Shown: piece by piece, positions 1 to 64,000 of the stretch
Position numbering within the stretch: the stretch's first letter is position 1
How the letters are laid out: each line of letters begins with the position of its first letter
Assembly (NCBI RefSeq): GCF_000526375.1
Contig: NZ_JAFY01000002.1
Coordinates: forward strand, 62,001 to 126,000
Length of the DNA stretch: 64,000 nucleotides
Reading direction: 5' to 3'
Source of the DNA: Aminiphilus circumscriptus DSM 16581
GTDB taxonomy: Bacteria; Synergistota; Synergistia; Synergistales; Aminiphilaceae
Translations under genes and position numbers: made by a program
Notes under the pieces: model-generated
What the model saw: the letters and a program-made list of their open reading frames with translations, nothing else
The model's database searches: none
Told to the model about the DNA's origin: nothing

Positions 1-620
1 GCGGCGACGGGGCGCACGGGGAAACCCTCCCTGATGGAGGCGTCGCGGTAGATGACAAGGCCGTTGAGAAGATACGTCATGGAGCAGAGGCCGGAGCAGT
101 CGATCCCCTGAGGAGTCTTCCCTCCCCAGCGATACTGGGTCCCCAGGTAGGCGAGGGCATCCTCCGCGAGATGTCGCCGGGTGCACTCCTCGCCCTCCTC
201 GTTCCAGTTCCGAGCCGGGCGCAGCGCACAGGCCCGGACGAAACCCTCCCTTCCGTCCGCCAGGGTGACGGAGCGCCACTCGGCGTCCTCCCCTGCGGCG
301 GCTCCTCCGGCGAGCACCGCCCCCCGGGGAAGGGTCACAAGCACCGAGCTGCGGTACGCGGGGGCGGAAAGCACGTCCGCGAAGGGGCGAATCACCACCG
401 AGCGCGCCTCCACCTCCCAGGCGAGGGCGTCTCTCTCGCCGAGAGCACCCGGACGGGCGAACCCCTCGTAGCGGTAGCGGGTCCGGAACCGGAGCCACCC
501 CTTTTCCTCCCCGAGCACGGTGACGACCATGCCGTAGAGCACTTCGTCGGCAAGCTCGCTCCCCTCCCGCGGTTCCAGAAAGAGGGGACAGATGGGAACG
601 GTGACGACCGCGTCACGCAT
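1..620 (-). CDS. NlpC/P60 endopeptidase with SH3b domains, partial (C-terminus beyond window)
   Basis: Cut by the left window edge; 206 codons are visible. ATG at 620 overlaps the stop of the upstream hydrolase gene by 8 bases, so translation is probably coupled. Residues ~1-60 and ~75-135 look like two bacterial SH3 domains. From ~155 the NlpC/P60 fold begins with YRWGG and GIDCSGL, giving catalytic Cys175. There is no signal peptide, so it should be cytosolic. Tandem SH3b plus NlpC/P60 beside a dipeptide transporter is the layout of YkfC-type gamma-D-glutamyl-L-diamino acid endopeptidases, which trim murein tripeptides to L-Ala-D-Glu. The catalytic His and third residue lie outside the window, so activity is inferred. 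Confidence 0.85.
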   Translation of the reverse strand, partial: MRDAVVTVPICPLFLEPREGSELADEVLYGMVVTVLGEEKGWLRFRTRYRYEGFARPGALGERDALAWEVEARSVVIRPFADVLSAPAYRSSVLVTLPRGAVLAGGAAAGEDAEWRSVTLADGREGFVRACALRPARNWNEEGEECTRRHLAEDALAYLGTQYRWGGKTPQGIDCSGLCSMTYLLNGLVIYRDASIREGFPVRPVA

Positions 621-1515
621 GGAGCCACTCCTTTCTCGTCTCGTAAACGTAACGGGACAGGCGCCCGATGAGTTCCTTCGCCTCCGGTTCGGGCATGCCC
701 GTGGTAAACACGCCGAAGAAGTAGGCGTCCTCAGGCGCGCTTCCGCTGCCCGGCACATTCCCGCAGGCGGACGCGACATCCCTCGCGCCGGGGAAAAAGA
801 TTCCCGCATCGTGCCGCACATAGGAAAGTCCGCCGGGCTTGTGCGCAAGAAGACATTCTTCCTCGGTGAAATAACGGAGGAGCATGGAATCCGACCGGAC
901 GTGGAGCAGGATCTCCAGCGCCTTTCGCGCTCCCTCTCTTCCGCCCCAGGGGATGCTGCTCCGCTCCGAAAAGGCGTTCAAACCGGAGGAGGACATCGCG
1001 TCCGGAAGGGGAAGTCCCCGGGAGACGGCGAAAAGCTCTTCGTAGAGCAGCGCCTGATCCGCAAGGGTCGTGACGTTCTCACGGCCCCGACGGGCCGCGT
1101 CGAAATCCATCATCTTCCGACGAAACTGCGTTCCCGAAAGCCCCAGCGCCCGACCGACCCGGTTCACCCGGTCCATTCCCAGACGGTCCAGGAGGAGATT
1201 CGTGGCAGTGTTGTCGCTGTAGAAAATCATGAGCCGCGCCAGGTCGCCCACGGACCAGACGGGGTTGTCCAGAAGCGACACGAGGCTGTAGGGAACCTTC
1301 TCCTCCTCCCGAGGCGCAAGCGTCTCCTCCCAGGAAATGCCCTCTTCGAGAAGGGCCGCGAGGAGGAGAACCTTGATGGTGCTCGCCGCGGGCATCTCTC
1401 TGTCGACGTTCCGGCAGAAAAGCGTCCTTCCCCTCCCGTAATGCCGCAACAGTATCGCGACGGTGCCACCGCAGGCGGCACAGCGCTCTTCCATCGATTT
1501 CCAGTCCATGGCCAT
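613..1515 (-). CDS. Class A beta-lactamase-fold serine hydrolase, cytosolic
   Basis: 300 aa. The penicillin-recognising signatures are present: SxxK as S45-T-I-K48, SDN at S100-N102, and KPGG at K226-G229 in the KTG position. A clear Glu166-type ENxxLN omega-loop motif is not evident, so it may be a peptidase or other serine hydrolase rather than a true beta-lactamase. No signal peptide is visible, which is unusual for this fold and suggests action on imported peptides in the cytosol. The start at ATG 1515 was chosen because AAGGAGGAGA lies just upstream; an in-frame start at 1569 is possible but has no such site. It lies between the peptide-binding protein and the NlpC/P60 gene on the same strand. 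Confidence 0.8.
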   Translation of the reverse strand: MAMDWKSMEERCAACGGTVAILLRHYGRGRTLFCRNVDREMPAASTIKVLLLAALLEEGISWEETLAPREEEKVPYSLVSLLDNPVWSVGDLARLMIFYSDNTATNLLLDRLGMDRVNRVGRALGLSGTQFRRKMMDFDAARRGRENVTTLADQALLYEELFAVSRGLPLPDAMSSSGLNAFSERSSIPWGGREGARKALEILLHVRSDSMLLRYFTEEECLLAHKPGGLSYVRHDAGIFFPGARDVASACGNVPGSGSAPEDAYFFGVFTTGMPEPEAKELIGRLSRYVYETRKEWLHA

Positions 1516-1587
1516 GCTCGTACCGTCTCCTCCTTCGCCCCCCGGAGGGAGCGAGACTTTCCTTTCCACCGGAGCGACAAAGCCGAA

Positions 1588-1614
1588 AGCGTCCGGCGGT
1601 GTCCGCCGGACGCT
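1588..1614 (-). terminator. Hairpin between binding protein and hydrolase genes
   Basis: Perfect 12-bp stem (AGCGTCCGGCGG against CCGCCGGACGCT) with a 3-base loop, 29 bases past the stop of the peptide-binding protein gene. On the minus strand it is followed by TTTCGGCTTTG, a weak U-rich tail. It probably works as a partial terminator or mRNA-stabilising structure that sets the hydrolase and endopeptidase below the binding protein in abundance. Confidence 0.6.
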
Positions 1615-1642
1615 CCGAAAACAGGGACGTTCGACGAAAAAA

Positions 1643-3238
1643 TCAGTGGTCTTCGATAACGATATTCCCCATGTACCAGGAACCCATCTTGGTCCGCTCC
1701 AACCCCTTCACGTAGGGACGGATCACGCTGTCGTCCACGGGGTAAAACAGGGGCAGGATGGGCATGTCCTCCATGAAGAGCGCGTGGGCCTTGTACATGG
1801 CCTCGTCGCGCTCCACGCCGGAGACTTGGCGGGCTTTCTGGATGAGTGCGTCGTACTCGGGGTTGCTCCAGCGGGGCCAGTTGGTCCCTGCACCGGTGGT
1901 GAACATTTCGAGGAAGGTCATGGGATCGGGATAGTCACCCCACCAGTTGCCGCGACCGACGTCGTAGTTGCCCTCCCGGCGGGTGCTGGCATAGACCTGC
2001 CACTCCTGGTTCCCCAGCTCCACGTCAATGCCCAGGTTCTTCCGCCACATTTCCTGCACGGCCTCGGCAAGGCCTTTGTGCTCCTCGCTGGTGTTGTAGA
2101 GAAGGGTGAACTTGGGGAATCCTTTGCCGTCGGGATAGCCCGCCTCGGCGAGGAGTTTCTTCGCCTCTTCGGGTTTGGCCTTCCCCTCGGGGTCCAGACC
2201 GAAGCATCCCGAGGTCTTGCTGAAATCCTTGCCCGTGCTGTCCTTCAGCCCCTCGGGGACGAGACCGCAGGCGGGAATCTCGGAACTCTGGCGCACCTTC
2301 TCCACGATGGCCTTGCGGTCGATGGCCAGGGCGAGGGCCTTGCGGACCCGCACGTCGTCGAAGGGCTTCCGGGTGGTGTTCACCGTGTAGAAGAAGGAGA
2401 TGATGCGCGGATAGGCCACGTACCCCTCCATCTTGGAGACCCGGGGCAGCTCCTGAAGGGGAATGTTCTCCATGATGTCCAGCTCGCCGTTCTCGAAGGC
2501 CGTGAGTTCCGTGGAATGCTCGGGGATCACCACCGCATCGATCCGGGACAGTTTCACGTTCGCCGCGTCCCAGTATTCGGGGTTCTTTTCGAGCACCACC
2601 AGGTCGGGCTGGAAGGTGGTCATCTTGTAGGGACCGTTGCTGATGTAGGTCTCCACTTTGCGGGCCCAGTTGTCGGGAGCCTTCTCCACGATGTCCTCCC
2701 GGACGGGCATGAAGACCATGAAGGCCACGAGATCGAGGAAGTAGGGAGTGGGGTTCTCCAGGGTCACCACGAGTGTCTTGTCGTCCGGGCAGGAGATGGC
2801 GATGTCCTCCGCCTTGCCCTCTCCCTTGTAGAAGGCCTCGCCGCCCTTGATGTAATAGAAGATGAAGGCGTAGCCGGAACCTACCTTGGGATCGAGGGAG
2901 CGCCGCCAGGAATATTCGAAATCCTGGGCACGGACGGGCTTGCCGTCGGACCACTTGGCGTCCCGGAGCTTGAAGGTGTAGGTCTTGCCGTCCTCGGAGA
3001 CGCTCCAGGATTCGGCCATACCAGGCACGAGCTCGCCGTTCCGGTCCCGGAGAAGCCCCTCGAAGCAGTGGTCGATGATGAAGCCGCCGATGAGGTCGCC
3101 GTTCAGAACAGGGTCGAGCGTCTTGGGCTCACGGGCCAGATTGTAGCGTATAACCTGCTCCGCCGCGGCCGCGGGAAGCGCCGCCACGCACAGGCCGATC
3201 AGGGCGACGAGGAGCAATAGAACTACGGATCTTTTCAT
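1643..3238 (-). CDS. Peptide ABC transporter, periplasmic substrate-binding protein
   Basis: 531 aa, family SBP_bac_5 (OppA/DppA/MppA). The N-terminus is a standard Sec signal (MKR, then a Leu/Val-rich stretch, ending ALPAAAA-E near residue 25). No clean lipobox is seen, so the protein should be free in the periplasm of a diderm. The mature start, with YNLAREPKTLDP, and internal DDVRVRKALALAIDR are characteristic of the family. ATG 3238 was chosen for the GGGAGG site and signal peptide; the frame stays open to 3388 without another good site. It follows both ATPase genes after a 168-bp gap. The ligand cannot be read from sequence; oligopeptides or murein peptides are the likely choices. Confidence 0.93.
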   Translation of the reverse strand: MKRSVVLLLLVALIGLCVAALPAAAAEQVIRYNLAREPKTLDPVLNGDLIGGFIIDHCFEGLLRDRNGELVPGMAESWSVSEDGKTYTFKLRDAKWSDGKPVRAQDFEYSWRRSLDPKVGSGYAFIFYYIKGGEAFYKGEGKAEDIAISCPDDKTLVVTLENPTPYFLDLVAFMVFMPVREDIVEKAPDNWARKVETYISNGPYKMTTFQPDLVVLEKNPEYWDAANVKLSRIDAVVIPEHSTELTAFENGELDIMENIPLQELPRVSKMEGYVAYPRIISFFYTVNTTRKPFDDVRVRKALALAIDRKAIVEKVRQSSEIPACGLVPEGLKDSTGKDFSKTSGCFGLDPEGKAKPEEAKKLLAEAGYPDGKGFPKFTLLYNTSEEHKGLAEAVQEMWRKNLGIDVELGNQEWQVYASTRREGNYDVGRGNWWGDYPDPMTFLEMFTTGAGTNWPRWSNPEYDALIQKARQVSGVERDEAMYKAHALFMEDMPILPLFYPVDDSVIRPYVKGLERTKMGSWYMGNIVIEDH

Positions 3239-3406
3239 CTCATGTTCCCTCCCTGCAAAGGTCTTCTGATGCCGCTGCAACTCCCTTTCGCAAACCTTCG
3301 GGTCCGGAATTTCGCGAGACGAGCGTCCCCCCCTTCGCTGCCACACCTCCTGCGGAAACTCTCTCCCGCACACCTCTCCCCACGACACGACCGCTTCCGG
3401 AGATGT

Positions 3407-4428
<1,022 letters not shown>

Positions 4429-4432
<4 letters not shown>

Positions 4433-5556
4433 CGGACAGCCTCCCTTCGCGCAGAGCGGTCTCCCCGGGCGGCGAAGAGCCGCTCCCGAGCGGATGCGGG
4501 CGCTCCCGGGTCATGGAGCCAGCAGGCGACGCGGCGCCCCGGCCCGGGACTGGAGAAACGGGGCGGGCGCTCCCGGCAGACGCGCAGTGCCAGAGGGCAG
4601 CGCTCCACGAAGGGACATCCCCGGGGAGGATGCAGCAGGTCCGGCGGCGTTCCGGGAATCGGCACCAGCCGATGTTCCGCGTTCCCCCGGCGGGAATAGC
4701 CGGGAAGCGCCCGCAGCAGTCCCACCGTGTAGGGGTGCAGCGGCGTCGCGAAGAGCTCCTCCGACGCGGCCTCTTCCATGACCTGACCGCCGTACATGAC
4801 GAGGATGCGCGAGCACACCTCGGAGACCACGCCGAGATCGTGGGTGATGAGGATGATGGCGGTGCGGATCTTCGCCCGGAGATCGTTCATGAGGTCCAGC
4901 ATCTGGGCCTGGATGGTCACGTCCAACGCCGTGGTGGGCTCGTCGGCGATGAGCAGGGCGGGCTCGCAGGCCAGGGACATGGCGATCATGGCCCGCTGGC
5001 GCATGCCGCCGCTGAACTGATGAGGATAGTCCCGGACGCGTTTTTCCGGCGAGGGAATGCCCACGAGGCGCAATCCCTCCACGGCGCGCTCCCAGGCCTC
5101 TTTCTTCGAGATTTTCCGGTGGAGGCGCAGCACCTCCACAATCTGCTCCCCCACGGTGAACACGGGATTCAGGGAGGTCATGGGATCCTGAAAGATCATG
5201 GTCAGGTCGTCCCCTCGGAGGGAGCGCATCTCCCGCTCGCTCTTGGCGAGCAGATCTTCGCCCCGGAAGAGCACCCGTCCCGCCGTGACCCGCCCGGGAT
5301 AGGGAAGAAGGCGCAGAATCGACAGGGAGGTGACGCTCTTGCCGCTTCCCGATTCCCCCACGATGCCGAAGGCCTCTCCCGCCTTCAGGGAGAAATCGAT
5401 GCCCCGCAGGGCCTTTACCTCTCCCACGTGGGTGAAGAAGGACGTGTACAGGTTCTCGACCCGCAACAGTTCCGCCGTTTCCATTTTCCCGGCGGCAACG
5501 GAGCGGTCTTCGGGGGGATACGACCCGACGGTCTGTTTTTTTTCCGTTCCGATCAT
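4429..5556 (-). CDS. dppD: Peptide ABC transporter ATP-binding protein (OppD/DppD type)
   Basis: 375 aa. Walker A GESGSGKS at ~67-74, signature SGGMRQR, Walker [13 protein letters not shown] and switch His in LITHDLG are visible. It carries the Cys-containing C-terminal oligo/dipeptide extension ([11 protein letters not shown]). ATG 5556 is supported by GGGAGGAGA nine bases upstream. A second in-frame Met at residue 25 would give a length closer to the family norm, but has no better site. It sits 15 bp after the permease gene and overlaps the next ATPase. Confidence 0.95.
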
Positions 5557-5571
5557 CGCCTGTCTCCTCCC

Positions 5572-6531
5572 CTACTTCCGCAGCCGCGGGTCGAGGGCGT
5601 CGCGGAGTCCGTCGCCGACGAAGTTGAATCCCAGCATGGTGATGCAGATGGATGCCGCGGGAAAGAAGAGCTGGTAGGGATAGGAGCGCAAGCCCCCCAG
5701 TGCATCCGAGCAGAGCGAACCCCAGGACGCCATGGGCGCGGAAATGCCGATGCCGATGAAGCTCAGAAAGGACTCGGTGAAGATCGCTCCGGGGATCATC
5801 ATGGTGGCCGTCACGAGAATCGGCCCCATGGCGTTGGGAATGAGGTGCCGCGTGAGGAGGCGCCACGTCCCCGCCCCGAGCACCCGGGCGGCGAGGACGA
5901 ACTCCTGTTCCTTCAGGGCAAGGACCTGACCGCGGACGATGCGCACCATTCCCACCCAGTACACCAGTCCCAGGGCGATGAAAATGTTGTGCAGCCCCGT
6001 GCCGAGGAGCACCATGAGGAGGATCGAGTAGAGCACGAGGGGAATGGTGGAGGCGATGTCCACGAGACGCATGAGAATGTTGTCCCAGCGCCCTCCCATG
6101 TACCCCGAGAAACCGCCGTAGAGAACGCCGATGACGCAGCTCGTCGCCGTGGCGATGATCCCAACCAGCAGGGAGATGCGCCCGCCCATCATGACCCGGA
6201 CGAAGAGGTCCCTGCCGTGGGCGTCCGTGCCAAACCAGTGTTCGGCGCTTGGAGATTCGTAGGCCCGGTCCAGATTCTGCTCCCGGTAGGAATGGCTCGA
6301 CAGGATGGGGCCGAAGATGGCGAAGGCGAAGATGAGCGCCAAAAGCACAAGGCCGATGAGTGCCGTGGGATTGCGGCGAAAGCGGCGCCATGCGTCCTGC
6401 AGATAGGTGAGACTGGGGCGGCTGATGTGTTCCCCCTGCTGTTCCAAGGCGGGGATGGGCTCCCACAGTTCGGGGGAAAGCGTTCCTTCCTCCGTCATGC
6501 CTGTAGAAAATTCCGGATACGACGTAGACAT
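5572..6531 (-). CDS. dppC: Peptide ABC transporter permease (DppC type)
   Basis: 319 aa inner-membrane subunit. A ~40-residue cytosolic N-terminus precedes the first membrane segment (NPTALIGLVLLALIFAFAIF), followed by about five more. The periplasmic motif HWFGTDAHGRDLF is typical of DppC/OppC. The EAA loop that docks the ATPases is visible around EFVLAARVLGAG with the conserved Gly and the following HLIPN. ATG 6531 has GAGGAGG nine bases upstream. It is 14 bp behind the partner permease in the same operon. Confidence 0.95.
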   Translation of the reverse strand: MSTSYPEFSTGMTEEGTLSPELWEPIPALEQQGEHISRPSLTYLQDAWRRFRRNPTALIGLVLLALIFAFAIFGPILSSHSYREQNLDRAYESPSAEHWFGTDAHGRDLFVRVMMGGRISLLVGIIATATSCVIGVLYGGFSGYMGGRWDNILMRLVDIASTIPLVLYSILLMVLLGTGLHNIFIALGLVYWVGMVRIVRGQVLALKEQEFVLAARVLGAGTWRLLTRHLIPNAMGPILVTATMMIPGAIFTESFLSFIGIGISAPMASWGSLCSDALGGLRSYPYQLFFPAASICITMLGFNFVGDGLRDALDPRLRK

Positions 6532-6545
6532 GGATCAGAACCTCC

Positions 6546-7466
6546 TCACTTGCCGACCTTGATCCGGGGATCGAGAAATCCGTAGAGGAGATCCACCGCA
6601 AGGATCGCGACGCAGAGAATGATGGACTGGAACAGAGTGAGCCCCATGAGAACCGTGTAGTCCCGGCTCGTGACGCTCTCCACGAAGAATTTTCCCATGC
6701 CGGGAATGGCGAAGATCTTCTCCACCACGAAGGAACCGGTGATGATGGAGGCGATGAGAGGGCCGATGTAGGTGACCACGGGAATGAGGGCGTTCCGGAG
6801 AGCGTGGCGGAAGACGATGGAGAATTCCGAGACGCCCTTTGCCCTGGCGGTGCGGATGTAGTCCTGCTGCAGCACCTCCAGCATGCTCGACCGGGTGAGG
6901 CGGAGGACGAAGGAGAGAGAGTATCCTCCGAGGGCGATCACGGGAAGCACGTAATGTTTCCAGGTCCGGAGGCCGAAGGAAGGAAACCAGTTCAGCCTTG
7001 CGCTGAAGACGTAGATGAGAAGCGTCGCCAGAACGAAACTCGGAATGGTCTGCCCCAGCGTGGCGAGAAAGCGGATGAACTGATCCGAGGCATGCCCGCT
7101 CCGCACCGCCGCGAGCACCCCCAGGGGAATGCCCAAAAGGAGCACCACCCCCACCGCGAGGAGACCGACCTTCATGGACACGGGAAAACTCTGACCTATT
7201 ATTTCCTCCACGGAGACGCCGATCTTCTGGAAGGATGGACCGAGATCCCAGGTGAGTATGCCCTTGAGGTAGTCCACATACTGCTTCGGAAGGGGGTCGT
7301 CCAGGTGGTACTTGGCCTCCAGGGCCTTGACCACCGCGTCGGGAAGCTGCTTTTCCAACTGGAACGGCCCTCCAGGCACCGCGTGCATCATGAGAAACGT
7401 GACGGTCACCACGGCCCAGATGGTCAACAACACGGAGATGAATCGATTGAGCAGAAAACGAGTCAA
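6546..7466 (-). CDS. dppB: Peptide ABC transporter permease (DppB type), first gene of the operon
   Basis: 306 aa, six membrane segments. The first helix starts almost at residue 3, as in DppB/OppB. The family EAA loop (YIRTARAKGVSE...HALRNALIP) is near 190-220 and the C-terminus ends in the usual FLDPRIK. The start is a TTG at 7466 with AAGGGGGG eight bases upstream; no better ATG is available that keeps the first helix. It is the promoter-proximal gene; a good minus-strand promoter lies ~180 bp upstream. Confidence 0.93.
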   Translation of the reverse strand: MTRFLLNRFISVLLTIWAVVTVTFLMMHAVPGGPFQLEKQLPDAVVKALEAKYHLDDPLPKQYVDYLKGILTWDLGPSFQKIGVSVEEIIGQSFPVSMKVGLLAVGVVLLLGIPLGVLAAVRSGHASDQFIRFLATLGQTIPSFVLATLLIYVFSARLNWFPSFGLRTWKHYVLPVIALGGYSLSFVLRLTRSSMLEVLQQDYIRTARAKGVSEFSIVFRHALRNALIPVVTYIGPLIASIITGSFVVEKIFAIPGMGKFFVESVTSRDYTVLMGLTLFQSIILCVAILAVDLLYGFLDPRIKVGK

Positions 7467-7642
7467 ACTCTTCCCCCCTTCTGCGTCTCCGACCCGCAGT
7501 GGTCGGAAGACGCATCCTTCCTGTCGTTTTCTCCATCCTTACGCAAGAGACACTCCCAAGGAATGTCCTTCCGAAACGGATGAATTTCTGAAATCTCTTT
7601 ACTTTCTTTCGATGGCGACATGTCCCGGCCAGTCTGACGCCT

Positions 7643-7671
7643 ACCATACCCCATCATTTCAGAAAAAGCAA
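7643..7671 (-). promoter_or_regulatory. Promoter of the peptide ABC operon
   Basis: On the minus strand, TTGCTT and TATGGT are separated by exactly 17 bp. It points at dppB. No other convincing promoter was found between here and the binding protein, so it probably drives all five transporter genes. Confidence 0.55.
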
Positions 7672-7827
7672 TTTCCCCCGCCAAAAATTTCTCTTCAGTC
7701 CGACTGAGTGTATATTGAACACATAACGACTCATCACAGGTTTTTTCGCCTCTTTTTCGGAGCGCTTCTTCCTTTCGGCCTCCGCGAAGGAAGACGGTCT
7801 CGCAGAAAAGAATCCGGGAAGCGATTG

Positions 7828-7856
7828 TTACAGAGCTGTTGCAGACGTGCTAGAAT
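7828..7856 (+). promoter_or_regulatory. Promoter of the TTT transporter operon
   Basis: TTACAG and TAGAAT are separated by 17 bp, with an extended -10 (TGC before TAGAAT). It lies ~70 bp before the start of the TctC-like gene. Confidence 0.6.
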
Positions 7857-7924
7857 TGAATATGAAGTATCCCGTTCTCTTACGGGCACATGCCCCAAAA
7901 CAACCATGGAGGAGGAATCTACCC

Positions 7925-8866
7925 ATGAGAAGAGTATTCCTGTGCTGTGCGGTAGCGGCGTTTCTCCTTTCCCTGCCCTTCACGGCCTTCGGAGCCTATC
8001 CGGAGAAACCCGTGACGCTCATCGTGGCCTCCGAGCCCGGGGGCGGAACGGATACCATGGCGCGCCTCTTCGCGAAGTTCGCGGAAAAATACTTTCCTCA
8101 GCCCTTCGTCATCGAAAACCGCCCCGGCGCGGGAGGCCAGATCGGTTTCGAGGCTCTTGCCCGAGCCAAAAAGGACGGCTACACCATCGGCACGCTCTAC
8201 ACCCCCCACGTGGCGGCCCATATTTCCGCAAAGCGGGCAAAATACACCCTTGAAGATTTCGTCCCTCTCTTCAACTTCGTGTCCGATCCCGGCGTGGTCG
8301 TGGTGAACGCCGCGAGCCCCTTCCAGACCCTGGAGGATCTGGTGACGGCGGCGAAGGACAAGAAGCTCAACGGCTCCACCTCCGGCCCCGGCGGAGATGA
8401 CTTCTTCGCCCTGACGCAGCTCAACGAGGCGGCGGGAATCGAGATCAAGAGCGTTCCTGAAAAAGGTTCCTCGGGACAGAAGGCGGCGGTGCTCGGCGGA
8501 CACGTGGACGTGGGCTTCATGAACTGGTCCCAGATCAAGCCCAATTTCCAGAGCGGCGAGATCCGCATCCTCGGTATCATGACGCCGGAGCGGATCGCGG
8601 AACTCCCGGACGTTCCCACTTGCCTGGAACAGGGCTACCGGGTGATCTCCGACTCCTCCCGGGGATTCGCGGCTCCCGCGGGCGTCTCCGAGGAAGTCCT
8701 CAAGGCCCTCGACGAAACCTTCCGGAAGGTGCTGGACGACGCGGAATTTCAAGAGGCGGCGAAGGAGCAGCTCGAGATGAACGTTCTGGACGGCCCCGCC
8801 TACAAGGCGTACCTGGAGGAACTCCTCACCGTGACGAACAAGGCCTTCGAGAAGGAACCCTGGTAG
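7925..8866 (+). CDS. tctC: Tripartite tricarboxylate transporter substrate-binding protein (TctC/Bug family)
   Basis: 313 aa. Sec signal at ~1-23, cut after FTAFGA. The mature protein begins YPEKPVTLIV, the hallmark start of Bug-type binding proteins, and has the ligand-loop GGGTDTMAR and ENRPGAGGQIG motifs near the N-terminus. ATG 7925 follows GGAGGAGGAA; an upstream in-frame start at 7847 would disrupt the signal peptide. It is the first gene of a B-A-containing TTT operon. Substrates of the family are carboxylates (citrate, tartrate, aromatic acids, some amino acids); which one cannot be told. Confidence 0.93.
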   Translation: MRRVFLCCAVAAFLLSLPFTAFGAYPEKPVTLIVASEPGGGTDTMARLFAKFAEKYFPQPFVIENRPGAGGQIGFEALARAKKDGYTIGTLYTPHVAAHISAKRAKYTLEDFVPLFNFVSDPGVVVVNAASPFQTLEDLVTAAKDKKLNGSTSGPGGDDFFALTQLNEAAGIEIKSVPEKGSSGQKAAVLGGHVDVGFMNWSQIKPNFQSGEIRILGIMTPERIAELPDVPTCLEQGYRVISDSSRGFAAPAGVSEEVLKALDETFRKVLDDAEFQEAAKEQLEMNVLDGPAYKAYLEELLTVTNKAFEKEPW

Positions 8867-8877
8867 GCGCATTCCAC

Positions 8878-9333
8878 ATGCGACGCACCACGTCGGACGG
8901 ACTTTTCGGAGCAGCCGGCCTGGCGCTGGCGGCGGCGGTCGCCCTTGCGGCGACTGACTTTCCCGAGCGCGCCGACGCGGCGGTGCGCTATCTGTACTTT
9001 CTTTCGCTCGTCCTCGGCCTGCTCTCGCTTCTTCTGGTGTCTCAGAGCCTTCTCCGCTTCCGAAAGGAAACGGAGAAGGCCTCCTCCGTGGAATGGGTGC
9101 GCGCCCCGCTCCCCTTCCTGGGAACGCTTTTTGCCATGCTCTGCTACGCCTGGATCACGCCCCGCCTCGGTTTTTTCCCCGCGAGTTTCCTCTTCATGCT
9201 CTGCCTCGGCTGGTTCCTCGGGTTTCGGAAACCTCTCCCCCTTTTGGGAGGAACGGCGGGGCTGCTCGCCTTCATCTGGCTGATCTTCGTCAAGTTTCTC
9301 GCCGTGCCCGTCCCCGGCGGCCCCTGGGGGTGA
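8878..9333 (+). CDS. tctB: TTT transporter small membrane subunit (TctB family)
   Basis: 151 aa with four hydrophobic segments (about 8-26, 38-56, 78-97 and a longer stretch at 110-143), as usual for TctB. Start ATG 8878, 11 bp after the TctC stop, has only a weak GTAGG site, so it may depend on coupling. The frame is open far upstream but that part is antisense-like shadow inside tctC. It forms the membrane complex with TctA. Confidence 0.9.
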   Translation: MRRTTSDGLFGAAGLALAAAVALAATDFPERADAAVRYLYFLSLVLGLLSLLLVSQSLLRFRKETEKASSVEWVRAPLPFLGTLFAMLCYAWITPRLGFFPASFLFMLCLGWFLGFRKPLPLLGGTAGLLAFIWLIFVKFLAVPVPGGPWG

Positions 9334-9340
9334 CCGTACC

Positions 9341-10819
9341 GTGACCGAACAGCTTCTTCCCGCCCTGGCAACGCTTTTGGAGCCATCGGTGCTGCTTGCG
9401 GTCCTCACGGGCACCATCGGCGGCATTCTCGTTGGGGCCATTCCGGGGCTCACCGCCACCATGGCGGTGGCACTTCTGATTCCCGTCACCTTCGGCATGA
9501 ATCCCGCGGCGGGATTGGCCCTCATGGGAGGCGTCTACAGCGGCGGCATGTACGGAGGGGCCATCTCGGCGATCCTTCTCTCCACGCCGGGCACACCCGC
9601 GGCGGCGGCCACTTCCTTCGACGGCTATCCTCTGGCCCGCCAGGGCAAGGGAGGCATGGCTCTCGCGGTGGCCACGGTAGCGAGCTTCTGGGGAGGCATG
9701 CTCTCCACGGCGGCGCTGCTTCTCCTCGCTCCTGCGCTGGCGCGGTTCTCCCTGCGCTTCGGTGCGCCGGAGTACTTTCTCCTCTCCATCATGGGGCTTG
9801 CGAGCATCGTCACCCTCACGAAGGGAAACATGGTCAAGGGGCTTCTCTCGGGCACCCTCGGGCTTCTCCTCGCCACGGTGGGCATGGATCCCCTGTCGGG
9901 GTACCTCCGTTTCTCCTTCGGAGTGGTGGAACTCTACGACGGCATCTCCTTCATGCCCGCCCTCATCGGCCTCTTCTCGGTGAGTCAGATCCTGGAACTC
10001 ACCGCGGAAAACCGCATTCTCCAGAAAGTGGAGGCCGATCCGACAACGCTGAAGCGGGCGCCGATCCCCAGGGGACTGGCTCCGACCATCCTCCGGGGCG
10101 GCCTGATCGGGACCCTCGTGGGAATGCTTCCCGGCGCGGGCGCCACCATCTCGGCCTTCATCTCCTACAACGTGGCCAAACAGCTCTCTCCGGAGCCGGA
10201 GACCTTCGGCAAGGGAAACCCCGTCGGCGTGGCCGCGGCGGAGAGCGCGAACAACGGATGCGTCGGCGGCTCCCTCATTCCGCTGCTCACCCTGGGCATT
10301 CCCGGCAACTCCGTGGCGGCGGCCCTCATGGGAGGGCTCCTGATCCACGGACTCATTCCCGGACCGGAACTCTTCACCCGCTTCGGAGCCGTCACCTACG
10401 GCTTCATCCTCTCCCTCTTTCTGGCGAACGTGCTCTTCCTCGTGCTGGGACTTTCCTGCGCTCCCCTCTTCGCGAGGGTGGTACGGCTTCCCAACGCACT
10501 CCTCATTCCCGCCATCGCCATTCTCTCCGTGGTGGGCAGCTACGCCATCAACAACGCCCTCTTCGACGTGTGGCTCATGCTGGCCTTCGGCGCGACGGGG
10601 TACTTTCTCGACCGGGCGGGGTTCTCCCTGGGCGCGCTGGTGCTGGGGCTCATCCTCGGCCCCATCGCGGAACTCGGCTTCGGCCAGTCCCTCATCATGT
10701 CCGACGGCTCCTGGCGCATCTTCTTCGAGCGCCCCCTGTGCCTGCTCCTCTGGCTCCTCATCGCGGCGCTCCTCATTCCCGCCTTCCGGAAGCCCCGCAG
10801 CGCAAAGGCATCGGCCTGA
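9341..10819 (+). CDS. tctA: TTT transporter large permease (TctA family)
   Basis: 492 aa, about 11-12 membrane segments. The two Gly/Pro-rich conserved motifs are present: GAIPGLTATMAVALLIP near residue 32, with GGVYSGGMYGGAISAILL after it, and a second copy-like GMLPGAGATISAF in the second half. The start is GTG at 9341, 7 bp after TctB. It is the proton- or sodium-driven translocating subunit. The operon may continue into the phosphate-related genes 31 bp downstream. Confidence 0.95.
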   Translation: MTEQLLPALATLLEPSVLLAVLTGTIGGILVGAIPGLTATMAVALLIPVTFGMNPAAGLALMGGVYSGGMYGGAISAILLSTPGTPAAAATSFDGYPLARQGKGGMALAVATVASFWGGMLSTAALLLLAPALARFSLRFGAPEYFLLSIMGLASIVTLTKGNMVKGLLSGTLGLLLATVGMDPLSGYLRFSFGVVELYDGISFMPALIGLFSVSQILELTAENRILQKVEADPTTLKRAPIPRGLAPTILRGGLIGTLVGMLPGAGATISAFISYNVAKQLSPEPETFGKGNPVGVAAAESANNGCVGGSLIPLLTLGIPGNSVAAALMGGLLIHGLIPGPELFTRFGAVTYGFILSLFLANVLFLVLGLSCAPLFARVVRLPNALLIPAIAILSVVGSYAINNALFDVWLMLAFGATGYFLDRAGFSLGALVLGLILGPIAELGFGQSLIMSDGSWRIFFERPLCLLLWLLIAALLIPAFRKPRSAKASA

Positions 10820-10850
10820 CCGGCCGCATCTTTCGAAAAAGGCGCACACC

Positions 10851-12467
10851 ATGGGGGAGAAGGTTCTTTGGATTCTCGAAATCGTCGGGGGGCTCGCCCT
10901 GTTCCTCTACGGCGTGGAGGAATGCACCCGAAGCTTCCGACAGGGATTCGGCGGACGGACAAAAACCTACATGGCCGCTCTGTCGCGGCGGAAACCCGCG
11001 TCCTTTCTCTTCGGAGTCCTGCTCTCCGCCGCGGCCCAGAGCAGCTCCGTAGCGACGTCCTTCGCCCTGGGCATGACCGACGCGGGGCTTCTCTCCCTGG
11101 GCGGCGCGGTGGTGGTCATGATGGGCGCCAGCGCCGGAGCCACCTTCGTGACGCTCCTGCTCTCCCTGGAGATCGTCACCTTCGCTCCGCTGCTTTTGGC
11201 CCTTTCCCTGATAGGATCGCACCTGAGCGACGGAGGAATCCTGGAGAAATGGAGCGGCCTGCTCCGGAGCATCGCCCTCCTGCTCACGGGGATGTTCCTG
11301 CTGAAGCTCGGTGTGGGTCCCCTGACGGCGGATCCGGAAACGCTCCGTCTCCTCGCCGCCGCCGCGGGCAATCCACTGACGCTCGGCATCGTCGCGATGG
11401 CGCTCACGGCACTGCTCCAGAGCAGCTCCGCCGTGATGGCCCTGGCCCTCGCCCTGGCCGGATCGGGTGTGCTGGAGACCTCCGCGGCTCTTCCGGTGGT
11501 CTTGGGAGCGCATCTCGGCTCCACCGGAACGATTCTCCTGGCGTCCCTCGGGGGCAAGACCAACGCCCGCCGCCTCGGCGCCGCGACGTTTCTCTACAAG
11601 CTGGCGGGAACCGTGGCGGCCGTCGCGGTGGCGCCTTTTCTGGGACATCTCGCGGAGGGCGGCGGGACGAAAGCCGCCCTCGTGACAACCCAGATGGGAG
11701 TGGCCTGGCTCAACGCCCTGCTGCTCTTTCCCTTCTCGGAACGGCTGGAGGCGCTGACAACCCGCCTCTTCCCGGGAGGAGTCACCCGGATCGGCGAGCC
11801 GCTTTATCTCAACGACGATCTTGTGGACTTTCCCCAACTCGCCCTCTTTCTGCTGAAGAAGGAGATGACCCGCCTGGCGAGCGCCCTGGAGGGATTCTCC
11901 CTGCTCCTCTTTCGGGACGGACCGGCCCGAAAGGAAGTCCTGCAGCTCCGGGAAGGCGTCACAACCCTGGGAGAAACCTGCCTGGATTACACCTTCCGCA
12001 TCGCCTCCCCCGGGAACGATGCGGGGCTCCTCGCCGACCAGGCCCGCACCTCCTACGCCATGATCGCCCTCAAGGGATTGACGGACCTGCTCGCCCAAGG
12101 GTTCTTTTTCTTCTGGCAGGGCTCTTTCGCTCTCCTGCGCCCACTGCTCTCCGAGGACGCCCGATGGAGAAAACTGGAGGAACTGCTTCAGGATGTGCTG
12201 CGCCTCTCTCTCCGGGCCTTCGTGCTGGGAGACTCCGCTTCGTCCAGAGAAGCACAAGGGCAGAAGGAAGCACTGGAGAAACAGGCGGAACTGCTCCGCC
12301 GCTCCCTGGCGGGCAGGGAACAGGGCACGGCGGGAGAAACGACGGCGCTTCTGGAGTATCTTTTTCTTGCGGGACGGATCGCCGGATCGGCGACGCAGGT
12401 GGCCAGGGCGGAACAGAACGAAGAACGTCCTCCGAACCGGAAGAACGGAGAAAACGAACCTCTCTGA
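10851..12467 (+). CDS. Na+/phosphate cotransporter family protein (NptA/PNaS type)
   Basis: 538 aa. Two inverted membrane repeats each carry the family QSSS motif (AQSSSVATS near residue 63, LQSSSAVMA near residue 188). Eight or so membrane segments end by ~320. The soluble C-terminal ~200 residues resemble a PhoU-like helical domain and end in a charged tail. The start ATG 10851 is 31 bp after tctA. A separate PhoU-like protein follows, a pairing often seen for this family. Phosphate uptake or efflux is the usual role. Confidence 0.88.
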   Translation: MGEKVLWILEIVGGLALFLYGVEECTRSFRQGFGGRTKTYMAALSRRKPASFLFGVLLSAAAQSSSVATSFALGMTDAGLLSLGGAVVVMMGASAGATFVTLLLSLEIVTFAPLLLALSLIGSHLSDGGILEKWSGLLRSIALLLTGMFLLKLGVGPLTADPETLRLLAAAAGNPLTLGIVAMALTALLQSSSAVMALALALAGSGVLETSAALPVVLGAHLGSTGTILLASLGGKTNARRLGAATFLYKLAGTVAAVAVAPFLGHLAEGGGTKAALVTTQMGVAWLNALLLFPFSERLEALTTRLFPGGVTRIGEPLYLNDDLVDFPQLALFLLKKEMTRLASALEGFSLLLFRDGPARKEVLQLREGVTTLGETCLDYTFRIASPGNDAGLLADQARTSYAMIALKGLTDLLAQGFFFFWQGSFALLRPLLSEDARWRKLEELLQDVLRLSLRAFVLGDSASSREAQGQKEALEKQAELLRRSLAGREQGTAGETTALLEYLFLAGRIAGSATQVARAEQNEERPPNRKNGENEPL

Positions 12468-12640
12468 GAACGTTCGGACAGCGTTTCCCCAATACCTCGC
12501 CGTTCTGGGTTCTCCAAGGGGTGGGGCTTTTATGCGTGCGCTCCGGGTGCGACGCACCGGTGAGGACTGGGCAGCACTGGACGAAGGAAGTTTTCCCCGA
12601 TGGCCCGTCGCGTGACGGAAATGGAGTGGAGGGATGTCCC

Positions 12641-13378
12641 ATGGAGAGACGAGAGACGCGAAACGATCCGATGGCACAGGTGGAATCCCTGCTTTACGGA
12701 GCGGACCGGGAACGCATCCTCGCCCTGGTGGCGGAGATGGGAGAGTTGGCCGCCACTGCGGTGGAGGAGGCGGTGCACGCGCTTCAGGCGCAGGACGATG
12801 CGCGGTGCGACAAGGTGATCTCCGGCGATGACGCGGTGGACGAGCTGGAACATCGCATCGATCAGGAGTGTCTCGCCTCGATCGCACTCAGACAACCCGT
12901 TCGGGAGGATCTGCGCTTCGTCTTCGCGGTGCTCAAGAGCATCGCCGATCTGGAGCGCATCGGCGACCAGGCGGTGAACATCGCGGAAAAGGCCAAGGTC
13001 CTGAACCGGGCACCTCTGGTGAAGCCGCTGGTGGACATCCCCCGGATGAAGGACATCTGTGTCGCCATGGTTCGGGACGCACTCAAGGCCGCTCGCAAGG
13101 GAGATTCATCCCTCGCGGAGGAGGTGTGTCGCCGCGACGCCGAACTGGACAGACTGAAGGAGATGGTCTCGGAGGAACTGTTTTTTCTCATGGCAACCCG
13201 TTTCGGAGGTGACGCGACGTCTCTCCGGGGTGCGGCGGGGCTCCTGTGGATCACCCACCATCTGGCCCGCATCGGAGACCACGCCACGAACATGGCCGAA
13301 CGGACCTATTATGCGCTGCGCGGCGAGGATCTGAAGAGTCGCCTCAAGCAGGAACAGGAAACACAGCACCACGGCTGA
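12641..13378 (+). CDS. phoU: PhoU-like phosphate regulatory protein
   Basis: 245 aa, all helical, with two copies of the PhoU three-helix unit. The metal-site motifs are visible: ERIGDQAVNIAEKAK in the first half and ARIGDHATNMAER in the second. ATG 12641 follows GGAGGG by seven bases; Met11 is an alternative. The 173-bp gap before it holds no gene and no clear promoter, so it may be read from the upstream operon. No pst genes are in the window; the partner is probably the Na+/phosphate protein. Confidence 0.9.
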   Translation: MERRETRNDPMAQVESLLYGADRERILALVAEMGELAATAVEEAVHALQAQDDARCDKVISGDDAVDELEHRIDQECLASIALRQPVREDLRFVFAVLKSIADLERIGDQAVNIAEKAKVLNRAPLVKPLVDIPRMKDICVAMVRDALKAARKGDSSLAEEVCRRDAELDRLKEMVSEELFFLMATRFGGDATSLRGAAGLLWITHHLARIGDHATNMAERTYYALRGEDLKSRLKQEQETQHHG

Positions 13379-13400
13379 AGTCGCCGATTCCCCACATTGC

Positions 13401-13661
13401 GCCCTCCCGGCGGACGGCGGGTGCTTACGGTCGTCCGGGGCGTTCCGGGCATTCCGCACAATGGCGCCTCCAACCTCCGGGAGAACATGCGCTTTCTGCA
13501 CGAAGAAAGTGCCGTTTCGCCCTCCCGGCGGACGGCGGGTGCTTACGGCCCTCCGCGGCGTCCCGGGCATTCTGCACAACGGCACCTCCAACCTCCTGGA
13601 GAACATGCGCCTTCTGCACGAAGAAAGTGCCGTTTCGCCCTCCCGGCGGACGGCGGGTGCT
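13401..13661. repeat. 118-bp tandem repeat, 2.2 copies
   Basis: Units start at 13401, 13519 and 13637 with GCCCTCCCGGCGGACGGCGG. Two full units are nearly identical and the third stops after 25 bases. The period is not a multiple of three, so the repeat is not protein-coding in a fixed frame. Confidence 0.9.
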
Positions 13662-13670
13662 CTTCTCAGA

Positions 13671-13820
13671 CCTTGAGCCCGCTTACGAATCGCTCGCGTC
13701 CGCTTCGGCCCTCCGGGGACCGTCGCAGAGCCGCCCTCCCTGGCGGCGCTGCGACTCTCCGGGGCATCCTGCCCCTCCGTCCCCTGCGGTCTCTCGCTTC
13801 CGCTCGCACGCGGGCCAAAG
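13671..13820 (+). repeat. 150-bp inverted repeat, left arm
   Basis: Matches the reverse complement of 15660-15809 over 150 bp with only a few differences. Inside it, 13722-13755 forms a hairpin (GTCGCAG...GCCGCC / GGCGGC...CTGCGAC). Together the arms enclose the O-acetylhomoserine sulfhydrylase-like gene. There is no open frame for a transposase. Confidence 0.9.
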
Positions 13821-13922
13821 GATCTTCGAAGACCATCCCTTGTCCGCCGTTATCTCACCCTCACAAGGAATTCCGCTTGTTCGGCCCACAAGGTTCTCTC
13901 CCGTAAAAACCCCTTCGCTAAA

Positions 13923-14025
13923 GGAAACTCTGAATAAAGACCTTTCGTCGCTTTCCCTTGACTCGGGTCGCATCAGGCTCTGCAAGGCGTCCTGCGGGGC
14001 TGATGCAGCCTTATCCAGAAGTTCC
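13923..14025 (-). mobile_element. MITE-like element, copy 1
   Basis: 103 bp, bounded by GGAAACTCTGAATAA at the left and an imperfect inverted copy ending GTTCC at the right. The 4-bp sequence TAAA stands on both sides (13919-13922 and 14026-14029). It has the opposite orientation to the copies at 42664 and 59751 and no coding capacity. It sits ~75 bp before the promoter of the next gene. Confidence 0.85.
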
Positions 14026-14097
14026 TAAATTCATGAGCACTCCCCTCTAAAATACTCGTCACCAGGAACTCCGGCGTTCGGCGGATCTGTCGTATCG

Positions 14098-14126
14098 TTG
14101 TGTTTTTTCGCCACTCCGGATAGAGT
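14098..14126 (+). promoter_or_regulatory. Promoter of the sulfhydrylase-like gene
   Basis: TTGTGT and TAGAGT are separated by 17 bp, ~50 bp before the ATG. The small hairpin CACTC/GAGTG overlaps the -10. No SAM or other riboswitch structure was recognised in the short leader. Confidence 0.5.
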
Positions 14127-14176
14127 GATATTGCAACAGGAAACAATCGGTTCAACAACACCGAGGAGGCGAAAAA

Positions 14177-15493
14177 ATGTCCCGAAACGACGGTCTTCCT
14201 GAAACACTCCGTTTCGATTCCCTGGCCATCCACGCCGGATACGAACCCGATGCGGCGACACTCTCCCGCACGGTGCCTATTTATCAGACCACGGCGTATC
14301 GATTCAAAAGTGCCGCTCATGCGGCAAGCCTTTTTGCTCTCGAAGAGGAGGGAAATATCTACACCCGCATCGGCAACCCCACCACGGAAGTGCTGGAAAA
14401 ACGCATGGCGGCACTGGAAGGCGGCGTTGCGGCGGTAGCCTTCGCCTCGGGACACGCCGCCGTAAGCGGCGCCATCCTGAATATCGCGGGCGCGGACGAC
14501 GAGATCGTCTCCTCTTCCGCCCTCTACGGCGGAACGGCGAACCTCTTTGCCGCCACGCTTCCGCGATACGGCATCACCGTTACGTTCGTCGACTCCCGGA
14601 ACCCGGAAAATTTCCGAAAAGCCGTAACCCCGAGGACAAAAGCCTTCTACGGCGAGGTCATCGGCAATCCCGACGCGCAGGTGCTGGACATTCAGGCCGT
14701 GGGCGACATCGCCGCCGAATGCGGCGTTCCTCTCGTCGTGGACGCCACCTTCGCCCCCCCCTGCCTCTGCCGCTCTCTCGAATGGGGCGCGAACATCGTG
14801 CTCCATTCCGCCACGAAATTCCTCGGCGGACATGGAACCTCCATGGCGGGCATCGTGGTGGACGGCGGCCGTTTCGACTGGGGCAACGGACGGTTTCCCT
14901 CCCTCTCCGAACCCGACCCGAGTTACCATGATCTGCGCTATACCGAAACCTTCGGCGCAGCGGCCTTTGCGGCACGACTCCGCACGCAGGTTCTTAGGGA
15001 TTTCGGCGCCTGCCTGAGTCCGTTCAACAGTTTTCTCATTCTTCAGGGGATCGAGACACTCCCGCTCCGCATGGAGCGCCATTGCAGCAACGCGCTCGCC
15101 GTGGCCCGATTCCTGGAACGGCACCCTGCCGTCGCCTGGGTGAATTATCCGGGGCTTTCCTCCCATCCCGATGCGTCACTGGCAGAAAAGTACCTCCCCA
15201 AGGGAGCAGGGTCGATCTTCACCTTCGGCGTCAAGGGCGGATTGGAAGCGGGACGACGCTTCATCGACACCGTTCGACTCTTCTCCCTGGTGGCGAATGT
15301 AGGCGACGCCCGTTCGCTGGTGATCCATCCCGCCAGCACCACCCATTCACAACTCGACAGCACCCAACTCGCCGCAGCGGGAGTACGGGAGGATACCATC
15401 CGCCTCTCCATCGGTTTGGAAGATCCCCGGGATCTTCTCGAAGACCTGGACCAGGCCCTCAGGAAGGCCACCGATCCCGGTGTTCTCTCCTAA
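14177..15493 (+). CDS. metY: O-acetylhomoserine sulfhydrylase / Cys-Met metabolism PLP enzyme
   Basis: 438 aa, length typical of the MetY branch (cystathionine synthase-like enzymes are ~380-400). The PLP lysine is Lys214 in [11 protein letters not shown], and the family motifs [21 protein letters not shown] and VVDATFAPP are intact. It should make homocysteine from O-acetylhomoserine and sulfide; a gamma-lyase role is possible. ATG 14177 follows GAGGAGG by five to six bases. It stands alone, with its own promoter, between 150-bp inverted repeats and long tandem repeats, which hints at transfer or local rearrangement. Confidence 0.9.
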
Positions 15494-15659
15494 AACGCTT
15501 CGCCCCTGCGGACCCTGGAGGAACGCCGTGCCGCCCAGAGAGAAAGAGCCTCTGCGAGCCTCTGAAGGAACACCATATCGCCCAGGCGGGGAGATCTTCT
15601 TCGCATCCTCTCCGGAATGCCGCGCCACCGAGGCAGGAGAGAGTAAGGCCGCCAAGGCC

Positions 15660-15809
15660 CTTTGGCCCGCGTGCGAGTGGAAGCGAGAGACCGCAGGGGA
15701 CGGAGGGGCAGGATGCCCCGGAGAGTCGCAGCGCCGCCAGGGAGGGCGGCTCTGCGACGGTCCCCGGAGGGCCGAAGCGGACGCGAGCGGTCCGTAAGCG
15801 GGCTCAAGG
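15660..15809 (-). repeat. 150-bp inverted repeat, right arm
   Basis: Near-perfect reverse complement of 13671-13820, including the internal hairpin. It abuts the first unit of the 144-bp array. Recombination between the arms would invert the 1.8-kb segment with the sulfhydrylase gene. Confidence 0.9.
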
Positions 15810-16646
15810 GCCGGGTGGCCTTGCTCTCTCCCGCCGGACGGCACGAAGACAGCACAGCGACCACACGGAAACACACGGAAACTCGCCGCTTCTCAACTTC
15901 ATAAACCCGGGGAGAAGCGGAAGACGAAAACACACCGAAGCGGCAACCAGCGGGCCGGGTGGCCTTGCTCTCTCCCGCCGGGCGGCACGAAGACAGCACA
16001 GCAACCGCAGGGAAACACACGGAAACTCGCCGCTTCTCAACTTCATAAACCCGGGGAGAAGCGGAAGACGAAAACACACCGAAGCGGCAACCAGCGGGCC
16101 GGGTGGCCTTGCTCTCTCCCGCCGGGCGGCACAAAGACAGCACAGCGACAGCACGGAAACACACGGAAACTCGCCGCTTCTCAACTTCATAAACCCGGGG
16201 AGAAGCGGAAGACGAAAACACACCGAAGCGGCAACCAGCGGGCCGGGTGGCCTTGCTCTCTCCCGCCGGGCGGCACAAAGACAGCACAGCGACAGCACGG
16301 AAACACACGGAAACTCGCCGCTTCTCAACTCCATAAACCCTGGGGGAAGCGGAAGACAAAAACACACCGAAGCAGCAACCAGCGGACCGGGCGGCCTTGC
16401 ACTCTCCCGCCGGACGGCACGAAGACAGCACAGCAACAGCAGGGAAACACACGGAAACTCGCCGCTTCTCAACTTCATAAACCCGGGGAGAAGCGGAAGA
16501 CGAAAACACACCGAAGCGGCAACCAGCAGGCCGGGTGGCCTTGCTCTCTCCCGCCGGGCGGCACGAAGACAGCACAGCGACAGCACGAAAACACACGGAT
16601 ACTCTCCGCTTCTCCACTCCATAAACCCAGAGAGAAGCGGAAGATA
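15808..16646. repeat. 144-bp tandem repeat array, ~5.8 copies
   Basis: The landmark GGAAACTCGCCGC recurs at 15877, 16021, 16165, 16309 and 16453, and as GGATACTCTCCGC at 16597, always 144 bp apart. Units differ by only a few bases; the last is the most diverged. Each unit can fold a 9-bp hairpin (CCGCTTCTC / GAGAAGCGG). Because 144 is a multiple of three, long open frames run through it on both strands, none with a start site of quality. Confidence 0.92.
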
Positions 16647-16679
16647 ACACAGACTCTCGCCCATGACCAAGGAGGTGCG

Positions 16680-17678
16680 ATGAACATGATGGAGATCACA
16701 GGTAACGGTGTTCAGGCGGAGAAGACCTTCGTCTGCTTCGAGGACATGCTGGACTCACTCTCCGTGACCGTCGTCGCGGAGGATTCCGTTCCCTACGAAA
16801 GCCCCCTGCTCGGACAGCACGGACTTTCCCTGTACGTCGAGGCAACCCGCCAGGACACGCGCTTCCGCTGCCTCCTCGACGTGGGACAGCATCCCGACGC
16901 GCTCGCCTTCAACATGGAACGCCTCGGCATCGACCCCGCCACACTCGACGCGATCATTCTCACCCACTGTCACTACGATCACACCAAGGGCGTCGCGGCT
17001 CTGCTCCGCCGCGCGGGAAAGAAAAACCTCCCCGTGGTGGGACATCCCACACTCTTCCGCCCCCACTTCTGCACGGCCCCTTCGCTCCAGCTTCTCGGTG
17101 TCCCCCCGGAGGACAGCCTCTCGGAAATCACCGCCGCCGGAGGCGTCTTCCTCGCCGTGGCCGATCCGCTCCAGCTGCTTCCGGGGCTCGTCGTCACGGG
17201 GGAAATCCCGAGAGTCTCCGGGTTTGAGCGCCCCCCCGCAGGACTTCACACCGTCGAAAACGGTGCGGTGGTCCCCGATTCGATGCGGGACGACCTGGCT
17301 CTTGCGGCATGCGTTCGCGGACGGGGCATCGTGGTCCTCACCGCATGCAGTCACGCGGGCATTGTGAACACCACGCGCTACGCCCTCGGGCTGTGGGGGC
17401 CGGACACATTGGTGCAGTGCGGCGGCAGTTCCGCCCTCGTCGGGATCGTCGGAGGATTTCACCTCGTGGAGGCCGACGACGAGTGCGTCGCCAAAACCGC
17501 CTCCGCCCTGGCGGAGCTGGAACCTCAATGGATCAGCGCCGGGCACTGCACGGGATGGAAGGCCCAGATCAGCCTTCAGGCACACCTGGGGGACCGCTTC
17601 CGGCCTCTTGCGACAGGGTTGCGTTTCTTCGTGGAGGCACCTGCGATCATCCAAGGCATGCCGGACACCCGTTCCTGA
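16680..17678 (+). CDS. Metallo-beta-lactamase-fold protein
   Basis: 332 aa. Metal ligands are in THCHYDH (H96, H98, D100, H101); later ACSHAGIVN and GGFHL and the C-terminal GHCTGW supply the remaining family positions. This pattern fits the MBL branch annotated as 7,8-dihydropterin-6-methyl-4-(beta-D-ribofuranosyl)-aminobenzene-5'-phosphate synthase (archaeal MJ0301-like), whose bacterial role is unclear. It is cytosolic. ATG 16680 lies only four bases after GGAGG; Met3 (16686) has better spacing, so the start may be two codons later. It is followed after 9 bp by the glycerate kinase gene. Confidence 0.8.
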   Translation: MNMMEITGNGVQAEKTFVCFEDMLDSLSVTVVAEDSVPYESPLLGQHGLSLYVEATRQDTRFRCLLDVGQHPDALAFNMERLGIDPATLDAIILTHCHYDHTKGVAALLRRAGKKNLPVVGHPTLFRPHFCTAPSLQLLGVPPEDSLSEITAAGGVFLAVADPLQLLPGLVVTGEIPRVSGFERPPAGLHTVENGAVVPDSMRDDLALAACVRGRGIVVLTACSHAGIVNTTRYALGLWGPDTLVQCGGSSALVGIVGGFHLVEADDECVAKTASALAELEPQWISAGHCTGWKAQISLQAHLGDRFRPLATGLRFFVEAPAIIQGMPDTRS

Positions 17679-17687
17679 GGTGCCGCC

Positions 17688-19102
17688 GTGAATTCCCGGG
17701 AACACCGTTCCTTTCTTCTGAAGATGGTCCAGGACTCCCTGAAGGAGATGACCTTTGCCAGGGCTCTTCCGGACCGCGCCTCCGTCACCGCCGAGGGGCT
17801 CCGGTGGAACGGCATACTCCAGGAGCCGCCTTATTTTCTCCTCGCCCTCGGCAAAGGGGCCCCGGAGATGGCCGCGGCCATGGCGGAACTCCTTCCGGAA
17901 CACCTGTTCCTGGGAGGGCTGGTGGTGACCAAGGACGGACATGGAGGACTCCTCATGGAAAAGGGGCACCCCTGGACGCTTTGTTCCTCCTTTCCCCAGG
18001 AGGCACCGCCGTCTCCGCCCCCCCTGGTGCTCCGCGAGACCGCGCATCCCATCACGGACGCCCGGGCCATCGCCGCCGCGGAAGAAGCGCTTCACCTCCT
18101 GAAGAACCTTCCGCTCCGCTGCACCGTCATCGTCCTTCTCTCCGGGGGCGGTTCGGCCCTCTTCGAACTTCCCAGACCACCATTGACGCTTGAGGATCTG
18201 GACGCGGCGAACCGTCTTCTCGTCACCTGCGGTGCCTCCATCACGGAGATCAATTGCGTGCGGAAACATCTCTCCGCCGTAAAGGGAGGCGGTCTCCTGC
18301 GGCATATCTTCCCCAGAAACTGCCTCTCCCTCCTCGTCTCGGACGTGGTGGGAGACCCCGTGGACGCCATCGCGTCGGGCCCCACCTCGGCGGACCCCAC
18401 CACCTTCGGGGATGCCCTGGATGTGTTGCGCCGTTACGATCTGGAGACAACTTTTCCTCCAAGGGCGCTCTCTCTGCTTCGGGAGGGACACCGTGCCGCC
18501 GCGGAAGACATGGACACTCCGGGCTTTCCCCGGGAATCCCTCGAAGAGACCGTCAAGAACACCGCCTCTTTCGCCGTCACCACCGAGGTGGTGCTGGGCA
18601 ATCGGGCATTGCTGGACAATCTCGGCCGCCGCCTCGCCCAGGCCGGGCTGCACACGCTGCATCTCTCCACCTTCGTCTCCGGCGAGGCCCGGGAAGTGGG
18701 ACGTTTTCTCGCCGACATAGCCCGTGAAATCCGCGCCTCTGGCAAGCCCGTCCCTCTTCCCGCGGCGGTCCTCACCGGGGGTGAGACGGTGGTGACGCTC
18801 CGAGGCAGGGGCAGGGGGGGCCGAATCAGGAGACGGCGCTGGCCTTCGCCATCGCGGCCCGGGACCTCCCCGGAGTCACCCTGCTCTCCCTCGATTCGGA
18901 CGGCACGGACGGCCCCACCGACGCCGCCGGGGGCATCACCGACGGGGGGAGTTTCGCCCGCATGCACGCCGACGGAATCGACCCGTGGAAGGCCCTTGCG
19001 GACAACGACGCCTATGCGGCCCTCGACGCGGCGGGAGATCTCCTCCGCCTCGGCCCCACGGGGACGAACCTGAACGACTGTCGGGTACTCCTGGTGGAAT
19101 GA
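17688..19102 (+). CDS. Glycerate 2-kinase (MOFRL/DUF4147 family), frameshifted near the C-terminus
   Basis: GTG start at 17688 behind GAGGTG. The N-terminal DUF4147 domain is intact ([35 protein letters not shown]). At the G7 run 18814-18820 the frame is lost; the original frame reads an Arg/Ser/Pro-rich tail to 19073. One extra G would give [12 protein letters not shown] and then [14 protein letters not shown], the conserved MOFRL end, stopping at 19102. So the true gene very probably spans 17688-19102. Whether this is a sequencing error, a pseudogene or a phase-variable run cannot be told. The family phosphorylates glycerate to 2-phosphoglycerate. Confidence 0.85.
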
Positions 19103-19276
19103 CGTCCGAAAAACTTCCGCTTTGTGGTATAACCGAAAAATATCTCCGGAGTGGAGAAATATCCTTCTTTCGGAGAGGAGAGAATGTGCGCAACCGGCTC
19201 CGGCCGCTGCAGAACGTGTCGTGTCTTCGATTCAAGAAGAACAAGAGAACGTGTCCACAGAAAGGAGTTTTCCACA

Positions 19277-20470
19277 GTGCTTGAACGAATCCGTGCCCGG
19301 GCGCGGGAACTCGCCCCGGAGATCGCCTCCTGGAGACACCATTTCCACGCCCATCCCGAACTCTCCTTCGAAGAGACGGAGACCACCCGCAGGGTGGTGG
19401 AGTTGCTCCGCTCCTTCGGCTACGAAAACCTCCGGATCGGCACGGCGGGGCTTCCCACCGGAGTCGTGGCCGACCTTAATCCGGACAAACCCGGACGGTG
19501 CCATGCGCTGAGGGCCGACATGGATGCCCTTCCCATGACCGAGGAGGGAACATGCCCCTACCGCTCGACAAACCCCAAGGCCATGCATGCCTGCGGGCAC
19601 GACGCACATGTGGCGATGCTCCTCGGCGCGGCCAGAATTCTCAAGGAAATGGAAGAGGACCTTCCCGGGCGGGTACGCCTGCTCTTCCAGCCTTCGGAGG
19701 AGTCACCCCACCGCAGCGGCGCCCGGGCGATGATCGCCGAAAACGCTCTGGCCGGAGTGGACACCATCTCGGGCGTGCACGTCTGGTCACCTCTCGAAAG
19801 CGGCACGCTGGGCTACCGTACCGGCCCTCTCATGGCCTCGGCGGATCAATGGGAGTGCACCATTGAAGGAAAAGGAGGGCACGGAGCACTTCCCCATCAG
19901 GCGGTGGATCCCGTCGTGGCCGCCTCCCTGCTCGTGAACGCACTCCAGACCATCGTGAGCCGCGAACTCAACCCCCTGGATACGGCGGTTCTCACCGTGG
20001 GCAAAATCGAGGCGGGCACCACCTTCAACATCATTCCCGACAGGGCGGAAATGATGGGGACCGTGCGCACCCTCGACCAGGGCGTGCGAAAGGACATTCA
20101 GGTCCGCATGCGACGCATCGTGGAGGGACTCTGCGAAACAATGCGCTGCAAGGCCGATTTCCGCTATAAGGAAGTCCTGCCTCCGACGGTAAACGCCCCC
20201 GGTCTCGCAGCGAAAGCGGCGACCCTGGCAAAAACCCTCTTCGGAGAGGACAACGTCCTTGAGATCCCTCCCGTCATGGCCTCGGAGGACATGAGCCTGT
20301 ACCTGGAAAAAATCCCCGGGGTCTTTCTGTTCCTCGGCACGGGCAATGCCGCGAAGGGACTTACGCAGGCGCATCACCATCCCCGTTTCGACGTGGACGA
20401 CGACGTTCTTCCCCTGGGCGTCTCTCTCCATTGTCTTCTGGCCTGGGCGTCCCTGGCCGGCGCGCTGTAA
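19277..20470 (+). CDS. M20D-family amidohydrolase / aminoacylase
   Basis: 397 aa. The M20D motifs are complete: RHHFHAHPELSFEE, ALRADMDALPM, HACGHDAHVAMLLG with the metal-binding Cys and His, the PSEES glutamate and the late HHPRFD. Such enzymes cleave N-acyl amino acids or small peptides in the cytosol, here probably for amino acid catabolism. GTG 19277 was chosen because AAAGGAG lies nine bases upstream and the length matches the family; the frame is open to 19151 but that part looks non-protein-like. It stands alone, with a possible -10 TATAAC at 19128-19133. Confidence 0.9.
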   Translation: MLERIRARARELAPEIASWRHHFHAHPELSFEETETTRRVVELLRSFGYENLRIGTAGLPTGVVADLNPDKPGRCHALRADMDALPMTEEGTCPYRSTNPKAMHACGHDAHVAMLLGAARILKEMEEDLPGRVRLLFQPSEESPHRSGARAMIAENALAGVDTISGVHVWSPLESGTLGYRTGPLMASADQWECTIEGKGGHGALPHQAVDPVVAASLLVNALQTIVSRELNPLDTAVLTVGKIEAGTTFNIIPDRAEMMGTVRTLDQGVRKDIQVRMRRIVEGLCETMRCKADFRYKEVLPPTVNAPGLAAKAATLAKTLFGEDNVLEIPPVMASEDMSLYLEKIPGVFLFLGTGNAAKGLTQAHHHPRFDVDDDVLPLGVSLHCLLAWASLAGAL

Positions 20471-20546
20471 AGGCCGAAACGGTCGTACCCACGGAGCGCA
20501 CGCGCCTCGGCGCTCCGCATTTCCATACTTTCTGGAAGAAGAACGC

Positions 20547-20575
20547 TTGTGCGGTGAACGCGGAATTTCTATAAT
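20547..20575 (+). promoter_or_regulatory. Promoter of the HDOD / PAS-GGDEF pair
   Basis: TTGTGC and a perfect TATAAT separated by 17 bp, ~80 bp before the TTG start of the HDOD gene. Confidence 0.6.
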
Positions 20576-20658
20576 GATGTTGCTCGTCACCGTTCTTTGT
20601 CGCAAGAGCGCCTTCCTAGAGTCCGAACGGGCAAGGCGCACGAGGGGAGGGACGAACC

Positions 20659-21921
20659 TTGGGCACCGTCCGCGTGGATGATCTCAAATCGGGCATGACG
20701 CTTGCAAAACCCGTCGTCGCTCCGAACGGACGCTTTCTTCTTCCCGAGGGAGCGGTCCTCAAGGACAAGAACATCCAGGTCTTCAAGATCTGGGGTGTCA
20801 CCGAAGCACATGTGGTGGGACACGACCAGGAACGAATCGAGGAACAAAGCATCGCCCGCTTCAGTCCCGAGCATCTTCGCCTCGCCGAGGCACATCTGGC
20901 CGTGCGTTTTCCCCAAAACGTCGCCGAATCGCACTTTCTTGCGGAGACACATCGTCTCTGCCTTCTCCGTCTGGCGGAACACCTCGCGGAGGGACGCCCG
21001 CTTCCGGAGCAGCCGCCACTTCCGGAGACACCCGTTCAGAAAACACGGGGTGCCTCGAGGAAAACACTTTCCCTTCAGGAGCTGGTGGAAGGCGAGGTGC
21101 AGCTCGCGTCCTTTCCGGACGTGTATTTTCGCATTCAGGAGGTTCTGGAGGACGCCCGGAGTTCCGCAAGCCACATCGCCGACGTGGTGAGCGAGGACAC
21201 GAGCCTCACGGCGAAGCTTCTCAAGCTGGTGAACAGCTCCTTCTACGGTTTTCCCTCCCGTATCGAGTCCATCTCCCGGGCGGTGGCCCTCATCGGCACC
21301 AACGAACTTTCCACTCTCGCCCTGGGAATTTCCGTGGTGCACTGCTTTCGAAACATTCCGCCCTCGGTGTTCGACATGAAATCCTTCTGGCAGCATTCCG
21401 TGGCGTGCGGCGTCTTCTCCCGCATTCTGGCTCGGGAAAAATCGGGGCTCTCGGAGGAACGTCTCTTCGTGGCGGGACTTCTGCACGATGTGGGGCGCCT
21501 CGTCCTCGCCCGGAGCAGGCCACGCCAGCTCGCCCAGGCCATGGCGCTGAGCCGGAAGAAACGCATTCCGCTCTTCGAGGCGGAGCGGGAAATCCTCGAC
21601 TTCGACCATACCCAGGTGGGAGGGCTGCTGCTCAGGACCTGGAAAATTCCGGGCGCCCTGGAAACGCTGGTGCGGTTTCACCACGCACCTCTTTCGGCGC
21701 ATCCCGCCGCGGAGGCGGCGGTGGTGAACATCGCCGATGCGCTGGCCATCTCCCTCGCCATCGGCGGCAGCGGTTCCTTTTACGTCCCCTTCACGGACGA
21801 CGAGGTCTGGGGCACGCTCCATCTTTCTCCAAGCGTACTCTCTCCCACCGTCGCCCAGGCGGAACGTCAGATCAAAGAGATCACCGATCTCTTTCTCTCC
21901 TCCGAGGCCGTGGAAGAATGA
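20659..21921 (+). CDS. HDOD-domain signalling protein
   Basis: 420 aa. The first ~60 residues (DLKSGMTLAKPV...RFLLPEGAVLKDKNIQ...KIWGV) resemble the DUF3391-like segment found before HD-GYP domains. After a Pro-rich linker (~115-140) comes the HDOD domain (~150-350), including LKLVNSSFYG and GLLHDVGRLVL, where the HD pair is retained. HDOD proteins act in two-component and c-di-GMP networks; a phosphodiesterase role is not proven for them. The start is TTG at 20659 behind GGGGAGGG. Its stop overlaps the ATG of the diguanylate cyclase gene, so the two are made together. Confidence 0.85.
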   Translation: MGTVRVDDLKSGMTLAKPVVAPNGRFLLPEGAVLKDKNIQVFKIWGVTEAHVVGHDQERIEEQSIARFSPEHLRLAEAHLAVRFPQNVAESHFLAETHRLCLLRLAEHLAEGRPLPEQPPLPETPVQKTRGASRKTLSLQELVEGEVQLASFPDVYFRIQEVLEDARSSASHIADVVSEDTSLTAKLLKLVNSSFYGFPSRIESISRAVALIGTNELSTLALGISVVHCFRNIPPSVFDMKSFWQHSVACGVFSRILAREKSGLSEERLFVAGLLHDVGRLVLARSRPRQLAQAMALSRKKRIPLFEAEREILDFDHTQVGGLLLRTWKIPGALETLVRFHHAPLSAHPAAEAAVVNIADALAISLAIGGSGSFYVPFTDDEVWGTLHLSPSVLSPTVAQAERQIKEITDLFLSSEAVEE

Positions 21922-24464
21922 CCCGCGAGACGGGCGAGCGGCGCGAATCCGCACTTCGCGAGGAGATTCCGGAGAAACACCTGTCCGACTCCTCCACGCC
22001 TCAGAAAGGACGGGGAAAGAAAACGGCGCCTCCCCTTTCTCCGGAGGAACGCCTTGCCATCTACGCGGAGGAGAGGCGCGCCGCCCTCGAAGCCCTGGGC
22101 GTCGCCGCGTCCCTCGCCCGCTTCGACACCGGCACGAGCCGTCTGGAGGATCTCCGAACAATTTTGAAGGAAACCGAAAACCGGGCGAACATGCTCGTTC
22201 GTTTCAAGGCACTGGCGTTCTACCTGGTGGACGAATCGGATTCCAGCTTTTACCAGGCCTATTGCAGCGATCTCCTGTGGGAGCGATTCTTCGAGGAGGA
22301 ACTGCAGCCCCTCATCGACGACCGCACCTTCGCCTGGGCCATCTCCCGGGAGCGGTGCGTCATCGTCTCTTCGAAAAAACGCACGGAGCGTCTGCTCCTC
22401 CATGTCCTCGCAACCCCCTCCCGCACGCGGGGAATGTTCGTGGCCGTCCTCGATCAGGACAAGAAAACCATCCGGGACCACTCCCTCTCCCTCCTGTCGG
22501 TGGTGATGTTCACCGCCGCCGCGGCGCTGGAGAGCTTTTTCCTCTATAAGAACGTGCGGGAGCTGAACGCCAAGCTGGTCTCCCACATCCAGCACCTGGA
22601 GACCACTGAGAAGGAACTCGCCCGCTACCGCAACCGCCTCGAGGAAGAGGTGGGGGAACGCACGGTGGAACTGCAGAAGACAAACCGGCGCCTCCGGGAG
22701 GAGATCCGGCAGCATCAGGAGGCGGAACGCGCTCTCGCCGAGAGCCGTGAGCGCTTTCGGGCTCTCGTGGAACATTCCTCCGACGTGGTGTGGGAGATGG
22801 ACGGAGAAGGGCGTTTCACCTACGTGAGCCCCAAGATCGAGGAACTTCTGGGCATTCCTCCCGAAGCGGTCCTCGGCATGTGTTTCTGCGACACGTTCGA
22901 CTGCGGTGAAGAGGAGCGGGAGCGGTTCCGCATCGGTCTGGAGAACCTCAAAAAGCGCGGAGCTCCTTTCACGCAAGTGGAATGCGCATGGCGCGCCGCG
23001 GACGGTCGGCGCTTCTTCTTCGAGGCGAGCGGCCAGCCCTTTTTCGATGAGGTGGGAACGCTTGCGGGATACCGAGGCGTCAGCCGGGACGTGACGGAAA
23101 CCAAAAAGGCTCTGGAACAAATAACGTTCCAGGCGACACACGACCCGCTCACGTCGCTTCCTAACCGTGCACTCTTCGCGGACAGGCTCAACATGGCCCT
23201 CGCTCTTGCGCGGCGCAAGAACGAACTGGTGGCGGTGTTCTTCCTCGACCTCGACGGATTCAAGACCGTGAACGACTCCCTGGGACACGATGTGGGAGAC
23301 CGCCTTCTCGTTGCCGTGGCGAACCGTCTTCGGGAACAGATCCGGGACATGGACACGGTGTCCCGGATGGGAGGCGACGAGTTCACCTTCATTTTTCCCG
23401 GAGTGCACGACCGGGCCGAAACGGCCCGCATCGCCGAGCGAATTCTCGCCGCAGTGGCGGAGGAAATCCGCCTGGAAAGCGAGGAGAGCACCCCTCCGCT
23501 CGACATCTCCGTGACGGCGAGCATGGGCATCGCCCTCTTTCCCTGGGACGGAGAGGACGTACAGACCCTGATGAAGCGCGCCGACGCGGCCCTGTACCGG
23601 GCAAAGGTGCTCGGGCGCAACGCCTACCGTTTCTGGAACGCTCACGAGACGGAGGTCTTCGGGGAGATCGTGGACGATGCGATGATGCGCAAACGTCTGG
23701 AAGAGCACCTTCAGGAGACACGGGGATTCCTCGAGGCCGTTCTCAACGCCGTAGGACATCCCATTTTCATGAAGAACGAGGAGCGCCGCTACGTCCTCGC
23801 CAACGATGCCTATTGCCGCTGGATCGGGCGCCCGCGGGAGGAAATCCTGGGAAAGTCCCCTGAGGATCTCTTTCCTGCCGAGGACGCGGCGGCCTTTTCC
23901 GAGACGGACCTGCGAATTCTCGAAACGGGGGAGTCCATCACCGCGGAAGAGAGGATCGCCGTAAAAACCGGAGCGGACGGTAAACCCAGGACGGTGCTCA
24001 TCTCAAAGTCCCCCTACACCGACGCAAAGGGGCGGCGCTACGTGGTGGGCAGCATCCTGGACATCACGGGCAGAAAGGCCGCGGAAGATCTTCTCTCCCT
24101 CGGCGAGCAGGATTTCCGCGCCATCTTCGACCAGGCGGCGAATCCCATGGTGATCCTCGCTCCGGAGGGACACTTTCTCGCGGTGAACAGCGCAACCCTC
24201 CGAAACCTGGGCTACACACGGGAGGAGTTTCTCCGCCTCACGCCAAGGGATCTCGTTCCCGAGGGCCATCACTGCCTTTCTCCGGAGAACCTCGCCGTGG
24301 TCTGTACCAAGGGAAGCCTCACCTACGAAACGGTGCAGCGGAGACGAGACGGCACACTCGTCCCCGTGGAGATGCACGCCGCCCGCATCGTCTTCGAGGG
24401 CAAACCCGCCGTGCTTGCCCTCAACCGCTTCCTGAAGGAAGACGGCAACAGGAACGAACCATGA
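21918..24464 (+). CDS. Diguanylate cyclase with PAS domains before and after GGDEF
   Basis: 848 aa. Layout: a soluble N-terminal region with a possible GAF-like fold (~60-205), a coiled coil (~215-280), PAS (~280-395), GGDEF (~405-575), then two further PAS domains (~600-725 and ~735-845). The catalytic motif is a canonical GGDEF at 485-489, and the product-inhibition site RxxD is present as RDMD at 476-479. There is no membrane segment, so it is cytosolic. ATG 21918 overlaps the HDOD stop (ATGA). A GGDEF domain in the middle with PAS domains behind it is uncommon. Confidence 0.88.
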   Translation: MTRETGERRESALREEIPEKHLSDSSTPQKGRGKKTAPPLSPEERLAIYAEERRAALEALGVAASLARFDTGTSRLEDLRTILKETENRANMLVRFKALAFYLVDESDSSFYQAYCSDLLWERFFEEELQPLIDDRTFAWAISRERCVIVSSKKRTERLLLHVLATPSRTRGMFVAVLDQDKKTIRDHSLSLLSVVMFTAAAALESFFLYKNVRELNAKLVSHIQHLETTEKELARYRNRLEEEVGERTVELQKTNRRLREEIRQHQEAERALAESRERFRALVEHSSDVVWEMDGEGRFTYVSPKIEELLGIPPEAVLGMCFCDTFDCGEEERERFRIGLENLKKRGAPFTQVECAWRAADGRRFFFEASGQPFFDEVGTLAGYRGVSRDVTETKKALEQITFQATHDPLTSLPNRALFADRLNMALALARRKNELVAVFFLDLDGFKTVNDSLGHDVGDRLLVAVANRLREQIRDMDTVSRMGGDEFTFIFPGVHDRAETARIAERILAAVAEEIRLESEESTPPLDISVTASMGIALFPWDGEDVQTLMKRADAALYRAKVLGRNAYRFWNAHETEVFGEIVDDAMMRKRLEEHLQETRGFLEAVLNAVGHPIFMKNEERRYVLANDAYCRWIGRPREEILGKSPEDLFPAEDAAAFSETDLRILETGESITAEERIAVKTGADGKPRTVLISKSPYTDAKGRRYVVGSILDITGRKAAEDLLSLGEQDFRAIFDQAANPMVILAPEGHFLAVNSATLRNLGYTREEFLRLTPRDLVPEGHHCLSPENLAVVCTKGSLTYETVQRRRDGTLVPVEMHAARIVFEGKPAVLALNRFLKEDGNRNEP

Positions 24465-24503
24465 ACATCGGGGACACCTCGCGTCGCGAAGCATCCCCGA
24501 TGT
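24465..24503. terminator. Hairpin between convergent genes
   Basis: A 10-bp stem (ACATCGGGGA / TCCCCGATGT) with an inner TCGCG-T-CGCGA stem starts at the last base of the PAS/GGDEF stop. There is no T-run, so termination strength is doubtful; it could serve both strands. Confidence 0.45.
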
Positions 24504-24580
24504 CGCACGAATCCCGTAAACCTTCCTTTCCGCACCGGCGCGGCAGTTCCTTCCGCCCCGGTGTGGCGCGCTCCCTTCGC

Positions 24581-25822
24581 TCAGGCGCCGTCGCCCCCGA
24601 GCACCGCCAGAGCGTTCGCCACCGTGACGGCCACCCCCACGGGGAGGCAGGCCGGATCGATGTCGAAGTGCGGATTGTGCCCCTCCACGACGAGCCCCTT
24701 CTTCCGGTTCGCCGAACCGAGGCGGAAGAAGGCCCCCGGAACGGCCCGGGCGAAATAGGCGAAATCCTCCACGCCGAGGCTCGCCGTCTCCAACACCTCC
24801 ACGTTCTCCGGTCCCAGCAGGCGCGCTCCCGACGTCGCCACCAGGTCCACGAGAGCCCGGTCGTTCAGGAGGGGTACGTACCCCTCCTGGCGGCGAACCT
24901 CCGCGCTTCCGCCGAGTCCTTCCGCCACGGTTTTCACCACCTCCGCCACCCGAGCGTTCACCTTTTCCCGCGTCTCCGGCAGGAGGGTCCGCACCGTGGC
25001 CTCCATCTCCACCCGGTCGGCGATGACGTTCCGGGCCGAACCGCCCCGGATCACCCCCACGGTGACCACCGCGCTGTCCCGGGGATCCACGTTCCGGCTC
25101 ACCACCGACTGAAGCGCCGTCAGCACATACCCCGCGATGGCCACGGCATCGACTCCTCCGTGCGGATAAGCCCCGTGGGAGGAGCATCCCCGGAGCACAA
25201 TGTCCAGCGCGTCCGAGGCGGCGCACATCTGGCCGTACCTCACGCCGATGCGTCCCGCCTCCAGCTCGGGGCAGACGTGGAGTCCAAAGACCGCGTCCAC
25301 TTTGGGGTTCTCCAGTACCCCCTCCCGGATCATGGGCTCCGCGCCGCCGTCGGACTCCTCCGCGGGCTGGAAGAGAAACTTCACCGTCCCGGAAAAACGG
25401 TCCCGCAGTTCCGCGAGCAGACGAGCCGCGCCGAGGAGGATCGCCGTATGGGCATCGTGTCCGCAGGCGTGCATCACCCCCGGCGTCCGCGACGCATAGG
25501 GCACGTCATTTTCCTCCTGAATCGGCAGCGCATCCATATCCGCCCGGAGCGCCACCACCCGGGGAGCACCGCCCGAAGAAGGCGCGGTCCCCTCCAGCAC
25601 ACCGAGCACGCCCGTCCGGGCGACGGTGCGGCAGGAAATGCCCAGTTTTTCCAGCTCCTCCCGCACACGACGGCTCGTTCGAACCTCCGCGAACCCCAGC
25701 TCCGGATGGGCGTGGAACTCCTCGCGGAGACCCCGCACCCATTCCGCCAGTTCCCGGGCCCTCCCGAGCAGGCCGAAAGCCGTATCCTCCACGACAGTGC
25801 TCTCCATTTTTCCATCCGTCAT
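24581..25822 (-). CDS. M20D-family amidohydrolase / dipeptidase-like
   Basis: About 413 aa. Same family as the protein at 19277 but clearly diverged. Motifs: LREEFHAHPELGF, ALRADMDALPI, MHACGHDAHTAILLG, PAEES, and the late GHNPHFDID. The start is uncertain: ATGs at 25846, 25831 and 25822 all crowd around GAGGAGG; 25822 gives a usable 11-base spacing, the others almost none. It lies ~65 bp downstream of the dipeptide epimerase on the same strand, so it may cleave the epimerised dipeptide or another N-acyl amino acid. That link is inference. Confidence 0.87.
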   Translation of the reverse strand: MTDGKMESTVVEDTAFGLLGRARELAEWVRGLREEFHAHPELGFAEVRTSRRVREELEKLGISCRTVARTGVLGVLEGTAPSSGGAPRVVALRADMDALPIQEENDVPYASRTPGVMHACGHDAHTAILLGAARLLAELRDRFSGTVKFLFQPAEESDGGAEPMIREGVLENPKVDAVFGLHVCPELEAGRIGVRYGQMCAASDALDIVLRGCSSHGAYPHGGVDAVAIAGYVLTALQSVVSRNVDPRDSAVVTVGVIRGGSARNVIADRVEMEATVRTLLPETREKVNARVAEVVKTVAEGLGGSAEVRRQEGYVPLLNDRALVDLVATSGARLLGPENVEVLETASLGVEDFAYFARAVPGAFFRLGSANRKKGLVVEGHNPHFDIDPACLPVGVAVTVANALAVLGGDGA

Positions 25823-25887
25823 CTCCGACATCGCCTCCTCAAACATCCTCCCAGAAGAACGCCGCAGCGCCCCTCTGCATCGATGCG

Positions 25888-26982
25888 TCAGTGCCACACC
25901 ACGTTCCGGATCTCACGAAACCCGAGCCCCGGCCCTTCGCCGAGGAGAATACGGGGACCGTCGCAGGTGATGCCTCCCTCCACGGGATCCTCCGCGCAGA
26001 GATCCGGCGTGTCCAGATCGATCCGGGTGATGCAGGGACAGGCCGCCGCCACGTGCGCCGCGGCGGTGACGCTCAATTTGGTCTCCATCATGCTGCCGAT
26101 CATGGCCTCCACGCCGAAGCTCTCCGCCACCGCCGCGATCTGGAGCGCCCGGCGAATGCCGCCGCTCTTCATGAGCTTGATGTTCACCAGATCCGCCGCA
26201 CCCTCCGCCAGAATGCGCGCCGCATCCCGTGGAGAATACACGGACTCGTCGGCCAGAACCGGCACGGACACGGCGTTCCGGACGAGCTTCATTCCCTCGA
26301 TGTCCTCCGCGGGAACAGGCTGTTCCACCAGCTCCAGGTTCGGATCGGTCTCCTCCAGCTTCCGGAGGATGCGCACCGCCTCCTTGGGGTTCCACCCCTG
26401 GTTTGCGTCGAGCCGAAAGGCGACACCAGGCCCCACCGCATCCCGGATGGCGGTGATGCGCACCAGGTCCAGAGCCGGATTCTTTCCCACCTTGAGCTTG
26501 AGGATACGGAACCCCCGGCGCACCGCCTCGAGGCTGTCCGCCACCATCACCTCCGGTGTATCGACGCTGATGGTGAGGTCCGTTTCGAGTTCCCGTCGCC
26601 CGCTGCCGAGCAGGCGGGCCAAAGGCGCTCCGTACCGCTGCCCCCAGAGATCGTGGAGCGCCATGTCGAGCGCCGCCTTGGGAGACGAATTGTGCACGAG
26701 GCTTTTGTCCAGCCGGCGGAGGAGATCGTCCAGATCCTCCACGTCCCTCCCCAGAAGAAGGGGTTTCAGGTGGTCCTCCAGCGCCGCGACGATGCTTCCC
26801 CGGATATCGCCGGTGATGACCGCCGTGGGCGGCGCCTCGCCGTATCCCACATGCCCCGCGTCCGTCTCCAGGCGCACGACGATGTCCTCCACGGAGCGCA
26901 CTTCCCGCAGCGCCGTCCGGAAAGGTTTCTTCAACGGCACTGACAGAGTTCCCAACCGCATGTCGGTGATCCGCACTTCCAT
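25888..26982 (-). CDS. Dipeptide (L-Ala-D/L-Glu) epimerase, enolase superfamily
   Basis: 364 aa. The muconate-lactonising subgroup set is complete: KxK at K162/K164, metal ligands D192 (DANQGW), E220 (VEQP) and D245 (ADESV), and the second catalytic lysine K269. The DxD signature near the C-terminus (D322-L-D324) marks the dipeptide epimerases that act on L-Ala-D/L-Glu and related dipeptides. ATG 26982 follows GAGGAGG by four bases. It converts murein-derived L-Ala-D-Glu to L-Ala-L-Glu, which fits the peptide importer and YkfC-like endopeptidase at the left end. Specificity for other dipeptides remains possible. Confidence 0.88.
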   Translation of the reverse strand: MEVRITDMRLGTLSVPLKKPFRTALREVRSVEDIVVRLETDAGHVGYGEAPPTAVITGDIRGSIVAALEDHLKPLLLGRDVEDLDDLLRRLDKSLVHNSSPKAALDMALHDLWGQRYGAPLARLLGSGRRELETDLTISVDTPEVMVADSLEAVRRGFRILKLKVGKNPALDLVRITAIRDAVGPGVAFRLDANQGWNPKEAVRILRKLEETDPNLELVEQPVPAEDIEGMKLVRNAVSVPVLADESVYSPRDAARILAEGAADLVNIKLMKSGGIRRALQIAAVAESFGVEAMIGSMMETKLSVTAAAHVAAACPCITRIDLDTPDLCAEDPVEGGITCDGPRILLGEGPGLGFREIRNVVWH

Positions 26983-27139
26983 CGCACCTCCTCGAAAGCC
27001 ATAGAAAAAATCGTTCCCGTCACCGCTGTCGCATGTTCGCCCTCCGCAGCATACACGAAAAATGGCCTTTCGGTCCGGAAAGGTGCGACGCTTCTCACAA
27101 AAGAAGCCTCTTTCCCTGCGGGACTGCGACCAATTCATC

Positions 27140-27168
27140 TTGCATGACTCCGGAGAACAGGATAGCAT
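27140..27168 (+). promoter_or_regulatory. Promoter of the HisKA_2-type kinase gene
   Basis: TTGCAT and TAGCAT separated by 17 bp, ~65 bp before the chosen ATG. Confidence 0.45.
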
Positions 27169-27185
27169 GAAATTCCAGGATGTCC

Positions 27186-27204
27186 GGCCTGCCCAAGGCA
27201 GGCC
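27186..27204 (+). promoter_or_regulatory. Perfect hairpin in the kinase 5' leader
   Basis: GGCCTGCC-CAA-GGCAGGCC, an 8-bp stem with a 3-base loop, ends 17 bases before the AAAAGGAGG ribosome binding site. It may modulate translation; function is unknown. Confidence 0.4.
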
Positions 27205-27233
27205 GCAGGCACGGGGAAAAGGAGGTGCGGGAG

Positions 27234-28712
27234 ATGACGGAGACAACGGGGGAACAAGAACAGCTCTTTCCTGAGATGGGCCCTTCCTTTCGCGAGTTCA
27301 TCGAGGCCAGCCCCTCGGTCATGTTGCTCATCGATCCCGAGACCAGCGCGATCGTCCAGGCGAACGAGGAGGCAACGGCCTTCTACGGATATCCCAAGGA
27401 GCGGCTCGAACGCATGGGCATTTCGGAGATCAACATCCTCCCCCCGGAGGAAATCCTCCGGGAGATGACCGCCGCAAAAACCAACCGCAAGAGTTTTTTC
27501 CGCTTTCGCCACCGCCTTGCCTCGGGAGAGCTGCGAGCCGTGCACGTCTATTCCTCCCCCGTCCAGATGGAAGGAAAGCGGCTGCTCTGTTCCATCATCC
27601 AGGATGTGACGGACCTGAAAAGCGACGAGGACCGGGCGGAACGACGCCGTCTGGAGGAACACCTCGCCCGCAGCGTGGCCCTCCTCGGGGCCGCCATCGA
27701 GTCCGTGGCGGAGGGCATCATCGTGGTGGACATGAAGGGGCGGGTGCTCATCTACAACGCTAACTTCGAACGCTTCTGGAACACCCCCTCGGGGTGGAGC
27801 ACCGCCTTCGATCCGGAGGAACGACTGACCTTCCTGAGCAATCTCGCCCGAGACCAGGAGGAGTTCATGAAGCTCATCCAGACCGTCCGGAACCAACCCG
27901 ACCTGGAGCGGAGCGGCACAATGCACCTGGCGGACGGGCGGATCTTGGAGTTCGAGTCCCGCCCCTTCCGGGCGGAGGAGACCATTCTCGGGCGCATCTG
28001 GAGCATCCGGGACGTGACCGAGCGGGAGGAGGCCCGAAAGGCCCTCGAGACCTCCCTCCGGGAGAAGGAATTGCTCCTGCGGGAAATCCACCACCGGGTG
28101 AAGAACAACCTGCAGATCGTGGCGAGCCTCCTCTCGCTCCACCTGGGAACCGCGGAGAATCCCAAGGTGAGAGAGGCCCTGCTGGAGAGCCGCGGCCGCG
28201 TGCAGAGCATGGCGCTCATCCACGAGAAGATCTACCGCTCCCGGGACGTCTCCGCCGTCAATCTGGAGGAATACGTGGCGGACGTGGTGCGGAGCGTGGC
28301 CGGAGCGTTCGGTCTGCCCAGCCGAACCGTGACGCTCGACATCGAGGCGGAACCGCTTCCCTTGGACATCGACCGAGCCGTTCCCTGCGGCCTCGTTCTC
28401 AACGAACTCGTGACCAACGTGTACAAACACGCCTTTCCGCAGGGGCAGGCGGGAACGCTTTTCGTGCGCATCGCCGCGGACCGGGAAGGATCCGCCCACA
28501 TCACCATCGCCGACGACGGCGTGGGGCTTCCCGACGGATTCGACCCCAAAACACTGCACTCGTTGGGGATCACCATCGTGACCGCCCTGGTGGAGCAACT
28601 CAGAGGAACACTTCGTTTCTCCTCCGGCCCGTCGGAAAAAGGCACGGCCGTACACATCCGCTTTCCCCTCGGAGACGACCGAAACGGCAAGACTCCGGTG
28701 CAGACGGTGTAA
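27234..28712 (+). CDS. PAS-domain sensor histidine kinase (HisKA_2 type)
   Basis: 492 aa, cytosolic. Two PAS-like domains (~15-130 and ~145-270) precede the HisKA_2 phosphoacceptor helix [11 protein letters not shown] (H286/H287) and the ATPase domain with [21 protein letters not shown] and a GTAVHIRF end. ATG 27234 was chosen because AAAAGGAGG is eight bases upstream; the frame extends to 27180 without a site. No response regulator is adjacent, so its partner is elsewhere. HisKA_2 kinases often signal to output regulators or chemotaxis-like and stress circuits. Confidence 0.88.
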
Positions 28713-28723
28713 CGAAAACGTCA

Positions 28724-28752
28724 TTGCCTTCCCAAAGAATCTTGCCTATAAT
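28724..28752 (+). promoter_or_regulatory. Strong promoter upstream of the winged-helix gene
   Basis: TTGCCT and a perfect TATAAT separated by 17 bp, just after the kinase gene. The inverted repeat ATGACG...CGTCAT (28751-28770) overlaps the -10 and start point, and another ACGTCAT lies just before the -35, so an operator is likely. Confidence 0.65.
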
Positions 28753-28780
28753 GACGATGTGCCACGTCATAAGGAGCCGA

Positions 28781-28795
28781 ATGACACTTGTGTAA
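28781..28795 (+). CDS. Possible leader peptide MTLV
   Basis: ATG ACA CTT GTG followed by TAA, with a good AAGGAG site four bases upstream, ~25 bases inside the transcript expected from the TATAAT promoter. It may control the 130-base leader of the winged-helix gene. Four codons can arise by chance, so this is tentative. Confidence 0.3.
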   Translation: MTLV

Positions 28796-28891
28796 CGCAT
28801 TCCGGGCTTTTTCGAAGGAACGAAGGAGACCGGGCAATCGAAGCGCGCCGGGGAACGTGCGGTACGCGGTTATTCCGAGGAGGGGATCATC

Positions 28892-29110
28892 GTGGAGGTG
28901 TCGCAGGTTTTGAGCGTGGAAACCATCGGAGAAGCGGCGGGAGTGGTCTGGTCCCATCTCAGCGAAAACGGAAGAACGACCCTCACGGCGCTGCACAAAG
29001 CCATCCCTCTGCCGGACAGGCTCGTGGACACCGCGGTGGGCTGGCTCGCCCGGGAAAAGAAGATCGCCTTCGAGACCGAGGGACGAACGACCTACCTCTT
29101 CCTTCTTTAG
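28892..29110 (+). CDS. Small winged-helix protein (DUF2582-like)
   Basis: 72 aa. The sequence runs helix (TIGEAAGVVWSHLSENG), helix (TTLTALHKAI), recognition helix (DRLVDTAVGWLAREKK), then a beta-wing (IAFETEGRTTYLFL), a compact winged helix-turn-helix. Family resemblance is to the short DUF2582 proteins, whose role is unknown. GTG 28892 follows GAGGAGGGG. It has its own strong promoter with a possible operator, so autoregulation is plausible. Confidence 0.7.
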   Translation: MEVSQVLSVETIGEAAGVVWSHLSENGRTTLTALHKAIPLPDRLVDTAVGWLAREKKIAFETEGRTTYLFLL

Positions 29111-29123
29111 CGAACACACACCC

Positions 29124-29143
29124 CTCCCGGTTTCAAACGGGAG
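29124..29143 (+). terminator. Weak terminator after the winged-helix gene
   Basis: CTCCCG / CGGGAG stem with an 8-base loop, followed by a short T-containing stretch (GAGGTCGTTTC). Confidence 0.4.
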
Positions 29144-29252
29144 AGGTCGTTTCAGCGGAGCATTCCTTCCACGCAGGCGGTCCTTCGGGGCAACCCAGGA
29201 GCATTCGTGGCATTTCTTCCGTGAACAGTGAAAAAACTGTTACAAACATCTC

Positions 29253-29281
29253 TTGACCTTCCCTGGAAAGAGAACTAGCCT
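29253..29281 (+). promoter_or_regulatory. Promoter of the small zinc-ribbon-like gene
   Basis: TTGACC and TAGCCT separated by 17 bp. An AACAGT/ACTGTT inverted repeat (29224-29241) lies just upstream and may be an operator. Confidence 0.45.
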
Positions 29282-29303
29282 TAAGAAACAAGAACAGGGA
29301 AGG

Positions 29304-29513
29304 ATGTGGCACCCCATGACCGACCGTGAGGAATCACTGGCAAACCGTCGCGTACGGGTCCTCGATCCCGCGCGGGGCATGCTTGAGTGCAGAGAATGCG
29401 GCGCCAGATGGATCGTTCCTCCGCATCCCAGAGAGGAAGGACTCCCGCCGGGCTATTGGAAATGTCCCAATCGCTGCAACTGTTCTGACGAGAGCCGGGA
29501 GGAGGAGCGCTGA
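29304..29513 (+). CDS. Small Cys-rich (zinc-ribbon-like) protein of unknown function
   Basis: 69 aa from ATG 29304, which sits directly behind GGGAAGG; ATG 29316 is an alternative with wider spacing. It contains CRECGARW (CxxC) and a C-terminal CPNRCNC, so four or five cysteines could bind one metal ion. The rest is charged and ends EEER. No family recognised. It lies ahead of another unknown gene with a 73-bp gap. Confidence 0.5.
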   Translation: MWHPMTDREESLANRRVRVLDPARGMLECRECGARWIVPPHPREEGLPPGYWKCPNRCNCSDESREEER

Positions 29514-29586
29514 CGGTTCCGTGCCGTCCCGAAGGAAGTCCCCCGGCAAACAGCACCTCCGGAAAAACGGGAAGGTCTGACACACC

Positions 29587-30060
29587 ATGGATGACGAGAA
29601 GAAACAGCACCGGTTCGCCGCTGCGGAAGCGGGCAAGGCGATGATGTCCCTCATGCTGGGGCGTCCCGCGTCTCCACTCTCTCTTCCTCCTTTTTCCCCC
29701 GAGAAAACCCTGAAAAAGTCCGATCCGTTTCTTCCCTCCCACCTGCGCGATCCCCGGCGACGACGCGCCCTCGCGGAAGGGCACGTCCTCTTCGCCCTGA
29801 GCGGCCTCGCCGCGGTGCGTCTTCTCCTGGACGACCGGACCCGACCCGACCTGGACGATCCGGACGTGCAAAGCGCCTACGACGCAGCCCGCTCCGTCTG
29901 CGGCAGCGAGGAGGAGTGCGCCGCCTTCGTGGAATGGCTCTGGCAGCGATGCATTGCGCTGCTTTCTCTTTCTCCCAGGCCCGAACGAATGCGCGCTCTG
30001 GCGGAACAGCTTCTGCGGAAGGGAAACCTTTCGGAACGGGAGATTCTCCGCCATCTCTGA
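29587..30060 (+). CDS. Unknown helical protein
   Basis: 157 aa, soluble, no known motif recognised. The N-terminal ~50 residues are Pro/Ser-rich, followed by likely helices (ALAEGHVLFALSGLAAVRLLL and EEECAAFVEWLWQRCIALL). Codon use resembles the neighbours, which supports a real gene. Its start ATG 29587 has a moderate GGAAGG site. It could be cotranscribed with the cysteine-rich protein before it. Confidence 0.55.
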   Translation: MDDEKKQHRFAAAEAGKAMMSLMLGRPASPLSLPPFSPEKTLKKSDPFLPSHLRDPRRRRALAEGHVLFALSGLAAVRLLLDDRTRPDLDDPDVQSAYDAARSVCGSEEECAAFVEWLWQRCIALLSLSPRPERMRALAEQLLRKGNLSEREILRHL

Positions 30061-30215
30061 CGGGAAGAGCACTGTTTCCGTCCGTTTTTCAAATTCTTTA
30101 CACTTTCGACATGACAAGGACACGCAAACAGGGTACACTGGGAACCGTCGCGGATCGAGCGAACCGGAAGAAAACGTCTCCGCCGCTTGCGAAACGCGGA
30201 AGGAGGAAACCCGTC

Positions 30216-31061
30216 ATGACGCAATTCCGCAGTATTTTCATCTCGGACATGCATCTCGGCTGTCGCTGGTGTCAGGCCAAACTTCTCGCATCCTTCCTCT
30301 CCTCCGTCGAATGTGAAAACCTCTTCCTGGTGGGCGACATCATCGACGGCTGGAAGCTCAAACGCCGGTCGAGCTGGCCTCAATCCCACAACAAGGTTCT
30401 CCGGAAGATCCTCAAGATGTCCAAGAAAACCAGGATCTGTTACATCCCCGGCAATCATGACGAATTCCTCGACGAATTCGACGGATACCATTTCGGCCAC
30501 ATCGAAATCGCGCGGAGCGCCAAACACGTCACCGCCGACGGCAGGCGTTTCCTCGTGATTCACGGGGACGAATTCGACCTGGTGGTGAAATACAAGCGCT
30601 GGCTCGCCGTGCTGGGTGATCTGGCCTACGAGATCTGCCTCCAGCTCAACAGTTGGCTCAACTCCCTGCGCTCCCTCCTCGGCCTGGGATACTGGTCCTT
30701 TTCCGAGTATCTCAAACACAAGGTCAAGGACGCGGTGAACTTCATCGGCGACTTCGAGAACGCCCTGCTCCACCGGGCACGGACCTCCGGCGTGGACGGG
30801 ATCATCTGCGGCCATATCCACCGCCCCGCCATCCGCCAGGTGGAGAACATCACCTACGCCAACTGTGGCGACTGGGTCGAGAGCTGCTCCGCTCTGGTGG
30901 AACATCCGGACGGCACGCTGGAAATTCTTCGCTGGAAGGACATGGTCTCCCGAATCCCCTTCGTCACCACCGAGGGAGAGATGGTCTTCCGCGACCCCGA
31001 TTCCGCGCCACGCCCCACACCGGATTCCACTCTTCCCGAGCCGGTGGCCTCGCCTCTCTGA
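30216..31061 (+). CDS. LpxH-like metallophosphoesterase
   Basis: 281 aa. Calcineurin-type motifs are in order: SDMHLG, GDIIDGW, GNHDE, a later IHGDEFD and GHIHRP. The spacing and the WxxGDIIDGW-like helix fit the UDP-2,3-diacylglucosamine pyrophosphatase group, which makes lipid X for lipid A. The C-terminal ~40 residues are an extra low-complexity tail. ATG 30216 follows AAGGAGGAAAC; the frame is open to 29916 but overlaps the upstream gene. Identity as true LpxH is likely, not certain; related cytosolic phosphoesterases exist. Confidence 0.75.
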   Translation: MTQFRSIFISDMHLGCRWCQAKLLASFLSSVECENLFLVGDIIDGWKLKRRSSWPQSHNKVLRKILKMSKKTRICYIPGNHDEFLDEFDGYHFGHIEIARSAKHVTADGRRFLVIHGDEFDLVVKYKRWLAVLGDLAYEICLQLNSWLNSLRSLLGLGYWSFSEYLKHKVKDAVNFIGDFENALLHRARTSGVDGIICGHIHRPAIRQVENITYANCGDWVESCSALVEHPDGTLEILRWKDMVSRIPFVTTEGEMVFRDPDSAPRPTPDSTLPEPVASPL

Positions 31062-31072
31062 CGTTCTCTCTT

Positions 31073-31108
31073 CCGATCCGGGCCGAAACGGCCCGGATCG
31101 GTTCTTTT
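31073..31108 (+). terminator. Intrinsic terminator after the LpxH-like gene
   Basis: Perfect 12-bp stem CCGATCCGGGCC / GGCCCGGATCGG with a GAAAC loop, followed by TTCTTTT. Confidence 0.85.
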
Positions 31109-31136
31109 CACCCATCCACTCAGGAGGTGCGTTTCA

Positions 31137-31520
31137 GTGGGATACGAAAGAAATCTCGCCATCCAGCAGAAGCACCGGATTCAGCAGTCGGACCGCCGCA
31201 TCCGCATGCTTGAGACGGAGGCGGAGACCCTCCGAGGAGCCCGAAAGATTCTCGAACGGTGGAATTCGAGCCTGGAGTGCTGGATGTGCGAAATCGACCG
31301 CATCACCACGGATCCGCGGGTGCGTCACATCACGCGGAGAGCGCTTTCGTTCCTGCGGGAGCCCGTTCCGGTCGGGGAAAACCTGGATCTGTACGAAAGC
31401 GCCCTTGATTTCATCAAATGGGAGCGCCGGAGCCGGACATCGGCCTTCGCCGAAGGCAAGGACACACCCCGCAAGCACCTCCGGAAAGAGACGAGGGATT
31501 CGGTAGTGTCCCGGGGCTGA
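31137..31520 (+). CDS. Unknown coiled-coil protein
   Basis: 127 aa, GTG start at 31137 behind AGGAGG. Residues ~10-50 form a likely amphipathic coiled coil (IQQKHRIQQSDRRIRMLETE). A Cys-containing segment (LECWMCEID) follows. The C-terminus is basic. No family recognised. It is separated from the gene before by a terminator, so it needs its own promoter, which was not found. Confidence 0.5.
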   Translation: MGYERNLAIQQKHRIQQSDRRIRMLETEAETLRGARKILERWNSSLECWMCEIDRITTDPRVRHITRRALSFLREPVPVGENLDLYESALDFIKWERRSRTSAFAEGKDTPRKHLRKETRDSVVSRG

Positions 31521-31621
31521 CCCGGGGAAGGGCAACGCGAAACACGCGCCGGAGTCCGTGCGGCGCCTTCGGGCGCTGCTCCGGCAGACAACCGGCGATC
31601 GCCTTTTCCGCAACAGCGCAA

Positions 31622-31659
31622 AGAGGCGAGGCTCCTCCTCCGAGGAATGCCTCGCCTCT
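31622..31659. terminator. Terminator between convergent genes
   Basis: 11-bp perfect stem AGAGGCGAGGC / GCCTCGCCTCT with a 16-base loop. The minus-strand side continues TTGCGCTGTT. It probably ends the chemoreceptor transcript and may serve the plus strand too. Confidence 0.6.
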
Positions 31660-31733
31660 CCAAAACGGAACCTGACGGACCGCCCCGGTCGGAAGAGCCT
31701 GCATCCTCCCCGGGGTACAGGTGAAGCGGCGCC

Positions 31734-33827
31734 TCACGCCTTCTTCCGGGGAACCCCCTTTGCGGGAAGGGCCGGGGCTCCCGTCGGCGCTGGAACGAGC
31801 CCCGCTTCCGCTCCGCCCACGCTGAACTGCGACAGAAGCTTCTGAATCCGCTCCGCACCGGTCGCGGTCTCCTGGGCCTCTCTGGCCACGTTCTCCGACG
31901 CCTTGGCGGTGCTCTCCGTGGCCTGCCGGATGTTTTCGATGGTGTCCACCACGGTGAGCGTTCCCTTGGTGACCTGGTCTATCCCCGAGGCCATCTCCTG
32001 GGCGGCGGCGGCCTGCTCCTGCGAGGCGGCGGCGATGTTCTGCATCACGTCGTTCACCCGGGCGATCTGGGCAAGAGACTCCTTCAGCTCCTTCTCCGCC
32101 TCCGCGGCAGCCGCCACGGTCTCTTTCATGATGGTTCCCGATTCGGTGGTGATGTCAAGGGACTGCTTCGTGTCCGCCTGGAGGGAGCCGATGAGGCTCT
32201 CCACCTGCTTGGCCGCCACGTTGGATTCCTCCGCGAGTTTCCGCACTTCCTCCGCCACCACCGCGAAGCCGCGTCCCGCCTCGCCCGCCCGGGCCGCCTC
32301 GATGGCGGCGTTCAGGGCCAGAAGGTTCGTCTGGTCCGCGATCTGTTTGATGGTGGTGACGAACTGGGTGATGGAACTCACCGACGCGGCCACGCGGTTG
32401 ATGCTCTTGACGGAGTCCTCGGTCCTCGCGCCGACGGCCTGGATCTTCGCGATGACGCCCTCCACCCGGGCCACGGATTTCTCGCTCATTCCGGCGGTCA
32501 CGGCGGTGGCCTCGGCACCTTCCGACGCGGACTGGGCCGCCGTGGTGGCCGACGAGGCCACTTCCTCGACCCCCGCGTTGGTCTGCTGGAGCGCCGCGGA
32601 GTTGCTCTCCGACAGGGAGGCCACGGTCTCGATGGCACCCTTCACCTCTTCCATGGACGCCACGGTCTCCTCCGACAGGGCCGCGAGGGATTCGGCGCGC
32701 TGGGCGGAGAGAACCGCCTCCTCCTGAAGCTCCAGTACCACCTGGCGCTGCCGGGCGATCATGGCGGCCAGTGCGTCCGCCATGGTGTTCATCTCGTCCC
32801 GGGTGTTCACGTGGAAGTCCTCCCGGGTGAAGGAGAGATCCCCGTCCCGTGCCCGCTCCGCCAGGGCCACCACGTTTTTGATGGGGCGGGAGATGGAATT
32901 GCCCAGCAGATAGGAGATGATAAAAAAGACCACCACGATGGCCCCCACGAGCCCCGCGAGGATTTTCGCCAGGGCATGCGCCGTGGCGTGGAGTTCCTCC
33001 ACCGGCACGGCCACGCCCAGAGTCCACTTGGGGGCGTGCGGCACGGGGAGACTGAAAAGAGCGACCTCGCTTCCGTCGGGACGGGTGAAAACTCCTTGTG
33101 TCGCCTCGCCCGCCATGACCCGGCGGACGACGGTGTCAAGGTCCTTGAAACCCAGCGCCGCCGACTCCAGGACGTTGAGCTTCATCACCTGCTCCTTGTC
33201 CGGATGCGCCATGACGAGCCCGGTACTGTCCACGATCCAGCCGAACCCGCCATTGCCTATCGCAATGTCCTTCATCATTTCGCTCACCGCGTCGAGACGG
33301 AGCGAAGCTCCCAGCACACCCACAGGCTTCCCTGTGTAGTCCTTGATGGCGTGGGCGATGACGAAAATGGGCTGGTTGGTCGTGCGGGAGATCACGGGAT
33401 CGGTGATGGCCATGTCCCGGGCGCCGCTCATGATCTCCTTGAAGTAGGGACGGTCGGCGAGGTTTGCCGACAGGCCCTCCACCGTGGTCGGGGCGTGTCC
33501 CGAGGCGTCCGCCACGAAATACATCTCGATGAACCGGGATTCCCGTTCCTGAAGCAGTCGCAAATCACCCTTCATGGCGTCCCAGCTCATGGTGTGGACG
33601 ATATCCATCTCCGCGGCACCCCGCGTCACGTCGATCATCCGGAGGAGCCACTCCCCGAGCTGATCCGCCCTGGCACGGGCGATTCCCATGGCCATGTCGT
33701 CCGCGAGAGCCGTGACGGAACTGTTCACCTGCCGATAGAGAACCATCCCGAGAGCACCACAGAGCACCACCACGGCGGACACGAACCACACCAGTATCTT
33801 TCCCCGTATCGTCCTCATGAGCCACAT
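31734..33827 (-). CDS. Methyl-accepting chemotaxis protein (copy A)
   Basis: 697 aa. Topology: a transmembrane helix at ~10-32, a periplasmic double-Cache-like sensor (~35-275), a second helix (~285-308), HAMP (~310-360) and a long methyl-accepting signalling domain. The tip [20 protein letters not shown] is canonical. There is no C-terminal CheR/CheB-binding pentapeptide. Start ATG 33827 follows GGGAG by five bases; the ATG at 33818 aligns with the start of the neighbouring receptor. Its signalling half is almost the same as copy B even at silent positions, while the sensor differs, so the two should feed one array with different ligands. Confidence 0.92.
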
Positions 33828-34299
33828 CACTTCTCCCTTCCTCTGTTCCGGCGCGCTGCATCGACGTAAAACCTCTTGAAAAGAAATTCTAGGTCAAACA
33901 CAACGAAAAGTCTATTGAGCATGGACTATGGCTCGGTTGTTATGTCTGCATCATGTCTTCCTGTTGAAACGCTTGCATTTTAATTTCATATATTTTCTCG
34001 GCGATCTTCTTCCGCCGGTTCTGAGCGCCCCCTTCCGAAAAAACATTTCCGCGGGCTCTCCAGGTTTCAGAGAAGAATGCTCAGACCGCATTCGAAGGAA
34101 CGGTGCGTTCCGCATCGCACGGCGAGAGGAATCGCATACCGACGGACGCGTTTCACTCCTCTTCGGACGCACGCACAGACACACCCCACGACAGAAGCGG
34201 GGCGCCTCGAAAGAGGCGCTCCGCTTCTGTCGTGGATCCCGTTCCGTTCATGCGTTTCGATTGGTTCCCGGAGAGGATGTCCCCGGTTCGCCGACACCG
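33828..34299. other. Intergenic region between the two chemoreceptors
   Basis: 472 bp without a gene. The right part holds a very long hairpin; the left part (33.88-34.0 kb) is AT-rich and should hold the promoter of copy A, although only weak -10/-35 pairs were found. Confidence 0.6.
34186..34235 (-). terminator. Long hairpin after chemoreceptor copy B
   Basis: 23-bp stem with a single G.U-type mismatch and a GAAA loop, 65 bases past the copy B stop. There is no T-run on either strand, so it may stabilise the mRNA end or need Rho. Confidence 0.55.
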
Positions 34300-36381
34300 C
34301 TACTTCTTCCGGATTCCTCTGCCCTGGGAGACCGCCGGACCCTGAGCCAGGGCGGGGATGAGATCCCCCGCCGCCGCGCCGACCCGGAATTGGGCCAGAA
34401 GTTCCTGGATTCGCTCCGCACCGGCGGAGGTGTCCTGAGCCTCTTTGGCCACGTTCTCCGACGCCGTGGCGGTATCCTCCGTCGCGGAATGGATGCCCGA
34501 AATGGTATCCACCACGGTGAGCGTTCCCTTTGTGACCTGGTCTATCCCCGAGGCCATCTCCTGGGCTGCGGCGGCCTGCTCCTGCGCCGCCGCGGCGATG
34601 TTCTGCATCACGTCGTTCACCCGGGCGATCTGGGCGAGAGCCTCCTTCAGTTCCTTCTGCGCCTCCGCGGCGGCGGCAACGGTCTCTTTCATGATGCTGC
34701 CCGATTCGACGGTGATGTCCAGGGACTGTTTCGTGTCCGCCTGGAGGGAGCTGATGAGGCTCTCCACCTGCTTGGCCGCCACGTTGGACTCCTCCGCGAG
34801 TTTCCGCACTTCCTCCGCCACCACCGCGAAGCCGCGTCCCGCCTCGCCCGCCCGGGCTGCCTCGATGGCGGCGTTCAGGGCCAGAAGGTTCGTCTGGTCC
34901 GCAATGGTCTTGATGGTGGTGACGAACTGGGTGATGGAACTCACCGACGCGGCCACGCGGTTGATGCTCTTGACGGATTCTTCCGACTTGGCTCCCACGG
35001 CCTGGATCTTTTCGATGACGCCCTCCACCCGGGCGACGGCCCGTTCGCTTCCCTCGGCGGTCACCGAGGCTGCTTCGGCACCCTCTGCAGCGGACTGGGC
35101 CGCCGTGGTGGCCGACGAGGCCACTTCCTCAACTCCCGCGTTGGTCTGCTGGAGCGCCGCGGAGTTGCTCTCCGACAGGGAGGCCACGGTCTCGATGGCG
35201 CCCTTCACCTCTTCCATGGACGCCACGGTCTCCTCCGACAGGGCCGCGAGGGATTCGGCGCGCTGGGCGGAGAGAACCGCCTCTTCCTGGAGTTCCACCA
35301 CGACTTCCCGCTGCCGGGCGATCATGGCGGCCAGCGCGTCCGCCATGGTGTTCATCTCGTCCTTGGTGTTGACCTTGAACTCTTCCCGGGTGATGGTAAG
35401 ATCCCCGTCCCGTGCCCGCTCCGCCAGGGCCACCACGTTCTTGATGGGACGGGAGATGGCGTTGCCCAGCAGGTAGGAGATGGCGATGAAGACCACCACG
35501 ATGGCGCCCACGAGCCCCGCGAGAAGTTTTGCCAGGTGGTTTGCCGTGGCGTATACCTCCGCCTCGGGGACGGAGACCGCAAAGGACCATCCGGGCGTGT
35601 TGGGAACGGGAGCGCCGAAGACAAAGAAATTCACGCCGTCGGGGCGAATCATCTCTCCCCGGGCCACCTCACCGCGCACCATGCGCCGCGCCACCTCGTC
35701 GAGCTTCTTGAATCCGGCCTCCCCGGACTTGAGCGCGTTCAGCTTCATGACGAGATCCTTGTTCGGATGGGCGAGGATCAGCCCCGTGCCGTCGATGATC
35801 CAGCCGTAGCCGTTCTCCCCCATCTTGATGCTTCCCGCCATGTCGCTCGCCGTGGAGAGCAGCACCGTGGCCCCCAGCACGCCCACGGTCTTTCCCGATG
35901 CATCCTTCACGGCGTTGGCGATGACGAAGATCTGCTCTCCCGACACCCTCGAAACAAGCGGATCGGAGACCACCGAATCCTTGGCGCCGCTCATGATCTC
36001 CTTGAAGTAGGCCCGCTCGGACAGATCGACGGGCTCGCCTCCAGCAGTGGTGGGAGCCCTGCCCGTGGCGTCCGCCAGAAAGTACATCTCGATGTATCGG
36101 GCGTCGCGTTTCTGGAGCCGAATCAGATCTTCCTTCATGCCGTCCCAGTCCATGGCGCGGACGATGTTCCGATCCGCCACGGTCTTCGTCAGAACGGCGA
36201 GGCCGGAAATCCACTCCCCGAGCTGGTCCGCCCGGGCCTTCGCGATTTCCTCGGACATGTCCTCGGAAAGCGCACCCACACTGCTGTTCACCTGCTGGTA
36301 GAGTACAACACCAAGGGCACCGCAAAGCACAAGCACCGCAGACACAAACCACGCAAGAATCTTTCCCCGTATCGTTCTCAT
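34300..36381 (-). CDS. Methyl-accepting chemotaxis protein (copy B)
   Basis: 693 aa with the same architecture as copy A: helix at ~8-30, dCache-like periplasmic sensor, second helix near 285-308, HAMP, signalling domain. The start [13 protein letters not shown] aligns exactly with copy A. ATG 36381 follows GAGGAG by eight bases. The C-terminal tail differs from copy A and ends in basic residues without a tether pentapeptide. Tandem position and near identity of the signalling halves point to duplication followed by gene conversion. Confidence 0.93.
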
Positions 36382-36921
36382 GACTCTCTCCTCTTTCGTA
36401 CTCCCGGTCGACGAGTGCCTCGTCCGTGGCGTTTTCGCGCTCCGAGTTCCCGCTCTTGCTCCCGTCTCTTTCGGAGCTTTCCCTCCAGGAGAGAGGATTT
36501 TCTCTCCGAAAAATGCTCCTTGCGACGCACTCACAGCGGGATCGATTTGCCATACCACACAGAAAACAAGCCACTCTCAGAAAATCAAACCATTTTGGAT
36601 GCAAAATTTTTCGCTCCGCCCTTGTGAGAACCATCATAGCGGGGACTCGAAGAAACATGCGTTAGGGAGCCGTGAGAGTTCACTGTCCGAAAAGAGCGTT
36701 TCAGGGAAGCGGGAAGTGGAAGGAAGACATGCCGGCGCCAGGCCGGCAAAGGACACGACCGAACGGCTGCGCGGAAGCGAGGAGAGACGAAAGGGGCTCC
36801 CGGTTTTCGGGAGCCCCTTGTTCTGTCCTGTGTGCGTCCTCGTGCGGAAACGGTCCCTCCCGTTCCTCGCCCCGGACCCGGCGGGATTTTCCTTCCCGCT
36901 CACCGTCCGCGGGGAAACGCA
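36382..36921. other. Intergenic region upstream of chemoreceptor copy B
   Basis: 540 bp without a believable gene. It contains the terminator of the MFS gene at 36791-36819 and an AT-rich stretch near 36.54-36.62 kb where the copy B promoter is expected; no clear hexamer pair was found. Confidence 0.6.
36791..36819 (-). terminator. Intrinsic terminator after the MFS gene
   Basis: 12-bp perfect stem AAGGGGCTCCCG / CGGGAGCCCCTT with a 5-base loop. On the minus strand it runs into TTTCGTCTCTCC. Confidence 0.75.
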
Positions 36922-38169
36922 TCAGCGCATGGAGGCGGCCTCGCGCTTCCAGCCGTAGAGGAAGAGAGGCAACGCCGTCAGAGGCAGAAGCGCCGTGACG
37001 AACATGGTGGTGCCGAGACCGAAGTGGTCCGCCACGGCGCCGAGCGGCGACGTGACGAGCCCTCCGAGCCCCCAGGAAATACCCATGACGAGAGAACTCG
37101 CCATCCCCCTGGCCTGGGGGGAGAACTCCTGAGCCATGGCGGCGGTGATGGGCATGGTGGTGTTGAGCAGGGCCAATCCCGCCATGTAGAGCACCACGGA
37201 CACGGTTCCCTTTGTGAGAGCCGCCGCGGCGAGCACCCCCGGAGAAAGGAGCAGCGCCCAGGTGAGCACCCGCTTGCGCCCCACCAGATCCGCCAGCTTG
37301 CCCGCCACGAGGGAGGAAAGCGTTCCCGCGAGCGTCACCGCGAAGAGCACGCCGCCCACCCGGGCCAGGCTTCCCCCCTGCTCCGTCACGACGAGAGGAA
37401 GAAAGAAGCGCAGTCCCTGAAAGGTGGTGTCCACGATGAAGGTCACGATCCACACGAAGTAGATCTTCCGGAACACGCCCGCAAGGCTCTTCCAGAAACC
37501 GTTTCTTCGGGATGTCCCGCTTCGGGCCGGCGTTCCCTCTCCCGCAAGGGAGGGGATGTTGCGGTACACGAAAAACCCGAGGATGATCGGAGGAATGACC
37601 ACGGCGAGAGGAAGCAGCCGAAGCCCCACGGTCTTCACAAGGCCGATGGCGTAGAGCGGACTCAGGGAAGAACCGAACATGCCCGCGGCGCTGAAGATGG
37701 CGATGGTGAACGCCAGTCGTCCCGGCGGCGAAAGATGTCCCATGGCGGCGTTGCCCTGGGGATGATAGGCGGAGCTGCCCAGCGCCCAAAGGGCGACGAG
37801 CACCAGGGCGATCGCGTAGGACGGCGCCAGCGGAAGAAAGGCGATGGCCAGGGCCGTCAGGATCGGGCCGAGGATGATGAACACCGGAGCGGGAGAAAGA
37901 TCCGCCAGATGTCCCAGGAGAGGCTGGGCCGTCATGTTCACGAAACCGGACATGGAGTTCAGGAACCCCGCCTGGGCGAGAGACAGGCCGAGGCGCGGCA
38001 CGATCTCGGGCAGAAAGGCGGGCAGGAAGGCGGAGTGGAGATCGTTCAGCAAGTGTCCGAGGGACACCAGGTTCGTCTTGTAGAGGACGCTTCGCTCCTC
38101 GCTCCCGTTTTGTCTGTCGGGGCGGAGGCTGCTCTTCACGGAGGAATTCGTTTCGACACGGGCATTCAT
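36922..38169 (-). CDS. MFS transporter, fosmidomycin-resistance-like
   Basis: 415 aa, 12 predicted membrane segments with a central cytosolic loop near 200-230. Motifs resemble the Fsr group: NDLHSAFLPAFLP in helix 1, SAYHPQGNAAMGH in the third-fourth helix region, and KLADLVGRKRVL in the loop between helices 8 and 9. It is probably a proton-driven exporter; the substrate is unknown. ATG 38169 has AAAAGGAGA upstream. It follows the response regulator gene on the same strand after 157 bp. Confidence 0.85.
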   Translation of the reverse strand: MNARVETNSSVKSSLRPDRQNGSEERSVLYKTNLVSLGHLLNDLHSAFLPAFLPEIVPRLGLSLAQAGFLNSMSGFVNMTAQPLLGHLADLSPAPVFIILGPILTALAIAFLPLAPSYAIALVLVALWALGSSAYHPQGNAAMGHLSPPGRLAFTIAIFSAAGMFGSSLSPLYAIGLVKTVGLRLLPLAVVIPPIILGFFVYRNIPSLAGEGTPARSGTSRRNGFWKSLAGVFRKIYFVWIVTFIVDTTFQGLRFFLPLVVTEQGGSLARVGGVLFAVTLAGTLSSLVAGKLADLVGRKRVLTWALLLSPGVLAAAALTKGTVSVVLYMAGLALLNTTMPITAAMAQEFSPQARGMASSLVMGISWGLGGLVTSPLGAVADHFGLGTTMFVTALLPLTALPLFLYGWKREAASMR

Positions 38170-38326
38170 GTTCCGGACGGTCTCCTTTTCTCCCGTTCCG
38201 ACGGAAACGGCACGATCCGCCCACGGGTCTCGGGTCCGGAACAGTATACGACAAAGGGCGATCTCCCAAACCGACCAAAGGGGAAACCGCCCGTCAGACC
38301 ACCGTTTTTCTCCGAAAAGAAGAAAG

Positions 38327-39064
38327 TTATTCCTCTTCGCCGCCGGCGAAGACGTACCCTCTTCGGGAAATGGTGAGAATCACCTCGGGCTGTTCCGGAT
38401 CCGTCTCGATCTTGCTCCGGAGATTTCTTACGTGCCAGCGCACCAGCCCCGTATCGGTCGTTCCCTGGGGAAATCCCCACACCTGCTGGAGCAGTTCCTG
38501 GCTGGAAAGCACCTCTCCCGCGTGGGTCATGAGGTAGGCCAGAAGGTCGCACTCGGTCTTGGTGAGGCGGATCTCTTCACCCCGCACGAAGGCCCGCCGC
38601 GACTCCAGGTTCAGAGCGACATCGCCGAGATCGACCATCTTCGCCTTGCCGTTTCCTCCGGGAAAAGCCGCCGCCGTCTCGGAAACGGCACGCTTGCCGC
38701 GCCGCAGCAGCGTGGAGACCCGGGCCAGCAACTCCTGAAGGTAGAAGGGCTTCACGAGGTAATCGTCCGCGCCGTGCTCCAGCCCGAGAACCCGGTCCGA
38801 CACGGAGGAACGGGCGGTGAGAAAGAGCACCGGCGTGTCCGCCGTGTCACTGTGACGGCGAAGTCTCTGAAGGACCTGAATGCCATCCATGCGAGGCATG
38901 ACGATATCGAGGATGATCAGATCCGGTCGGTGTTCGAGCGCCGCGGCAAATCCCTCGCTCCCCCCCGAAGCGGTGACCACGTGATAGCCTCTTTCGACAA
39001 GCCCCTTGCGCACCACTTCCACCAGGTCGGGATCATCGTCCACGAGAAGAATCTTCTGTGCCAC
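38327..39064 (-). CDS. OmpR-family response regulator
   Basis: 245 aa. The receiver (1-~120) has the acidic cluster D9-D11, phosphoacceptor D53 (LDIVMP) and K105 (LVKPF). The C-terminal winged helix (~140-240) has the OmpR/PhoB pattern, ending RRGYVFAGGEEE. GTG start at 39064 behind a G-rich site. It is cognate to the PAS kinase upstream, although a terminator separates them, so it probably also has its own promoter, which I could not find. Confidence 0.93.
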   Translation of the reverse strand: MAQKILLVDDDPDLVEVVRKGLVERGYHVVTASGGSEGFAAALEHRPDLIILDIVMPRMDGIQVLQRLRRHSDTADTPVLFLTARSSVSDRVLGLEHGADDYLVKPFYLQELLARVSTLLRRGKRAVSETAAAFPGGNGKAKMVDLGDVALNLESRRAFVRGEEIRLTKTECDLLAYLMTHAGEVLSSQELLQQVWGFPQGTTDTGLVRWHVRNLRSKIETDPEQPEVILTISRRGYVFAGGEEE

Positions 39065-39251
39065 GAGTCATTCCCCCCCTCTCTCCCTTGTTCGAAGACA
39101 CCGCAGCGGCGAAAGGCCACTTTCCCCGAGACGCGGTTTTCAGCCATGTATTCTTCGTGATTCTCATGGTAGGGGAGAAGGTCCTTTTTCTGCGTTAGGG
39201 TTTTGTGAGAGTTTGTGCCGACAGTTCGAAAAAAGGACACTTTGAACCGGT

Positions 39252-39303
39252 GGAGAGAAAGCCTTCCCCTCATCCCCTTACAATGAGGGGATGAGGGGAA
39301 GGC
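39252..39303 (-). terminator. Terminator overlapping the end of the histidine kinase gene
   Basis: 18-bp perfect stem (39261-39278 / 39286-39303) with a 7-base loop, followed on the minus strand by TTTCTCTCC. The first arm encodes the last residues of the kinase and the loop contains its TAA stop. It lies between the kinase and its response regulator. Confidence 0.8.
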
Positions 39304-41056
39304 GAATCGTGACCGTGGTGCCTTTGCCGAGTTCGCTCGCGGCGGCGATGCTCCCCCCGTGCGCCACGAGGATGCTGTGGGTGACCGAGAGCCCGAGCCC
39401 CATGCCCGAGGCGGGATCCGTGGAAAAGAAGGGATCGAAGATGTGGGGAAGATCCTGGGGATCGATGCCGCACCCGTCGTCCTCGATGGTGACCACCGCC
39501 TCACCGCCGCTCTTCTTCCCCCGCACCCACAGATGCCCCAGCGGGCGCTCCATGCGGTTCACCGCCTTCACCGCGTTGAGCAGCACGTTCACGAAGACCT
39601 GGAGCAACTGCTGGGAATCCGCGGAAACCCGGATGTCCGTCTCGACCTGCATGTCCATCTCCACGTTCGCCACGCGCTTTCGGTCGGAACAGGCCAGCTT
39701 CCACGATTCGGCGAGACACGACGCCAGAAGGACGGGCTCCACGCGGATCTCCCTGCGGCGCGAGAAGGATTTGAGCCCGTCTACAATGCGCTCCAGCCGT
39801 TCCGTGAGGCGCACGATGGCATTCACGTAATCCAACCGCTCCTCCAGGAGTTCCGCCTTGTTCTTGCGCCGCGGCGTGGTCAGGTTCTCCCGGAGCAGTT
39901 CCGCGTTCATGCGGATGGATGCCACGGGGTTGTTGATCTCGTGAGTCACGCCCGCCACCATGGTGCCCATGGTGGCGAGACGGTTCGCCTGTAGCGCTTG
40001 ATTCATCTCCCCGAGCTGCGTCAAGAGCCGCCCCGCCTTGGCGAGCTCCACCTCCGTTTGCTTCACCGCGGTGATGTCCACGTGAACGCCGCTCATGCGC
40101 AGAGGGCGCCCCGCCTCGTCCCGGGCGGTCACCTTCGCCCGGGAGAGAACCCATTTTTGCGCTCCGTTTTTGGCGCGAACCCGGACCTGCACTTCGAAGA
40201 AGGCGATCGTTCCCTCCAGGTTGGCCCGGATCGCGCTCTCCACCATGGGAATGTCGTCGGGATGAACATAGCTTCGCCAGGAGTTCAGGTCCGCTGCTTC
40301 GATCTCGCTCGGATCGTACCCCAAAAGTTCCGCACAGCGGGGGCTATGATAGACCGTTCCCGCCGGGATGTCCCAATCCCAGTACCCCTCGCCGCTTCCT
40401 TCGAGAACCAGGCGAAACCGCTCCTCGCTCACCTCCAGGGCGTGACGGGTCACCACCAGATCCGTCACGTCGTTGGCGAAGACCGCCACGCGGAACACGC
40501 GCTCGTTCCGGAAGATGGGAACGACGGTCATGTCGAAGAACGTGCCGTCCGCGGCACGGTCACGGAAGGACACCCTGCTTCTCGAAGCGACGGCCTCCTC
40601 GAATCTGGCGCGGCGAGAGGCCGCCAGTTCGGGCGGAAAGAGATCGAACACCACCGTACCAAGCAGCGCCTCCAAGCTCTTGCCGAACCGAACGCAGCAG
40701 AGACGGTTCGGAAAGAGAATCCGCCCCTCCGGATCGAGCAGGATCGTGTAGATCGTGGCGGCATCGAGAAGCGTTCCCAGAGACTCCGCCATCTCCGCGG
40801 TCTCCAGGAGGTGGATCAGAAAGTCCGCCGATTCCAGAAAGCGGCTGTTCCGGGGAAGCAGCATCCGGCGCACGGAGTCTTCCGCGGCGGGACAAGTGCA
40901 GTCCTCCTCCCGGGAAGATTCGCCGCAGGACGCACACGGAGAGGACGCAACCTCCTCCGCGCCGTGCACCGATTCTCCGTTCCGTTCCTCCGGCCCCTCC
41001 GGACCGGAAACGACCGGAGCCCGCCCGTCCTCCTCGACCTCGTGCACCTGAAACAC
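39278..41056 (-). CDS. PAS-domain sensor histidine kinase with Cys-rich N-terminus
   Basis: 592 aa, no membrane segment. The first ~65 residues are acidic and hold C41, C44, C53 and C55 in a CxxC...CxC arrangement. Two PAS domains (~85-200 and ~205-335, the second with WDWDI...PRCAELLGY) lead into HisKA with H372 in VTHEINNPVAS and HATPase_c (NVLLNAVKAV, DDGCGI, GMGLGLS). GTG 41056 follows GGAGGAGAG. This is a cytosolic NtrB/PAS-type kinase; the cysteines could bind a metal or sense redox state, but this is inference. Confidence 0.9.
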   Translation of the reverse strand: MFQVHEVEEDGRAPVVSGPEGPEERNGESVHGAEEVASSPCASCGESSREEDCTCPAAEDSVRRMLLPRNSRFLESADFLIHLLETAEMAESLGTLLDAATIYTILLDPEGRILFPNRLCCVRFGKSLEALLGTVVFDLFPPELAASRRARFEEAVASRSRVSFRDRAADGTFFDMTVVPIFRNERVFRVAVFANDVTDLVVTRHALEVSEERFRLVLEGSGEGYWDWDIPAGTVYHSPRCAELLGYDPSEIEAADLNSWRSYVHPDDIPMVESAIRANLEGTIAFFEVQVRVRAKNGAQKWVLSRAKVTARDEAGRPLRMSGVHVDITAVKQTEVELAKAGRLLTQLGEMNQALQANRLATMGTMVAGVTHEINNPVASIRMNAELLRENLTTPRRKNKAELLEERLDYVNAIVRLTERLERIVDGLKSFSRRREIRVEPVLLASCLAESWKLACSDRKRVANVEMDMQVETDIRVSADSQQLLQVFVNVLLNAVKAVNRMERPLGHLWVRGKKSGGEAVVTIEDDGCGIDPQDLPHIFDPFFSTDPASGMGLGLSVTHSILVAHGGSIAAASELGKGTTVTIRLPLIPSL

Positions 41057-41259
41057 CTCTCCTCCACCCCGTGGGCGATTTCGTCCGTTTTCCGGGATGC
41101 GGTCGGCACCCCCTCCCCGACGAAGACCGACGCACAGCCGCGCAAGTCCTTCCGGGCCGTTTCCTCCAAAAACGCCGCCGAGAAAGAGGCGAATGCGAAT
41201 GTGGAACCGGCTCTGTGGAGGCGCGCTCCGGACGGTCTTTTGGAACGATTCTTGTCTCC

Positions 41260-41288
41260 ACTATACGCTCCCCGAGGCGAAAGCGCAA
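41260..41288 (-). promoter_or_regulatory. Promoter of the PAS kinase gene
   Basis: On the minus strand, TTGCGC and TATAGT separated by 17 bp, ~200 bp before the GTG start. Confidence 0.55.
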
Positions 41289-41336
41289 AAACGGAACCGT
41301 CGACGGGAGCGTCCGCGGGGAATCCCCCGAGACGCA

Positions 41337-41366
41337 CATCGCCGCGGGGAATCCCCCGCGGCGATG
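41337..41366 (-). terminator. Hairpin after the orphan TAXI protein gene
   Basis: 13-bp perfect stem (CATCGCCGCGGGG / CCCCGCGGCGATG) with a 4-base AATC loop, 44 bases past the stop. No T-run follows. Confidence 0.55.
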
Positions 41367-41409
41367 ACTTCATGGCCTGTATTTTTTCCCGTTCCGGGAC
41401 GGGCGAGAT

Positions 41410-42399
41410 CTAAAATCCCTGCTCTTTGTAGTAGCGTTCCGCACCCGGGTGGAAGGGGAACTCGATCTTCTCCGAGGCCGTTTTGAGCTCCAGCGCTTCG
41501 AGGGCCTTTACGGCCGCGGCCATCTCGTCCCGGTGCTCGAAGAGAAGTTTCGTCATGGTGTAGACCGTTTCCTCGGGAAGGTCCACCCGCACGACCATGG
41601 AGGTCATGGCCCCCACGGTGGGAATGTCCGTCGTGGCGCTCTTGTAGCTTCCTTTGGGGATGAGATACGCCTGGGTGCCGAAACGATCCCACATCTTCTT
41701 CAGAATCTCGTTTTCGAAAGGAAGAAGCACCACGTCGATCCGGCTCTCAAGATCCATGATGGCACTGAGGGGCAGCCCCGAGGAGACCACGTAGGCGTCC
41801 ACGTGGCCGTCCGCCATCTGGTTGACGCCGTCCGCATAGGAGCTGTAGTTCACCTGTCCGCCCCAGGCGGTGAAATCCTCCTCGGTGACACCGTAGGCGT
41901 CCATGATCTGGCGCACCAGAAATTCCGTGATGTTTCCCCGAGCAAGCGTGGCATAGCGGAAGGGAAGCTTCTTGTTGAAGAGATCACCCACGGTGGTGAT
42001 GCCGTTCTTGTCGGCGAAGTCCTTGCGAATCACGAAATAGACGTACTGGGGATAGAGATGAGCCAGCAAACGGACGTTCTCGAGACTCTGCCCCTTGAAC
42101 GGTCCCTCGGGGTCGACGGACATGCCCGGATAGAGCACGGTGAAGGCCACGTCCACCTTCCCCTGGCTCATGTTGACCAGGTTCGGAATGGACCCCCCCG
42201 TGGTGACCGACACGGGAATGCCGTTCTTGCCGAACTCTTCACCCATGACGCCCCCCATGGCGTTCCAGATGCCCCCCGACGCGGCCGTGGCAAAACGGAG
42301 CGGTGCGTCCGCACACGCCATCGACGCACTCAGGAGCGCCACCATCAGAGCCACCGCACAGCAAAGATTCCGACGCATTCCCGTTCTTCTTCCAATCAC
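41410..42399 (-). CDS. TAXI-family TRAP transporter binding protein, no adjacent permease
   Basis: 329 aa. Sec signal in the first ~35 residues (MRRNLCCAVALMVALLSA...ACA). The mature protein starts LRFATAASGGIW, the TAXI-family ligand loop, and keeps GSIPNLVNMSQGKVDVAFT. The start is GTG 42399 with AAGGGGGGG six bases upstream; ATG 42378 is an alternative. It is divergent from, and homologous to, the TAXI protein at 43131 but has no TRAP permease on its own strand, so it may share the nearby fused permease. Confidence 0.88.
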   Translation of the reverse strand: MIGRRTGMRRNLCCAVALMVALLSASMACADAPLRFATAASGGIWNAMGGVMGEEFGKNGIPVSVTTGGSIPNLVNMSQGKVDVAFTVLYPGMSVDPEGPFKGQSLENVRLLAHLYPQYVYFVIRKDFADKNGITTVGDLFNKKLPFRYATLARGNITEFLVRQIMDAYGVTEEDFTAWGGQVNYSSYADGVNQMADGHVDAYVVSSGLPLSAIMDLESRIDVVLLPFENEILKKMWDRFGTQAYLIPKGSYKSATTDIPTVGAMTSMVVRVDLPEETVYTMTKLLFEHRDEMAAAVKALEALELKTASEKIEFPFHPGAERYYKEQGF

Positions 42400-42516
42400 A
42401 TGAAGCCCCCCCTTCGTTTTTCCCCTCCGCATCGCCCGAACCCCCCGGACGCTGCACGATCTCTTCAGAGGAGAAACCACTCCCTCACTCGATGAAACAG
42501 GTTGTTAACAGAAGTC

Positions 42517-42544
42517 ATTATACCCGCCCCACCGCTGCGAGCAA
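42517..42544 (-). promoter_or_regulatory. Promoter of the orphan TAXI gene
   Basis: On the minus strand, TTGCTC and a perfect TATAAT separated by 16 bp, ~115 bp before the GTG start. Confidence 0.55.
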
Positions 42545-42663
42545 GATGCAAAACTCATGCATCATTTTCGTCATACTCCCCCAGAGCGATCACGGGATCG
42601 GAATCGGGCTCTCCGGAACGCCCGCTCCCGGGAGCGGCACCGTACGCTGGACGAATCTTTTAG

Positions 42664-42764
42664 GGAACCTCTGAATAAGGCTGCGTCAGCCCCGCAGGGC
42701 GCCTCGCAGAGCCTGATGCGACCCGAGTTCAAGGGCAAGCGAAAGATCTTTATTCAGAGCTTCC
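42664..42764 (+). mobile_element. MITE-like element, copy 2
   Basis: 101 bp, ends GGAACCTCTGAATAA and TTATTCAGAGCTTCC. TTAG stands on both sides (42660-42663 and 42765-42768). Same orientation and about 94% the same as the copy at 59751. It lies between two divergent promoters. Confidence 0.88.
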
Positions 42765-43050
42765 TTAGAACAGTTCTTTTCTCCACGCGACACTTCCGAG
42801 GACAAAACACCACACAACGGAGGCCGTTGTGGAAAATTTGTAAGATTTTTGTTTCGAAAGCTCTTCTGGATCACCTTGGTATTCCAGAAGGAACTGTGGT
42901 ACAATTCCTCCGTTGTTTCGGTTTTTCCCTTTTCCTGCGATGAAAAACACCGCTACTCCGCTTTTTCTTCTGACACGGCTCCACCGTCAGATATCAAGGA
43001 GATCCGTCTCGTCTTTTCATCGCCCAGGCTTTGTCGTTTTTCTGCACTTC

Positions 43051-43079
43051 TTGACCATAAAACTATTCTTTCGTACTAT
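43051..43079 (+). promoter_or_regulatory. Promoter of the TAXI-TRAP operon
   Basis: TTGACC and TACTAT separated by 17 bp, ~50 bp before the ATG. Confidence 0.65.
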
Positions 43080-43130
43080 GCATACCGTCATCCCTACGGC
43101 ATTTCACATCCGAAAGGAGGAGTCGGCATC

Positions 43131-44117
43131 ATGAGAAAGTTTCTGGTAGCAGCACTTGCGGTCATTCTTGTTCTCGGTACGCTCGGCACGGGATTCGCGG
43201 CGAAGGAGGGGTGGCCCGATCAGCTCCGGTTCATGGCGGGGCCTCCCGGAGGCAACTGGTTCGCCATGGGCGGAGCCATGGCGGATCTGTGGACGAAGGA
43301 AGTCCTCCAGACCACCAGCAGCACCGGCGGCGGCGTGGCGAACATCGTGAACGTGAACGCCGCGAAGGCGGACATGGGGCTCTCCGTGACCTCCATGATG
43401 GGCGCAGCGGCAAAGGGAGAGGATCCCTACAAAGAGGTCCTCGGCAACGCGGGGCTCTTCGCGAACCTCTACCGGCAGTACACCTACTTCATCATGCGCA
43501 AGGACTACGCGGAAAAGAACGGCATCAAGACGCTGGGCGACGTCATGGAGAAGAAGCTCCCCATCCGCTTCGCCACCCTGAAACCCGGCACGGCCTCGGA
43601 ATTCGTCATCAAGTCCATTCTCCAGAAGGGATACGGCGTCTCCTGGGAGGACATCAAGAAGTGGGGCGGCTCCGTGGAGTTCAGCAACTACGATGACGGC
43701 GGCAATCTCCTCGCCGACAACCATCTGGACTGCTTCGCCTTCGCCGTGGGGCGGGCCGCGTCGGTGGTCATGAAGATCGAGAGCCAGACGGAGGTGGTAC
43801 TCCTTCCCGTGGACGAATCGGCCCGGAAGGCCATGGCGGACGCCTACGGCACCACCACCTTCGACATCGAGCCCGGCATCTACAAGAGCGTCACCGAGCC
43901 CGTTCCCGTCGTGGGAGACTACACCTGCGTCGTCATCCGCCAGGACCTCCCGGAGGACCTCGTCTACGAGCTGGCGAAATCCCTCTGGGGCGGAAAGGCC
44001 ACCATCGCCTCGGCCATCAAGGACCTGGAGGAGCTGGATCCCAAAGAGGCCATTTCCGTGGGCGTCCCCGCTCATCCCGGCGCGGTGAAGTTCTGGAAGG
44101 AAGCCGCGGGCAACTAG
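43131..44117 (+). CDS. TAXI-family TRAP transporter binding protein
   Basis: 328 aa. Sec signal of ~23 residues (MRKFLVAALAVILVLGTLGTGFA). The mature part has LRFMAGPPGGNWFAMGGAMADLW and TGGGVANIVNVNAAKADMGLS, the TAXI motifs. ATG 43131 has AAAGGAGG ten bases upstream. It is followed, after a structured spacer, by the fused TRAP permease, so it delivers its ligand (dicarboxylate, amino acid or similar) to that permease. Confidence 0.93.
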   Translation: MRKFLVAALAVILVLGTLGTGFAAKEGWPDQLRFMAGPPGGNWFAMGGAMADLWTKEVLQTTSSTGGGVANIVNVNAAKADMGLSVTSMMGAAAKGEDPYKEVLGNAGLFANLYRQYTYFIMRKDYAEKNGIKTLGDVMEKKLPIRFATLKPGTASEFVIKSILQKGYGVSWEDIKKWGGSVEFSNYDDGGNLLADNHLDCFAFAVGRAASVVMKIESQTEVVLLPVDESARKAMADAYGTTTFDIEPGIYKSVTEPVPVVGDYTCVVIRQDLPEDLVYELAKSLWGGKATIASAIKDLEELDPKEAISVGVPAHPGAVKFWKEAAGN

Positions 44118-44145
44118 GACATCGGGCACCGGGGCAGCAAGAGAC

Positions 44146-44260
44146 GAACAGGGCGGGAAGAATTCCCGCAGATGTTTCCCCGGGAATTTCGAAGGCACCG
44201 CCCCTCCGGGCGGAGGAGCAGCGTCGGGCGGGCGGCCTCGAAGGGCATCCCGCCCTGTTC
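44146..44260 (+). terminator. Intercistronic hairpin between binding protein and permease
   Basis: GAACAGGGCGGGA (44146-44158) pairs with TCCCGCCCTGTTC (44248-44260), enclosing further stems such as CCGCCC/GGGCGG. There is no T-run, so it probably lowers read-through or protects the upstream mRNA, keeping the binding protein in excess over the permease. Confidence 0.55.
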
Positions 44261-44359
44261 ATCTTCCGATCCGGTTTCCATTCCACGAGCGGGATCTCCC
44301 GCACCCGCGGAACAGGCTCACCGAAACGGGTGACGAAAAGAGAAGGAGGACTCGGCCAC

Positions 44360-46243
44360 ATGCGGGAACTTACGGGCAGGACCAAGCAGTTCATCTACGT
44401 CTATGTGATTCTCATGGGATGCTTCCATCTCTACACGGCCATCTTCGGCTCCTACGAGGCCTATCTCCAGCGGGCGATCCATCTCTCCTGGGTGCTGCCC
44501 CTCGGCTTTCTCCTCTATCCGGCCACGAAATCCGCTCCCAAGGACAGCATCCCTCTCTACGACTGGATTCTGGCCGCCCTCTCCGCCGTTCCTGGGCTGT
44601 ACGTGATGCAAAACTACAGCAACATCGCCATGCGCATCGTCCAGGTGGACCCGGTGACGACGGTGCAGATCGCCCTGGCCTTTCTCCTCACGGTACTCCT
44701 CCTGGAGGGTACGCGGCGAGTGGTGGGCTTTCCTCTGGCGCTCATCGCGGCGTTCTTCGCGGGATACATGTACTTCGGCCACCTGCTGCCGGGAATCATG
44801 AAGGGACTCTCCTTCACCATCCCCGAGGTGGCGGAGCAGCTCTTCCTCACCGACGAGGGCATCTACGCCATTCCCCTCGGCGTCTCCGCCACCTTCGTCA
44901 TGGTCTTCCTCATCTTCGGCGGCTTTCTCGAAAAAAGCGGCATCGGGGCCTACTTCATGGAGTTCGCCCAGGCCTTCGCGGGCACCACACCGGGCGGCCC
45001 GGCGAAGATCGCCGTGGTGAGTTCCTGTCTCTTCGGCTCCATCTCGGGCTCCGCCGTGGCGAACGTGTACGGCACGGGGACCTTTACGATTCCCCTGATG
45101 AAACGCCTGGGGTACGCCCCCTACTTCGCGGGGGCCGTGGAGGCCGTGGCGAGTTCGGGAGGACAGATCATGCCGCCCATCATGGGAGCCGGAGCCTTCA
45201 TCATGGCCTCCCTCCTGGGAATCCAGTACGGCAGAATCGTCATCGCCGCCATCGTGCCCGCGCTGCTGTACTACGCGGCGGTGTTTCTCATGGTGCACCT
45301 CCGGGCCCTCAAACGGGGGCTCAAGGGACTTTCACCGGAGGAACTTCCCTCCAAGCGGGGCGTGGTGAAACGCCTCTACAACCTGATTCCCATCGTAGGA
45401 CTCGTGTGGATGCTCATGACGGGGTACTCGCCCATGCTCTCGGCGGTGCTCGGCATCGGCATGGCCTGGCTCGTCTCCCTTCCGAGCAGGGAGCACCGCA
45501 TGGGGCCGAAGGCGATCCTCGACGCCATCTACGCCGGAGCGAAGAACATTCCCGTGGTGGGCATCGCCTGCGCCTCCGCGGGCATCATCGTGGGCTCCGT
45601 GGCACTCACGGGCTTCGGCTTCAAATTCGTGGGGTTCATCTTCTCCTTCGCGGGAAACATTCCCTTCCTGGCACTGCTCCTCATCATGCTCATCTCCCTC
45701 GTCCTCGGAATGGGGCTCCCCACCACGGGCGCCTACATTCTCGCGGCGGCCCTGGGCGTTCCCGCGCTGGTGAAGATGGGGTTTTCCCCCCTGAGCGCCC
45801 ACATGTTCGTCTTCTACTTCGCCATCGTCTCGGCCATCACGCCCCCTGTGGCGCTCGCGGCCTACGCGGCCAGCTCCATCGCCGGGGCAAGCCCGAACCA
45901 GACGGGTTTCCAGGCCATGCGCCTGGGCATTCTGGCCTTCATCGTCCCCTTCGCCTTCTGCTACGACCCATCGCTGCTCCTGCAGGGAACGGCCCTGCAG
46001 AACCTCGCCGCCGTGGCGGGAGGCGCCACAGCGGCCCTGGCGATGGGCTTCGCCATGGAGGGCTATCTGGCGGGACTGCTCTCCCTGTGGCAGCGAGGGA
46101 TCTTTCTCCTTGCGGGACTGGCCTGCCTCACGCCGCTGTACACCCTCAAGGGGGCGGGCATCGCCCTGACCATCGCAGGTATGGCGCTCTTCTGGGGAAA
46201 GGGACCGAAGCAAACACCCCGGACACCCGCACAAGCGGCGTAA
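44360..46243 (+). CDS. TRAP transporter fused permease (4TM-12TM, DctQM fusion)
   Basis: 627 aa, highly hydrophobic. The N-terminal ~150 residues with about four membrane helices correspond to the small subunit (DctQ). The rest is the large subunit (DctM), with SSCLFGSISGSAVANVYGTGTFTIPLMKR-type loop (around 215-245), GGQIMPPIMGAGAF, LGMGLPTTGAYIL and ITPPVALAAYAAS. This fused form is the usual partner of TAXI binding proteins. ATG 44360 follows AAGGAGGA; an upstream GTG at 44330 has no site. Confidence 0.94.
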   Translation: MRELTGRTKQFIYVYVILMGCFHLYTAIFGSYEAYLQRAIHLSWVLPLGFLLYPATKSAPKDSIPLYDWILAALSAVPGLYVMQNYSNIAMRIVQVDPVTTVQIALAFLLTVLLLEGTRRVVGFPLALIAAFFAGYMYFGHLLPGIMKGLSFTIPEVAEQLFLTDEGIYAIPLGVSATFVMVFLIFGGFLEKSGIGAYFMEFAQAFAGTTPGGPAKIAVVSSCLFGSISGSAVANVYGTGTFTIPLMKRLGYAPYFAGAVEAVASSGGQIMPPIMGAGAFIMASLLGIQYGRIVIAAIVPALLYYAAVFLMVHLRALKRGLKGLSPEELPSKRGVVKRLYNLIPIVGLVWMLMTGYSPMLSAVLGIGMAWLVSLPSREHRMGPKAILDAIYAGAKNIPVVGIACASAGIIVGSVALTGFGFKFVGFIFSFAGNIPFLALLLIMLISLVLGMGLPTTGAYILAAALGVPALVKMGFSPLSAHMFVFYFAIVSAITPPVALAAYAASSIAGASPNQTGFQAMRLGILAFIVPFAFCYDPSLLLQGTALQNLAAVAGGATAALAMGFAMEGYLAGLLSLWQRGIFLLAGLACLTPLYTLKGAGIALTIAGMALFWGKGPKQTPRTPAQAA

Positions 46244-46684
46244 CCCGAAGGAAACCGACACAGCGCAACCGCGACACGGACACGAACCTCCCGAAAAGAA
46301 CGCGACAACACCGACAGCACTCCGGTCCGACCGGCGACACGAAAAAGGGCGAGAGAGGCCGCAATGTGCGGCCTCTCTCGCCCTTTTGGAAAGTCCTCTG
46401 AAAACGTCCTCGCCGGATTCGCCCGCTTGAAAACGGCTCACAGGAATTCCGCGGCGGCTTTCACAAGGATTCCTCGGGTCTCTTCCTGTTTTCCGTCACA
46501 GCTTTTCTCTAGGCAAGAGTCCTTCCTTGCATCCTCTTCTCATGATGACTTTTACACACTCTTGAGCGCATACTCCGCCGCAACTCCCTCACGTGCCTCT
46601 TCATCATGCGTGCATACGTGAGAGCGGCTACATGGTTGCATGAGGGCTGGTGTTGCGCGACGGAGGCCCCCCGCACCTCTTTCT
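46244..46684. other. Intergenic region between convergent TRAP and phosphodiesterase genes
   Basis: 441 bp without a believable gene. It holds the strong terminator at 46343-46387; the remainder shows only a weak 7-bp inverted repeat (CTCACGT / ACGTGAG near 46.6 kb). Confidence 0.65.
46343..46387. terminator. Bidirectional intrinsic terminator
   Basis: 20-bp perfect stem from AAAAGGGCGAGAG to CTCTCGCCCTTTT with a 5-base AATGT loop. The terminal A and T runs serve both strands. Confidence 0.88.
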
Positions 46685-47728
46685 TTACCGGCTGACCTCC
46701 AGGCGCACCTGCACGGCCGTGTCGGGGAAATCCGTGAAGAAACCGTCCACGCCGAGAGCGATCCACTTGCGGTATTCCTCCCGGGGATCGCCGTTGTATT
46801 CCGCCGCGAGATACTTGGCCTCGTTGCGCATGGTGTAGATGTGCACCGCAAGCCCTGCCGCGTGGGCATCCTGCAACAGGTTCGTCTCGGGCTGAAGCTT
46901 GTTGTCCTTGTCCCTGGCGAGGATGAGTTCTTTCCACGGTCCGATGCCGTAGGCGTAGGTGGCGATCTCCTTCAGCATCTCCGGCGTGGCCATGTTCCGG
47001 TAGGTGGTGGTACCTCCCTTGGCGAGCACGCATCCGGGTTTCATGTCGTACTCGTCGAAGAGCTGGATGAGGCGGATGTTCGTCTTTCCCTTCAGTTCCT
47101 TCAGGTTATCGATCTCGAAGGACTGGATGAACACGGGAGCGTCGGCCCGGTCGTAACCGTTCTGCTTCAGGACCGCCAGAAGGGGCTCTTCAAGGGAGAG
47201 ACCGATGGCATCATGGTAGGAGGGATGTTTGGTCTCGGGATAGATGCCGATGACCCGCCCCTTCTCCTTTTCCTTGGCTTTGACGAGGCTGATCATCTCC
47301 TGGAAGGTGGGAATCTCGTAGAGCCCGTCCTTGGAGTGATCCCGAAAATCCGTCCGCTCCTTCACCCGCAGGGTCTTGATCTCCGCAAGGGTGAAATCCT
47401 CGGCGAACCATCCCTCTTCCTCCACGCCGTCGATGACGACCTTTTTCTTTCTGTCGGGGAATTTCTTCGCCGCGTCCGTGGTGGCGCCGATTTCGCACTC
47501 ATGACGGCAGATGAGCACTCCGTCTTTGGTGGAGACAAGGTCGGGTTCCACATAGTCCGCGCCCATCTCGATCGCCAGTTCGTAGGACCTGAGGGTGTGC
47601 TCCGGCACGTAGCCGCAGGCCCCCCGGTGGCCGATCACCAGGAAACGCTTCCCCATCTCCTCCGCGGCGGCCATTCCCGCCAGGAGACACACCACCAGCA
47701 GAGCCAGGAACATGTTCCGCTTCATCAT
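46685..47728 (-). CDS. glpQ: Periplasmic glycerophosphodiester phosphodiesterase (GlpQ-like)
   Basis: 347 aa. A signal peptide (MMKRNMFLALLVVCLLAGMAAA) ends near residue 22. Catalytic and metal residues are in GHRGACGYVPEHT (H34, E43), VEPDLVSTKDG (E61, D63) and CRHE (H76). The family splits glycerophosphodiesters to glycerol-3-phosphate and an alcohol using Ca2+. ATG 47728 has GAGGAGGAG directly upstream, and a second ATG follows. The frame is open to 47779 but that adds a non-signal extension. Confidence 0.92.
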   Translation of the reverse strand: MMKRNMFLALLVVCLLAGMAAAEEMGKRFLVIGHRGACGYVPEHTLRSYELAIEMGADYVEPDLVSTKDGVLICRHECEIGATTDAAKKFPDRKKKVVIDGVEEEGWFAEDFTLAEIKTLRVKERTDFRDHSKDGLYEIPTFQEMISLVKAKEKEKGRVIGIYPETKHPSYHDAIGLSLEEPLLAVLKQNGYDRADAPVFIQSFEIDNLKELKGKTNIRLIQLFDEYDMKPGCVLAKGGTTTYRNMATPEMLKEIATYAYGIGPWKELILARDKDNKLQPETNLLQDAHAAGLAVHIYTMRNEAKYLAAEYNGDPREEYRKWIALGVDGFFTDFPDTAVQVRLEVSR

Positions 47729-47928
47729 CTCTCCTCCTCGTTCTCCGGGACACGAGTCCCCATGCGTCTTCCCCCACATCCGGAGGAAGCGGAGACAGCA
47801 TAGGGATTTCCCGTTTCAGCGCAATGGAGAAACGATGACTCTTTTCTTGCAGCGCAGGCACATTTCTTCTCCGGAAACGTCAGGAAAGCGTTACGCCTCC
47901 GGAACAGTAGCTTCGGAAAAGCACGGCT

Positions 47929-49026
47929 TCAGGCGTTTCCGTTCTCCCGCGCTCCGCCCTGTCCGTCGAGCCAGGCGAGAAAGGCATCGGCGGAAAAGGC
48001 TGTCATCCCCGCCTCGAAGAGCAGGTCCGCCATGGAAAAGGCGGGATCCAGCGGCGGCTGCGGCAGAGAGGGGATGGCCACGCAACGCATGCCCGCCCGG
48101 ACCGCCGCTTCCACGCCGTACTTGGCGTCCTCCATCACCACGAGGGAATCCGGAGGAAGCGCAAGGCGTCGCGCCGCCTCCAGAAAGATGTCCGGCGCGG
48201 GTTTGCCCCGGGGCACCTCCTCGGCGGAGAGCCGAAGGGGGAAATGGGCGTCGATGCCCGCCACGGCAAGGACTTCGTCGATGACGGACGGGGACGACCC
48301 GGAGGCGATGGCCAGGGCGAGCCCTCGCTCCTCCAGAAGGGGGAGCAGGCGCCGCATCTCGGGAAAGGCAGGGGTGTTCCGCCGGGCCAGATCCAGGTAG
48401 ATGGCGTTCTTTTTCTCCAGAAGCACCTCCGGTCCGTCGGGAAGGTTGTAGTCCCGGTGGAGTTCCTCCATCATCAGGAAGTTGCTGTACCCCACGTACT
48501 TCTTCTTCATGTCCGGATGAAAGGCGACGCCGTACTCCTCCAGCAGGATTCGGTCCGCCTCGAAATAGTTGTCCTCGCTGTCCACGAGGGTGCCGTCCAG
48601 GTCGAAGATCACCCCCGCAAGAGGAGGCGCGGCGAAGGGACGAATCCGGCGGCAGAACTCGATGCGGTTTCCCTCGGGATCCGTGAGAGTGAACTCCCGG
48701 AAGCCGTCCCCGGTGTTCCGGGGGGGCGTCAGGTTCGGAGCGCCCAGGGCGCGCAGGCGCTCGTATTCGCCCTCCACCGAATCCACCTCAAGGGAGAGAT
48801 GCCCTTCTCCGGCGACGGCTCCGTCCGAAACAGCGGGAATCTTTTCGGGATCCGCCGTCGAGAGCAGCTCCACCACCGCGTCCCCGCGGCGCAGAAAGAC
48901 CGTCCGAAGTCCCGGCGTATTCCGGCTCGAATACCGGTACTCCGTCGCAAAATCCAGCATGGTCCGGTAGAACAGTTCCTGGGCGTAGAGGTCGCGCACG
49001 ACCAGGCCCACATGATGCATTCGCAT
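47929..49026 (-). CDS. Fusion of a VOC (glyoxalase-fold) domain and a HAD phosphatase
   Basis: 365 aa in one uninterrupted frame. Residues 1-~127 form a VOC domain with metal-type positions H5 (MHHVGL), E53, H76 (GHLSL) and E123 (RIEF). From ~136 a complete HAD subgroup I hydrolase follows: DLDGT (D142/D144), a helical cap, S242 in ASGSS, K275 in GKPAPD and ED at ~299-300. It resembles beta-phosphoglucomutase/phosphoglycolate phosphatase-like enzymes. The start is ATG 49026 with AAAGGA; ATG 49062 with GGGGAG is equally possible. This domain pairing is unusual; the substrate is unknown. Confidence 0.87.
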   Translation of the reverse strand: MRMHHVGLVVRDLYAQELFYRTMLDFATEYRYSSRNTPGLRTVFLRRGDAVVELLSTADPEKIPAVSDGAVAGEGHLSLEVDSVEGEYERLRALGAPNLTPPRNTGDGFREFTLTDPEGNRIEFCRRIRPFAAPPLAGVIFDLDGTLVDSEDNYFEADRILLEEYGVAFHPDMKKKYVGYSNFLMMEELHRDYNLPDGPEVLLEKKNAIYLDLARRNTPAFPEMRRLLPLLEERGLALAIASGSSPSVIDEVLAVAGIDAHFPLRLSAEEVPRGKPAPDIFLEAARRLALPPDSLVVMEDAKYGVEAAVRAGMRCVAIPSLPQPPLDPAFSMADLLFEAGMTAFSADAFLAWLDGQGGARENGNA

Positions 49027-49091
49027 GGCCTCAATCCTTTCATTGTGAAGGGGAGAGGGCATTGCGCCCGCTCCCCTTCGAGATCGCTCCG

Positions 49092-52000
49092 TCAGTGACG
49101 GGTCTTGTCGGGGTAGGGGGGGCGCACCGGACGCACCGGCGGATTCGCCTCAAGCTGTTCCAGAACGATGCGGATGGCCGCATCGAGCTGGGGATCCCCT
49201 CCGTCGAGCACCGCCCGAGGATCCTGCTCCACCTCAACGTCGGGGGCGATGCCCACGTTCTCCGCCACCCAGCCTTCATCGCTCCAGATGCCGAGGGAGG
49301 GCGCGGTGACCCATCCGCCGTCCATCAGGGGTGGATAGGAAGAGATGCCCACGAGACCGCCCCAGGTGCGCTTTCCCACCAACGTGCCGAGGCCGAGCCT
49401 GCGAAAGGCCCAGGGAAGCATGTCCCCTCCCGATCCGGCGCACTCGTCGATGAGCATGACCTTCGGGCCGGGCACGAAGGTCCCCGGTGCGGTATAGTCC
49501 ATGCCGGGGCGCAGGGCCACCCCGGCGGTGAAGTTCCGGCGCAGCACGTCCAGCACGTAGTCCGCGAACTGGCCGCCTCCGTTGCTCCGCACGTCCAGGA
49601 TCACCCCGTCCCGGGGCGCCTGGGCGAAGAAGTAGCGCTTGAAGAACTCCTGCCCCGCTCCGGCGGTGTTGGGAAGATACACGTACCCCACCCGTCCGTT
49701 CGTGGCGGCCTCGACTCTGCGGACGTTTCCCTCCACCCAGGAGCGGAGGCGCAGCGCCCGGTCCGAGGCGACGGGGACCACCGTCACGGTGCGGGGTTTC
49801 GTTCCTTCCGGGTCCTCCGCCACAACCAGCTCCGTCGCCCGCTCCGCAGTCTGTTCGAAGAAGGCGTACACGTTGTCCGAGCCTCGCACCTCCCGGCCGT
49901 TGACCCGGAGGAGGTAGTCCCCCTCCTTCACGTCCACTCCGGGTTCCGCGAGGGGTGCACGCAGGTCGGGGTTCCAGTTCAGTCCGCCGTAGATCCGGGC
50001 AAAGCGGTACCGCCCGTTCTCCACGGCGAAGTCCGCGCCGAGCACCCCCGGTTTCGCCGACTCCCCGTCCTCGGGGATATCGCCGCCGAAGATGTAGAGA
50101 TGCCCCACCCGCAGCTCCGAGAGCATCCAGGCGAGAAGACGGTTCAGGTCGTTCCGGCAGGCCAGGTGAGGCAGGAAGGGAGCGTACTTGGCCCGCACGG
50201 CCTCCCAGTCCTGGCCGTGCATGCCGGGATCGTAGAAATAGTCGCGGTTGATCCGCCAGGCCTCGGTGAACATCTGGGCCCACTCCGCCCGGGGCTCAAC
50301 GGGAACGCGAACGCCCTCCAGGGGAAGCGGCTTGCCGTCCCCCCGCCCTCCCGAGGCGGACAGAATGCTCCACCCCGCCTCTCCGGCGACGAGCATACGC
50401 TTGCCGTCCGCGGAAATCCGGTATCCCCTCAGGGAGGGAAGCACGCCCGTCTCCTCCCGCTCCTTCAGGTCGAAGGAGAAGAGGGCCGTGCGGAATCCCG
50501 TCTCGGAGGGAACGGTACGGGTGTAGAAGATCTTCCCCGGCCCGCCCGCCTGAAGATCGTCCAGCGCCCCCGGCGGAACGGGGAGGGGCAGGATGCGGCC
50601 CGCCAGTCCGTCCACATCCACGGAGATGGGAGGAACGGAGGGCTTGTCCTTCCGCGCCGCCTTGTCCGCGCTTTCGGGAACGTCGGCGCTCGCCGCCGGA
50701 AGATCCGGAGAAAGAGGAGCGTCCGTCGAAACGGGGAGGGCCTCTCCGAAGGGGCCGGCGCCGGAAGCGTTTTCGCCGCCGGGAAGCGGCGTTCCTCCGT
50801 CGCCGTTCTCTTTTCCGCCCTCCTCCTTTGCCTCGTCCTTTTTGTCGCCGTCCTCTCCCTTGCCCGCCTTCTCCGCCTCGTCTCCTCCGTCGTCGCCCGG
50901 GTCCTCACCTTTTTTCTCCGGCGCTCCGCCGGAGAAGGCGGCTTCCTCGTCGCTCTCGGGGGCCAGCGGCGAAGGCGTTTCCGCGGCGAGCACCGCCGCG
51001 TAGACCGCCCGGGTCACGTTCATGTCCCGGGTGGACATGTCGAGGCCGAACTTGGCAGGCCCCGCGTCGGTGGAGCCGAAGAAATAAAGGTACTTGCCGC
51101 TCCGGTCGAAGACGGGACAGGACACGTCCCCGGCGCCGTCGGTGATCCGGAAGGAACGGTCCTGTTCCAGCGAGTAGAGATGGAGCTGCTCCAGGCCGCT
51201 CTTCTCGTTCAGCGTGTAGGCGATCCACCGGGAATCCGGGGACCATTCGGGGGTGCGTCGCTTGCCCATGCCGAAGAGAGGTTCCGCGGCGATCTTCTTC
51301 GCCCTGGGAGGATCGGGGAGAAACGCGAGATCCGACGAGAGCGGGTCCGCACTCGCCGCGGCGGCGCAGAGCGAGGACAGGTCGATCCAGTAGAGATTCC
51401 AGTCGTTGTCGCGGTAGGCGAGTTTCGTGCCGTCGGGGGACCAGGAGGGGGACTCGTAGAAACCGCGCCCGTCGAGGGGAACGGACCAGACGGGTCCTTT
51501 GCCGTCCTGCCGCCGCAGCAGCAGGGAATACTCTCCGGTGAGGTCCGCGAACCAGGTCACGAAACGCCCGTCGGGAGACCAGAGGGGCCACCGATCGTGC
51601 ACTCCCGGCGACGCGGAGAGATTCCGAGGCTCCCCCTTCTCGGCGGGAACGGTGACGATGTCCCCCCGGAGGGCGAAGAGCGCCCGGGCTCCCGACGGAG
51701 AGATGGCCGCTCCCTGGATGAAATCGGCCCCCTTCGCGTAGCGCTCCCGGGTCTCCGGAAGATCCGCGGGAACGGAGAGCGGCAGAGGAAGCGTCGCGCC
51801 TCCGGAGAGGTCGTAGCAGTGGAGCAGCCCCGCCTGTTCGTAGACGAGACGCTCCTCCGTGCCGGAAAAGGAGAGCACGGGAAAGTCGTCGTGCCGAGTG
51901 AGCTGGCGCAGGTCCTTCGTGGCGGGATCGTAGGAGTAGAGGTTGAATTCCCCTCTCCGGTCGGAGCGGAAGTAGATGCGTCCCCCGATCCACCGGGGGT

Positions 52001-52865
52001 CAGCGTCGTTGCACCCGCCCTCGGGCTTGGGCACCGCCACCGCCTCGCCGGAGGCCATGTTGTAGAGCATCAGGGTGGAGATCATGCCGCCGCGGTAGTC
52101 CTTCCAGACGAGAAAGGCCGGGGGAAGGGGGTTGTAGGCGATTCTCGTCCCTCCCGGTTCCAGGGAAGCCCGGAACGCCTGGGGAAGGGGCATGCGCCGG
52201 GGAAAACCGCCCTCCACGGGAACCGCATAGAGCTGATATTCCCGGTTGAAACGGCTCTCCCGATTCGTGACGAAGAGCACCGTGCGTCCGTCGGCGGAAA
52301 ACTGCTGCACCAGATCGACCGCACCGTGCCAGGTGATGCGGCGCAGGGCTCCGCCTTCCGCGGGAAGAACGTACACGTCGATGTTGCCGTTCCGCTCCAG
52401 GCTCACCGCGAGAAGGCGTCCGTCGGGCGAAAAAACCGGAGCCCCCACCACGCGCCCCTCGGCGGTGAGACGCCGGGGGAAGGGAAGCGCCCCGGAGGTG
52501 CCGAAGGGTGCCCCCGGAGGCAACTCCACGCCCCAGAGATCCTCCCCGTAGACGAAAGCGAGCCGGTTGCCCGAAAGGGCCGGTGCGGTAAGCATCCGGG
52601 TCGCGCCGGCGGGGCCGGGAAGCGACGTCGAAAGCGCTCCTCCTCCCGCAGGCAGCAACGCGCCGGAGCGCCCGGTTTTTCCGGAGGGGGAATCTCCTGA
52701 AACCGGCGCGCTCGAAACGACATCCCCGGAGGTGTCTTCCAGAGAGGACGCCTCGGAAACACACTCCAAGGAGGCGATTCCGCCCAGGAAAAGCCAAAGC
52801 AGCGCAATGCCGACGAGAAGAGCGCTTCGTTCCCGCAGCCGTCGCATCCAGACTCTCTTCGTCAT
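49092..52865 (-). CDS. Tricorn-like protease (S41, with beta-propellers and PDZ)
   Basis: 1257 aa. A signal or anchor helix is at ~16-37, so it is periplasmic or outer-leaflet. Then come TolB/tricorn-type propeller repeats (~90-620, with repeated FSPDGR/WSPDG motifs), an acidic Lys/Glu/Asp/Gly-rich linker (~640-740), a core domain with MHGQDWEAV, a PDZ-like segment (~945-1010) and the S41 catalytic core with CAGSGGD (nucleophile Ser near 1139) and ENVGIAPD (Glu). The catalytic His is in RVGHLY, where archaeal tricorn has Ser-His; here Gly replaces Ser. ATG 52865 has GGGAG. It degrades peptides to small products. Confidence 0.9.
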   Translation of the reverse strand: MTKRVWMRRLRERSALLVGIALLWLFLGGIASLECVSEASSLEDTSGDVVSSAPVSGDSPSGKTGRSGALLPAGGGALSTSLPGPAGATRMLTAPALSGNRLAFVYGEDLWGVELPPGAPFGTSGALPFPRRLTAEGRVVGAPVFSPDGRLLAVSLERNGNIDVYVLPAEGGALRRITWHGAVDLVQQFSADGRTVLFVTNRESRFNREYQLYAVPVEGGFPRRMPLPQAFRASLEPGGTRIAYNPLPPAFLVWKDYRGGMISTLMLYNMASGEAVAVPKPEGGCNDADPRWIGGRIYFRSDRRGEFNLYSYDPATKDLRQLTRHDDFPVLSFSGTEERLVYEQAGLLHCYDLSGGATLPLPLSVPADLPETRERYAKGADFIQGAAISPSGARALFALRGDIVTVPAEKGEPRNLSASPGVHDRWPLWSPDGRFVTWFADLTGEYSLLLRRQDGKGPVWSVPLDGRGFYESPSWSPDGTKLAYRDNDWNLYWIDLSSLCAAAASADPLSSDLAFLPDPPRAKKIAAEPLFGMGKRRTPEWSPDSRWIAYTLNEKSGLEQLHLYSLEQDRSFRITDGAGDVSCPVFDRSGKYLYFFGSTDAGPAKFGLDMSTRDMNVTRAVYAAVLAAETPSPLAPESDEEAAFSGGAPEKKGEDPGDDGGDEAEKAGKGEDGDKKDEAKEEGGKENGDGGTPLPGGENASGAGPFGEALPVSTDAPLSPDLPAASADVPESADKAARKDKPSVPPISVDVDGLAGRILPLPVPPGALDDLQAGGPGKIFYTRTVPSETGFRTALFSFDLKEREETGVLPSLRGYRISADGKRMLVAGEAGWSILSASGGRGDGKPLPLEGVRVPVEPRAEWAQMFTEAWRINRDYFYDPGMHGQDWEAVRAKYAPFLPHLACRNDLNRLLAWMLSELRVGHLYIFGGDIPEDGESAKPGVLGADFAVENGRYRFARIYGGLNWNPDLRAPLAEPGVDVKEGDYLLRVNGREVRGSDNVYAFFEQTAERATELVVAEDPEGTKPRTVTVVPVASDRALRLRSWVEGNVRRVEAATNGRVGYVYLPNTAGAGQEFFKRYFFAQAPRDGVILDVRSNGGGQFADYVLDVLRRNFTAGVALRPGMDYTAPGTFVPGPKVMLIDECAGSGGDMLPWAFRRLGLGTLVGKRTWGGLVGISSYPPLMDGGWVTAPSLGIWSDEGWVAENVGIAPDVEVEQDPRAVLDGGDPQLDAAIRIVLEQLEANPPVRPVRPPYPDKTRH

Positions 52866-53016
52866 GGTTTCAACTCCCTTCGGCATCTCAAAATCTCAAA
52901 AAAGCGGAGAACATCTGCACGGATGTCTCCTCACGACCGATCACGCACACCCCACGGAACGCTCCCGCCGGGACGCGACACGAGAATGCTTCGACCCTCT
53001 TCGAAAACAACTTTAG

Positions 53017-53116
53017 GGAAGCTCTGAAGAAAGATCTTTGGCTTTTCCTTGACTCGGGTCGCGTCAAGCTCTGCGAGGCGCCCTGCGGGGCTGACGTAGC
53101 CTTATTCAGAGACTCC
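53017..53116 (-). mobile_element. MITE-like element, copy 3
   Basis: 100 bp, ends GGAAGCTCTGAAGAA and TTATTCAGAGACTCC. TTAG stands on both sides (53013-53016 and 53117-53120). The right TTAG supplies the TAA stop of the FAH-family gene. Same orientation as copy 1. Confidence 0.85.
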
Positions 53117-53871
53117 TTAGGAAATGCGCGTCACCAGGGTTCCCACACCCTCGACGGTGACGGCGATCTCGTCGCCCCGCTGAAGGGGACCCACTCCGCT
53201 GGGCGTCCCCGTGAGGACCACGTCGCCGGGATAGAGAGTCATGAAAGAGGAGATGTAGCTCAGAATGCGCGCCACGGGAAAGATCATCAGGGACGTGCGG
53301 GAATCCTGGGCGACCCGGCCGCTCACCACCGTGCGGATGCCCACGTCCCGGGGATCGAGATCCGTCTCGATCCAGGGGCCGAGGGGGCAGAACTTGTCCG
53401 CCGACTTGGCCCGGATCCACTGCAGATCGTTCCGCTGGCACTCCCGGGCGGTGAGATCGATGCCGATGGTGTAGCCCAGCACACACCGGAGCACTTCGTC
53501 CTCGGACACGTTCTTGAGCACGCACCCCACCACCGCCGCCAGCTCTCCCTCGTAATGGAACTCCTTGGTGAAGGGCGGATAGGGGATGCTCTCGCCGGGA
53601 TCCGCAAGCGCGTTGGGCGCCTTGAGGAAGAGCCCCGGCTCCTTGGGAAGGTTCTCCGCGTCGTTCTCCATCTCCTTGATGTGATCCACGTAGTTCCGCC
53701 CCACGCAGACGATCTTCGTGGGATTCGCCGGAGCCTTCAGAACCACCTTGTCCAGGGCGTAAGTGTTCCCCGTGCGCTCGCCGCCGGGACCGTTGGTGAC
53801 GATGATGCGCTCTTCCTCCAAAATGCCCCACAGGGCAGCACTGCCGGGGGGGTGAACTTGACGAGTTTCAT
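53117..53871 (-). CDS. FAH-family hydrolase/decarboxylase, frameshifted near the N-terminus
   Basis: ATG 53871 has AAGGAGG 12 bases upstream and codes MKLVKFTPP; the rest of the protein ([14 protein letters not shown] onward) continues in another frame. The shift is at a run of seven C (minus strand; 53846-53852). One more C restores a 251-aa protein of normal family length. The core is intact: [12 protein letters not shown] with the metal-binding Glu pair, [14 protein letters not shown] and [10 protein letters not shown]. Such proteins hydrolyse or decarboxylate fumarylacetoacetate-like acids. Sequencing error, phase variation or true inactivation are all possible. Confidence 0.85.
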
Positions 53872-54066
53872 GGTATCGAACGACCTCCTTCGTTTTCGTT
53901 GCCTGCTGTCGTCTGCGCGCTCCCGAAGGAAATCGCGCCTTTTCACACCGTGTCCTTTTCCCGGGCGGGAAGCATGCTTTCCGCAACAAACCGCACCGGC
54001 GTCTTCTTCAGAACCGCTCCGGCGGTTTCATGGCGACCATGATACCCCACGGAGCATGGGAATGCA

Positions 54067-54996
54067 TCAGCCCCCCGTCACCTCCGCCCGGGAGAAGAAA
54101 CGCCGGAGAAACGGCTCCGATTCGGCGAGCAGCACCCCCGAGAGAATCACCACACCACCGAGGACGACCTGGGCGTTGAGCACCTCCTGCCCCAGCAGAA
54201 TGGCGATGACGTAGCCGAAGGGACTCTCCAGGGAGAGCAGGATCGCCGCGTGGGTCTCCGGACTGTACCGCTGCGCCATGTTCTGCACCAGAAAAGGGAT
54301 GGCGGTGACGCAGAGCGCTACGTAGACCACGCCGCCCCAAATCTTCGGAGACAGCCCACCGAAGTGCGGCATCGGCTCGAAGAGCGCCGCCGCGAGCACC
54401 AGAAAGACCGCCGTCGCCGCCATTTGCACCCCCGTGAGCCCAACGGGATCCATGCGGCGACTCAGGTTTCCGACGATGAGCACGTGGAGGGCGATGCCCA
54501 GGGCAAGGAGCAGGGAGAGACCATCCCCCATCCCCCAGGCCATGGAGGGAGTAAAGGCCATGATGAGCAGTCCCGTCGTGGTGAGCAGCGCCGCCACCGT
54601 GGCCACCGCCCCGGGCCATCGCCGGTAGAAGAGCGCGTAGAGAAAGGGAACCATGGCCACGTTCGATCCGGCGATGAAGGACTGCTTTCCCGCAGTGGTA
54701 AGCTGCAGTCCGAAAATGTGGGCGAAGAAGACAAATCCCAGAAAGACGCCGAGCCCTCCGGCAAGAACCATCTGCTTTCGGTCCAGGGCGGCCATGCGCC
54801 GCCACAGCACGCAGGCGAGAAACAGGGCGCTCAGAGTGAAGCGCACCGCCAGAAGCCACATGGGGGAGATGGTCTTGAGGAGCCAGGAACTCACTCCGAA
54901 GCCGGATCCCCAGAACACGGCGATGACGAGCATGGCCATGTCCGCCAGGAGGATCGTCCGCACATCCCCGCTCCGCCGCTTGCGTTCCGCTTCCAT
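54067..54996 (-). CDS. DMT/EamA-family transporter
   Basis: 309 aa with ten predicted membrane segments in two EamA repeats; each repeat ends with the conserved Pro/Gly-rich helix (for example ESPFGYVIAILLGQEVLNAQ near 265). The FWGSGFGVSSWLLKTISP first-helix motif is typical. It probably exports amino acids or other metabolites; the substrate is unknown. ATG 54996 follows GGAAGG by six bases; the frame is open to 55059 without a site. Confidence 0.88.
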   Translation of the reverse strand: MEAERKRRSGDVRTILLADMAMLVIAVFWGSGFGVSSWLLKTISPMWLLAVRFTLSALFLACVLWRRMAALDRKQMVLAGGLGVFLGFVFFAHIFGLQLTTAGKQSFIAGSNVAMVPFLYALFYRRWPGAVATVAALLTTTGLLIMAFTPSMAWGMGDGLSLLLALGIALHVLIVGNLSRRMDPVGLTGVQMAATAVFLVLAAALFEPMPHFGGLSPKIWGGVVYVALCVTAIPFLVQNMAQRYSPETHAAILLSLESPFGYVIAILLGQEVLNAQVVLGGVVILSGVLLAESEPFLRRFFSRAEVTGG

Positions 54997-55204
54997 GAAA
55001 GACCTTCCTTTCCCCCGTTCCCGTGCGGCACCCACAATGAAGCTCCGTGTGCGACACACGCGAGCCCGCTTCGCGACCTCGCGCCCCCTCGGGAAGGGAC
55101 GTTCCGTTTCGTCCTACCGCTTACCGCAGTGCGCTCGCTTCCGGAGAGCGCCCCTGAAGAAACACCGTGAAACAGCACCCCGAAAAAGGCGACGCACTGG
55201 AACG

Positions 55205-56512
55205 CTAGGCGGATTTCCCACCGATTCCCAAAATGTCCGTACCGAGAAAGGGCGACGCCGCCAACTCGGACCGGGACATGTAGAGCGGATGGGCCAGACA
55301 GAGTTCCAGCACCTGTTCCCGCAGGCGCGCCTGTTCGTCCTCCCCCGGCTCCTCCGGAGCGAGCATGCGGGCCATGATGTCCCCCACGATCTCCACATCC
55401 GCCACGGAAAATCCGCGGCTCGCCACACCGGCCGTGCCGACGCGGATGCCGCTCGTCTCCGTGGGCTTTCGGGGATCGAAGGGAATCAGGTTCATGTTCA
55501 CCGTAATGCCCACCTTTTCCAGCCGCATCTCCGCCTCCCGGCCCGTGAGAGAGGTGTTCCGGAGATCCACGAGGAAAAGATGATTGTCCGTGCCGCCCGA
55601 CACGAGGGCGAAGCCCCGTTCCTGAAGGCGTTGCGCCAACGCCGCCGCACAGGCCGTCACCCTGCGGGCGTACTCGCGGAAGGCCTCGGTGGCGGCGAGT
55701 TTGAACGTGAGGGCCTTGCCCGCCATGATCTGGGGAATGGGGCCGCCCTGAATGCCCGGAAAGATGGCCTTGTCCACCGCGGCGGCGAACTCCTTCCGGC
55801 AGAGGATCACACCGCCCCGAGCGCCCCGGAGCGTCTTGGTTGTGGTGAAGGTCACGAAATCCGCGTGCGGCACGGGACTCGGATGGACCCCCGCCGCGAC
55901 GAGTCCGGCGATGTGAGCCATGTCCACCAGGAAGTAGGCTCCCACCTCCCGGGCAACCGCGGCGAGGCGCGGAAAATCGAGCGTCCGCGGATAGGCGCTG
56001 GCGCCGGCGATGAGCAGACGGGGGCGCACTCTGCGGGCGATGTCCGCCACCTCATCGTAGTCGAGACACCCCGTCTCCCGGTTCACGCCGTATCCCTCGG
56101 TGACGAAGAACTTGCCGGAGATGTTCGCCTTGCTTCCGTGGGACAGGTGTCCTCCATGACGGAGATCCATGCCGAGGATGGTATCCCCGGGATTGAGGAC
56201 GGCCAGAAACACCGCGAGGTTCGCGTTCACCCCCGAATGGGGCTGCACGTTGGCGTGCTCCGCGCCGAAGAGGGCCTTGGCCCGCTCGATGGCGAGGCTC
56301 TCCACCACGTCCACGAAACGGCAGCCTCCGTGGTAGCGTTTTCCCGGATAGCCTTCGGCGTATTTGTTCGTCAGGACCGACCCCTGGGCTTCGAGGATCA
56401 CCTCGGGGACGAAATTCTCCGAGGCGATGAGCTCAATGGTGAGATTCTGTCTGGCCTTCTCTCCCTCGATGGCCGCGGCCAGCTCGGGATCCATGTAGTG
56501 CAGCAACTGCAT
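55205..56512 (-). CDS. glyA: Serine hydroxymethyltransferase
   Basis: 435 aa, the usual GlyA length. Motifs: LIASENFVP, EGYPGKRYHGG, QPHSGVNAN, DMAHIAGLVAAG and the PLP lysine K226 in TTTKTLRG. It interconverts serine and glycine with tetrahydrofolate, a central step in a serine/glycine-fermenting lifestyle. ATG 56512 follows GGTGGAG; the frame is open to 57142 but that is a shadow of the opposite strand. No glycine riboswitch was recognised in the 5' region. Confidence 0.96.
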   Translation of the reverse strand: MQLLHYMDPELAAAIEGEKARQNLTIELIASENFVPEVILEAQGSVLTNKYAEGYPGKRYHGGCRFVDVVESLAIERAKALFGAEHANVQPHSGVNANLAVFLAVLNPGDTILGMDLRHGGHLSHGSKANISGKFFVTEGYGVNRETGCLDYDEVADIARRVRPRLLIAGASAYPRTLDFPRLAAVAREVGAYFLVDMAHIAGLVAAGVHPSPVPHADFVTFTTTKTLRGARGGVILCRKEFAAAVDKAIFPGIQGGPIPQIMAGKALTFKLAATEAFREYARRVTACAAALAQRLQERGFALVSGGTDNHLFLVDLRNTSLTGREAEMRLEKVGITVNMNLIPFDPRKPTETSGIRVGTAGVASRGFSVADVEIVGDIMARMLAPEEPGEDEQARLREQVLELCLAHPLYMSRSELAASPFLGTDILGIGGKSA

Positions 56513-56885
56513 CGTTCTCCACCTGCCCTCTTTCAGGAAATCTGCGTCTGGATTTCTCTCGACCGGCGCGCATGTCATCTTACCATTTCCCGTATCTTCG
56601 ATATACTTTGAGAACACACCGGCCGGAAAAAATCGTGTTTTTCCGAGGGCTCCCGGGAATGCCGCGTCCGAAAGGAAAGACTGCTTCCCTTGCGAAGCCA
56701 CCCGACACAACCGGAGACGCGCCGCGAAGGACTCCCGGAACGATCGTTTCGCGAACGGAGCGCACACACCTGGGGCAAACGGAGCAAGGCACCCCCGGCG
56801 GCAAACTCCCGGGAAGCCGCCGCGCCCCGTTGGGTCTGACACGGCCGACCTACAAAAATCACCGAAGAGAGGGCGAAAAACAACC
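56513..56885. other. Divergent intergenic region, glyA / carbamoylase-like gene
   Basis: 373 bp without a supported gene. Promoters for both flanking genes are expected here but no clear hexamer pair with 16-18 bp spacing was found. Short frames on both strands lack ribosome binding sites. Confidence 0.6.
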
Positions 56886-58133
56886 ATGAAGAGGACCGCG
56901 AGAGGACAGGACCTTGTCGTGAACGGCCCCCGGCTCCTGCAAAGCCTGGAGCGGCTGGGGCGCATCGGATGGAACGGCGAAGAGGCGGGCATTACGCGCC
57001 TGGCCTTCTCCGACGAGGACAGACAGGCCAGACGGTTCTTTCTGGACGAACTCGCCGCGTCGGGATACGCCTGCCGCATCGACGCCGCGGGGAACATCTT
57101 CGGCGTCCGCCCGGGCGGGGCGGGCGAGGACGCTCCGGTCACGATGGGCTCTCACCTGGACACGGTGCGTCAGGCGGGCGCCTACGACGGCGCCTACGGC
57201 GTGCTGGCCGGACTGGAGGTGCTCCGCACCCTCGACGATCTGGGCATCGCCACGAGACATCCCCTGGCGGTGGCGAACTTCGTCAACGAAGAGGGCGCCC
57301 GTTTTCAGCCGGACATGATGGGAAGCATGATTCTTTCGGGGGCACTCTCTCTGGAAGAGGCCCGGACAAAGCGAGACGACGCGGGCATCTCCGTGGGAGA
57401 GGAGCTGGACCGCGGCAACTACGCCGGGGCGGATCGGGTTTTTCCTGGAAAGTACCTGGAACTCCACGTGGAACAGGGCCCCATCCTCGAAGCGGAGGCT
57501 CTCCAAATCGGCGTGGTGGAGGGCGTGCAGGGCATCGCCTGGTGGCAGGGGTTCTTTCTGGGACAGGCCGCCCATGCGGGGTGCACGCCCCTTGCGCTCC
57601 GCAAGGACGCCCTGCTCGGGGCGGCGGATCTCGCCCTGGCGGTCCGGGCTCTCGCGGAAGAACTCGGGGACGGCTCGGTGGCCACCATGGGGCGCTGCGC
57701 TCCCGAGCCGGACGTGATCAACGTCGTGCCCGGGGGCGCCCGCTTCACGCTTGATTTCCGCAGCTACGACCCCGAGCGGTTCGAACGAGGCAAGATCCTC
57801 GTGGAGGAACTGGTGCGGAGCGTGGCCTTCCGGAACGGACTCGAATACCGCCTCGAACAGGTGGCGAACGCCCTTCCCGTGCGCTTCGATCCGACCCTCG
57901 TCGCCCTGGTGGAGCAGAGCGCCCGGGAACGGAGGTACACCTACCGCCGCATGCGGAGCGGCGCCGGACACGACGCCCAGCTTCTGGCTCCGGTCTGCCC
58001 CGCGGCGATGCTCTTCATTCCCTCCGTCGGCGGCGTGAGCCACACCCCGAAGGAGTACTCCACCCCGGAGGATCTCGTCCGGGGAGCGAACGTGCTCCTC
58101 TCCTGCGCCCTCGCCCTGGCGGAGCCGCTCTAG
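56886..58133 (+). CDS. Zn-dependent amidase, N-carbamoyl-L-amino acid hydrolase / allantoate amidohydrolase type
   Basis: 415 aa, M20/M28-like hydantoinase/carbamoylase group. Metal motifs: GSHLDTVRQAGAYDGAYGV, NEEGARF, HVEQGPILE, SGAGHDAQ and the late HTPKEY. These enzymes release ammonia and CO2 from N-carbamoyl amino acids, ureidoglycine or allantoate. ATG 56886 has only a weak GAGAGGG site. It is convergent with the amidohydrolase gene, and both may act on cyclic or N-substituted amino acids. The exact substrate is not decidable. Confidence 0.9.
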   Translation: MKRTARGQDLVVNGPRLLQSLERLGRIGWNGEEAGITRLAFSDEDRQARRFFLDELAASGYACRIDAAGNIFGVRPGGAGEDAPVTMGSHLDTVRQAGAYDGAYGVLAGLEVLRTLDDLGIATRHPLAVANFVNEEGARFQPDMMGSMILSGALSLEEARTKRDDAGISVGEELDRGNYAGADRVFPGKYLELHVEQGPILEAEALQIGVVEGVQGIAWWQGFFLGQAAHAGCTPLALRKDALLGAADLALAVRALAEELGDGSVATMGRCAPEPDVINVVPGGARFTLDFRSYDPERFERGKILVEELVRSVAFRNGLEYRLEQVANALPVRFDPTLVALVEQSARERRYTYRRMRSGAGHDAQLLAPVCPAAMLFIPSVGGVSHTPKEYSTPEDLVRGANVLLSCALALAEPL

Positions 58134-58161
58134 TCTTCCCGGAACAACTCGGAGTGCGAAA

Positions 58162-58193
58162 CCCGCGGCGGGAATTGTCCACACCGCCGCGGG
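58162..58193. terminator. Hairpin between convergent amidohydrolase genes
   Basis: 10-bp perfect stem CCCGCGGCGG / CCGCCGCGGG with a 12-base loop; no T-run. Confidence 0.45.
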
Positions 58194-58270
58194 AGAAACC
58201 GTCGGAGCATCATCATTCGTGCGCGCACGCGGTCCGCTTTCGCTCCATCGGACAGGGGCGCCGCCGGACG

Positions 58271-59446
58271 CTATCCCCGCCGCCAGACCGGCTCGCCGTC
58301 GATGACGGTGGTCACGACCCTGCTCCGCGCATCCAGCGGATCTCCGTCCCAGAGGGCCAGGTCCGCGTCCTTTCCCGGATCGAGCGAGCCGAGACGCTCC
58401 GCGAGATCGAGGTGTTCCGCCGCGGAGAGTGTCACCGCCCGGAGCGCCTCCTCCCGGGGAAGCCCCGCCCGGACGGCGAGGGCGGCGCAGACCGAGAGGT
58501 GCTCGATGGGCACCACGGGATGGTCCGTGATGATGCAGAAGTGTACCCCCGCACGATGGAGCGCGAACGGCGTGTCCCAGGTCTTGAACCGCAGCTCGAT
58601 CTTGGGTTTCCCCGTGAGGGTGGGGCCCACCGCCGCCCTGGCCCGCTGCTCCGCCAGGAAAGGCGCGATGAGGTGTCCCTCCGTGCAATGCTCCAGGGTG
58701 ATCCGGAGATCGAACTCCTTGGCGATGCGCAGGGCCGTGACGATGTCGTCCGCCCGATGGGCGTGCACGCAGAGGGGCAGCTCCCCGTCGAGCACGGGGA
58801 GAAGCGCCTCTCGGGCGAGATTCCGCTCGTCCGACTCGCCCTTGGCAGCGGCCTTCTCCAGTTTGAGCCGATAGTTCAGCGCCTCGACGAAGCTATTCCG
58901 CAGAAGCGCCGCGTTGCCCATGCGCGTGTTGGGGAGCTTTCCCTTGCTCTTGTAAATCCGGATGGGGTTCTCCCCCAGGGCGGCCTTCATGGACGAGGGA
59001 GCCCGGACCACCATGCGATCCGTCACATCCCGCCGCGTCTTGATCACCGCCCCCTGCCCGCCGAGCACGTTGCCGCTGCCGGGAAGGACCTGCACGCAGG
59101 TGACTCCCCCCGCGAGGGCGTCGTCGAACCCCGTGTCACCGGGGTAGATGGCGTCCAGAATGCGCAGGTGCGGCAGCACGGGGTCCGTCATGTCGTTGGC
59201 GTCCTCCATGTCCTCGGGAAAACCCTCGCAGTAGACCCCAAGGTGCGTGTGCGCGTCGATCAGCCCCGGCGTGATCCAGATGTCCGAGCCGCCCTCCGCC
59301 GGAACGTCCGGAAAACGCGCCGCCGCCTCTTCGGCGGGCAGAATCTCCCGCACCTTTCCATTCTCCACGAGCACCGCCGCGCTGTGCACGGACACGCCCC
59401 GCCCCGTCTCCACCGTACCGCCCAGAAACAACCGTCTCCGCACCAC
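58271..59446 (-). CDS. Amidohydrolase-superfamily protein (imidazolonepropionase-like)
   Basis: 391 aa. Metal ligands: HxH in IDAHTHLG, later His in CVHAHRADD and LEHCTEGH, and the aspartate in ITDHPV. The C-terminus ends with the usual small beta-sandwich (GKDADLALWDGDPLDARSRV). No carboxylated-lysine motif is obvious, so it should be a mononuclear enzyme. The start is GTG 59446 or TTG 59449, both served by AAGGAG; the frame is open to 59581 but is unlike protein. Related proteins hydrolyse cyclic amides or N-acyl dipeptides. Confidence 0.87.
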   Translation of the reverse strand: MVRRRLFLGGTVETGRGVSVHSAAVLVENGKVREILPAEEAAARFPDVPAEGGSDIWITPGLIDAHTHLGVYCEGFPEDMEDANDMTDPVLPHLRILDAIYPGDTGFDDALAGGVTCVQVLPGSGNVLGGQGAVIKTRRDVTDRMVVRAPSSMKAALGENPIRIYKSKGKLPNTRMGNAALLRNSFVEALNYRLKLEKAAAKGESDERNLAREALLPVLDGELPLCVHAHRADDIVTALRIAKEFDLRITLEHCTEGHLIAPFLAEQRARAAVGPTLTGKPKIELRFKTWDTPFALHRAGVHFCIITDHPVVPIEHLSVCAALAVRAGLPREEALRAVTLSAAEHLDLAERLGSLDPGKDADLALWDGDPLDARSRVVTTVIDGEPVWRRG

Positions 59447-59750
59447 CAAGATCCTCTCCTTCGTCGTCCATCGTTTCCGCGCCCGTTCTCTTCTTTCATT
59501 TCCCTTCGTCTCGTCTTTCCAGAGGGGAAACGCCAAAAAATCCAGCTTCTCGCGACGCTTTCCGGAGCACACCATTTTCACTGTATCTTCGCCGGAAGAA
59601 ATAATTGCTGATTAATATAACACAACTACATCAGAAAGCAACGCCCTCCGCATTCCTTATCAAGCGCTTTGAATGAAGCTGAACGCATGACAAAAGCTCG
59701 CTTCTTCTTCGGAAAGAGCAGAACAGAGAGGCGATATTCGAAAGTGGTAG

Positions 59751-59850
59751 GGAATCTCTGAATAAGGCTGCGTCAGCCCCGCAGGGCGCCTCGCAGAGCC
59801 TGATGCAACCCGAGTCAAGGGAAAGCGAAAGGCCTTTATTCAGAGCTTCC
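59751..59850 (+). mobile_element. MITE-like element, copy 4
   Basis: 100 bp, ends GGAATCTCTGAATAA and TTATTCAGAGCTTCC (one mismatch in 15 between the two ends). GTAG stands on both sides (59747-59750 and 59851-59854). The interior can fold through CTGCG/CGCAG-type pairs. It has no coding capacity. Confidence 0.9.
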
Positions 59851-60047
59851 GTAGTTTTCAGTGAGAAATGCCCCTGAAGAGGGGCGCCCCCCATCCTCCG
59901 GAATTCCCGTGCACATCCCGTTCATCGTCGGCAATGCCATCTTCATTCACGCCACACTGCATTGAATCGGGAGATGCATCCACCGCGACAAATTCCCCGA
60001 AAAAACGCGGCATCGCGAATCCTCACGGAACATGCGCGACTTTACAG

Positions 60048-60076
60048 TTGCGCGATATTTTCTCCTGGGTTATTGT
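60048..60076 (+). promoter_or_regulatory. Promoter of the MscS-family gene
   Basis: TTGCGC and TATTGT separated by 17 bp, ~35 bp before the ATG. Confidence 0.55.
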
Positions 60077-60110
60077 AAAGACAGCTCTTTTCCGCGAAGG
60101 AGGTCCGATC

Positions 60111-62552
60111 ATGAGTTACCCCCTCCCCATACGGAACCGGAATAGTTCGCATGGTCACTTCCATCGGAGACTTCTTTTTCCAGTTTTCCTCCTCTCCCTT
60201 CTTCTGGCTCTCTTTTCCGGCGGCGTACTCCGCGCCACGGCGGAAGACTTGTACGCGCCGCAGGGGGCATCTCCCACCGCGCTTCCGGCGCAGGCAACCA
60301 CCCCCTCGCCGCCGGTCTCCGGAGACCTCTTGCAGCAGCGCATCGAGGATCTGGAACGGCGCGTCGTCGCCGCGGAGAACGCCGTTTCCTCGGCGACCGC
60401 GGATGCTCTGGGCGTCTCCCTGGACGAACTCCGCCAGCGCGTGGCCATCCTCAGGGAAAACGCCGCCTATCTCCGCCGGACGAAAACCGCCCTGGAGGAC
60501 CGGGCGGTCCTCCAGAAGGAACTGGCCTCCCTCAGGGAAAAACTCGCCGCAGGAACGCTTGACGTTCCTCGACAGCCACCCTTCCCCCTTTCCTTCTACG
60601 ACGGCTACCTGGACCAGCTGGACGCGCTCGCCCAACGGCGGGATTCCGTCACCATGTCCATCAACATGTCCAGAACATCGCTGGATGCGCTGAACTCCCG
60701 CCTCAACGACATCGCCCGACAACGTCGAGCGCTGGCGGACCAGAGAGAGCGAGGAACATCGGACCCGGCGACACAGAAACGTTTCGAGTGGAACGCCGAA
60801 CGCCTTCAGCTTCTGGAGGAGTTGACACAAGCCAATCGGGAACTGATCATACAGACCCTCGAAAACCAGAAACTGGAACAGGAAATCGTTTCTCTCACGC
60901 GGGAGATCCTCACCCGAACGGCGAACTGGATCCGCGAGAACGTGCATTTCGACCAGGAGGATCTGGACAAGCAGATTCAGGCTCTGCAAACCCGCATGGA
61001 AAACCTCCGCACGCGCATCACCTCGCTGATGGAACAGCGGAATCGGGTCGAACGGGCAGCGATGCGCGCCCAGACCCAAGCCACGGAGGCCGTGATCGAC
61101 CAGGACAAAGCCGTCACCGCGGCGATGATGAAGGCCCTCGAAGCCTTTCGGGAGTACTACCAGCGCACGCTGGAATACACGGAGACCCAACTGAGCATTC
61201 TCTCGGACTTCGAGGCGATCTGGCGCATCCGCTACCAATACCTCGCCGAACGGGAGACGGACAACAAAGAGTCGAAGCCGGAGAACGTGCAGAAGAACAT
61301 CGAAATGCTCCGCGACGAAATCTCCACTCTCGAGAATGCCATCCGATTCTTCCAGGGGTACCAGGTAACGCTCCAGAGCCGCGTCACGACGCTCCAGCGC
61401 GAGGAGGACAGCGAATCGCTTCCCTTCTATTCTCTCGTGGCCCCTCAACTCCGGAGCGAATTGCGGGCTCTTCGGGACCTGATCGAGGCCAACGGAAGCC
61501 ACCTCGCCCTTCTGCTTCAGGCCGCCCAACGCTACCAACGTCTTTACGACGAGCTGGAAAAGATCCGCCGGGGGATGAACCTCACCGAACGGGTGAACAT
61601 TCTCTGGCAGGACCGGGTGATGAGCATCTGGAATATGGAACTCTGGGTCATCGACAACAGCGCCGTGACGGTGCGGAAAGTGATCCTCGCCTTTGCCATC
61701 TTCTTTCTCGGCCTCTGGGGAGCCAAGGCGGGAACGCGCTGGTTGAACAAAAAGCTCCGCCGCCGCTTCGAAATCGAGCGGGACGCCGCCGCGGCGATCC
61801 AGCGCATTATCTATTACGTGCTGGTGATCATCGTTTTTCTCTTCACCCTCAAGATGGTGAACATCCCCCTCACGGCCTTCACGATCATCTTCAGCGCCTT
61901 TTCAGTAGGTCTCGGTCTCGGCCTGAAGGACCTCTTCGCCAACATGGTGACGGGGTTTTTCCTGCTGCTGCACAAACCCTTCCGCACCCAGGACGTCATC
62001 GAGGTGAACGGCATCACCGCCACGGTGCAGGAAATCGGCGCTCGCTACACGATTCTCCGTACCTTTGACAACAAGGAAGTCATGATGCCCAACAACGTGT
62101 TCTTCACGAACCAGGTCACCAACTGGACCCTCTCGGACAAGATCACCCGGAACAAGCTCACCGTCGGCGTGGGGTACGATTCGCCCGCGGAGAAAGTGGA
62201 GGAGCTGCTCCTCGACGTCGTGAAGAACCATCTGAAGATCCAGAAAAAACCCGCGCCCTTCGTCGTTTTTCAGGATTTCGGCGACAGCGCGCTTCTTTTC
62301 GACCTCTACTTCTGGGTGGACATGAACATCGGCGTGGGGATGCGCGTCGCCAGCGACCTGCGCTTCCGCATTCTGGAGCGCTGCAGGGCGGAGGGCATCT
62401 CCATCGCCTTCCCTCAGCGGGACCTGCACCTGCACACACCCCGCCCCCTGGAACTCCGCTTCGAGAATCCGGAGCAAGCCCCCCGGCCTGGCCGGGACGG
62501 CGAAACACCGCCTTCCGCGGACAAAGCCCCTCCGCCGTCACAGGAGGTCTGA
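60111..62552 (+). CDS. Large MscS-family mechanosensitive channel with periplasmic coiled coil
   Basis: 813 aa, similar in plan to MscK/YbdG-type large channels. A signal-like helix at ~20-40 is followed by ~450 residues rich in Glu/Gln/Arg/Leu heptads (periplasmic coiled coil). Three membrane helices follow at ~518-540, 560-583 and 586-615; the last is the pore helix with GLGLGLKDLFANMVTGFFLLL. Then come the cytosolic beta domain (VQEIGARYTILRTFDNKEVMMPNN) and alpha/beta domain, and a Pro-rich tail. ATG 60111 follows AAGGAGG by nine bases. It should release solutes on hypo-osmotic shock. Confidence 0.92.
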   Translation: MSYPLPIRNRNSSHGHFHRRLLFPVFLLSLLLALFSGGVLRATAEDLYAPQGASPTALPAQATTPSPPVSGDLLQQRIEDLERRVVAAENAVSSATADALGVSLDELRQRVAILRENAAYLRRTKTALEDRAVLQKELASLREKLAAGTLDVPRQPPFPLSFYDGYLDQLDALAQRRDSVTMSINMSRTSLDALNSRLNDIARQRRALADQRERGTSDPATQKRFEWNAERLQLLEELTQANRELIIQTLENQKLEQEIVSLTREILTRTANWIRENVHFDQEDLDKQIQALQTRMENLRTRITSLMEQRNRVERAAMRAQTQATEAVIDQDKAVTAAMMKALEAFREYYQRTLEYTETQLSILSDFEAIWRIRYQYLAERETDNKESKPENVQKNIEMLRDEISTLENAIRFFQGYQVTLQSRVTTLQREEDSESLPFYSLVAPQLRSELRALRDLIEANGSHLALLLQAAQRYQRLYDELEKIRRGMNLTERVNILWQDRVMSIWNMELWVIDNSAVTVRKVILAFAIFFLGLWGAKAGTRWLNKKLRRRFEIERDAAAAIQRIIYYVLVIIVFLFTLKMVNIPLTAFTIIFSAFSVGLGLGLKDLFANMVTGFFLLLHKPFRTQDVIEVNGITATVQEIGARYTILRTFDNKEVMMPNNVFFTNQVTNWTLSDKITRNKLTVGVGYDSPAEKVEELLLDVVKNHLKIQKKPAPFVVFQDFGDSALLFDLYFWVDMNIGVGMRVASDLRFRILERCRAEGISIAFPQRDLHLHTPRPLELRFENPEQAPRPGRDGETPPSADKAPPPSQEV

Positions 62553-62554
62553 AC

Positions 62555-62610
62555 AGAAAGAGGATCGGCCCGGGAGGGAAGGTTTCATTCCCCGGGCCGA
62601 TCCTCTTTCT
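62555..62610. terminator. Bidirectional terminator between convergent genes
   Basis: 20-bp perfect stem AGAAAGAGGATCGGCCCGGG with its complement ending CTCTTTCT, 16-base loop, starting three bases past the MscS stop. Confidence 0.8.
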
Positions 62611-62669
62611 CCGGGCATGTTTCCCGACGCGCACCGGGCGATCCTCCGGCACAATTCGACGCACGTCCG

Positions 62670-63101
62670 CTATCCCTCCTCGGAGAGCGCCTCCTCAAGG
62701 GCGTCCTTCTCGTGTTCAAGAAGGCGCCGCTTGTCCTGAACCGCCTCGATGCACTGGAGCATAATCTCTCCCGAATGGGCGAGGAGGAACACCGCCAGGG
62801 CGAGATCCACATCGCCGGAAAAACGCTCCGCCAGCTCCTTCAGTGCCGCATCGTCCCCCCGAAAGCTCGGCGTGCACGTGTAGCGGTCCTGGTCGTCTCC
62901 AACGATGGAGAAGGAAACACCCTCGTAGGCGAAGGCGACGTCCCGCTCTCCCATCGCCACCACCCGGGCCATGGCGTTGAGGAACTTGGCGGCGTCCTTT
63001 CTGACCTGGGCGTTCGCGGCGTCGAGTTCATCCCCCCGCTGCTTCAGATCGAGGCAGGCATTCCGCAGGGCCAGCACATACTGAGAATAGGCATAGGCCA
63101 T
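62670..63101 (-). CDS. Unknown small soluble protein
   Basis: 143 aa, no family recognised. Likely helices at both ends (YVLALRNACLDLKQRGDELDA and EAVQDKRRLLEHEKDALEE) enclose a beta-like middle (VAFAYEGVSFSIVGDDQDRY). The start ATG 63101 follows AAGGAGG. It is 27 bp downstream of another unknown gene on the same strand, so the two are likely an operon. No signal peptide or membrane segment. Confidence 0.6.
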   Translation of the reverse strand: MAYAYSQYVLALRNACLDLKQRGDELDAANAQVRKDAAKFLNAMARVVAMGERDVAFAYEGVSFSIVGDDQDRYTCTPSFRGDDAALKELAERFSGDVDLALAVFLLAHSGEIMLQCIEAVQDKRRLLEHEKDALEEALSEEG

Positions 63102-63128
63102 GACACATCCCTCCTTCCACTCCTAGTC

Positions 63129-64000
63129 CTAGCGCCCGCCGCTCCGTCTTCGGGGACGGAGACGCCTCTTCGGGGAGCGACTGGGGGAATAGAATGCCCC
63201 CTTGGGTATCTCGCCGCTCTTTCCTTTCTTTTTCTTGCCCTTGGAAGAGGTTTTCCCCTTCTTCGCGTCCCTGTGCGCTTCCTCCGGAGAGGAAGCGGTC
63301 TCGCCGCCGGACGAGGACGCCGCCTCCTGCGTCGCGTCGGATCCCGCGCCATCGGGGCGGCCGGGAGCGCTCCGCCCTTTCCGTTTTCCCGACGCGCTCC
63401 GGGTTTTCTCCCGGAGAAGTTCCGGGCGGGACAGGGGTGTTTCGGAGCGGCTCTCGGAGATCTCCTGGAGACATTCCTCGAAGGTGAACACCGTCTCGTC
63501 GATACGCTCCACCTCCGCCTCCAGCTCTCCCATACGGGCGAAGGAGTATCCCTCGGGGAGAGCGTTGGCGAAGCGTTTGATCTTCAGCAGCGCCTGGAGG
63601 CGGTTCCGCTCGTACCGCTCCACGATCGTCGCGGCGGCGAGGGAGGAGGGACGCTCCTCCTCGCAGAAGAGCCAGGCCATCTGGAGGTTCTCGCCCACCT
63701 CCATCTCCTCGAACCAGATGTCCCCCAGAACAGCCCGGAAGCGGCGCCGGAGGTGGTGCGGCACGAGGCGCTTCACCCAGCGGTCCACGGAGCGGAGGGC
63801 CGCGCGGATCTCGGTGTAGACGTCCCGGTAGTCCCGCTCGGGGAGGGAACCGAAGGCCACCGTCTCCGCCTCGCTGGAAGGAGTGGTCTCCTCCCGGAGC
63901 AGGCGTCCGAAGGCGGGCGCAAGGTCGATCCGGGCCGGCTCGGGAGTGCGGAAGAGCAGATCCCGGTAGAGGTCGTCGATGAGAAAGTTCCGGTTCTCCC
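63129..64000 (-). CDS. Unknown protein with basic C-terminal tail, partial (N-terminus beyond window)
   Basis: The frame is open to the right window edge, so the start is not in the window; an internal GTG at 63860 is not the likely start. The visible 289 codons are helical and charged (RSVDRWVKRLVPHHLRRRF, LLKIKRFANALPEG), then a Ser/Lys/Arg/Gly-rich tail of ~90 residues ending RRRSGGR. Such a tail suggests nucleic acid or polyanion binding, but this is inference. No family recognised; it probably forms an operon with the next unknown gene. Confidence 0.55.
   Translation of the reverse strand, partial: ENRNFLIDDLYRDLLFRTPEPARIDLAPAFGRLLREETTPSSEAETVAFGSLPERDYRDVYTEIRAALRSVDRWVKRLVPHHLRRRFRAVLGDIWFEEMEVGENLQMAWLFCEEERPSSLAAATIVERYERNRLQALLKIKRFANALPEGYSFARMGELEAEVERIDETVFTFEECLQEISESRSETPLSRPELLREKTRSASGKRKGRSAPGRPDGAGSDATQEAASSSGGETASSPEEAHRDAKKGKTSSKGKKKKGKSGEIPKGAFYSPSRSPKRRLRPRRRSGGR

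Follow-up and report, generated by a model that had tools for sequence, protein, structure and literature searches.

The window analysed here, a 64,000-nucleotide stretch of the genome of Aminiphilus circumscriptus DSM 16581, contains an O-acetylhomoserine sulfhydrylase-type gene followed, across an intergenic gap of 1187 bp (1.19 kb), by a gene for an MBL-fold metallo-hydrolase and then by a glycerate-kinase-like gene (Table 1). Most of the gap is taken up by a tandem array of 144-bp units, the left edge of which (15808) falls within 2 bp of where a 151-bp palindromic element ends. An inverted copy of this element lies on the other side of the sulfhydrylase gene, and 10 bp beyond the outer side of that copy is a second tandem array, with units of 118 bp. 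The first-pass annotation of this DNA had missed both the palindromic element at the edge of the 144-bp array and the second array beside its other copy. Compared with its counterpart in a congener (G001), the glycerate-kinase-like gene has a frameshift near 18820 that puts its C-terminal part into a different reading frame; this is either a genuine mutation or an error of sequencing.

Table 1. Features of the sulfhydrylase-MBL locus, with positions in the window.
Feature	Position	Strand	Remarks
Second tandem array, 118 bp x 2.2	13400..13661	.	TRF
151-bp element, inverted upstream copy	13671..13821	-	98% identical to downstream copy
Dispersed element of ~103 bp	13923-14026		Also ~42664-42764, ~53017-53110, ~59751-59850
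O-acetylhomoserine sulfhydrylase-type gene	14177..15493	+	TIGR01326; between the inverted elements
Degenerate repeat region	15494..15640	.	In the congener, 94-bp unit x 1.8 here; window 47 bp shorter
151-bp GC-rich palindromic element, downstream copy	15659..15809	+	Central hairpins match Rfam TwoAYGGAY just over cutoff
Tandem array, 144 bp x 5.8, without indels	15808..16646	.	TRF, unit comparison, own-genome search
First 9-bp stem hairpin, CCGCTTCTC-17 nt-GAGAAGCGG	15886..15920	.	Next at 16030, 16174, 16318, 16462, 16606
MBL-fold metallo-hydrolase gene	16680..17678	+	Downstream of the array
Glycerate-kinase-like gene	17688-19073		10 bp after the MBL-fold hydrolase gene

An array of about 5.8 near-identical units of 144 bp had been described in the first-pass annotation, and TRF confirmed it, giving a period of 144, 5.8 copies, 94% matches, 0% indels and a score of 1485 (span 15808-16644). 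The units start at 15808, 15952, 16096, 16240, 16384, and 16528, are 91-99% identical to one another, and have a GC content of 62.5%. In the unit comparison, units 1 to 5 carried 3, 3, 1, 6, and 6 mismatches to the consensus; unit 6, which is cut at 116 bp, was the most diverged, as expected at the edge of an array. The array does stop shortly before the ribosome binding site of the MBL-fold gene, as had been noted, but the distance from its end to AAGGAGG (16669-16675) is about 23 bp rather than the earlier estimate of about 30 bp, and the ATG (16680) follows 34 bp after the array.

Minisatellites consist of highly identical head-to-tail units of about 10-200 bp, and this description fits the 144-bp array. 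The best-known bacterial example of an intergenic minisatellite or VNTR is the MIRU-VNTR of mycobacteria. Like such loci, the array has head-to-tail units of high identity in the size range from tens to more than 100 bp, a diverged unit at its edge, and a position between co-oriented genes. MIRU and REP sequences, however, are dispersed over many loci in a genome, whereas the 144-bp unit occurs at one locus, where its copy number is known from one genome. A search of the rest of the genome found the unit nowhere else. A search of related genomes, which had been proposed as a check, likewise gave no match in the 182 other genomes of the order (first 60 relatives, then 183 genomes including its own). 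Weak matches to the unit in other genera were short, 24-47 bp, and probably due to chance. No comparable array was present in the DNA examined around 27 MBL-family matches in relatives, and an unrelated 87-bp repeat upstream of a Roseiflexus relative of the MBL gene (L014) was judged a coincidence. In the literature we found nothing specific to the sulfhydrylase-MBL locus.

The stem formed by CCGCTTCTC and GAGAAGCGG is perfect in five of the six units; in unit 4 (16318) a change of A to G leaves a G-U pair. The earlier observation of a stem in every unit is correct; these are not six independent hairpins. When the unit was dinucleotide-shuffled 1000 times, only 11 of the shuffles had any perfect 9-bp inverted repeat of this kind, and the hairpin is thus modestly above chance once and was then copied along with the unit; all six derive from a single hairpin and are not sites that were maintained independently. 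The hairpin motif has no occurrence elsewhere in its own genome or in 20 relatives, and the proposal in the first-pass annotation of a protein-binding array finds no support in recurrence of the motif within the genome. Across the units one stem variant was observed, which preserves pairing, versus 2.6 expected. Together with the complete lack of indels, this single variant leaves room for weak constraint. Both are modest hints, explained equally well by recent duplication and homogenisation.

The array sits where the promoter of the MBL-fold gene would be expected, immediately ahead of a strong ribosome binding site. With its stem nearly unchanged in all six units, it could act in cis as a leader or promoter region regulating the MBL-fold gene and the next gene, the number of units setting expression via the hairpins or repeated binding sites. 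We consider this rather unlikely, given that a promoter scan found no sigma-70-like promoter, that the motif is confined to this locus of the genome, and that the homologous genes in the order lack an array. Neither does the array have an excess of RNA structure: with fold z-scores of -1.64 for the unit and -1.03 for the array, it folds only slightly better than shuffled sequence. Rfam contains no family that matches the unit or any part of the array, the only match being to the neighbouring 151-bp element. These results leave the structured RNA that had also been proposed unsupported. Expansion driven by slippage or recombination is the best fit of the three options offered by the first-pass annotation, but the tuning of the downstream gene that came with it has no support, as relatives carry no such array at their MBL-family genes. 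As a regulatory device, the array is without support yet. On the minus strand, terminator-like sites numbered 7 versus 3.1 in shuffles; several of these are a single site multiplied by the array, and we saw no minus-strand gene that would need them.

The 151-bp element next to the array (15659-15809) folds as a long branched hairpin of -85.6 kcal/mol, and the genome has two copies of it only. We ran TRF on a sample of 1.258 Mb, taken in stretches and amounting to about 39% of the genome, and detected no further tandem array with a period of at least 70 bp in it, so that both known arrays of this kind adjoin the outer sides of the element copies. This placement looks non-random, two cases being a small sample. 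A bolder reading, which we regard as unlikely, is that the 151-bp elements actively seed tandem amplification in the DNA next to them; fresh arrays would then appear on their outer sides lineage by lineage and alter the leader of the MBL-fold gene.

In its GC-rich paired hairpins and GGA-containing loops, the 151-bp element resembles REP/BIME-type repeats and the CsrA-type TwoAYGGAY RNA. It differs from both in that it has just two copies and a partial model match barely over the cutoff (43.6 bits versus a gathering score of 43; model positions 45-113 of 168), a match made by a GC-rich sequence in two near-identical copies. TwoAYGGAY has no match within the 144-bp array. According to the TwoAYGGAY match, CsrA-type hairpins with GGA loops occur in both elements, and a csrA gene is present in the genome; the elements around the sulfhydrylase gene are possibly CsrA-binding sites.

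The genes are arranged in the same order in the congener G001, whose sulfhydrylase protein is 98% identical and which also carries the two palindromic elements and an equal number of copies of the 118-bp unit. Its contig ends in the downstream element (~15750) and the next one starts in the glycerate kinase gene (~18035), and the 144-bp array and the MBL gene are therefore missing from its assembly. The 94-bp repeat downstream of the sulfhydrylase gene differs in length between the congeners, showing that the sulfhydrylase-MBL gap changes length within repeats. One site is T in both copies of the 151-bp element here and C in both copies in the congener, a pattern, limited to this one site, that gene conversion between the copies could produce.

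The presence of the sulfhydrylase gene between inverted 151-bp copies, both of them found also in the congener, could suggest that the array and the palindromes are what is left of a mobile element in which this gene was carried between inverted repeats. Such an origin is very unlikely. There is no transposase gene between the copies, the element is limited to these two copies in the genome, the congener shows the same orientation and order, and the array lies outside the inverted repeats.

Repeats of other kinds are also found in this genome. A dispersed element of about 103 bp, whose ends form the imperfect inverted repeats GGAAACTCTGAATAA / TTATCCAGAAGTTCC, gave 45 or more genomic matches. 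The congener lacks the copy found here at 13923, its site being empty, and a direct repeat of 4-5 bp (TAAA or CTAAA) borders the insertion; judged by these sequence features, the element is a MITE-like family. A CRISPR-like array with a repeat of about 30 nt, GTTGTGAGCCTTCCTACGAGGGATGGAAAC, is located at L222:1550-1900 (G000 contig C1).

That the array encodes a repetitive protein, with repeats of 48 residues on one strand, is scarcely credible: 144 is a multiple of 3, there are no indels, four of the unit's six reading frames are open and one of 386 codons runs uninterrupted along the minus strand, but open frames are to be expected at this GC content, none of the six frames has a significant synonymous excess (21 distinct variants, low power; lowest P 0.10), and the Pfam matches are marginal, limited to 11-16 residues from unrelated families, none of the stretches reaching significance by itself. 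With no credible Pfam family and no significant synonymous bias among these few variants, the array has the character of non-coding DNA.

We conclude that the array is probably a lineage-specific, non-coding intergenic minisatellite that arose beside the palindrome and was grown and homogenised by recombination or slippage. One 144-bp intergenic stretch, by chance carrying a hairpin, would have been duplicated beside the long GC-rich palindrome. The first duplication probably took place at a replication stall or slip by the palindrome, slippage at a stalled fork being a likely origin of such an array, and later growth and homogenisation would have proceeded through unequal recombination or more slippage. 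We infer that the palindrome was the cause of the array and that the array itself would have no function. The locus provides a clean example of tandem arrays with a long period situated immediately next to large palindromes, in a phylum that has received little study, and the array could be used as a marker for strain typing if its copy number varies.
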